Shown here piece by piece: positions 1 to 32,591 of a DNA stretch of 32,591 nucleotides. Every line of letters starts with the position of its first letter. Position 1 is the stretch's first letter. The stretch lies in assembly GCA_002793515.1 (NCBI GenBank), contig PFEU01000028.1, positions 1 to 32,591 of the forward strand, read 5' to 3'. The translations under genes and the position numbers were made by a program. The notes under the pieces are model-generated. The model did no database searches, was not told the origin of the DNA, and saw only the letters and a list, made by a program, of their open reading frames with translations. The stretch comes from Candidatus Uhrbacteria bacterium CG10_big_fil_rev_8_21_14_0_10_48_16 (GTDB taxonomy: Bacteria > Patescibacteriota > Patescibacteriia > UBA9934 > GWF2-40-263).

Positions 1-40
1 AGAAGCACAAAAAAGACACAACACTTTTTCAAACAAAAAA

Positions 41-60
41 CTTCGCTTACTACTGCGAAG
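41..60 (-). terminator. Minus-strand terminator-like hairpin
   Basis: CTTCGC (41-46) pairs with GCGAAG (55-60) around an 8-nt loop, and six A on the plus strand (35-40) give a T-run after the stem when read on the minus strand. It is therefore oriented to stop leftward transcription. No minus-strand gene ends next to it; the nearest is the DUF3048 gene ending at 926, beyond cassette A. Confidence 0.5.
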
Positions 61-90
61 AATCTTACAAAATAATGACTAACATCTGTG

Positions 91-113
91 CCAGACCCTG
101 CGCGGGCATCTGG
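91..113 (+). other. Leader hairpin before cassette A gene
   Basis: CCAGA (91-95) pairs with TCTGG (109-113), with an inner CCC/GGG pairing. It lies in the untranslated stretch before the GTG start at 138. I could not identify a convincing promoter upstream, so whether it is transcribed as a leader is an inference. Confidence 0.3.
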
Positions 114-137
114 TTCATGGTCAAGTAGGAGGTCTAC

Positions 138-740
138 GTGAACTCCCTTCCCTGGATCCTTGGTGTCATCGCCGCGCTGCTCCATACTGCCGGCTACATC
201 ACCTACAACGTCCAGTCCAAGAAGAAGGACTCGACTCCCAACACCGTCAGCTGGTTCATCTGGGCACTCATGGCCGGGTTGAACCTCTCAAGCTTCGCGC
301 AAATCACGGACATCCCCCACGCGCTCCAGTACGTGGCCGGAACGTTCGCGGCGATCGTGACGTTCGTCTTGGCTCTCTACTGGCGACGATTCGCCTGGCC
401 TGAACCCATCGAGTGGCTTGTCCTGATCTTCTGCCTCATCACCATGGGACTATGGAGCACGTTCAAGGACGCAAGTATCGCCAACGCCGTCGTCCTCTTC
501 TTCCCACTTCTGGGCTCCATCTGGCCGACCTTCGATGGTGTGCGACGTGACCCCTTCAAGGAAACGTCACTCGCCTGGTGGGTCTGGACCGCCGCCTTCG
601 CGGTCAACCTACTCAACAATGTCCTCTCGTGGAACGACAAGTGGATGTCGGTCATCAATCCGATCGTCCTGCTCGTCTGCCATGGGAGCATCGCCTGGCT
701 CTCACGCAAGGCACGCAAGCAACGCTTCCCCACTCCCTGA
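138..740 (+). CDS. Seven-TM membrane protein (GC-rich cassette A)
   Basis: A 200-aa integral membrane protein with about seven hydrophobic segments (near residues 5-24, 36-55, 61-82, 88-107, 113-133, 143-163, 168-188). The pattern PNTVSWFIWAL in the first third and IWPTFDGVRRDP in the second resembles, from memory, a PQ-loop-like family of uncharacterised CPR membrane proteins; substrate and role are unknown. The start is GTG because a full AGGAGG (127-132) lies 5 nt before it. The gene is clearly richer in G/C, with GGC, CTC and GTC codons, than the genes around it, which suggests transfer or a different expression class. Its stop codon sits inside the terminator hairpin at 737-755. It faces the DUF3048 gene and shares no operon. 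Confidence 0.8.
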   Translation: MNSLPWILGVIAALLHTAGYITYNVQSKKKDSTPNTVSWFIWALMAGLNLSSFAQITDIPHALQYVAGTFAAIVTFVLALYWRRFAWPEPIEWLVLIFCLITMGLWSTFKDASIANAVVLFFPLLGSIWPTFDGVRRDPFKETSLAWWVWTAAFAVNLLNNVLSWNDKWMSVINPIVLLVCHGSIAWLSRKARKQRFPTP

Positions 741-766
741 CTCACCACGAGTCAGTTTTCTTTTCC
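737..766 (+). terminator. Terminator of cassette A, overlapping the stop codon
   Basis: CTGACTC (737-743) and GAGTCAG (749-755) form a perfect 7-bp stem with a 5-nt loop, followed by TTTTCTTTTCC. The TGA stop (738-740) is part of the 5' stem. Confidence 0.8.
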
Positions 767-775
767 TTATTTATC

Positions 776-790
776 GGAAGCGGGGCTTCC
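776..790. repeat. Short GC-rich inverted repeat
   Basis: GGAAGC and GCTTCC with a 3-nt spacer, directly before the 28-bp palindrome. No T-run follows, so it is not an obvious terminator. Confidence 0.5.
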
Positions 791-794
791 GACC

Positions 795-822
795 GGTCAC
801 GTCGTTCGCGAACGACGTGACC
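795..822. repeat. Perfect 28-bp palindrome without loop or T-run
   Basis: The half-site GGTCACGTCGTTCG (795-808) is followed immediately by its exact reverse complement (809-822). No T-run follows on either strand, so it does not look like an ordinary terminator. It sits between cassette A and the core DUF3048 gene and could be a recombinase or protein-binding site, or a cruciform. I see no second copy in the window. Confidence 0.75.
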
Positions 823-888
823 TGGTTAAAAAAAGTAAACTTTTACAGTAACTGCCACAGCCGACTTATACGTTTTTCCATCAAACCA

Positions 889-910
889 AAAAGTCACATA
901 TGTGACTTTT
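889..910. terminator. Bidirectional palindromic terminator
   Basis: Half-site AAAAGTCACAT (889-899) followed by its exact complement (900-910), giving A- and T-flanked arms on both strands. It lies 15 nt beyond the end of the minus-strand DUF3048 gene and faces cassette A from the other side. Confidence 0.65.
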
Positions 911-925
911 ATATCCTTCGATTTT

Positions 926-1999
926 TTATTCGATGCTGATATCGTCCTCGTTTGGGACGATTTCGATCCATGTCACGCCTGCATTCATGATGATCTCCTC
1001 ATCCGTTGTACGATCGTAGAATTTGAGACGTTCAGAGGCGGATGGTTTTTTCCAAGTAACCTCGATCACACGACCGTCTTGAAAAACATAACCGTCACCT
1101 TCACCGATCGTCCGGATCTCGCGTCTTCCAACGGAATCAATAATCGATACGTCTGTGATGACCACCACAACGTTATCTGCCATAATCTGTGCTCCTGACG
1201 TGACGACATGAGGCTCACGAAACTGAGAACGCTCGTAAAGATTTGTCTCCTGATTGTACTCCCAGTCAACCACATACACAGGTGCCCAGAAATCAATAAA
1301 CACTCCCTTTCCCTCTTCTTGCGAAGGTTCCGGGTCTTTAAACATCCACGTATCATACAAACGCGTTGGTGTGGCGCCTGCCTCTTCTCGAAGATGGAAG
1401 AACTGATTCAAATCATCTGATGAAGTAAACACATTGTGAGGGGCGTAGCGCGTCCCATTCTCTCGCCAAAAATATTCGCCCCACCAATACTGATTCATAT
1501 CAAACGTTCCGCCCGAGGCAATCAAATCGAGAGCTTCTGGAGAACCGCCCACATGGGCGTACAACGCATCAAGCTCGCTTGCCCAATCAAGATAGTACGG
1601 GCGTGCAGATCGAACTGGCCCAATCTCTTCAACGTCTTGTTCCTCAGAAAAAAACGCAAGCATCCGTGAAATTCCTGCCTCTACAGGAGCTTCGATCACT
1701 AAAAAGGCTTGATCGATTCCAGAAGGAGGCCAGGCATCCTCATGATTATCAATCATGACCGAGTATATTTGTGGAGGCGCCACTTCCTCATACAACAGAA
1801 CTCCCGTTAGAGGATGACGATACAAAAGCTCTTGTGAATCAATGTCCCCCTCTTCTCCGATACTTTGCAACCGATAGACAAACTTTGGAAGCACTGCCAC
1901 AACGAGTAGCACGAGAATGAATACAACAAGAAGACCGACCAACAGAGGTTGATCGGCCTTTTTAATCTTTCTTGTTTCCTCCGTTTGACTCTGTGACAT
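926..1999 (-). CDS. DUF3048-domain membrane-anchored protein
   Basis: A 357-aa protein with a charged N-terminus, one membrane segment (about residues 20-42) and a large outside domain matching the DUF3048 family (YerB-like) as I know it: RHPLTGV near residue 61, then a region with GPVRSARPYY, a DALYAHVGGSPEA stretch and RYAPHNVFTS. The family is common in Firmicutes and CPR; its biochemical role is not established. Topology predicts an extracytoplasmic C-terminal domain. It begins 17 nt after the end of the bL25 gene on the same strand, so the two are probably co-transcribed. It is one of three core genes without T before the start codon. Confidence 0.85.
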   Translation of the reverse strand: MSQSQTEETRKIKKADQPLLVGLLVVFILVLLVVAVLPKFVYRLQSIGEEGDIDSQELLYRHPLTGVLLYEEVAPPQIYSVMIDNHEDAWPPSGIDQAFLVIEAPVEAGISRMLAFFSEEQDVEEIGPVRSARPYYLDWASELDALYAHVGGSPEALDLIASGGTFDMNQYWWGEYFWRENGTRYAPHNVFTSSDDLNQFFHLREEAGATPTRLYDTWMFKDPEPSQEEGKGVFIDFWAPVYVVDWEYNQETNLYERSQFREPHVVTSGAQIMADNVVVVITDVSIIDSVGRREIRTIGEGDGYVFQDGRVIEVTWKKPSASERLKFYDRTTDEEIIMNAGVTWIEIVPNEDDISIE

Positions 2000-2016
2000 G
2001 TAACGTGGGATGAACG

Positions 2017-2688
2017 TTATTTCTTGTCCTCTTCTTTTTCTTCTTCTCCTTCATCTTTCTTCACATCCGCGGACTCAACCGCTGCGACATCTACCTCTGT
2101 TGAGGCATCAAGCGCATCCATTTCTGCATCAGTTCGTGGTGGGATCACGCTGGCAATAGAAAGTTCTGGATCATCGAGCACGGTTACCCCTTCAGGGATC
2201 ACCAAATCTGACACACGAAGAACATCATCAAACGTCGCGAGCGAACTCACATCCACCGCGAGAGAACGGAGAAGATGTGCTGGAAGACAACTGATGGCGA
2301 TGGACTCACGAGAGAGGGTGAGTGTTCCACCAAGTGCCTTTACCGCTGGAGCTTCCCCAACGATCTCAAGGGTCACCTCTGTCTCAATAGCTTTATTCAT
2401 GTCGATCGAACGGAAGTCCACATGGGTCACTTCATTTCGAATAGGATCTACTTGGTAATCCTGGATCAGAACATGGAGAGCATTCTCTCCATCAACCTTC
2501 AACTCAACAATGGAGCTTTCTCCAGCTGCTTTATAGATCTTCACAAACTGGATTCGATCCAATGTCAGCATTTGTGGTTGGGTTCCAACACCATAGACAA
2601 CCGCTGGAACGGCACCTTGAGCTCGTAGAACATTTGCTTTACGACCTATTTCTGTTCGTGTTTTTGCTTCGAGGGTATTGATACTCAT
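2017..2688 (-). CDS. rplY: Large-subunit ribosomal protein bL25 (TL5/CTC type)
   Basis: A 223-aa member of the bL25 family, which binds 5S rRNA in the 50S subunit. The N-terminal 5S-binding domain (about 1-92) contains GRKANVLRAQGAVPAVVYG and the HVLIQDYQVDPI region followed by THVDFR. The second, CTC/TL5 beta domain (about 93-185) has the usual EVTLEIVGEAPAVKALGGTL-type opening. A strongly acidic and lysine-rich tail (186-223) follows, as in the general-stress CTC forms. ATG is preceded by TTTTT and there is no Shine-Dalgarno site. The gene follows the zinc-ribbon gene and its terminator, and leads into the DUF3048 gene. Confidence 0.95.
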   Translation of the reverse strand: MSINTLEAKTRTEIGRKANVLRAQGAVPAVVYGVGTQPQMLTLDRIQFVKIYKAAGESSIVELKVDGENALHVLIQDYQVDPIRNEVTHVDFRSIDMNKAIETEVTLEIVGEAPAVKALGGTLTLSRESIAISCLPAHLLRSLAVDVSSLATFDDVLRVSDLVIPEGVTVLDDPELSIASVIPPRTDAEMDALDASTEVDVAAVESADVKKDEGEEEKEEDKK

Positions 2689-2730
2689 AAAAATCGGGAT
2701 AATTCGGGGATATTGTGCTCGAGTCCTCTT

Positions 2731-2763
2731 AAAAAGTCAAGCGACCCGATTCTAGCGGGTCGC
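2731..2763 (-). terminator. Terminator of the zinc-ribbon gene, stop codon in the loop
   Basis: GCGACCCG (2741-2748) and CGGGTCGC (2756-2763) form an 8-bp stem. On the minus strand the stem is followed by TTGACTTTTT. The stop codon of the upstream gene (2752-2754) lies in the loop. The TTGACT within the tail could double as a -35 element for bL25. Confidence 0.75.
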
Positions 2764-3171
2764 CTTATTCTTTTGCTCCTTTTTTTCACGCCGTTGTTGC
2801 TTTTGACGGACATTCGATAACTGCTCTTGAGAAGCTCTTCCCAAATGTTCCTCCCAGTGAATGGTTTTAAACAATTGGTGTGCACCAATAACATCATCAA
2901 CGGAAATACTTTGACTCGATTTCATGCGTAAAACATCTTCATAAGACAAGTCGGTCAAAAGTCCAACTGAGCTTGCTCCGACATGATTCACGAGAACAAG
3001 GGCAAGAATGGAATGCTGACATTTATGACACTGGACATGCAATAAATGTGTCTCTCCTTCTTGTCCGAGAACTCGAGCCTCCATAGGATTATATCGAGTC
3101 TCACAAACAGGACAAAAAGAGACAAGTTTGAGCCCTTCGTTCCAAAGTTCTGAGCCAAAAGTTGAAGACAT
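2752..3171 (-). CDS. Zinc-ribbon hypothetical protein
   Basis: A 139-aa soluble protein with two Cys pairs, CPVC near residue 21 and CHKC near 53, spaced as in a treble-clef or zinc-ribbon fold, so it probably binds one zinc ion. The region between reads as a small beta-rich module; the second half (VGLLTDLSYEDVLRMKSSQSI onward) is helical, and the tail is rich in Lys, Arg, Gln and Glu, as in nucleic-acid or ribosome-associated proteins. I do not recognise a named family, and function is unknown. It has its own weak promoter and terminator and sits between rodA and rplY. Confidence 0.75.
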   Translation of the reverse strand: MSSTFGSELWNEGLKLVSFCPVCETRYNPMEARVLGQEGETHLLHVQCHKCQHSILALVLVNHVGASSVGLLTDLSYEDVLRMKSSQSISVDDVIGAHQLFKTIHWEEHLGRASQEQLSNVRQKQQRREKKEQKNKATR

Positions 3172-3179
3172 GCGATTGG

Positions 3180-3208
3180 ATATTATGTTTCCTTTACTCG
3201 TACGATAA
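3180..3208 (-). promoter_or_regulatory. Possible promoter of the zinc-ribbon gene
   Basis: On the minus strand TTATCG, 17 nt, then TAATAT, with the -10-like box ending 8 nt before the ATG. If real, the mRNA would be nearly leaderless. The -35 match is weak. Confidence 0.35.
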
Positions 3209-3227
3209 CATACCTCTTACCTTGTGA

Positions 3228-4346
3228 CTACTTCCGATATCGCATCGCAATACTCTGTGTTATCGCAAATAATGTCAACATCACGATCAGGGAACTTCCT
3301 CCATAACTCACAAAGGGCAATCCAATACCTGTCACGGGAAATAGTCCTAAATTCATCCCAACGTTCACAAGAAATTGCAAGAAAAAAACCGTCATAATCC
3401 CAAGGACAAGATACGCAGAAAAATCATCTCCTACATGCGTCCCTAACTTCACCATGCGATAGAACACAAGACCAAATGCGAAAAGCAAAAACATCGCTCC
3501 AAAAAACCCAAGCTCTTCGGCAATCACCGCAAAAATGAAATCTGTCTGACTCTCTGGAAGAAACTTTAACTGACTCTGTGTTCCAAACCCCAATCCACTC
3601 CCAAACCATCCACCCGACCCAACGGCAATAATCGCCTGCGTCACATTATATCCTTGTCCGAGTGGATCAAGACTCGGATCTAAAAACGTCATGATGCGTG
3701 CGCGCTGATAGTCCGCGAAAAAAAAATTCCAACTAAGTATAAAAAACACCACTCCCACCAGAACCAAAGAAAAAACATATCGCCATGGGATGCCTGCATA
3801 CAACATGGAGAAAGCCCAGATCCCGACCAACACAGAAGCGGAACCAAAATCCGGTTGAAGCATGACTAATGCCACCGGAATAGATGTGATCAATCCGCTC
3901 TGAAAAAAAGCTCTCAGATCAAATCGTCGTTTTCCCCGACGCGTAAAATAGGTGGCGAGCGCGATCACAAGACCGATCTTCATAAACTCAACGGGTTGAA
4001 AACTCACAGGACCAACCACATACCATCCCGTAGCCCCGCGAATCGTCTCTCCCAAAACAAGCACTCCAATAAGCAAAAGAATGCAGATGGCATACAAGAC
4101 CAGTGCGTAGTTTTGAAGCAGTCGATAATTTGAAGGAGCGACAAATAAAAACACGCCGATTCCAATCCCGAACGCAGCGAGTTGTTTCTTCACGTTAAGA
4201 AATTGAGCCGTGTCTTGCGAAAGTTCAACCGAGTAAATCGCAGCGAGTCCTAAAAGAATAAGACCAAAAACAGAAAGCAACAGAACCCAGTCCATGCCCC
4301 GCATGTGGCGAAAAAATCGAGTGATGTAATTCTGAATCGTGACCAT
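3228..4346 (-). CDS. rodA: Rod-shape SEDS glycosyltransferase RodA
   Basis: A 372-aa polytopic SEDS protein, the peptidoglycan polymerase that works with a class B PBP in lateral-wall synthesis. About ten membrane segments are visible. Family signatures are present: VSFQPVEFMKIG (usually QPSE), LQPDFGSA with the conserved Asp of the SEDS catalytic region, GSGGWFGSGLGFGTQSQLKFLPESQTDFIFAVIAEELGF, and FPVTGIGLPFVSYGGSS near the C-terminus. RodA is preferred over FtsW because of length and general sequence feel, but a tree would be needed to decide. It follows the membrane protein at 4349-5269 with only 2 nt between them, so both form one minus-strand operon. The cognate PBP2 is not in the window. 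Confidence 0.93.
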   Translation of the reverse strand: MVTIQNYITRFFRHMRGMDWVLLLSVFGLILLGLAAIYSVELSQDTAQFLNVKKQLAAFGIGIGVFLFVAPSNYRLLQNYALVLYAICILLLIGVLVLGETIRGATGWYVVGPVSFQPVEFMKIGLVIALATYFTRRGKRRFDLRAFFQSGLITSIPVALVMLQPDFGSASVLVGIWAFSMLYAGIPWRYVFSLVLVGVVFFILSWNFFFADYQRARIMTFLDPSLDPLGQGYNVTQAIIAVGSGGWFGSGLGFGTQSQLKFLPESQTDFIFAVIAEELGFFGAMFLLFAFGLVFYRMVKLGTHVGDDFSAYLVLGIMTVFFLQFLVNVGMNLGLFPVTGIGLPFVSYGGSSLIVMLTLFAITQSIAMRYRK

Positions 4347-4348
4347 GG

Positions 4349-5269
4349 TTAGCGGAATATACGCGTACGTGTATCACGCGTTGTCTCCCCCGCCAATGGT
4401 TTATACACTCCTACATCAAAAATGTTGAGCTCTGGAATCACCTCCACCTGACTCACAGACGGCAACGTTCCAAACCAATTGACCGTCACCTCTGTCTCCT
4501 CCCCACTTTCAAGAACCGAGAGCATTGTCCGATTCACACCCACAACGGACGACCCACGCTGTAAGAGAATATACAAACCAACATCATAATAACTATAAGC
4601 CGTATCGTTACGCACCTTGAATGTGGTACGCCCATATACCTCCCCATCAAACCGTGTCTCTTGTTCGTATTGCGCATTCTCAATCGTCAGATTCAAGCGA
4701 TCTCCTGACCATGTTGAATAATCACTGATCAGATGATGGTCTAGGCGATACCAACGCACGGATTCAATCACCAGAGAGGAACTTGAAACAGGAACATCAG
4801 ACTCCACCGCGAACTCAGCAAGAGGTTTCTCCTCCATGGGCAAAATAAAACCTTGCCGGGTTTGAGTCTGCCCATCGTCTAATGTAAATGCGTACTCAAA
4901 CTCTGCCAACCAATCATCATTTGGATTTTGCAAAACGGTATAGAAGTCATAGCGACGATCTCCAATCGAAATAATACGGACCTCATTCTGTCCAAGATCA
5001 TCCGCTGACTCGGCAAGGGTATAGCGATGAAGATCTTCCTGACCCAACGCCACCATGCGCAAAACGATCCCCTGTTCTGCTCCGTACTTAATCGCATACG
5101 CATTCAATAGATGCCAACCGACAAACAAAAGAAGGATCGCATCAAACGCGATAAACAACCCGTACCCGATACGTTTTACCAATACGCGATGCTCAACCCA
5201 CCAAAGAGAAAGTCGATATAATCGCTTCGTCTCTTTTTCCTCCTCAAGAAGAAGACCTCCTTCATTCAT
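4349..5269 (-). CDS. Single-pass membrane protein upstream of rodA
   Basis: A 306-aa protein with a short charged cytoplasmic start, one membrane helix (about residues 34-55) and a long beta-rich outside region (RRYDFYTVLQNPNDDWLAEFEYAF, later TTFKVRNDTAYSYYDVGLYILL). The last two thirds resemble tandem beta-sandwich domains, as in FxLYD-like or Ig-like extracytoplasmic proteins, but I recognise no precise family. I chose the Met at 5269, not an upstream in-frame Met at 5287, because the upstream codon overlaps the extended -10 box TGGTATACT. Coupling to rodA suggests a role at the cell wall; this is inference. Confidence 0.78.
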   Translation of the reverse strand: MNEGGLLLEEEKETKRLYRLSLWWVEHRVLVKRIGYGLFIAFDAILLLFVGWHLLNAYAIKYGAEQGIVLRMVALGQEDLHRYTLAESADDLGQNEVRIISIGDRRYDFYTVLQNPNDDWLAEFEYAFTLDDGQTQTRQGFILPMEEKPLAEFAVESDVPVSSSSLVIESVRWYRLDHHLISDYSTWSGDRLNLTIENAQYEQETRFDGEVYGRTTFKVRNDTAYSYYDVGLYILLQRGSSVVGVNRTMLSVLESGEETEVTVNWFGTLPSVSQVEVIPELNIFDVGVYKPLAGETTRDTRTRIFR

Positions 5270-5277
5270 ATAAAAAA

Positions 5278-5286
5278 AGTATACCA
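5278..5286 (-). promoter_or_regulatory. Extended -10 promoter of the rodA operon
   Basis: On the minus strand TGG followed by TATACT (5278-5283), an extended -10 element without a good -35. The box ends 8 nt before the ATG at 5269, so transcription would begin at or next to the start codon. Confidence 0.55.
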
Positions 5287-5291
5287 TGCGA

Positions 5292-5320
5292 TTGACATTT
5301 CCTCGATTCTAAACTTAACT
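5292..5320 (+). promoter_or_regulatory. Promoter of cassette B
   Basis: TTGACA (5292-5297), 17-nt spacer, TTAACT (5315-5320). The -35 is perfect and the -10 weak. It points right toward the gene at 5411 and lies back-to-back with the rodA operon promoter. Confidence 0.5.
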
Positions 5321-5410
5321 AGTCCCTTCGCGTCATCCCGACTCGGAGAAATCCACTCATCGCCAACGGCCTAGAAACCAAGGCGACCCCAGTAGAATGG
5401 GAGACAGATC

Positions 5411-6370
5411 ATGGGACAGCTGTTCGACAGACCTATGAACGAACTGCGCGAGGCCTTCGTCCGCGCACGCTTCACCGAAGACAACATCTTCGGCCGTCCC
5501 GACATCGAGGCGTGGGCGACTGCTCCTGGATTCGCTACGATCCCCTTCAACAAAGCCCCTGCACTTCTGAGGTACTTCCTCAATCTGTGGGAGGAGACCA
5601 ACCTCTCCTGGGTGCTCCGCACCAAGGCGACTCCTTTGGAGGAACCCCCGTGGTGGCTTCTGTGGCACCTGGAGAAGAGAGGGTTTGAGACTACTGAACC
5701 CTTCACGGAGATCATCACGACCCTTCAGCGCGGTGGAGCAAAGGTCTACTACCCCTGGCACAACTCGATCGGGTTGAGCCCCGTCATCCTGATCGACAAC
5801 AGCCTCTACGGTCTCCAGCTTCCTTCTGACAATCTCCATCCCATCGTTGCACTGCGTCCCTGCGACGTACGCGATGTCCTGGAGATCCTCAACGGGGAAG
5901 CCGGAGACCGCCCCAAGCGGACAGAGGTATCGGCATTCTTCCGAGACGAGGCACACAAGGCGATCTCCCAAGAGCGCGAAATCGCCCAGCATGACTTCGA
6001 CGAAGCTGTGGCCACGAGCGCCGACGGAACGAAGATCGTGAAGGCCAAGTGGGTTTGCGTGATCGCAGAAGGCTACCGGCACGCGACGCTCTACCCCGCG
6101 AACAATTTCCTCGCGAGTAAGATCCGCATCTTCTCGCCCCACCAGCGGTACTCGACCGGCATCAGGGGTCCGTACGAGTTGGATGCCTTCATCAGGCAGT
6201 TCATCACCGTGGCTCGCAATAGCACTGGTGGCGCCACCCACCTCATCAGCGACCCACGTGGTCACATTCCCGAGCTGGAGAGTCTCTACGTCGTCGACAC
6301 CAACATCGATCCACAACGCCTCCCCTCCCCCATCCCCGACGGTGGGCGGGAGATCCGGATCCGGGGATGA
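5411..6370 (+). CDS. Hypothetical protein, GC-rich cassette B
   Basis: A 319-aa soluble protein with no signal peptide or membrane segment. I do not recognise a family. Visible features are a Trp-rich stretch near residue 80 (PPWWLLWHLEK), a central mixed alpha/beta part (VYYPWHNSIGLSPVILIDN) and a C-terminal region ending in a Pro-, Gly- and Arg-rich tail. Codon use is GC-rich and unlike gyrB next door. It has its own TTGACA promoter, a modest GGGAG site 7 nt before ATG (the weakest of the cassettes) and its own terminator. A 340-codon open frame runs antisense to it, a by-product of GC-rich third positions; the sense strand is preferred because promoter, ribosome site and terminator all agree with it. 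Confidence 0.7.
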   Translation: MGQLFDRPMNELREAFVRARFTEDNIFGRPDIEAWATAPGFATIPFNKAPALLRYFLNLWEETNLSWVLRTKATPLEEPPWWLLWHLEKRGFETTEPFTEIITTLQRGGAKVYYPWHNSIGLSPVILIDNSLYGLQLPSDNLHPIVALRPCDVRDVLEILNGEAGDRPKRTEVSAFFRDEAHKAISQEREIAQHDFDEAVATSADGTKIVKAKWVCVIAEGYRHATLYPANNFLASKIRIFSPHQRYSTGIRGPYELDAFIRQFITVARNSTGGATHLISDPRGHIPELESLYVVDTNIDPQRLPSPIPDGGREIRIRG

Positions 6371-6383
6371 TGACACCAAGACA

Positions 6384-6407
6384 CAAGTGATCCGATCGAC
6401 TCACTTG
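6384..6407 (+). other. First hairpin in the cassette B 3' region
   Basis: CAAGTGA (6384-6390) and TCACTTG (6401-6407) form a perfect 7-bp stem with a 10-nt loop, without T-run. Confidence 0.5.
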
Positions 6408-6433
6408 CGTACCACCACGAGACCACTCTCACA

Positions 6434-6455
6434 GCACTGCCCTACGATGCAGTGC
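6434..6455 (+). other. Second hairpin in the cassette B 3' region
   Basis: GCACTGC (6434-6440) and GCAGTGC (6449-6455), a perfect 7-bp stem with an 8-nt loop, immediately before the terminator hairpin. Confidence 0.5.
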
Positions 6456-6456
6456 C

Positions 6457-6479
6457 CTGCCCTCCGTAGCTCATCGAGT
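6457..6479 (+). repeat. Terminator-region repeat, copy 1
   Basis: 23-nt segment containing CCCTCCGTAGCTCATCGAG; it recurs at 11400-11422 with one change (T to A after CCCTCCG). It covers the 5' arm and loop of the terminator, so conservation extends beyond what base pairing requires. Confidence 0.8.
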
Positions 6480-6498
6480 ACGGAGGGTTTTTCTTTTC
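6460..6498 (+). terminator. Terminator of cassette B
   Basis: CCCTCCGTA (6460-6468) pairs perfectly with TACGGAGGG (6479-6487); the loop can add a CTC/GAG mini-stem. TTTTTCTTTTCC follows. Confidence 0.9.
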
Positions 6499-6534
6499 CT
6501 GTAAACTCTTCCAAATTCCCTCACAATCCTGTAA

Positions 6535-8679
<2,145 letters not shown>

Positions 8680-8685
8680 TACATA

Positions 8686-8717
8686 AAACAGATCCGCACG
8701 GGTCTGTTTTTCTTTTC
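8686..8717 (+). terminator. Terminator of gyrB
   Basis: AAACAGATCC (8686-8695) pairs with GGGTCTGTTT (8700-8709) through one G-U pair. The tail is TTTTTCTTTTCC. Confidence 0.9.
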
Positions 8718-8728
8718 CCACAAACCCC

Positions 8729-8757
8729 TTGCCAAAACTCGAGAACTGAGATATATT
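8729..8757 (+). promoter_or_regulatory. Promoter of secE-nusG-rplK-rplA
   Basis: TTGCCA (8729-8734), 17-nt spacer, TATATT (8752-8757). Both boxes are close to the sigma-70 consensus. Confidence 0.75.
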
Positions 8758-8768
8758 CTTCTCATCAG

Positions 8769-8786
8769 CCCCCACCAGGGGGTTTT
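8769..8786 (+). other. Leader hairpin before secE, possible attenuator
   Basis: CCCCC (8769-8773), ACCA loop, GGGGG (8778-8782), then TTTT. It lies about 12 nt after the -10 box, early in the mRNA leader. The short T-run makes it at best a weak terminator; it may instead stabilise the 5' end. Confidence 0.4.
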
Positions 8787-8802
8787 AAGATACGTTTTAT
8801 CT

Positions 8803-9027
8803 ATGTCCACTACAACCAAAAAGAAAGAAAATCCATTCAAGTGGCTTTGGCGCTACATGAATGAATCGCGCGAAGAACTTCGTAAGGTTACTTGGCCAAG
8901 TCAAAAAGAAACGACCAAATACTCTCTGATCGTTATTATTTTGTGTCTCGCACTTGCGGCTTTTTTTGGAGGCCTTGATTACCTCCTCAACCTCGGCCTT
9001 GAGTGGTTAATCCTTGTAACAAGCTAA
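8803..9027 (+). CDS. secE: Preprotein translocase subunit SecE
   Basis: A 74-aa short-form SecE, the small subunit that clamps SecY in the membrane. After a basic start it has the amphipathic helix ESREELRKVTWPSQKET with the typical KVTWPS motif (about residues 27-32), then one membrane helix (about 44-66). Bacterial single-TM SecE proteins are 60-75 aa. ATG follows TCT, with no Shine-Dalgarno site. It starts the conserved secE-nusG-rplK-rplA operon; the nusG start is 4 nt beyond its stop. Confidence 0.96.
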   Translation: MSTTTKKKENPFKWLWRYMNESREELRKVTWPSQKETTKYSLIVIILCLALAAFFGGLDYLLNLGLEWLILVTS

Positions 9028-9031
9028 CCCT

Positions 9032-9577
9032 ATGGCAAAGCAAACAGCCAATTTTGGACGACGCTGGTTCGCCATCCACACCTACTCTGGGTACGAGGAG
9101 AACGTGATGGAAAACTTGAATCAACGTATCGAAACCATGGACATGGAAGATAAGATCTTCAACGTCCTCGTTCCAAAGGAAAAGAAGATCAAAATCAAGA
9201 ACGGAAAACGAAAGACGGTTGAGGAGAAAATTTTTCCCGGCTACGTTCTCGTGGAAATGCTTGTAACCGACGACTCCTGGTATGTGGTGCGTAATACCCC
9301 AAACGTCACAGGATTCATTGGAACCGGTACAACCCCTACCCCTATTGCGGAAGAAGAAATGGAAGCTCTCAAGAAACGCATGGGTGTCGACGAGCCTGAA
9401 TACAAGATGGACGTCGAAAAGGGCTCATCTATTTCTATTACCGATGGACCATTTAAGGGACAAGAAGGAAAAGTCTCTGAAATTGACGAGGAGCGCGGAA
9501 AGGTAAAGGTTCTTGTGAACCTCTTTGGTCGCGAAACCCCTGTCGAACTCGACTTCTTGCAAATTAAGAAGATCTAG
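9032..9577 (+). CDS. nusG: Transcription elongation factor NusG
   Basis: A 181-aa NusG, which binds the RNA polymerase clamp through its N-terminal NGN domain and links to ribosome or Rho through its C-terminal KOW domain. NGN: RRWFAIHTYSGYEENVMENL (about 10-29), KIFPGYVLVEM, and YVVRNTPNVTGFIGTGTTPTPI. KOW: GSSISITDGPFKGQEGKVSEID followed by VLVNLFGRETPVELDFLQIKKI. Length is normal. ATG follows CCCT, without a ribosome site, 4 nt after secE. Confidence 0.97.
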   Translation: MAKQTANFGRRWFAIHTYSGYEENVMENLNQRIETMDMEDKIFNVLVPKEKKIKIKNGKRKTVEEKIFPGYVLVEMLVTDDSWYVVRNTPNVTGFIGTGTTPTPIAEEEMEALKKRMGVDEPEYKMDVEKGSSISITDGPFKGQEGKVSEIDEERGKVKVLVNLFGRETPVELDFLQIKKI

Positions 9578-9605
9578 GGTATAAACCGCCCGTTAATCCT
9601 TAGCC

Positions 9606-9633
9606 GTGGTTGCCTCAAAAATGAGGAATCCAC
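9606..9633 (+). other. Long leader hairpin directly before rplK
   Basis: GTGG (9606-9609) pairs with CCAC (9630-9633) and CCTC (9613-9616) with GAGG (9623-9626), separated by an internal loop. It fills the 65-nt gap between nusG and rplK. In E. coli this is where uL1 binds to repress the rplK-rplA mRNA, so an autoregulatory site is possible but unproven. Confidence 0.4.
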
Positions 9634-9642
9634 TTAAAAAGT

Positions 9643-10065
9643 ATGGCAAAAAAACTCGTTACGCAAATCAAACTCCAAGTTCCAGGAGGATCTGCAACAC
9701 CAGCGCCTCCAATTGGACCAGCACTTGGACAGCATGGACTCCCGATTGGGGAATTCGTGACACGTTTCAACAACGACACACAGGATCGTCGTGGGGAAAT
9801 CGTCCCTGTTGTGATCTCTGTCTATGATGATCGAACATTCGACTTCATCACCAAAACCGCCCCAGCTTCTGACATGGTCAAGAAAGCAGCGGGAATCAAA
9901 AAGGGTTCTGGAAATCCTCTTATCACCAAGGTAGGATCGATCACCAAAGCTCAGCTTCAAGAAATAGCAGAAAAGAAACTCCCTGACTTGAACACTAACG
10001 ACGTAGAAGCTGCCATGAAAATCATTGCAGGAACGTGTCGTCAGATGGGAGTCGAAATCAAATAA
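9643..10065 (+). CDS. rplK: Large-subunit ribosomal protein uL11
   Basis: A 140-aa uL11, which binds the GTPase-associated region of 23S rRNA at the base of the stalk. The N-terminal domain has [30 protein letters not shown] (usually GQHGVNIMEF), with the hinge prolines preserved. The C-terminal rRNA-binding domain contains [61 protein letters not shown]. Length matches the family. The start follows AAAAAGT and has no Shine-Dalgarno site. uL1 follows after a 52-nt gap with a hairpin. Confidence 0.97.
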
Positions 10066-10088
10066 CTTCACTTATCCATAACGTGGGA

Positions 10089-10105
10089 GACCTGTTTTGC
10101 AGGTC
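10089..10105 (+). other. Hairpin between rplK and rplA
   Basis: GACCTG (10089-10094) and CAGGTC (10100-10105) around TTTTG, ending 12 nt before the rplA ATG. No T-run follows, so a role in mRNA processing or translation of rplA is more likely than termination. Confidence 0.4.
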
Positions 10106-10117
10106 GACCGAACCACT

Positions 10118-10801
10118 ATGCCAAGTAAACGTTTTCAAGCAGCAAAGATCCTTGTCGATAAAAACAAGGTCTACCCCATCGCAGAGGCAATCGCCCTCTC
10201 AAAAAAGGCAGCCACCGCAAAGTATGATGAGGCTCTGGAACTTCACCTACGCGTTGGGATCGATCCGACCAAGTCTGACCAGCAAATTCGCGGAACCATT
10301 GCGCTTCCACACGGAACAGGAAAAACGAAACGTGTTGTTGCTTTCGTAGAAGGCGATAAGGAAGCTGAGGCAAAAGCCGCCGGAGCAGATATTGTCGGAG
10401 GAGAAGAGCTCATCGCAAGCATTGCCCAGAAAGGAACCATCGACTTTGACGTCGCTGTGGCAACGCCTGTCATGATGGCAAAGCTCTCAAAGCTTGCACG
10501 ACTTCTCGGACCTCGAGGACTCATGCCAAACCCAAAAACCGACACCGTTTCTCCAAACGTCAAAAAGATGGTTGAAGAACAAAAGGCCGGTAAGGAAAGC
10601 TTTAAGAACGACAACACCGCAAACATCCACCAGATCTTCGGACGAAAGTCGTTCACAGACGCACAACTTGAAGAAAACCTCCGTGCCCTTCTTGAAACCA
10701 TCAAGCGCATGAAGCCACAGTCTTCAAAGGGTATCTACTTGAAGAGTGCAACCATCGCCTCAACGATTGGTCCTGGGATCAAAATCGACGTCGCTTCCTA
10801 A
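10118..10801 (+). CDS. rplA: Large-subunit ribosomal protein uL1
   Basis: A 227-aa uL1, the L1-stalk protein that helps E-site tRNA leave the ribosome and in many bacteria represses its own mRNA. Signatures: MPSKRFQAAKILVDKNKVYPIAEAI at the start, KYDEALELHLRVGIDPTKSDQQIRGTIALPHGTGK, and LGPRGLMPNPKTDTVSPNVKKMV (about 135-158). The C-terminal IYLKSATIASTIGPGIKID is typical. I chose ATG at 10118; an in-frame TTG 21 nt upstream would place the start inside the intercistronic hairpin. Presence of uL1 is notable because several CPR lineages lack it. Confidence 0.96.
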   Translation: MPSKRFQAAKILVDKNKVYPIAEAIALSKKAATAKYDEALELHLRVGIDPTKSDQQIRGTIALPHGTGKTKRVVAFVEGDKEAEAKAAGADIVGGEELIASIAQKGTIDFDVAVATPVMMAKLSKLARLLGPRGLMPNPKTDTVSPNVKKMVEEQKAGKESFKNDNTANIHQIFGRKSFTDAQLEENLRALLETIKRMKPQSSKGIYLKSATIASTIGPGIKIDVAS

Positions 10802-10808
10802 ATACACA

Positions 10809-10840
10809 AAAAAACATTCGCTCTCGGGCGAATGTTTTTT
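10809..10840 (+). terminator. Terminator of the secE-rplA operon
   Basis: AAAAAACATTCGC (10809-10821) pairs with GCGAATGTTTTTT (10828-10840). Only 2 nt separate it from the -35 box of cassette C. Confidence 0.92.
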
Positions 10841-10842
10841 GA

Positions 10843-10871
10843 TTGACGAGAGGATCTCATCTTGCTAGTCT
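10843..10871 (+). promoter_or_regulatory. Promoter of cassette C
   Basis: TTGACG (10843-10848), 17-nt spacer ending TGC (extended -10), TAGTCT (10866-10871). Confidence 0.65.
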
Positions 10872-10891
10872 CACAAACAAGGAGGTACCCC

Positions 10892-11368
10892 ATGGTATTC
10901 AACCTGCAAGATCCACCCCCACGGCGGTGGGTGGAACCAACCATTGTGGAGCACGCCGGCCTCGAACGGGTTGGCGTACACATGATGAGTCTCATCACTC
11001 GACTACAACAAGAGGACCCTGACCAGGGTCTCGCACAACGCATCATCGCCGATCATCCCCACTTCCTCTACGGTCGCGACGCCGGAAATCGGTATGCCCA
11101 TGCGGGATGGGCCTACCTGACTCTCGATCTAGACGAGCAAGCCTGGCGCATTCTCGTCACCATCGAGCGTACCGCGATGATATTCATCCGAAATCGCTCC
11201 TTCCCCGCTCCTTCCCCAACGGCCCTCATCTTCATCTACACGGCCCTTCGCATGGGAAAGGTCGACGCCGCTTTCCTCGGCATCCAACTCGCACGCCTGC
11301 GTCGACTCACCATCCCCGAACAAGAAGACCTCGCCATGCTTGAAGCGTGCCTGCAAGCGACGATCTAG
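10892..11368 (+). CDS. Hypothetical protein, GC-rich cassette C
   Basis: A 158-aa soluble, mostly helical protein that I cannot assign to a family. It begins with a Pro-rich stretch (DPPPRRWVEPTIVEHAGLERVGV) and continues as a series of amphipathic helices (GLAQRIIADHPHFLYGRDAGNRYAHAGWAYL, later RMGKVDAAFLGIQLARLRRLT), reminiscent of helical repeats. The hexapeptide IADHPH also occurs in cassette G, perhaps by chance. The ATG at 10892 is chosen because AAGGAGGT (10879-10886) sits 5 nt before it; an upstream start would lie in the -10 box. Codon use is GC-rich. Promoter, ribosome site and terminator are all private to this gene, which sits between the ribosomal operon and dcd. Confidence 0.72.
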   Translation: MVFNLQDPPPRRWVEPTIVEHAGLERVGVHMMSLITRLQQEDPDQGLAQRIIADHPHFLYGRDAGNRYAHAGWAYLTLDLDEQAWRILVTIERTAMIFIRNRSFPAPSPTALIFIYTALRMGKVDAAFLGIQLARLRRLTIPEQEDLAMLEACLQATI

Positions 11369-11373
11369 TCTTC

Positions 11374-11394
11374 CCCCGTTGTATACACACGGGG
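11374..11394 (+). other. Hairpin after cassette C
   Basis: CCCCGT (11374-11379) and ACGGGG (11389-11394), with a self-complementary TGTATACA core in the loop. It lies just after the stop codon and before the terminator. Confidence 0.45.
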
Positions 11395-11399
11395 CGCAC

Positions 11400-11422
11400 C
11401 TGCCCTCCGAAGCTCATCGAGT
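11400..11422 (+). repeat. Terminator-region repeat, copy 2
   Basis: 23-nt segment containing CCCTCCGAAGCTCATCGAG, identical to 6457-6479 at 22 of 23 positions. The 3' arm has diverged (GTGAAAGAGGG instead of GTACGGAGGG), so the stem here is only 5 bp. Confidence 0.8.
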
Positions 11423-11440
11423 GAAAGAGGGTTTTATTAT
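11403..11440 (+). terminator. Terminator of cassette C
   Basis: CCCTC (11403-11407) pairs with GAGGG (11427-11431), with the CTC/GAG mini-stem in the loop; TTTTATTATT follows. It appears to be a decayed version of the cassette B terminator. Confidence 0.65.
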
Positions 11441-11469
11441 TCCCTGTTTTGTGGCAGGCTAGAGGCACT

Positions 11470-12150
11470 ATGTCGATTTTCACCCGCTCAGAAATCTCAG
11501 AACACATTACTTCACAAAAACTGGTCTTCACGCCAGCCCTGGATCAGTTTCAAATCCAACCCCATGCGGTCGATCTACGACTTGGCTACAAATTCCTTAT
11601 TCCCCGCAACTGGACGGTTGATGAAAAAGGACGTCGTGCGATTAACATGTCCATCGATGACATTGATGCCCACCGCGATCAGTTCGATGAAGTTCATCTT
11701 CAACCTGGACAATACTTTGAACTCCTCCCAAATGAATTTGTGATCGGCACAAGTCTTGAGCGAATCGAGCTTAACGCCATGAATCTCATGGCCATCCTCT
11801 TCCCTCGCACAAGCACAAACCGACGAGGGATCGACCTCTCCCTTTCAGGAATTATCGACACCGGTTACAAAGGCCACCTCATCTTCCCGATGAAAAACGA
11901 AGCGGGAGATCAAGTCATTCGTATCTACCCGGGCGAGCGTGTTTGCCAAGTAATTTTTCAAGAACTCAATCAACCCCTCACTCCAGAAGAAGCCAACCTT
12001 CATGGACTCTCGAGCGCCAAGTACAGCGATTCTGGTTCGACAAGCTCACCACAGGGAGGTTCGCAAGGCTTTAAACTCGATAAAGACGAAGAGCGTCAAA
12101 TGCTCATCTCAGGAAAACTCGACGACCTCAAAAATCAATACAAACTCTAA
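11470..12150 (+). CDS. dcd: dCTP deaminase / dUTPase-fold protein
   Basis: A 226-aa trimeric dUTPase-fold enzyme that by family deaminates dCTP, in some members directly to dUMP. Visible motifs are AVDLRLGYKF near the start, LLPNEFVIGTSLERIEL, LFPRTSTNRRGIDLSLSGIIDTGYKGHLIFPMKNE (substrate pocket, with FPRTSTNRRG at the place of the usual GRSSxxRxG) and IYPGERVCQVIFQEL. A Gly-, Ser- and Gln-rich linker (SGSTSSPQGGSQGF) precedes a charged C-terminal helix; the flexible tail closes over the active site in this family. Whether it is mono- or bifunctional cannot be decided by eye. It could supply dUMP, and with the deaminase at 13642 bears on the dTMP question. The start at 11470 follows CACT; an upstream GTG is less likely. 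Confidence 0.88.
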   Translation: MSIFTRSEISEHITSQKLVFTPALDQFQIQPHAVDLRLGYKFLIPRNWTVDEKGRRAINMSIDDIDAHRDQFDEVHLQPGQYFELLPNEFVIGTSLERIELNAMNLMAILFPRTSTNRRGIDLSLSGIIDTGYKGHLIFPMKNEAGDQVIRIYPGERVCQVIFQELNQPLTPEEANLHGLSSAKYSDSGSTSSPQGGSQGFKLDKDEERQMLISGKLDDLKNQYKL

Positions 12151-12152
12151 CT

Positions 12153-12180
12153 AAAAACAGCCCAAATCGGGCTGTTTTTT
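12153..12180 (+). terminator. Terminator of dcd
   Basis: AAAAACAGCCC (12153-12163) and GGGCTGTTTTT (12169-12179), an 11-bp stem with a T-run. Confidence 0.92.
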
Positions 12181-12202
12181 ATCTGCTTTTCATCCAAAAC
12201 GG

Positions 12203-12231
12203 TTGACAAAACCCTGTTTTTATGATATCTT
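12203..12231 (+). promoter_or_regulatory. Promoter of the cassette D/E unit
   Basis: TTGACA (12203-12208), 17-nt spacer ending TGA (extended -10), TATCTT (12226-12231). Spacer and boxes closely resemble the promoter at 27606-27634. Confidence 0.75.
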
Positions 12232-12286
12232 TTGACGTTCGTTCGGAAGCTGTTTTCGATCGATTCCATCCACCCCGGAGGACTCA

Positions 12287-12940
12287 ATGGCTCCCATCTC
12301 CAAGCGTGACGCCCGTCGTCTGCCCACCCGTCAGTGGGCCCACCCCTACGACCGCAAGGTCGATGGGCCCACCAACGAGCACAGCACCGATCGATCGCCC
12401 CACGCGATCGGCGGGGCCTACGGCATCGGCTGGACGGAGTTCTTCCAGTGCCACCGCAACGGACAGGTCTACACCGTCCACTGCTCGGACGGCGTGCGCA
12501 AGGGCAAGCTCGCGCACAGCTCGCGCGACTACAACTGGATGAGTGAAATGCGGCGACGGATCATCGCCCGCACTCTCTCCCAGCCCAAGGGACCGATCGT
12601 CCTGTCCTCCCGCGAGTGGACCCTCATGGCCCACTCCAACTTCGTCGGATGGCTCGACGCTCTCCCCCGGGAGAGCGAGGACGACCCGATCCAGACCGTC
12701 GGTGACACCAACCGTCACCTGACGGAGGGGCAGATCGGCACCATCAGCAACGTGCCGGTCATCGTCGACCCGAAGGCGAAGGACACCCTCCCGGCCGTGG
12801 GCGACTTCCGGGGAGCCGGGGTCGAGGAGCTCTTCTCCCGCACCCGCGTCCCCCGGTCGGCCGACAGGCACCCCACCTCCACGAGCCAGTTCGGCGGTGT
12901 CTTCGCCGCCGCGTTCCAGAAGGCCGGCATCGGCACCTGA
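12287..12940 (+). CDS. Hypothetical protein, GC-rich cassette D
   Basis: A 217-aa soluble protein with a basic, His- and Arg-rich N-terminal third (SKRDARRLPTRQWAHPYDRK), a middle portion with FFQCHRNGQVYTVHCSDGVRKGK that looks like a small beta sheet, and a Gly-rich C-terminal half. No family is recognised, and no membrane or secretion signal is visible. GGAGG (12277-12281) precedes the ATG by 5 nt. Base composition is the most GC-rich in the window, and a 334-codon antisense frame runs across D and E as a composition artefact. The gene is followed after 30 nt by cassette E, so the two are co-transcribed from the promoter at 12203. Confidence 0.7.
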   Translation: MAPISKRDARRLPTRQWAHPYDRKVDGPTNEHSTDRSPHAIGGAYGIGWTEFFQCHRNGQVYTVHCSDGVRKGKLAHSSRDYNWMSEMRRRIIARTLSQPKGPIVLSSREWTLMAHSNFVGWLDALPRESEDDPIQTVGDTNRHLTEGQIGTISNVPVIVDPKAKDTLPAVGDFRGAGVEELFSRTRVPRSADRHPTSTSQFGGVFAAAFQKAGIGT

Positions 12941-12970
12941 TTCCACACACTTCAACACAATGGAGGTCGA

Positions 12971-13465
12971 ATGACCCCTCACGAAACCAAGGTTCGGTGG
13001 GACGCCATGACGTCCGCGTGGCCGAACTGGCGTTCCTACCGCCAAATCCTCGGCCTCCGAGGATACCAGCCACCCTGGGAGGTGATGGAGTGGCTGTGCA
13101 ACTTCCGCACGGCCCTCCTGGGTGGCATCGAGTCCTTCGAGCGCCACATCGCCTCCGGTGGTCTCAACATCGAGGTCGTCGGCACCTGCGACTGCATCGC
13201 GGACGCAGGCGAGCCCACGACACTTCGTGCCCGCTTCAATGGTCCAAACCCCCGCCGAGACCCGCTCGCATGGCTCCACGCCAACCACACGGCGTACAAC
13301 CGCGCCCAGATGCGACTGATCGAGGACACCATCGGCCTCGAGGCCTTCCGCGAGATCCTCGAACGCGACCTCACGGTCGAGGACAACGATCAGGGGCCGG
13401 AGTGGGGCAACTTGCTCCAGAAGAACTACGCGCAGGAGATCCTCTCCCGCCTCCCCGCCTCCTGA
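12971..13465 (+). CDS. Hypothetical protein, GC-rich cassette E
   Basis: A 164-aa soluble protein of unknown family. It has a Trp-rich helical first half (WDAMTSAWPNWRSYRQILGL, PPWEVMEWLCNFRTALLGG), a short segment with CDC (TCDCIADAG) and a helical end (RLIEDTIGLEAFREILERDL). Its ATG is preceded by GGAGGT with a 3-nt gap. It is the second gene of the only two-gene cassette in the window, 30 nt after D. GC-rich codon use matches D. Nothing in the sequence shows whether D and E interact, though co-transcription makes it plausible. Confidence 0.7.
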   Translation: MTPHETKVRWDAMTSAWPNWRSYRQILGLRGYQPPWEVMEWLCNFRTALLGGIESFERHIASGGLNIEVVGTCDCIADAGEPTTLRARFNGPNPRRDPLAWLHANHTAYNRAQMRLIEDTIGLEAFREILERDLTVEDNDQGPEWGNLLQKNYAQEILSRLPAS

Positions 13466-13500
13466 CCCACGCTCCCGCCCCGCTCAGCGCGGCTGGGACT

Positions 13501-13517
13501 CACGACTCCCCGTCGTG
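13501..13517 (+). other. Hairpin after cassette E
   Basis: CACGAC (13501-13506) and GTCGTG (13512-13517), with a 5-nt loop, between the stop codon and the terminator. Cassettes B and C also carry an extra hairpin at this place. Confidence 0.5.
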
Positions 13518-13522
13518 GCAAG

Positions 13523-13565
13523 ATACCCCTCGTGGTGTCTCTGCTACGGCGGGTATTTTGTTTTC
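13523..13565 (+). terminator. Terminator of cassette D/E
   Basis: ATACCC (13523-13528) and GGGTAT (13551-13556) with an inner CGTGG/CTACG stem; TTTTGTTTTC follows. Confidence 0.7.
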
Positions 13566-13608
13566 AAAAAACCCAATAAAGTCGGTGGCCCAGCCACCGA
13601 CTTTATTG
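13566..13608 (-). terminator. Strong terminator facing left, distal
   Basis: CAATAAAGTCGGTGGC (13574-13589) and its exact complement (13593-13608) make a 16-bp stem with a 3-nt loop. On the minus strand GGTTTTTTG follows. It backs up the terminator at 13610 for the deaminase gene. Confidence 0.8.
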
Positions 13609-13609
13609 A

Positions 13610-13643
13610 AAAAACCGACCTCATACAGGTCGGTTTTTCTTTT
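13610..13643. terminator. Bidirectional terminator
   Basis: AAAAACCGACCT (13610-13621) and AGGTCGGTTTTT (13627-13638), a perfect 12-bp stem with T-runs on both strands; the plus-strand tail is TTTTTCTTTT. It lies between cassette E and the deaminase gene. Confidence 0.9.
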
Positions 13644-14352
13644 ATAATTGTTTCAACACATTCCTCAGATGTTTCACGAGGTCTTCGGTTTGTTCAACGG
13701 TATAGACCGGCTCCCCGGCAAGTAAGCATTGAGCACCCTCCACCGTATACACACAATGCGCGTCCGCATCCTGATCCACAACTTGCAGTCCAAGCGTTCG
13801 CACCTCTTGTTGAATCTCTTCCAAAAGTTCTCCTTCAAACCCTTCAAGAGAGACTGTCTTAATGCTCGGCGTTAATGTCTGGGCGAACACATTGTCTCGA
13901 GAGAATCGCTCGTGCGCATCATCTGTCACGTACAAGTCTCGAATCCCCGCCTCTAACAATGCGGTCCAGCAAGGCTCGCATGCCCACCAATGTCCATACA
14001 TATAGGCGTCGGCTCCCTCAAGATCAATCCCTTGTTTCTTCGCTTCTGCAACGAGCATCTGTTCTGAATGCCCGGGAGCATCATGAAGGGTGCACAGATC
14101 ATATCCCGTCCCGCTTGGGCAATCGAGAACGACACGTGGACAGACATGAATCTCGCCAGGTCCACGGTTATATCCGTTTCCCGCTCGAGCCACAACCTCA
14201 CCATCTTTCACCAGTACAATTCCGACGGGATACAAGGGGTCACCGGCACATTCTTCACGCGCACGAGAAGCTTCCTGCATAAATGGATCATCTACAGACG
14301 CATACTTCAAGTGATGACCTTCCGGCATGTAGGGATATTCAATATTTTGCAT
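13642..14352 (-). CDS. dCMP deaminase-like zinc enzyme
   Basis: A 236-aa member of the CMP/dCMP deaminase superfamily. The zinc site is readable: GHSEQ (His95, catalytic Glu97) and ACEPC (Cys125, Cys128). The Cys-rich segment before it, CPRVVLDCPSGTGYDLC, matches the C-R-SG-C pattern that precedes the HAE motif in ComEB-type dCMP deaminases, so dCMP is the best substrate guess, giving dUMP. The C-terminal 90 residues have no clear match and may be an added regulatory part. I chose Met at 14352 because the upstream Met (14361) abuts the -10 box TATATC. The gene is divergent from the 14394 operon. Guanine or another deaminase activity is not excluded. Confidence 0.78.
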   Translation of the reverse strand: MQNIEYPYMPEGHHLKYASVDDPFMQEASRAREECAGDPLYPVGIVLVKDGEVVARAGNGYNRGPGEIHVCPRVVLDCPSGTGYDLCTLHDAPGHSEQMLVAEAKKQGIDLEGADAYMYGHWWACEPCWTALLEAGIRDLYVTDDAHERFSRDNVFAQTLTPSIKTVSLEGFEGELLEEIQQEVRTLGLQVVDQDADAHCVYTVEGAQCLLAGEPVYTVEQTEDLVKHLRNVLKQL

Positions 14353-14360
14353 AGAAATCA

Positions 14361-14369
14361 TGATATACT
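14361..14369. promoter_or_regulatory. Overlapping divergent -10 boxes
   Basis: Plus strand: TGA then TATACT (14364-14369), an extended -10 for the 14394 operon. Minus strand: TATATC (14362-14367), 9 nt before the deaminase ATG. The two boxes share four base pairs, so the two promoters should exclude each other. Confidence 0.5.
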
Positions 14370-14393
14370 GAAATCAAAGCTAACACATACTCT

Positions 14394-14717
14394 ATGACTC
14401 AACAAGACGATTTCGAAAAAGAAGCAAACGGCATTGGCGAACGACTCGCTATTTTACTTGTCGCATCAACCCTTCCAGACGATGTGAAGGCAGGATTCGC
14501 CTCCATGATTCCGGAAATGACTCCAGAACAACTTGATCGCCTGATCAAAATTCTTGAGACCAATGTTTTAGACACCGCCACCACCCAAGAGAGAGAACTT
14601 GGGCAAGCCGTACAAGAGGCTCAAATGAGTTACGAAAAAGACCGCCAGGAAGCAGAAAAAAAGGCTTTAGCAGATCTTGAAGCGATCGAGCACATTTTGA
14701 ATCAAGAAAATCAGTAA
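14394..14717 (+). CDS. Small helical coiled-coil protein
   Basis: A 107-aa soluble, all-helical, acidic protein. The first half (LVASTLPDDVKAGFASMIPEMTPEQLDRLIKILETN) has a helix-turn-helix hairpin look with the pattern L-P-D-x-x-K, followed by a charged coiled coil (about 55-105). Two other small proteins (14721 and 28812) share this pattern, so it belongs to a local paralogue family. Function is unknown. It opens a three-gene unit with 14721 (3-nt gap) and 15038. The start follows CTCT, with no ribosome site, about 24 nt after an extended -10 box. Confidence 0.75.
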   Translation: MTQQDDFEKEANGIGERLAILLVASTLPDDVKAGFASMIPEMTPEQLDRLIKILETNVLDTATTQERELGQAVQEAQMSYEKDRQEAEKKALADLEAIEHILNQENQ

Positions 14718-14720
14718 TCT

Positions 14721-15041
14721 ATGAGCTGGTCACGATTTGCCAAAATTCTTCAGACCCGCCCCCTCGATCGAGAGACCAAGCTGATGCTTATCGATCTCAT
14801 TGCTGGGACAGATGATCCAAAAATCGAGGAAGAAATTTTTACCTTTCTATTTGCGTGGGAAGAGGCAGAAGCACAGACACAAAAGCAACTCCTCGAGGGA
14901 ATCAAAAAGATTACAACCGAATACCAAGAGGCAAAAACACAGCTTGGACAAACCCATCAGAAAACCGCCCTCTCCATTGCAGACGATATTCATCGTCAAA
15001 AACGCATTGAAGACTTAAAAGCATCAATTGAAAGCCTATGA
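14721..15041 (+). CDS. Small helical coiled-coil protein
   Basis: A 106-aa all-helical protein. The N-terminal part (ILQTRPLDRETKLMLIDLIAGTDDPKIEEEIFTFLFAW) shares with its neighbour at 14394 the pattern L-x-D/R-x-x-K-x-x-L-x-x-L-I, and the rest (45-106) is a highly charged coiled coil. Function is unknown. Its TGA stop overlaps the ATG of the 989-aa gene in an ATGA arrangement, so translation is coupled and the products may act together. Confidence 0.75.
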   Translation: MSWSRFAKILQTRPLDRETKLMLIDLIAGTDDPKIEEEIFTFLFAWEEAEAQTQKQLLEGIKKITTEYQEAKTQLGQTHQKTALSIADDIHRQKRIEDLKASIESL

Positions 15042-18007
15042 GTCCGCTACCACGACCAGAAGATATGCCAAAACCACCTGGAGCCGAACCAGCCAAGAAA
15101 AAATTTGGCAGAATGGCCATGCCTCCAGGCCCAGACGGGGCTTCTCCAAAACCAGCACCTGAAGTTGTCGCCCCTCCGACAGCACCAGCCCCAGAGGTCT
15201 CACCGGCACCAACCCCTGCATCGGACGCAGGTCCTGTTGCGGTTGATACCAGTTCAACTCCAGAACTGGACCAGGCCGTGGCATTTCTTCTTGCGGGAAA
15301 CAATGCAACATTGAAAGGTCTCTCAAAAGAACTGGGCATCTCACCCACAGAAGCCAAACTGCTTCTTGAAGACATGGAAACACGAGGAATTATTGGTCCA
15401 GCAAAACCAGGAAAGGCTCGAGAAATCCTCGTGACAGAATGGCCACCAAAGGTAGCAACTCCTGCCGGACCAGACACAAGCGCCCCAGTTCCTCCTGTAG
15501 CTCCGGCCATTCCAACCCTTTCAACTCCCACACGATCCACGCCCCCTCCCGTCATCTCACCAGTAACTCCCCCTCCGGTCATTCCACCCGTAACTCCATC
15601 CATTCCCCCAGTAATTCCCCCACTTGGAACACCAACTCGAACAACACCTGCTCCAGACACGGGAGCCCCCGCACCAGGGAGTCCAGACACAGGACCAACA
15701 ACCCCTGACACAACAGCTCCTGACGCAGGTGGAGCAACAGGAAAATGGGAATCGATAAAATCGACCTTCATCGGGGCGTACGAACGCTTTGCTTCGAAGT
15801 TCAAAGGAGAAGTACAACCCGATCAAGAAAAAAGCTATGAAGGGACGATCGGTGACCTTGCGAAAAACGCAGCGACAGGATTTTTAAGTGTGGTCGCAAG
15901 TTATACAGGCGTGAAAATCGTTGCAGACCTTCCACAGTGGCTTTACCAAAAGTACTTCACGAACCCAGCAGAGCGCCAACGAATTAAAGAGGCGTTTGCT
16001 TTAAAAGAAACAGAACTAGGCGACACCACAGATCCAAGCGCTATTGATCAAAAGAAGGCTCGACTGGAAGAAGCGATTAACGCATCCAAATTTCTCACCA
16101 CAGAAAAGAAAGCAGAACTACTCACAAGACTTCAAGACACGGTAGAAACCTACGAAAAAGAAGACAAGGCAAAACGTGCGGAGCGAGACGAGAAAATCGC
16201 CAAGCTTCTTGATGAAGCCATTCAGACGCGTGTAAAAAATACACAAGTCCTCAAAGAAGCACTCAACTCTGCCCTCATGGTCACCGGTCTCTCTGCCATG
16301 CGTGGAGTCGCCTATGGGGCGGTCTCTGTCTACGAACGCCATAAAGAAGTCATGGCAAGTCCTGAGAGAAGTGCCAGCTACTTCAAGGAGATGGTTGTCA
16401 AAGGCTTCACAGAAACAGCTCATAACTTGATTGGAGGTGGAGCTGATACGTGGACAGGTAAAGGATTGAACTTTGTGAAAGGAGCGACGAACGTCATGCG
16501 CGTTGCTGGATTTACTGAGCTCGCCATCTCTGAGTATCTCGAGGAAGGCGGTCCAAGTGGCATGATCGAAGCGAGCCTAAAAGCGTTTGAACAAAAAGGT
16601 GTGATCAGCGCCGTTGGAGGAAACATTTCCGCCCCATGGGAGCGACTTGGGGAACTCATGACCGGTGCGAAAGATCTGGTAACGGGAGACAGCGCCCCAA
16701 GCCCAGGCACCACCACCCCAGACGCGGGAGCCCCTGTTGCTACGACACCAGACGCAGGAGCCGTAACCGCCAACACCACCTCCCCTGATACAGCCATTGC
16801 TGGTGGAGCCACAGCCGTAGCCATGGCTGAGACGGTACCTCACATTGAATACCCAGAAGCACTCGTAGAAACAGGAACGGTCCAAAAAGGCGACGGGATC
16901 ATTAAAATCCTCGAACGCCAAGGTATTAGCTCAACGTCTGCTCTTGAAACTGCACGAGAAGCGGGACTCGTCCGTGCCGGCGGAGACACACGTCTCACCA
17001 CCGAAGCCATCGGTCGCTTATCGATTCTGGCAAACACCTCTCCTGATGGAGACGTAACCATCACCTTCTTTGATACAGAAACCGATACAGTCCTGACGAT
17101 CGATCAAGCACGTGAAGCCGGATTCACCTACGAGTCAGGAACCGTCCCTGGAGAAATCGCCACAGACGCTGAAGCCGTCGGGCACACCGCTGAGACAACC
17201 GAACTTCCCCTGATCGACTCTCCTGAGGTTCCAAACGATCTCTTAGACAATACCTTCCACCTGTACACCGATACCGACGGGAACTTCAACGGACTTGATC
17301 ATGGTCCAGGTGACGCTCTTGCGCGCATGGTTCAAGCCCTCAAAGAACTTGAACTCGCTGGACACGGAGAAAGTGCCGAAGCGAAGTTTATCTACAAGCA
17401 ATTCCTTATCCTGGCTGACCAAGGAGCACTCCCTGAACAGGTTGATAATCTCTCACCTGGATTTGTTGAACTTGATACCGTTGTCCCTACACAAACCGGA
17501 GAGGCTTCTTCTTCCCAAGAACTTCCACAAGACGCTTCTGGAGAGACTCAGCCTCTTCGAAGATTCAAAGGAGAATCTGGAAAAGTACGCTTTAAATACG
17601 ACGAGGACGGAGGAGTCAGAGATGCCTTCATCCCTGCGTACACCCCTAAACCTGCGGATGTTGAATCTGCCCTCGCTGAGTGGGATCTGACACGAGATGA
17701 GGTTGAAGCACACTTCATGCAGAAGAATGGTGGACGATGGACTTCAGGAGACGGAACAAGTCAGACCGACTATGCCACATCTCCACGTGACGGATTTGCT
17801 GGAGCGGACGCGAAGGATCAATATCGTGAGTTCAGTCGAGTCGTAGAAAAACTCGACCGACAAGAAGCAACGCTTTACGAAATGGAAGAGGCGGGTCTAA
17901 CCAATACGCCTGAATACGCGTATTGGAAAAAAGAGACTGCCGAGCTCGCAAAGTATGTTGGTACAAAAATGAAGAAGGAATTTCAAATCACGGAACGTCC
18001 TATCTAA
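15038..18007 (+). CDS. Large Pro/Thr-rich protein with FtsK-gamma-like winged helix
   Basis: A 989-aa multidomain protein. Residues 1-74 are Pro- and Ala-rich and disordered. Residues 75-133 (LDQAVAFLL, then EDMETRGIIGP and KAREILV) match the FtsK/SpoIIIE gamma winged-helix domain, which reads KOPS or SRS DNA. A second Pro/Thr-rich linker (about 134-233) follows, then a long helical region (about 234-550) with a mildly hydrophobic portion near 270-300, another TP-rich linker, and around 612-660 the stretch VQKGDGIIKILERQG, which resembles the start of a LysM-like domain. The C-terminal 300 residues are acidic and unrecognised. No P-loop or FtsK motor is present, so this is not a translocase. 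No clear signal peptide. It ends a three-gene operon closed by a palindromic terminator. Confidence 0.8.
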   Translation: MSPLPRPEDMPKPPGAEPAKKKFGRMAMPPGPDGASPKPAPEVVAPPTAPAPEVSPAPTPASDAGPVAVDTSSTPELDQAVAFLLAGNNATLKGLSKELGISPTEAKLLLEDMETRGIIGPAKPGKAREILVTEWPPKVATPAGPDTSAPVPPVAPAIPTLSTPTRSTPPPVISPVTPPPVIPPVTPSIPPVIPPLGTPTRTTPAPDTGAPAPGSPDTGPTTPDTTAPDAGGATGKWESIKSTFIGAYERFASKFKGEVQPDQEKSYEGTIGDLAKNAATGFLSVVASYTGVKIVADLPQWLYQKYFTNPAERQRIKEAFALKETELGDTTDPSAIDQKKARLEEAINASKFLTTEKKAELLTRLQDTVETYEKEDKAKRAERDEKIAKLLDEAIQTRVKNTQVLKEALNSALMVTGLSAMRGVAYGAVSVYERHKEVMASPERSASYFKEMVVKGFTETAHNLIGGGADTWTGKGLNFVKGATNVMRVAGFTELAISEYLEEGGPSGMIEASLKAFEQKGVISAVGGNISAPWERLGELMTGAKDLVTGDSAPSPGTTTPDAGAPVATTPDAGAVTANTTSPDTAIAGGATAVAMAETVPHIEYPEALVETGTVQKGDGIIKILERQGISSTSALETAREAGLVRAGGDTRLTTEAIGRLSILANTSPDGDVTITFFDTETDTVLTIDQAREAGFTYESGTVPGEIATDAEAVGHTAETTELPLIDSPEVPNDLLDNTFHLYTDTDGNFNGLDHGPGDALARMVQALKELELAGHGESAEAKFIYKQFLILADQGALPEQVDNLSPGFVELDTVVPTQTGEASSSQELPQDASGETQPLRRFKGESGKVRFKYDEDGGVRDAFIPAYTPKPADVESALAEWDLTRDEVEAHFMQKNGGRWTSGDGTSQTDYATSPRDGFAGADAKDQYREFSRVVEKLDRQEATLYEMEEAGLTNTPEYAYWKKETAELAKYVGTKMKKEFQITERPI

Positions 18008-18012
18008 ACAAA

Positions 18013-18034
18013 AAAACGGGCCTAGGCCCGTTTT
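18013..18034. terminator. Bidirectional palindromic terminator
   Basis: Half-site AAAACGGGCCT (18013-18023) followed directly by its exact complement (18024-18034). It separates the converging 989-aa gene and folA; the folA stop codon (18033-18035) overlaps its end. Confidence 0.85.
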
Positions 18035-18533
18035 AGATTTTGTAATGAAGAAGAACAGATTGATCGTTGAGCTTTGTTAGATCCTCTAGTCTCATCTGTA
18101 TTCGATCAAATCCTGATGCAAGCGGAATCCCCGCCCCAAACAAAATCGGCTCAACAGTCAGATACACATCTGTCACAAGATTTGCTTGAAGGAAATGGCT
18201 ATACACCGAGGATCCACCAGCAAGAGCCACCGTCTCAACCCCTTGCGTGGCAAGCTGACGTAAAAGATCTTCAGGTTGCAGAGTACTGTATTCAACTCCC
18301 TCTCCCACAAACGCCAAATCTGACTGACGAGTCATGACAATAATGCGTCGACCTTTCAAAGGTTTCCCGATGGTATCAAAGGTCTTACGCCCCATGATAA
18401 CCACGCCCGCCTCTTTTGTTTTGTCGATAAAAAAACGCGTGTCTTCCTTACTCGTCCAATCTAAAGACGATTGCTCTGAAGTCTCAGCGATTTTTCCGTC
18501 TGCGGATACTGCTGCGATAAGCCAAACATTCAT
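18033..18533 (-). CDS. folA: Dihydrofolate reductase
   Basis: A 166-aa DHFR-fold enzyme, reducing dihydrofolate to tetrahydrofolate with NADPH. Motifs: NVWLIAAVSADGKIA at the start, SLDWTSKEDTRFFIDKTKEAGVVIMGRKTFDTIGKPLKGRRIIVMTR (substrate helix and NADPH loop), and LAGGSSVYSHFL followed by TDVYLTVEPILFGAGIPL. The acidic residue of the active site would be Asp35 in KEDTRFF. The C-terminal pattern is close to the RibD/DHFR superfamily, so a RibD-like reductase is an alternative, but coupling to thyA favours DHFR. Its ATG overlaps the thyA stop in ATGA. A partner that regenerates THF implies that the neighbouring synthase oxidises folate, that is, transfers a methyl group. Confidence 0.85.
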   Translation of the reverse strand: MNVWLIAAVSADGKIAETSEQSSLDWTSKEDTRFFIDKTKEAGVVIMGRKTFDTIGKPLKGRRIIVMTRQSDLAFVGEGVEYSTLQPEDLLRQLATQGVETVALAGGSSVYSHFLQANLVTDVYLTVEPILFGAGIPLASGFDRIQMRLEDLTKLNDQSVLLHYKI

Positions 18534-19363
18534 AGGGCGATCTGCATCTTCTTAACGGGAGGAGCTGGATGATACTGTTCCTTAAACATCAAGAAAAGTT
18601 CATCAACAAGACTCGCGTCTGCTTGAAGGGCTCGCTGAAAAGACTTTTCTGGAAGTCGACAGAAAATTTCATCATGAACATGATCCTCTCGTTCCAAAAG
18701 TTCCCCAACCTGATCGTAATGCCCCTCGTAAATGTGCGCATGCGAAATAGAAATCGTCAGCTTCCCTACCTCAACATCCAACTCCTGTGCAAGCATCGCC
18801 TGCAAGAGAGCAAACCCTGCGGTGTCATGAGGATTTCCAAGCATCATGTCGTTTGAGCGAATAATCAAGTGGAGATTCAACTTATTGCCAATAATATTCG
18901 CCGTCCAGGTGAATGGACATGGAACATTTTTCTTCTTTGGAGCCATCAAACCGTCTGACGCGGGATCCCACATCACCACCACTCCCTGACGAGAGGTTGG
19001 TTCTACGCGAAGATGTTCGACAAGTTCAAGCAGTTGATCGCGACCGAAATGTTCACGCCAACGATACCCATAAGCCGTTTCCATGGTTCCGTCTGCTTCC
19101 GCAAAGTCATCCCAAATCGGTGTAAACTTCCGAACAAATTCCAAATGCTTTTGACCGGTCACCATCCACACCACTTCTGCACAAAACAACTTAATAGGGA
19201 TTCTTCTCAGTGTTAAGAGGGGAAATCCTTGAGAAGGGTGCATCTCAAACGTAAATCCAGGAAGCGCCTTTGTCGAAAAACCTGTACGATCAGAGAAGAC
19301 ATCTTCTCCTTCGTGAAACACGCGGGCAATCGCCTCTTTATACAGTTGATCAAATCGTGTCAT
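18530..19363 (-). CDS. thyA: Thymidylate synthase-family enzyme with Asn-to-Asp switch
   Basis: A 277-aa ThyA-fold protein. Compared with E. coli ThyA the chemistry is intact: Glu63 (HELLWF region), Trp84 in IWDDFA, AYGYRWR, catalytic Cys149 in VPCP, Arg169 and Asp172 in RSND, His210 and Tyr212 in HAHIY, and the C-terminal KKMQIAL. The residue that reads the base, Asn177 in E. coli (LPFNIASYALL), is Asp180 here (NPHDTAGFALL, codon GAC at 18824-18826). His147 next to the catalytic Cys is Pro150. In L. casei enzyme the Asn229-to-Asp change, and in T4 dCMP hydroxymethylase Asp179, give dCMP specificity. The annotation as a dUMP-specific synthase is therefore doubtful. It overlaps folA (ATGA) and is transcribed divergently from tmk. 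Confidence 0.9.
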   Translation of the reverse strand: MTRFDQLYKEAIARVFHEGEDVFSDRTGFSTKALPGFTFEMHPSQGFPLLTLRRIPIKLFCAEVVWMVTGQKHLEFVRKFTPIWDDFAEADGTMETAYGYRWREHFGRDQLLELVEHLRVEPTSRQGVVVMWDPASDGLMAPKKKNVPCPFTWTANIIGNKLNLHLIIRSNDMMLGNPHDTAGFALLQAMLAQELDVEVGKLTISISHAHIYEGHYDQVGELLEREDHVHDEIFCRLPEKSFQRALQADASLVDELFLMFKEQYHPAPPVKKMQIAL

Positions 19364-19373
19364 AGCACCCCCT

Positions 19374-19402
19374 ACTGTATCAGACCCAAGGGGTGGTTTC
19401 CA
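19374..19402 (-). promoter_or_regulatory. Possible promoter of thyA-folA
   Basis: On the minus strand an extended -10, TGA then TACAGT, 10 nt before the thyA ATG, with a weak TGGAAA 17 nt further up. A CACCCC/GGGGTG inverted repeat (19366-19395 region) spans it. Confidence 0.4.
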
Positions 19403-19425
19403 CTATCGATCTTTTTGGCTAAAAT
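19397..19425 (+). promoter_or_regulatory. Promoter of the tmk operon
   Basis: TTTCCA (19397-19402), 17-nt spacer, TAAAAT (19420-19425). A second candidate, TGC then TATACT (19462-19467), lies too close to the ATG at 19470 to yield an mRNA containing it. Confidence 0.5.
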
Positions 19426-19469
19426 GCGTCTGATGTTGTTTCCGCTGTGGAAAACTTTTGCTATACTTT

Positions 19470-20186
19470 ATGCATCGAACTGGAACATTCATTATTGTCG
19501 ACGGACTCACAGGGTCTGGAAAATCGACGGTTCTCAATGCCGTGCACGATTGGGCCCTCACCTGTGGCCACAAACGATTTCGGCTTCAAGACTGGAAAGA
19601 ATCAAAACCTCCACGTTTTGAAGACATCCCAGATTTCGATGTGTACTTCACCTTTGAACCAACACGCAACTGGGTGGGCGATGCCATTCGTTCCGAGCTC
19701 TCACGCGTAGACGATCCGTACGGAGGAGAAGAGCTTGCGCATGCCTTTTCGTTAGATCGACAGATGCAATACAAACGACTCATCCTCCCTGCTCTGCAGG
19801 CAGGAAAAACCGTCATCCAAGACCGAGGTGTTTCCAGTTCCCTTGTGTACCAACCGGTCATGCCAAATTCTGTCCCTCTTGAAACCATCATGTCGCTTCC
19901 TGGAAATAGGCTTGCGCTTGAAAACGCTCCTGACGCACTTATTCTCACACGCCTCAGTGCCGAGATCGCCATGGAACGCATCAAGAAACGAGATGAAGAA
20001 TCAAAAGGCGTCTTCGCAGACATCGCTTTTCTCAAAAAGCAAGAGGAACGCTTTGCCTCAACATGGTTTCGAGACCTTTTCGAACGTCACGGCTCAACCC
20101 TCTACGAAATAGACACATCCGGTACCATGGAACAAAGTACCGCAACGGCCACACAACTTATCAATCACATTTTGACCAATTGTTAA
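19470..20186 (+). CDS. tmk: Thymidylate kinase
   Basis: A 238-aa P-loop kinase converting dTMP to dTDP. The N-terminus has FIIVDGLTGSGKST (Walker A, about 6-19), then FTFEPTRNWVGDAIRSEL at the place of the EPGGT motif, and VIQDRGVSSSLVYQ, the DR-x-x-S-x-x-(A/V)YQ motif of Tmk. The LID region is Lys- and Glu-rich (MERIKKRDEESKG). It is longer than E. coli Tmk (213 aa), with a loop near residues 30-50. I start at ATG 19470; the frame is open to an upstream TTG inside a possible -10 box. It leads an operon with two membrane proteins, gatB and a Nudix gene, and is divergent from thyA-folA, which suits a shared role in dTTP supply. Confidence 0.9.
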   Translation: MHRTGTFIIVDGLTGSGKSTVLNAVHDWALTCGHKRFRLQDWKESKPPRFEDIPDFDVYFTFEPTRNWVGDAIRSELSRVDDPYGGEELAHAFSLDRQMQYKRLILPALQAGKTVIQDRGVSSSLVYQPVMPNSVPLETIMSLPGNRLALENAPDALILTRLSAEIAMERIKKRDEESKGVFADIAFLKKQEERFASTWFRDLFERHGSTLYEIDTSGTMEQSTATATQLINHILTNC

Positions 20187-20189
20187 CCT

Positions 20190-20217
20190 AGGAGGAATCC
20201 CTCTCATGCCCGTATGA
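20190..20217 (+). other. AGGAGG with a 3-codon mini-ORF overlapping the next start
   Basis: AGGAGG (20190-20195) is correctly spaced (10 nt) from ATG CCC GTA TGA (20206-20217). Its stop overlaps the ATG of the membrane gene at 20214. The site is too far (18 nt) from that ATG, so the mini-ORF could load ribosomes that then restart. Confidence 0.5.
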
Positions 20218-21086
20218 CAAAACCGCTCATTTCTATCGGAGAACTTATTGACCAATCATGGGACATCTTTCGTGCTCGCACAACAGAACTACTCAGTATC
20301 TCTGGATGGCTCATTACCACCGCAATTCTCCTAGCTCTGTCTCTGGCCTTTTACCCATCCGCCTCAAGACTTCAACTTGGAAGTAGTCTTACCGGACTCG
20401 AGACAATGGGCGTACTCCTTTTTTCGTTTACCTCTCTCATTCTGACCCCACTCCTAAGTTTTCTCATCTACGTCTCCATCACAAAAGCTCTGGGAAACCA
20501 TTTCTCCAAAAAAACGGTAAACCCTAAAACAGCGATGTTAGATGGACGAAAAGTATTTTTTCCAGCAATCATCACTTCTGTCATGGTGGCACTCATGGTG
20601 CTCCTCGCCATTGTGATTGGATTTGCTCCAGCCATTATTATCGCCACGATCGGTTCACTGACAAATGTTTCTGGATTGATTATTCTCGCCAATATCCTTC
20701 TTGTTCTTGGAATTTTTGTTGCTCTTGCATTAAGTTTGAAGTGGGTGGTTCATTACTTCATGGCTCCCTACATCACTATTCTTGATGGAACACCTGCAAA
20801 ACTTGCTCTCGCCACAAGCCGTCAGCTCATCCAAGGAAAGTTTTGGGCGATCCTCTTTCGCATCGTCGTTCCAAAACTCGTCTTTATCATCTTTGGTGTT
20901 TTTGCCATGTCGATCATGGCGTATCTTGTTGGCATCCTTATCGATGCATCCGCCGGACTGAATCTCGACATTCAACTCCGTATCAGCACCATGACGCAGA
21001 CCATCATCCCTATTCTCATCGCCGTTCTCATAAACCCTCTTATCATTATTTCAGACGTGCTCCTCCTGCGATCCCTGAAAGAATAG
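20214..21086 (+). CDS. Polytopic membrane protein (GPDPase-membrane-like), paralogue 1
   Basis: A 290-aa integral membrane protein with about six hydrophobic segments (around 26-47, 67-90, 117-148, 153-175, 215-240, 260-285). The opening ELIDQSWDIFRARTTELLSISGWLI and the motif ATSRQLIQGKFWAILFRI before the last helices are the kind of pattern seen in the DUF975/glycerophosphodiesterase-membrane-domain superfamily. Its neighbour at 21090 has the same architecture. Substrate or role unknown. It lies inside the tmk-gatB operon and overlaps the mini-ORF stop. Confidence 0.8.
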   Translation: MTKPLISIGELIDQSWDIFRARTTELLSISGWLITTAILLALSLAFYPSASRLQLGSSLTGLETMGVLLFSFTSLILTPLLSFLIYVSITKALGNHFSKKTVNPKTAMLDGRKVFFPAIITSVMVALMVLLAIVIGFAPAIIIATIGSLTNVSGLIILANILLVLGIFVALALSLKWVVHYFMAPYITILDGTPAKLALATSRQLIQGKFWAILFRIVVPKLVFIIFGVFAMSIMAYLVGILIDASAGLNLDIQLRISTMTQTIIPILIAVLINPLIIISDVLLLRSLKE

Positions 21087-21089
21087 TCT

Positions 21090-21839
21090 ATGCTTAAAAC
21101 ACCGCGCGATTTGCTTATACACACCTTCCATCTCTATCGCGCCCAATTCTGGTTATTTATTGGATATGCCGCCTGGTTACTTCCCCCATTGGCGGCATTT
21201 CTGATTCTCACAAATCTTCCCGAGACCCCCCTCACAAACGTTCTCGCGATCCTGGCTATTTTCGTCCAAATTTTTGTTTCAATTTGGATGGCTATTTGTA
21301 TCATGAAGTCGGTTATACTCCTTGAACAAAAACAAGTTATCGATCCCAATCGTCTTTCTGTAGAATCCCTTCGTCGTATCCATCCCGTCCTGATTGTGGC
21401 GTTCCTTCAAATACTTATCATCTTTGGAGGACTCATTCTTTTTATTGTGCCAGCCATTCTCTTCTGGGTTTGGTATGCGCATAGCCAAATAAGCTCGGCC
21501 GTCGACAACAAACGTCCATTAGATGCCCTGACTTACAGTCGATCCCTTGTGAAGGGACGATTTTTTCCTGTTCTCTGGCGTCTGATCGCAGGGCCTGTTG
21601 TCATCGGTCTTGGCTATACCTTTGTCTTGGGTTTCATTCTTCTCATTATTGGAACGGTTCTTGGGTTTGATCCGGTCGTCATTTTGAGTGAAGAACCTCC
21701 TTTGTGGACACAACTCATTGAATCGATGGGCGACATCTTTGTCATTCCGCTATTTATCATCTACTCCATGCTTCTCTATACAGACCTGAAAAAGACCCTG
21801 CATACATCCCATCTTGAAAAGGATGCAACAGTCACGTAA
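21090..21839 (+). CDS. Polytopic membrane protein, paralogue 2
   Basis: A 249-aa membrane protein with about six hydrophobic segments. It opens with LLIHTFHLYRAQFWLFIGYAAWLLPP and carries YSRSLVKGRFFPVLWRL, matching paralogue 1 (TSRQLIQGKFWAILFRI) at the equivalent position, so the two probably arose by duplication and may form a heteromeric complex. No catalytic motif is visible. It starts 3 nt after paralogue 1 (TAG TCT ATG) and gatB follows 12 nt later. Confidence 0.8.
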   Translation: MLKTPRDLLIHTFHLYRAQFWLFIGYAAWLLPPLAAFLILTNLPETPLTNVLAILAIFVQIFVSIWMAICIMKSVILLEQKQVIDPNRLSVESLRRIHPVLIVAFLQILIIFGGLILFIVPAILFWVWYAHSQISSAVDNKRPLDALTYSRSLVKGRFFPVLWRLIAGPVVIGLGYTFVLGFILLIIGTVLGFDPVVILSEEPPLWTQLIESMGDIFVIPLFIIYSMLLYTDLKKTLHTSHLEKDATVT

Positions 21840-21851
21840 GCTCTACCGTGT

Positions 21852-23381
21852 ATGAACTACGAACCTGTCATTGGACTTGAAATTCACGTTCAACTCAAAA
21901 CAAAAACCAAGATGTTTTGTGGTTGTCCTACCCACGACACGGCTGTGGCACCAAATACCCATGTGTGCCCTATTTGTTTGGGTCAACCTGGAGTCCTCCC
22001 TGTTGTGAATGCACAAGCCGTTCGTTACGGAATGCTTATGGGACTCGCTCTCAACTGTGAGATTGCTGAGCATTCAAAATTTGATCGAAAGAATTATTTT
22101 TATCCAGATCTCCCAAAGGCGTATCAGATTTCACAATTTGATTTACCGATCGCCATCAACGGGCATGTCGATATTGAAGTTCCAGGAGGCGAGCGCGAGG
22201 TCGCCCGCATTGGCATTACGCGCGCCCACCTCGAAGAAGACGCAGCGAAAAACTTTCACGAGACAGGTGCAAGCACCCTTGTCGATTTCAACCGTGGAGG
22301 CACCCCTCTTATCGAGATCGTCACGGAACCAGATTTCCGCTCTGCAAAAGAAGCAAAAATCTTTCTCCAAGAGCTTCGCTTGATCGCTCGCTACTTAGGT
22401 ATCTCTGACGCCGACATGGAGAAAGGTCATCTCCGCTGTGATGCCAACGTATCATTGCGTCTCATCGATGATCAGGGAGGGATCGTGGGAGCTCGGTTCA
22501 ATCCAAAGACAGAAGTCAAAAACCTCAACTCGTTTAAACATGTAGAAAAAGCCATTGAACACGAGATCAAGCGTCAAACAAAACTCTGGGAGACACAAAC
22601 TCCTCCTATGATCTCCACCACTCGAGGATGGAATGACACACAAAATCGAACCGAGGAACAACGATCAAAAGAAGAGGCTGCGGACTATCGATACTTCCCA
22701 GAACCAGATATTCCTCCGCTCGAACTCAAGGACCTCGCCGATGAACTTCGTACAAAACTCCCTGAACTTCCTGCTGTTCGTCGCGCACGCTTCCAAAACG
22801 AGTACGCGCTCAAACCCTCAGATGCACGCCAAGTCTGTGACGATCCCCTCCTCGCGGATTTTGTCGAACACACATTCTCAGAGCTCCACGCCTGGCTCAT
22901 CGCCCTCCCCGAACTTCAGGAAACAGAAGCAAGCGTGTTAGATCATGAAAAACAAAAACTTGGACGTCTCGTTGCGGGATGGCTTCTCTCAAAACTGGGA
23001 GGACTTTTGACGGAACGTTCAATCGATGTCCGTACGATGAAAATTACCCCAGAAAACTTTGCCGAGTTCATCACGCTCATCGCCACACATAAACTCAATA
23101 ACACCGCCGGACTCAAAGTCTTGAACGCGATGCTCGACGATGGGAGCGACCCGAGTCAAATCATGGAAAGCCAAAAGCTTGGGCGTGTGGAAGATGAGGG
23201 GATCCTTGCAGAACTTGTCACGCAGGTCATCAGCAACCACCCAGCAGAAGTTGCTCGTTACAAGGCGGGCGAAGACCAACTCCTCCAATTCTTGATTGGT
23301 ATGGTGATGCGCGCCTCTGAAGGAACAGCTGACTCTGGAATCGTTCGCAACATGTTGCTTGTCGAACTCAAAAGCGAATAG
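21852..23381 (+). CDS. gatB: Asp/Glu-tRNA amidotransferase subunit B
   Basis: A 509-aa GatB, the kinase and tRNA-binding subunit of GatCAB, which converts Glu-tRNA(Gln) or Asp-tRNA(Asn) to the amide form. Motifs: YEPVIGLEIHVQLKTKTKMFCGCP, CPICLGQPGVLPVVN (zinc cysteines together with the preceding CGCP), FDRKNYFYPDLPKAYQISQFD, RAHLEEDAAK, DFNRGGTPLIEIVTEPD, LRCDANVSLR and the EVKNLNSF region. The C-terminal YqeY-like helical domain ends GMVMRASEGTADSG. About 30 residues longer than usual, mainly in the 350-390 region. gatA and gatC are not in the window, so the complex is encoded at separate sites. Confidence 0.96.
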   Translation: MNYEPVIGLEIHVQLKTKTKMFCGCPTHDTAVAPNTHVCPICLGQPGVLPVVNAQAVRYGMLMGLALNCEIAEHSKFDRKNYFYPDLPKAYQISQFDLPIAINGHVDIEVPGGEREVARIGITRAHLEEDAAKNFHETGASTLVDFNRGGTPLIEIVTEPDFRSAKEAKIFLQELRLIARYLGISDADMEKGHLRCDANVSLRLIDDQGGIVGARFNPKTEVKNLNSFKHVEKAIEHEIKRQTKLWETQTPPMISTTRGWNDTQNRTEEQRSKEEAADYRYFPEPDIPPLELKDLADELRTKLPELPAVRRARFQNEYALKPSDARQVCDDPLLADFVEHTFSELHAWLIALPELQETEASVLDHEKQKLGRLVAGWLLSKLGGLLTERSIDVRTMKITPENFAEFITLIATHKLNNTAGLKVLNAMLDDGSDPSQIMESQKLGRVEDEGILAELVTQVISNHPAEVARYKAGEDQLLQFLIGMVMRASEGTADSGIVRNMLLVELKSE

Positions 23382-23383
23382 CT

Positions 23384-23851
23384 ATGGAACGACATACCGC
23401 CCGCATCATCGTCGTGGGGTTTATCGAGCGCGACGGAAAGCTCCTTGTGATCCGTGAACGCCCAGCCGAACTTCCACACGACCACGAACCTGTTATGAAC
23501 CAACCGGCGGGACATCTCGAGAAAAATGAGCTATTAACAGATGCTGTGGTGCGAGAGGTGCTTGAAGAAACAGGATATCATGTCCGCCCCGTCGAGCTCG
23601 TCGGCGTGCACCAAATCACCGTCACCAGTGAAGAACGCACCGTTTTGGCGTTCCTATTCCGTTGTGAACTCATTGATGAAACGCAACACGAAATCGAAGC
23701 CCCTGAAATCGTCGAGACTCTCTGGCTCACACAAGAAGAAATCATGGCACGCGCGAACGAACACCGTTCACGATCAACAACCAAGCGATTTGAAACATAC
23801 TTCTCAGGAGCAAGATTCCCACTAGAGCTCCTGACGCAACTAGTAAAGTAA
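23384..23851 (+). CDS. Nudix hydrolase (NudJ-like)
   Basis: A 155-aa Nudix hydrolase, cleaving a nucleoside diphosphate linked to another moiety. The Nudix box is complete: GHLEKNELLTDAVVREVLEETGY (about 46-68), matching G-x5-E-x7-REUxEExGU. The preceding NQPAGHLE is typical of NudJ-like enzymes (thiamine pyrimidine pyrophosphate, general nucleotide phosphatase activity), so I place it there with moderate confidence. It is the last gene of the tmk operon, starting 2 nt after gatB. A housecleaning role in nucleotide pools would suit tmk, but the substrate cannot be read. Confidence 0.88.
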   Translation: MERHTARIIVVGFIERDGKLLVIRERPAELPHDHEPVMNQPAGHLEKNELLTDAVVREVLEETGYHVRPVELVGVHQITVTSEERTVLAFLFRCELIDETQHEIEAPEIVETLWLTQEEIMARANEHRSRSTTKRFETYFSGARFPLELLTQLVK

Positions 23852-23860
23852 GAAATGTTC

Positions 23861-23897
23861 AAAAAAACCCCGCCTGTTATAGGGCGGGGTTTTTTTT
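23861..23897. terminator. Bidirectional terminator between nudix and miaA
   Basis: AAAAAAACCCCGCC (23861-23874) and GGCGGGGTTTTTTT (23883-23896), strong stem with T-runs on both strands. The miaA stop codon lies within it. Confidence 0.93.
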
Positions 23898-24869
23898 GAG
23901 AAACGTGTTTACAAGATCGTCGACCGACTCGTCGGGCTTGACCCACACAATCCGTTCATCGCGCTTGAACCAGGTCATCTGGCGCTTGGCATAGTGTCGT
24001 GTATCCTTTTTTATTTCTTCAATGGCTTCGCTTAGCTTCTGCTCTCCTGAAAGAAACCGACAGATTTGACGATATCCGATGCTCGTCATGGACTCAATCT
24101 CGCATCCATACCGCTCCTGTAAGCCCCTCACCTCATTCACAAGCCCTTGTGCCACCATCTGGTCCACTCGGGTATCAATACGCTCATTCAATAGCTCACG
24201 AGAGACATCTAGACCTATCTGCAACACTTGGTATCGTGGCTCCCCTGCTGTCTGTTGTTGACTGAACGGTCTCCCGGTAAGTAATGTGACCTCAAGGGCA
24301 CGCAAGACGCGACGCTTGTTTTGTGCATCAATAACTTCTGCGCCATCTGGATCCCGCTGTTTATATTCGTGATAAAGATCTCCCAGAGTTCTTCCCTCAA
24401 GTTCTGCGCGGAGTCTTGGGTCGGCTGGAGTCTGTGTGAGATCGAGATTGTCTAGAAGTGCCTTCAGCCAGAATCCCGTTCCCCCAACCAAAATCGGAAG
24501 TTTTCCTCTCCCCACAATCTCCTCAATCTTTTCCTGTGCATACTGTTTGAAGTCCGCAACAGAAAACGGTGCGTCTGGATCTACAAGATCAATCCCCCAG
24601 TGTGGCACCCCCTCAACCAAAAATGTTTTTCGTGCTCCAAATAGTTGATGGATAGACCCTCCTTTCTCAATCTCTGACTCCAACCACTCCCCCTCTGGTT
24701 TTGCAGTTCCAATATCCATTTCACGATAAATCTGACGTGAATCTACAGAAATCACCTCCCCACGTAAAGACCCTTCGGGTCCACGTGGCAAGCCTTTGGC
24801 GATTTTAATCCCGAGTCCGGTTTTTCCGGACGCCGTTGGACCAACAATGGCGATCACGTTTGGTTTCAT
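23877..24869 (-). CDS. miaA: tRNA dimethylallyltransferase MiaA
   Basis: A 330-aa MiaA, which adds dimethylallyl to N6 of A37 in tRNAs reading UNN codons. Motifs: IAIVGPTASGKT (P-loop), ISVDSRQIYREMDIGTAKP, VGGTGFWLKALL, NKRRVLRALEVTLLTGRPFS and the C-terminal DTRHYAKRQMTWFKRDERIVWV. The start is the Met at 24869, whose ATG overlaps the miaB stop (ATGA); nine extra in-frame residues further upstream would run into miaB. The two enzymes act in sequence on the same nucleotide and are here one operon. Confidence 0.95.
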   Translation of the reverse strand: MKPNVIAIVGPTASGKTGLGIKIAKGLPRGPEGSLRGEVISVDSRQIYREMDIGTAKPEGEWLESEIEKGGSIHQLFGARKTFLVEGVPHWGIDLVDPDAPFSVADFKQYAQEKIEEIVGRGKLPILVGGTGFWLKALLDNLDLTQTPADPRLRAELEGRTLGDLYHEYKQRDPDGAEVIDAQNKRRVLRALEVTLLTGRPFSQQQTAGEPRYQVLQIGLDVSRELLNERIDTRVDQMVAQGLVNEVRGLQERYGCEIESMTSIGYRQICRFLSGEQKLSEAIEEIKKDTRHYAKRQMTWFKRDERIVWVKPDESVDDLVNTFLKKNPAL

Positions 24870-26254
24870 ACGATAAGCTCCCCTTCTAGCACCCACATAT
24901 CAGCCTTCGTGATTTTGACGTTCACGATATTTCCAACAAGCTCTTTTGAGGAAACAAAACGTACAAGCTTCATTTCACGAGAGTTCCCATAGCAAACCCC
25001 AGGCTGACTCGCAAGAACCTCTTGAATCTTCTCAGGCATCTTGAGCATCTCGTCGGTAATCTTTGGTTCCTCATGACGATCAACAAGGACAGACACCACC
25101 TTTCCAACGTACGCCTGATTGCGCTCAAGAACAATTCGTTCCTGAACTTCTTGAAGAACCTTCCATCTGTGCTTCTTTTCTTCATGACTTACATCATCCT
25201 TAAACGCCCGCCACGCAACCGTTCCAGAACGTGTTGAATAACGCGCCGTATACGAGATATCAAACTGAACTTGTTCATACAACGCAACCGTCTTTTCAAA
25301 CGCTTCCGCACTCTCTCCACAAAATCCAACAATAATATCTGTTCCGATCGTCAGATCAGGGATTTTTGCTTTCAATCGATCAACGACGTCTAAAAACTGC
25401 TTCGCTGTATACCGTCGATTCATACGACGCAACACATCGTCGTCCCCCGCCTGTACAGGAAGATGAATAAAGTTCACATGCGCCGGAAGAGTCATCGCAT
25501 CAATCACTTCATCTGTCATGTGTAGTGGATGTGGAGCCGTAAAGTGGAGTCGAGAGATTCCCTCGATCTGATTCACTTCCCACAGCAGTTTTGCAAAGTG
25601 ATCATGATACGGATTCGCTTCTGAAAATTGTTCAGGGTCTGGAGCGATGTAGCTGTTCACCGTCTGGCCCAACAATGTGACTTCCACACACCCATGCAGA
25701 GCGAGATCATGGATCTCATCAAGAATATCTTGGACCGAGCGATTCTTCTCAAGTCCTCGCGCAAACGGAACCACACAATACGTACAAAACTTGTTACACC
25801 CCGTCTGAATCGACACATAGGCCTGACGCGTCACCTGACGATCCGGATGCACTTTCAAATAATCCTCAACCGGATCTGTACTGTTCACGAGCTCTGGCCG
25901 GATCTCCCCCAGCCAGCGCGGAAGCTGTCCCATGTCTTTTGTGGGAAAGTAAAGATCGACAATCGGAAGTCGCTTTCGAATAGCTCCATCTCGATCACGT
26001 CCTGGCATACACCCCGTAATCCCCACAATCAACTTTGGATTCTTCTCTTTCAACGGAATAAACCCATTCACGACACTAAACACCCGATCCTCTGCACTTT
26101 GTCGCACCGAGCAGGTATTTACCAGAATGACATCCGCCTCCTCTCTCTCCTGTGTCGAAACAAGTCCAACACGCTGAAGAAGCGCTTCCATACGTTCGGA
26201 GTCATTTTTATTCATTTGGCACCCGTAGGTGATGAGGTGGTATTTGGGTTCCAT
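24866..26254 (-). CDS. miaB: tRNA methylthiotransferase MiaB
   Basis: A 462-aa radical-SAM methylthiotransferase converting i6A37 to ms2i6A37. The N-terminal UPF0004 domain has the three cluster cysteines in YGCQMN, NTCSVR and ITGCMPG. The radical-SAM cluster is TGCNKFCTYCVVPFARG (C-x3-C-x2-C), followed by EVTLLGQTVNSY. The C-terminal TRAM domain (about 395-462) contains the VSVLVDRHEE region and LVGNIVNVKITKA. The open frame extends 75 codons further upstream, but MEPKYHL at 26254 is the normal family start and the extension would overlap cassette F. It heads the miaB-miaA operon, just after the cassette F terminator. Confidence 0.94.
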   Translation of the reverse strand: MEPKYHLITYGCQMNKNDSERMEALLQRVGLVSTQEREEADVILVNTCSVRQSAEDRVFSVVNGFIPLKEKNPKLIVGITGCMPGRDRDGAIRKRLPIVDLYFPTKDMGQLPRWLGEIRPELVNSTDPVEDYLKVHPDRQVTRQAYVSIQTGCNKFCTYCVVPFARGLEKNRSVQDILDEIHDLALHGCVEVTLLGQTVNSYIAPDPEQFSEANPYHDHFAKLLWEVNQIEGISRLHFTAPHPLHMTDEVIDAMTLPAHVNFIHLPVQAGDDDVLRRMNRRYTAKQFLDVVDRLKAKIPDLTIGTDIIVGFCGESAEAFEKTVALYEQVQFDISYTARYSTRSGTVAWRAFKDDVSHEEKKHRWKVLQEVQERIVLERNQAYVGKVVSVLVDRHEEPKITDEMLKMPEKIQEVLASQPGVCYGNSREMKLVRFVSSKELVGNIVNVKITKADMWVLEGELIV

Positions 26255-26282
26255 ATCGCGCAAAGCGTAGCAAAAATAAGGA

Positions 26283-26322
26283 GAAAAGAAAAACCCTCCG
26301 GTGTGCGAGGGGTTACGGAGGG
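26283..26322 (-). terminator. Terminator of cassette F
   Basis: On the minus strand CCCTCCG (26316-26322) pairs with CGGAGGG (26294-26300), followed by TTTTTCTTTTC. The 5' arm and first loop bases, CCCTCCGTAAC, resemble the cassette B and C terminators. Confidence 0.85.
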
Positions 26323-26370
26323 TAGGACACGTCGGTCGTGACCTACGTGTCAGGCCAGCGAACAGAAGCT

Positions 26371-26841
26371 CTAGCTGGCTAGACGAAAAGCGGTTGGATG
26401 GAATGCGACCACAATGGCGCGTAGGAGTGAGCTTCGGCAGTTCCTGCCGGTCTCCCGCACGACATCGTCCTGGTGGCATCGAAGGACTGTGAGAGCATTG
26501 TTGACCTGAACAGGTCGGGATACGACCGCACGTGCGTCCTCAACATAGGCTCGATACTGCTCGATCTGCCAAAGGCCAAAACGTGTATCGTCATCCCACG
26601 TCTCATCATCTTCGGGAACACATTCGCTCAACCATCGGAACTCTTGGACGATCATGTCCAGGGACTCCCGAGGGAACGTCTGACCTCGAAACGTCCGTCG
26701 AAGGACTTCTTCTTCTCCAGGGAGAAGATAGAAGACGGGTTCCTCACCATGCACCCCTTGCGTAAGGCGATCAATTGCCTCTTGGGGGTTCACATCGTGT
26801 GAAGTATCGACGTCTGTCACAAGTGTCAGCCAGGCAGGCAT
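26371..26841 (-). CDS. Hypothetical protein, GC-rich cassette F
   Basis: A 156-aa soluble, acidic, helical protein of no known family. It is a divergent paralogue of cassette G: EAIDRLTQG matches EALNRVTRG, then an ungapped stretch of about 54 residues ending in LDMIVQEF / LDLWVERL (13 identities by my count), GLW, RPVQVNNA / RPLQALNA, and ETG followed by LLRAIV / VLRWAL. AAGGAGGT lies 5 nt before the ATG. Promoter TTGACA-17-CAAAGT and its own terminator make it an autonomous unit. Codon use is GC-rich relative to miaB downstream. The first residues are hydrophobic but too short for a clear signal peptide. Confidence 0.72.
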   Translation of the reverse strand: MPAWLTLVTDVDTSHDVNPQEAIDRLTQGVHGEEPVFYLLPGEEEVLRRTFRGQTFPRESLDMIVQEFRWLSECVPEDDETWDDDTRFGLWQIEQYRAYVEDARAVVSRPVQVNNALTVLRCHQDDVVRETGRNCRSSLLRAIVVAFHPTAFRLAS

Positions 26842-26874
26842 GAGCCACCTCCTTTGGTTCCAACCGAAGAAAGG

Positions 26875-26903
26875 ACTTTGGCAGAAGCATCAAAGAATGT
26901 CAA
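26875..26903 (-). promoter_or_regulatory. Promoter of cassette F
   Basis: Minus strand: TTGACA (26898-26903), 17-nt spacer ending TGC, CAAAGT (26875-26880). The -35 is perfect and the -10 poor, but the same pair of elements occurs before cassette G. Confidence 0.5.
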
Positions 26904-26928
26904 CCGTTCATTGAGCGTTTGCCAATTC

Positions 26929-26972
26929 AAAAACCCGCCTACACTCCAGCTGACGATTGGGAATATGGCGGG
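26929..26972 (-). terminator. Terminator of cassette G
   Basis: On the minus strand CCCGCC (26967-26972) pairs with GGCGGG (26934-26939) across a 27-nt loop, followed by TTTTTG. Confidence 0.6.
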
Positions 26973-26990
26973 GAGCCGACTGATGTCGTA

Positions 26991-27536
26991 TCAGCCGGTG
27001 GCGTGGTGGTCGGACGCGACGTCCGCGGAGGAGATGGTGAGGAGCTGGACGAGGGCCCAGCGCAGGACCGGCATGACCCACTGTTCCTTGCCAGTCTCGT
27101 GGGTGATCTGTGCTCGGACGGCGTTGAGGGCCTGAAGTGGCCGTTCGAGCCACAATGGATCATCCAGACCCGCGATCTGTTCATCGATGAACGCTTCGGC
27201 GCGCCTGCGCCAGTCGTCGAGCGACTCGGTGGTGTCTTGGGTCTGTGGCTTGTCACCCGCGAAAACCACCCACTTGGCCCAGGCCCAGAGTCCAGGTTGT
27301 GGACCAGTGCTCTTGCGGTTGTGGGGATGATCGGCGATCAGGCGCTCGACCCAGAGATCGAGTTGTGCCTGGGTGAAGGACCTCGAGGCCAAGACGCGGT
27401 AGAGCGCGTCGACCTCGTGTTCATCCAGGATCGCGAGCCCGGCTCGAGCCGGACTCCCTCGCGTGACCCTGTTGAGGGCCTCGCGAAGCGGGAGGTTCTG
27501 GGGAGCCATCTCCCCGGGTTTGACGAGTCGGAGCAT
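26991..27536 (-). CDS. Hypothetical protein, GC-rich cassette G
   Basis: A 181-aa soluble helical protein, paralogous to cassette F (shared EAxxRxTxG, LDxxVxxx, GLW, RPxQxxNA and ETG blocks; F has about 6 extra residues between the last two). Trp content is high in the second half (GLWAWAKWVVF, EQWVMPVLRWAL). I chose Met at 27536 because AAAGGAGGG precedes it at normal distance; the longer frame to 27578 would place the start upstream of this ribosome site, in the leader. It has a TTGACA-17-CAAGGT promoter. A 212-codon frame on the opposite strand is judged a composition artefact, because homology to F supports this strand. Confidence 0.74.
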   Translation of the reverse strand: MLRLVKPGEMAPQNLPLREALNRVTRGSPARAGLAILDEHEVDALYRVLASRSFTQAQLDLWVERLIADHPHNRKSTGPQPGLWAWAKWVVFAGDKPQTQDTTESLDDWRRRAEAFIDEQIAGLDDPLWLERPLQALNAVRAQITHETGKEQWVMPVLRWALVQLLTISSADVASDHHATG

Positions 27537-27568
27537 CAGGATGCCCTCCTTTGTTGAGGTGGCCAAAA

Positions 27569-27597
27569 ACCTTGCCATTTTTTTCCAATTTTGTCAA
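27569..27597 (-). promoter_or_regulatory. Promoter of cassette G
   Basis: Minus strand: TTGACA (27592-27597), 17-nt spacer ending TGG, CAAGGT (27569-27574). Same architecture as the cassette F promoter. Confidence 0.5.
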
Positions 27598-27605
27598 CAG
27601 TTCCA

Positions 27606-27634
27606 TTGACAAAACCTCTATTTTCTGATATTCT
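27606..27634 (+). promoter_or_regulatory. Promoter of the 27678 operon
   Basis: TTGACA (27606-27611), 17-nt spacer ending TGA, TATTCT (27629-27634). Close to consensus. It is back-to-back with the cassette G promoter; the two -35 boxes are 8 nt apart. Confidence 0.78.
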
Positions 27635-27677
27635 CTATACATAACTCCCATGCTTAAATAAACAAAAAGATACAATT

Positions 27678-28772
27678 ATGGGTATTTTCAAGTCATTAGG
27701 ATTCGGTAAAAAGGAAGGCGGATCCGCAGAGGTGAGAGCTGAGGCACCAAAAGCTGAGCAAAAAGAAAAGTCATCGGCCGACACCGGTCGTGAACGTCTT
27801 CAAGCAATACAAGAAGGTGCTTCAAGTCTTTGGAAGCGTTTCCGAAGTGGAGCAAAATCTGTTGGTGACTCTCTTGCAGGAAAAGCACGCGATGCTTACT
27901 CAATGGCTCTTGGTGTAAAAGACCGAGCGATTGACAGAGCTAAAGGCGCTGCCGCTCGAGGAAAAGAAATGGCCGTCGAAGGTGCATTTGCTGTTGTTGG
28001 TGGTATTGAAAAGGGTGCCACAGCAACGTTTGAAGCTGGAAAATCTGCTGTTGAATACACCGCTGAATCGTTCCGTGAAGGACGCGAGGTTAAAGATCTT
28101 GCGATCGATGCAGCTAAAGATGCCGTAACACGCACCAAGGATGCCGCTGTAGAAGCGGGTTATACCGGTGCGGCTCTTGCCATTATGTCTGGTGAGAAAG
28201 GTGTCGAGATAGCCAAGGCTATGAAAGCTCGCGGAATTGAACTTAAATCCGCAGGAGCCCAGAAAATAGCTGAGGGAGCTTCAAAACTTTTTGAACTGGG
28301 TGTCGATGGTTTAAGCGCCATCGGTGATTACGGAGTTGAAAAAATGGACCTTGCTGTAGAAACAGCAAGGAAAGCAAAAGAGGCGGGAATCGACTTGAAA
28401 AAGAAAGGTGGAGAATTTGTTCTCAACTCTCTTGTCGACGCAGCAGTTGCTGGAATTGATGTAGCTCTTGCGATTGAAGGGGCTGCAGGTAAAGTATTAG
28501 ATTCTGGACGAGAAATCGTCGGAAATGCAAAAGAGCAACTTGAGAAGCTTCGTGGAAAAGCACAAGAAGCAAAAGACGGATTCTTTGCACGTCTTTCTCA
28601 AGGACGAGATAACTATTCAGCAAAATTCCGAAAGGGAGCGGCTGAACTTATTGTCTCACTTGTCGATAAACTTTCTCCTGAACTAGAACAAGCATTTGCA
28701 AAAAGAAGTGCCGAGCGTGAACAATTGAATGGAGAGCACGTTATTGAAGCTGAAGTTGAGGGGGTTGCTTAG
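27678..28772 (+). CDS. Ala/Lys-rich amphipathic helical protein (LEA-like)
   Basis: A 364-aa protein, nearly all helix, with recurring degenerate 11-residue units of the type AKDAVTRTKDA and ARKAKEAGIDLKKKG, as in LEA or apolipoprotein-like proteins that lie on membranes or protect other molecules. The N-terminus (MGIFKSLGFGKKEGG) is short and basic, followed by a disordered Glu/Lys stretch, then helices from about residue 38. Less charged pieces such as AFAVVGGIEKGA and AALAIMSG could dip into a membrane. No named family recognised. It has a strong promoter and a 35-40 nt leader without ribosome site. The small gene at 28812 follows after 39 nt. Confidence 0.75.
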   Translation: MGIFKSLGFGKKEGGSAEVRAEAPKAEQKEKSSADTGRERLQAIQEGASSLWKRFRSGAKSVGDSLAGKARDAYSMALGVKDRAIDRAKGAAARGKEMAVEGAFAVVGGIEKGATATFEAGKSAVEYTAESFREGREVKDLAIDAAKDAVTRTKDAAVEAGYTGAALAIMSGEKGVEIAKAMKARGIELKSAGAQKIAEGASKLFELGVDGLSAIGDYGVEKMDLAVETARKAKEAGIDLKKKGGEFVLNSLVDAAVAGIDVALAIEGAAGKVLDSGREIVGNAKEQLEKLRGKAQEAKDGFFARLSQGRDNYSAKFRKGAAELIVSLVDKLSPELEQAFAKRSAEREQLNGEHVIEAEVEGVA

Positions 28773-28811
28773 TACATATAGGCATAAAATCAAAATAAAC
28801 GACTCAAAATT

Positions 28812-29171
28812 ATGACACGCGAAGAAATTGTAAAGCTTATCGAAAACTCATTACTCAAGGATGAAGCGAAACGAGCCCTTCTCACTTTGATTATTGATAA
28901 AGGTCTTACTCGTGAAGTTATTGATCATATCAAGGAAACATTCGACAATGATATTATTGACTCACTAAAAGAAGCTGGAGTCGATATCACCCAGACAGAA
29001 GAATTCAAATCCGCAGAAAGCGAGTTCGCTGCAGTAGCAGAACAAGCAAAAGCACAGCTTGATTCTGACATGAGTGGCATTGAATCAGAAATGAAGAAAG
29101 TCCAAGCAGAAATGGGGCAACAGCTCGATGATCTGCAAGCTCAAGTCATTAAAGATAAAATCGCAGAATAA
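28812..29171 (+). CDS. Small helical coiled-coil protein
   Basis: A 119-aa all-helical acidic protein. Its start, LIENSLLKDEAKRALLTLIIDKGLTREVIDHIKETF, has the same L-x-D-E-x-K-x-x-L-x-x-L-I pattern as the small proteins at 14394 and 14721, and the rest (about 60-119) is a Glu/Lys/Gln coiled coil. Function is unknown. As at the 14394 locus, it is encoded next to a long helical protein, suggesting a repeated partner arrangement. No ribosome site; ATG follows ATT. Confidence 0.75.
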   Translation: MTREEIVKLIENSLLKDEAKRALLTLIIDKGLTREVIDHIKETFDNDIIDSLKEAGVDITQTEEFKSAESEFAAVAEQAKAQLDSDMSGIESEMKKVQAEMGQQLDDLQAQVIKDKIAE

Positions 29172-29173
29172 GA

Positions 29174-29205
29174 AAAAAACCAGGGTTTCGGCCCTGGTTT
29201 TTTGT
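29174..29205. terminator. Bidirectional terminator
   Basis: CCAGGG (29180-29185) and CCCTGG (29192-29197), flanked by a run of A and of T, so active for both the 28812 gene and thrS. Confidence 0.92.
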
Positions 29206-29211
29206 TTGTCT

Positions 29212-31002
29212 TTATTCTGGGAACTGACTTTCTTGCTTGGCTCGATCGATAAGCTCTCCGGCCTCGATAAGCAAATCTTCTTCTTGCCCGAAGACATTGA
29301 CCTTAAAGTCTCCTCCGTCCGCTTCTTGTGCACCAATCACAATGGTCCATGGCACTTTATTCTTGGCCGCATCTCGAATCTTTCTTCCGAGTTTCTCATG
29401 AGAGGCATCAAGTTCAACGCGTACACCAGCTGTGCGAAGCTTCTCCTCAAGCTCCTTGGCAAAAGCAATGTAATCCTGACTGACGGTTGCAAGAACGATC
29501 TGCACAGGCGCAAGCCAGAATGGAAACGCTCCTGCGGTATGCTCAATCATGACAGATAAGAATCGTTCAATCGCCCCCATAATGGCCGCATGAATCATTA
29601 CGATTCGTTCTGGCTCCCCTGCTTCGTTCACACACGAGAGATTAAAGCGCTCTGGAAGGTTTCGATCCAACTGAATCGTTGCGACTTGCCATTCACGTCC
29701 GATAGAATCTTTGGTAATAAAATCAATCTTCGGTCCATAAAACGCCGCCTCCCCTACACCAAGGAAGTATTCTGCTCCGCGCTCATCAAGCATTTCTTTG
29801 AGTCCTGAGACAGACTTATCCCACAGATCGAGTCCCCCTAGATACTTCTCCATGTTGTTTGGATCGTGTGTGGAAAGACGTAATCGTAGGGAAAACCCAA
29901 ACGCCCCATAAAACGTTTCAATAATATCCCAAATCTTCATCGCCTCTTCCTTCACTTGAGATTCTCGACAAAAGACATGGGCATCATCCTGCGTAAAAGA
30001 ACGGAGTCGTGAAAGACCATGTAACTCCCCTGTCTGCTCATCTCGGTAACACATCGTGGTGTTTGCAAGGCGTTGTGGCATTTCTCGATAGCTATGTTGT
30101 TTGCGATCAAAGATTTGTGTGTGATGCGGACAGTTCATCGGTTTCATCGCAAACACATGCCCCTCACGCGTCGTAATCTTAAACAGCTCGTCCTGAAACT
30201 TCTCCCAGTGGCCAGAGGTCTCATACAATTCCTTTTTTGTAATATGCGGAATCTCAACTTTCTGGTACCCACGCGCCTGACGCAGGCTCCACACAAACTC
30301 GTCAAGCTTGTTACGCAAAATCGTTCCCTTTGGCGTCCACATAGGAAGACCAGGACCCACAAGATCTGAAAAAATAAAGAGGTCTAGTTCCTTTCCAAGT
30401 TTTCGATGATCTCGTTTCTTCGCTTCTTCAAGCATGGTGAGATAGGCATCGAGCTCCTCCTTTGTCTCAAAACAAAGTCCGTAGATGCGTTGCAACTGCG
30501 CGTTTCCCTCATTTCCACGCCAATACGCTCCCGCTAACTTCCAGAGTTTAAACGCCCCGACCTCTTTTGTGTTCCCTACGTGAGGCCCTCGACACAAATC
30601 CACAAATTCTCCTGTTTTGTAGATCGAAGCTGTATCTGGATGCTCCACATCAATATCCTGTGCTTCTTCTGGATTGATCTTTGTTGTCCCTTTCTCTTTG
30701 AGATCTTTTAAAAGTTCAACTTTGAACTCCTGATCTTTTTCCGCAAAGAAAGCGATCGCTTCATCAATCGACATCTCCTCACGAGCCATCTCATGACCCT
30801 GATTCACAATCTTGTGCATTTCTTTTTCAAGTTTTTTCAAGACATCATCAGAAACAGGCTCTGGGAAGAGAATATCGTAAAAGAATCCGTTCTCAATCAC
30901 CGGTCCAACTCCGAACTTTACTCCTGGATACAATCGCTGTGCGGCTGCCGCAAGGACGTGCGCTGCGGTATGACGCATGGCGTGTAGGTTGTCTTCATGC
31001 AT
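29212..31002 (-). CDS. thrS: Threonyl-tRNA synthetase lacking the TGS domain
   Basis: A 596-aa class II synthetase charging tRNA(Thr). The usual 60-65-residue N-terminal TGS domain is absent: the protein starts at the editing domain, with the HxxxH zinc-like motif HTAAH (His11, His15) and the DLCRGPHV motif near 135. The catalytic core follows with motif 1 around PMWTPKGTILRNKLDEF, MKPMNCPHH (zinc Cys), motif 2 near RLRSFTQDDAHVFC (zinc His) and motif 3 with MIHAAIMGAIERF (zinc His). The anticodon domain (about 495-596) begins PFWLAPVQIVLATVS. The start fits ATCT-ATG right after the T-box. Expression is predicted to rise when tRNA(Thr) is uncharged. Confidence 0.95.
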   Translation of the reverse strand: MHEDNLHAMRHTAAHVLAAAAQRLYPGVKFGVGPVIENGFFYDILFPEPVSDDVLKKLEKEMHKIVNQGHEMAREEMSIDEAIAFFAEKDQEFKVELLKDLKEKGTTKINPEEAQDIDVEHPDTASIYKTGEFVDLCRGPHVGNTKEVGAFKLWKLAGAYWRGNEGNAQLQRIYGLCFETKEELDAYLTMLEEAKKRDHRKLGKELDLFIFSDLVGPGLPMWTPKGTILRNKLDEFVWSLRQARGYQKVEIPHITKKELYETSGHWEKFQDELFKITTREGHVFAMKPMNCPHHTQIFDRKQHSYREMPQRLANTTMCYRDEQTGELHGLSRLRSFTQDDAHVFCRESQVKEEAMKIWDIIETFYGAFGFSLRLRLSTHDPNNMEKYLGGLDLWDKSVSGLKEMLDERGAEYFLGVGEAAFYGPKIDFITKDSIGREWQVATIQLDRNLPERFNLSCVNEAGEPERIVMIHAAIMGAIERFLSVMIEHTAGAFPFWLAPVQIVLATVSQDYIAFAKELEEKLRTAGVRVELDASHEKLGRKIRDAAKNKVPWTIVIGAQEADGGDFKVNVFGQEEDLLIEAGELIDRAKQESQFPE

Positions 31003-31020
31003 AGATTTTTGGTTATTTAA

Positions 31021-31244
31021 AAAAGCTCCGTCTTCACGCAGCTTCGGGACCCAACAAGGGCGGTTCCACCCGATTTATGACGATCTCTGACTCAAGATCG
31101 CCATCTCTTACTTATAACCCTATCCCAGGGCCAAGGATCACTCAGAAAGTGGTATACAAAAGGAGGTCTCGGGAAAAGCTCTCAGTCACGGCTCTTCCTC
31201 CCTGTCGAGTTTCATCTTCTGTACATGTCTTTCATCACGGCAAT
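31021..31244 (-). promoter_or_regulatory. T-box riboswitch of thrS
   Basis: Read on the minus strand the leader holds all T-box parts. Antiterminator (31048-31073): CGGG, bulge TGGAACC, GCCC, TTGTT, GGGT, CCCG, which is the canonical form with the tRNA-end-reading TGGN. Terminator: AAGCTGCGT (31036-31044) with ACGGAGCTT (31023-31031), then TTTT. Stem I: GAAAG / CTTTC and GTACAGAAG / CTTTTGTAT enclose an internal loop whose 3' side reads ACC then A, a threonine specifier codon for tRNA(Thr) GGU. A 10-bp hairpin (31077-31104) fits stem III. This fills the 314-nt gap between thrS and the next gene. Confidence 0.88.
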
Positions 31245-31250
31245 ACAAAA

Positions 31251-31279
31251 ACGATATCTCTCTAGCTCTATTTCGTCAA
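31251..31279 (-). promoter_or_regulatory. Promoter of thrS
   Basis: Minus strand: TTGACG (31274-31279), 17-nt spacer, TATCGT (31251-31256). It places the start of the T-box leader near 31244. Confidence 0.75.
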
Positions 31280-31284
31280 GAATA

Positions 31285-31313
31285 AAAAACTCTGGCTTTT
31301 TACCAGAGTTTTA
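31285..31313. terminator. Terminator of the gp47-like gene
   Basis: ACTCTGG (31289-31295) and CCAGAGT (31303-31309), with T-runs on both strands; positioned 4 nt after the gene ending at 31317. Confidence 0.88.
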
Positions 31314-31316
31314 TCT

Positions 31317-32543
31317 TTATCGAATATCGATATAAATATGATCTTTGAGTCTTGGAACCGTGCTCACCCAGAATGGGAAGAACTCGACCGAGACATCCGT
31401 CGCAACCCCTTCCCCAACAAGCAGATCACGCACTTCTTCCTCAGTCATCCCGACGAAGCGCTTTACTTGAAGGGCTTCACTGGTCCGAGAGGTAATCGCC
31501 GGTACAGAAAGGGATACGAGAATATTTGCTTGTCCTGCTTCCTCATCTACCCCCTCAACACGTACGCTCATATTCTCAGAACTGATGTTCAAAAATTCTT
31601 GACCCTGTCCAAGATCCTCATAGAGCTTCGCAATCGCAATCTTTTCAAGCGATTCTGAATCATAGAACACGCCTGTCACCTTCAATGTCAGTGCCACATC
31701 AAAACTCTCTGCTTCTGTCTCAGGCTCAATACTAAAGGTCTTTTCAACAATTTCTACATCATACGACTGACCAGAGAACGTTTCTCCCACCTCCGCAATC
31801 AACATCTCTTTCGCATCCGCAACCAATGCAAGCTCGAGTTCTAATGCGGACGCATCCAATTCAGCCTGGGACACAACGGCAACAGAATACTCCCCTCCAA
31901 CAAACGCCGTATCGCTCTGTGCATAGACAGATGCTTGTCGCGCCTCGGAAAGACCTGGAATCGTAAACCGCGTCGCCTCAATATTTCCACTGGCTCCAGC
32001 AACATCTGCATACAATTCAGCTTCAACACTCCCCCCAGCCGGCACCGTCACCCCATCTTCGAGTCGAAACAAGACTCCTGACTCAGAAAGAAAACGTGTC
32101 GTCGCAACTAATTGTTGCGCAAAGGAAAGCTCATTGCGAATCGTCACCATGCCTCGAGCCACATCTTCAACCAGTTTTGAAGATTCTCCGGAAGGTTCGA
32201 ATGTTTGTGACTTTCCAATCGTTCCTGAGACAACGGTTCCACGTACATCGGTCACGCGTGTTGGTGTTTCAAAAACGTTTGCCACAAACTCCGCGGTAAT
32301 ATCTGCTTCTGTAGAATCAACATGAATGATCGCTTGAACCGTTGAAAGATACAAAACCGCAAGTAAGGCAGACGCAACCAACACAATGAACGTGAGAGCA
32401 ATCCGTCGATACATAATAAGTGGAACCGCCGCAGGTTGGTGGATGTCTAAATCTTCAACATCCTTTACAGAGATCTTTGTCGCTCTTGTTCCTCCCTTTT
32501 TGACGGCCACTCGTTTTTTTGGAGCAGCTTTTTTTGTGGTCAT
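31317..32543 (-). CDS. Membrane-anchored baseplate-J/gp47-like protein
   Basis: A 408-aa protein: a Lys/Arg-rich cytoplasmic start (MTTKKAAPKKRVAVKKGG), one membrane helix (about 48-68), then an extracytoplasmic beta-rich region. VTVPAGGSVEAELYADVAGASGNIEATRFTIPGL, followed by VGGEYSVAVVSQAELD, matches the baseplate J/gp47 pattern (PAGS, G-x-x-GN, GG-x(n)-VSQ-x-D) as I know it from phage baseplates and many CPR membrane proteins. In CPR its role is unknown, perhaps in a surface or pilus-like structure. The C-terminal FVGMTEEEVRDLLVGEG resembles a short PASTA-like or helical element. No other baseplate gene is nearby, so it is not evidence of a prophage. Confidence 0.8.
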   Translation of the reverse strand: MTTKKAAPKKRVAVKKGGTRATKISVKDVEDLDIHQPAAVPLIMYRRIALTFIVLVASALLAVLYLSTVQAIIHVDSTEADITAEFVANVFETPTRVTDVRGTVVSGTIGKSQTFEPSGESSKLVEDVARGMVTIRNELSFAQQLVATTRFLSESGVLFRLEDGVTVPAGGSVEAELYADVAGASGNIEATRFTIPGLSEARQASVYAQSDTAFVGGEYSVAVVSQAELDASALELELALVADAKEMLIAEVGETFSGQSYDVEIVEKTFSIEPETEAESFDVALTLKVTGVFYDSESLEKIAIAKLYEDLGQGQEFLNISSENMSVRVEGVDEEAGQANILVSLSVPAITSRTSEALQVKRFVGMTEEEVRDLLVGEGVATDVSVEFFPFWVSTVPRLKDHIYIDIR

Positions 32544-32552
32544 AGTACTTCC

Positions 32553-32581
32553 ATTATAGATGAATCGCTGAATTTAGCCAA
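32553..32581 (-). promoter_or_regulatory. Promoter of the gp47-like gene
   Basis: Minus strand: TTGGCT (32576-32581), 17-nt spacer, perfect TATAAT (32553-32558). The -10 box ends 9 nt before the ATG, giving at most a 2-3-nt leader. Confidence 0.75.
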
Positions 32582-32591
32582 AAGAATCTTA

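Follow-up and report, generated by a model that had tools for sequence, protein, structure and literature searches.

T-boxes have been described mainly as a Firmicutes device, and CPR organisms are thought to lack much regulation. A T-box-like leader before a threonyl-tRNA synthetase gene (thrS) of Candidatus Uhrbacteria (contig PFEU01000028.1; the whole analyzed stretch of 32,591 nucleotides is termed the window) raises the question of whether it is a genuine tRNA sensor, and of how it could switch with a terminator that stands beside its antiterminator, not inside it. Compared by ThrS, the closest genomes that bear a name are those of Candidatus Uhrbacteria and of other Parcubacteria-group MAGs, in line with the CPR affiliation suggested in a preliminary description of this DNA. 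On sequence grounds, the leader 5' of thrS, running on the minus strand from the promoter at 31279 to the U-tract at 31019, is confirmed as a genuine threonine T-box. We further consider it very probable that this leader senses tRNA-Thr, with uncharged tRNA giving read-through, the adjacent hairpin otherwise terminating transcription, and, as the least certain element, steric or stacking effects blocking that hairpin. The features of the locus are as follows:

31317-32543, minus strand: gene upstream of thrS, without a family match
31286-31312, minus strand: terminator of that gene, setting it apart from the transcription unit of thrS (terminator scan)
31251-31279, minus strand: promoter, TTGACG (-35, 31279-31274), 17-nt spacer, TATCGT (-10, 31256-31251) (pattern and conservation)
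31042-31247, minus strand: T-box sensing region, full-length RF00230 match (51.7 bits, E 1.2e-10; 7.7e-11 in the own-genome search)
31141-31240, minus strand: stem I with K-turn-type flanks GTGATG / TGAG (double compensatory changes)
31233-31229/31149-31145, minus strand: lower helix of stem I, GAAAG/CTTTC
31224-31216/31162-31154, minus strand: middle helix of stem I, GTACAGAAG/CTTTTGTAT
31172-31205, minus strand: distal stem I, with ACAGGGA bulge (31205-31199), apical helix GGAAGAGC/GCTTTTCC and loop CGTGACTGAGA (Rfam consensus alignment, conservation)
31151-31153, minus strand: specifier codon ACC (Thr), in an internal loop of stem I (Thr codon in relatives)
31118-31138, minus strand: putative IIA/B-like pseudoknot of 21 nt, ATCC (31138-31135) with loop GGAT, and hairpin CCCT/AGGG (hairpin in the RF00230 alignment)
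31105-31109, minus strand: AAGAG, the RRRxG purine string before stem III (sequence; motif per PMC7583486)
31077-31104, minus strand: stem III, ATGGCGATCT (31104-31095) / AGATCGTCAT (31086-31077) (covariation)
31044-31073, minus strand: antiterminator, with A1 TCGGG (31073-31069) / CCCGA (31048-31044), 7-nt bulge TGGAACC (31068-31062) and A2 GCCC/GGGT
31019-31043, minus strand: intrinsic terminator AGCTGCGT-GAAG-ACGGAGCT (31043-31024) followed by TTTTT, abutting A1 (compensatory changes against L147)
29212-31002, minus strand: thrS, threonyl-tRNA synthetase, 596 aa, ATG at 31002 (TIGR00418, 634 bits, cut-off 384)

A default scan of the window at the Rfam gathering threshold gives no match to the leader, because its 51.7 bits fall under the RF00230 cut-off of 93 bits, which is a curation threshold and not a biological feature. 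The direct RF00230 covariance search that the preliminary description had called for returned a full-length match (model positions 1-219, E 1.2e-10), the sole one in this 0.99-Mb, 96%-complete genome. For comparison, thrS leaders were collected from relatives, and R1, a covariance model of the 3' half, was built here from thrS leaders; it scores the present leader, itself in the training set, at 65.4 bits (E 4.7e-15). R1 gave two further matches in the genome, of 18 and 14 bits, neither of them credible; the 18-bit one lacked the T-box bulge motif on reading and was rejected. The RF00230 and R1 searches gave no further T-box before other synthetases of this genome, a check that the preliminary description had proposed.

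All elements of the complete T-box that had been described were located on the minus strand, and their letters were verified. The 7-nt UGGNACC bulge stands between A1 and A2, with a G-U pair at the base of A2, and stem III is flanked by RRRxG and by an AA directly after it; in solved T-boxes, RRRxG-stem III-AA and the A2-basal G-U inspect the tRNA 3' end (PMC7583486). Stem I is long, and its distal part, with ACAGGGA and the apical loop CGUGACUGAGA at conserved places, is likely, judged from sequence only, the double T-loop motif (IDTM) that binds the tRNA elbow. Between stem I and stem III there is only the 21-nt hairpin/pseudoknot and no stem II domain with an S-turn; the IIA/B-like pairing of loop and flank is weakly suggested by a permutation p of about 0.04, a value to which many leaders, not having been parsed, did not contribute. 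Taken by itself, the promoter pattern is close to what chance would give (0.7 expected in shuffles); TTGAC-N17-TATNNT, however, is kept across the thrS leaders of relatives. A G-G mismatch interrupts the stem of the thrS terminator, which is why a simple terminator scan does not report it. For the upstream open reading frame (31317-32543), Pfam and NCBIfam scans returned no family; its C-terminal DHIYIDI recurs 5' of thrS in relatives, and the thrS neighborhood therefore seems conserved.

The specifier ACC, within stem I and before thrS, is a codon for the amino acid of the regulated gene. A Thr codon occupies this position in at least 27 of 29 homologous thrS leaders (mostly ACC, some ACU, and ACA in L049/L051), and the threonine specificity first read from the single leader is upheld. 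The discriminator U predicted from the TGGA bulge was also found: UGGA can pair with the UCCA that ends this genome's own tRNA-Thr(UGU) and the tRNA-Thr(GGU) of congeners, and all tRNA-Thr genes read from relatives, GGU included, end in UCCA, except one CGU gene that was incomplete in the read-out. The bulge reads TGGA in the thrS leaders but TGGC in the T-boxes that relatives have before trpS, asnS, and aspS. Because Gly, Cys, and some Ser tRNAs in this genome also have discriminator U, identity would be carried by the specifier. Searching the own assembly gave UGU and CGU genes only, and no tRNA-Thr(GGU) gene. Several relatives have this gene upstream of the UGU gene, at a distance of a few hundred bases. 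In the present assembly the contig stops 9 bases past tRNA-Thr(UGU); the GGU gene is probably just beyond the contig end. Neither tRNA-Asp nor tRNA-Trp was seen among the recovered tRNA genes (G000 set), possibly owing to assembly gaps or introns.

The expression platform is where this leader departs from expectation. Standard transcriptional T-boxes build the 5' strand of their terminator from the 3' strands of A1 and A2 (PMC10907184, PMC7583486). The thrS terminator does not use these strands: it begins right after A1 and overlaps the antiterminator by 2 nt at most, so that the near-absence of overlap noticed in the preliminary description is real, and it is lineage-wide. Most thrS leaders of close relatives share 0–3 nt between the two structures; L049, L051, L053, and other thrS leaders share 4–5 nt, and T-boxes on other genes in the phylum mostly share 6–14 nt (a few could not be parsed). 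The mean pair probability of the thrS terminator is 0.96 when free and 0.76 with the antiterminator locked; in L049, a strand-exchanging relative, it is 0.97 when free and 0.09 when locked. Nearest-neighbor energies thus predict that antiterminator and terminator coexist in the thrS leader, and pairing energies by themselves leave its switching unexplained.

The following sequence of events is proposed. In the nascent leader, stem I would capture tRNA-Thr through the specifier ACC (anticodon GGU) and the distal elbow-binding motif. An uncharged tRNA would pair through its UCCA end with the UGGA bulge, the unit of stem III and antiterminator would close on it, and transcription would run on into thrS. 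When tRNA-Thr is charged, or when none is present, the hairpin next to the antiterminator would stop transcription at the U-tract. The closed antiterminator-tRNA complex would block the abutting hairpin sterically and not by strand exchange, which is the least certain step; the block could alternatively take the form of competition for stacking and for 2–3 basal pairs (G/A/A with U). More broadly, the Uhrbacteria thrS leaders may represent a T-box subtype that antiterminates without strand exchange, its adjacent terminator blocked by sterics or stacking, and that evolved within one family from the overlapping arrangement; we put this forward tentatively, as a suggestion somewhat short of probable. 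The abutting terminator offers a natural test of whether T-box switching really needs strand exchange.

The strongest competing explanation accepts the sensing part as a real T-box and retains strand competition, with an extra pairing that captures the 5' arm of the terminator in the bound state. The similarity of this arm (CUUCAC) in many relatives could reflect such a partner, and the terminator and A1 junction are letter-identical in congener G004 though stem III and the A2 loop have diverged there. However, inspection of the leaders by eye gave no consistent partner for the arm, and its conservation may be simple inheritance; we regard an extra pairing as rather unlikely. An extension of A1 into the terminator via a bulged C was also considered and rejected on inspection, being inconsistent across leaders.

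Predicted coexistence of the two structures could also mean that some formation of the terminator is constant and that the T-box has its effect at another level, such as thrS translation or mRNA stability. Sequestration of a Shine-Dalgarno site was rejected, as no Shine-Dalgarno-like sequence that the T-box might hide is seen between the hairpin and the thrS ATG. Furthermore, nearly every thrS T-box leader examined retains the hairpin and U-tract, and other thrS leaders have a hairpin that overlaps A1, as in transcriptional T-boxes. Action at another level therefore appears improbable, and steric or stacking exclusion of the adjacent terminator remains our preferred reading.

Comparison among relatives indicates that the helices are under selection for pairing. 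Across 25 thrS leaders, stem III, A1, and A2 form standard pairs in 94.9% of cells (100% for A1 and A2), with both-sided changes at 11 of the 14 pairs, a degree of covariation reached by none of 500 shuffles. Double compensatory changes are found at 17 of 19 predicted stem I pairs among the 18 thrS leaders with a long stem I. The low Rfam score, and the loss or deletion of the T-box in three congeners, might be taken as signs of a decaying element that no longer switches. Against this, comparison within the genus shows that stem III differs from that of G004 by three double compensatory changes, with every pair preserved, and that the terminator differs from that of L147 by two while retaining the same G-G mismatch, and the specifier, bulge, A1, and A2 are intact; decay is accordingly very improbable. 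Chance resemblance, that is, an ordinary 5' UTR with two hairpins, would fit the unexceptional single-sequence folding of the leader (z -1.7) and is refuted by the covariation together with the full-length model match, the Thr specifier, and the discriminator match, leaving it a negligible probability. The L147 contig is labeled Lentisphaerae bacterium GWF2_44_16, and its Uhrbacteria-like thrS (80% identity), present together with its T-box, suggests that it is probably mis-binned.

Sequence and covariation together establish the architecture, the specifier, the match of bulge and discriminator, and the conserved antiterminator and terminator. From these we infer tRNA binding, the direction of regulation, and switching in the thrS leader.

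The element has been lost in part of the genus. The thrS genes of congeners G001 and G002 lack a T-box. In G005 the promoter and the opening bases of stem I persist, and only a short stretch then leads to the ATG, the pattern that a deletion of the T-box would leave. Its absence from these three makes the T-box dispensable over evolutionary time, yet it is maintained here. In other relatives without a T-box (L174, L180, L193), a short hairpin of the GCGGTCATAACGACCGCTTTT type is situated just before the thrS ATG.

The preliminary description had supposed that T-boxes are not routine in CPR, and this supposition proved wrong. RF00230 matches (E<=0.001) occur in 128 of 380 genomes sampled across the phylum, with 13 of the 380 over the Rfam cut-off, and in 30 of 59 near relatives; R1 matches 123 of 286 genomes of the class, and thrS was carried at 16 of the 19 R1 loci checked. 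In a control set of 14 genomes, RF00230 matched in only five, all from phyla known for T-boxes, and two of these five pass the gathering cut-off. Targets in CPR comprise thrS, trpS, asnS, aspS, proS, argS, argG, tyrS, a valS/ileS-type synthetase, and a trpE-type gene, several of them named by eye from the protein start. Additional T-boxes precede a Glycos_transf_3-type gene in Uhrbacteria and other CPR (L034, L035, L037, L039, L132, L137; Pfam PF00591 in L034, the others by similarity). Still others (L032, L033, L040; L036, L038; L117), several of which score highly with RF00230, precede genes that lacked a Pfam match where scanned (L032, L036, L117). A group of thrS-type leaders (L054, L056, L075, L192, L144, L205, L211) has a truncated stem I with the specifier in a short apical loop (UUCACCAACC); these resemble translational class III T-boxes, but intrinsic terminators come next.

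Our coverage of the literature was partial and gave no paper joining the T-box with Patescibacteria, Parcubacteria, or CPR, and an earlier report is possible. The presence of T-boxes in roughly a third of the sampled CPR genomes, nearly all under the Rfam cut-off, would widen the known range of this element. It would also bear on whether T-boxes are ancient or were spread by transfer, and would point to amino-acid-responsive gene control in CPR.

Among known systems, the class I transcriptional T-boxes (B. subtilis tyrS; RF00230) are a close counterpart, sharing with the thrS leader a long stem I, the distal tRNA-elbow motif, an internal-loop specifier, the K-turn, RRRxG-stem III-AA, A1/UGGNACC/A2 with the G-U pair, an intrinsic terminator, and a synthetase gene downstream. 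Class I requires a long stem I, the IDTM, and a stem II with an S-turn (PMC10482949). The thrS leader lacks a long stem II with an S-turn, having the short 21-nt hairpin/pseudoknot instead, and is therefore not filed as strict class I on its sequence; it also differs from the tyrS type in a terminator that abuts A1 without using the A1/A2 3' strands, in a score under the Rfam cut-off, and in its CPR host. With the class II (glyQS) T-boxes it shares a long stem I and the lack of stem II; those are glycine-specific with a single-stranded linker, whereas this leader reads Thr and has a small hairpin in the linker. The thrS T-boxes of other Patescibacteria families in the same class (for example L049, L051, L053, L212) precede the homologous gene and share the Thr specifier, the UGGA bulge, and A1/A2, with stem I truncated in some members of this group. 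Unlike the present leader, their terminators contain the whole A1 3' strand (5-nt overlap), which is ordinary strand exchange. Set beside these systems, the Uhrbacteria thrS leader is a true T-box, specific for threonine, whose expression platform is unusual.
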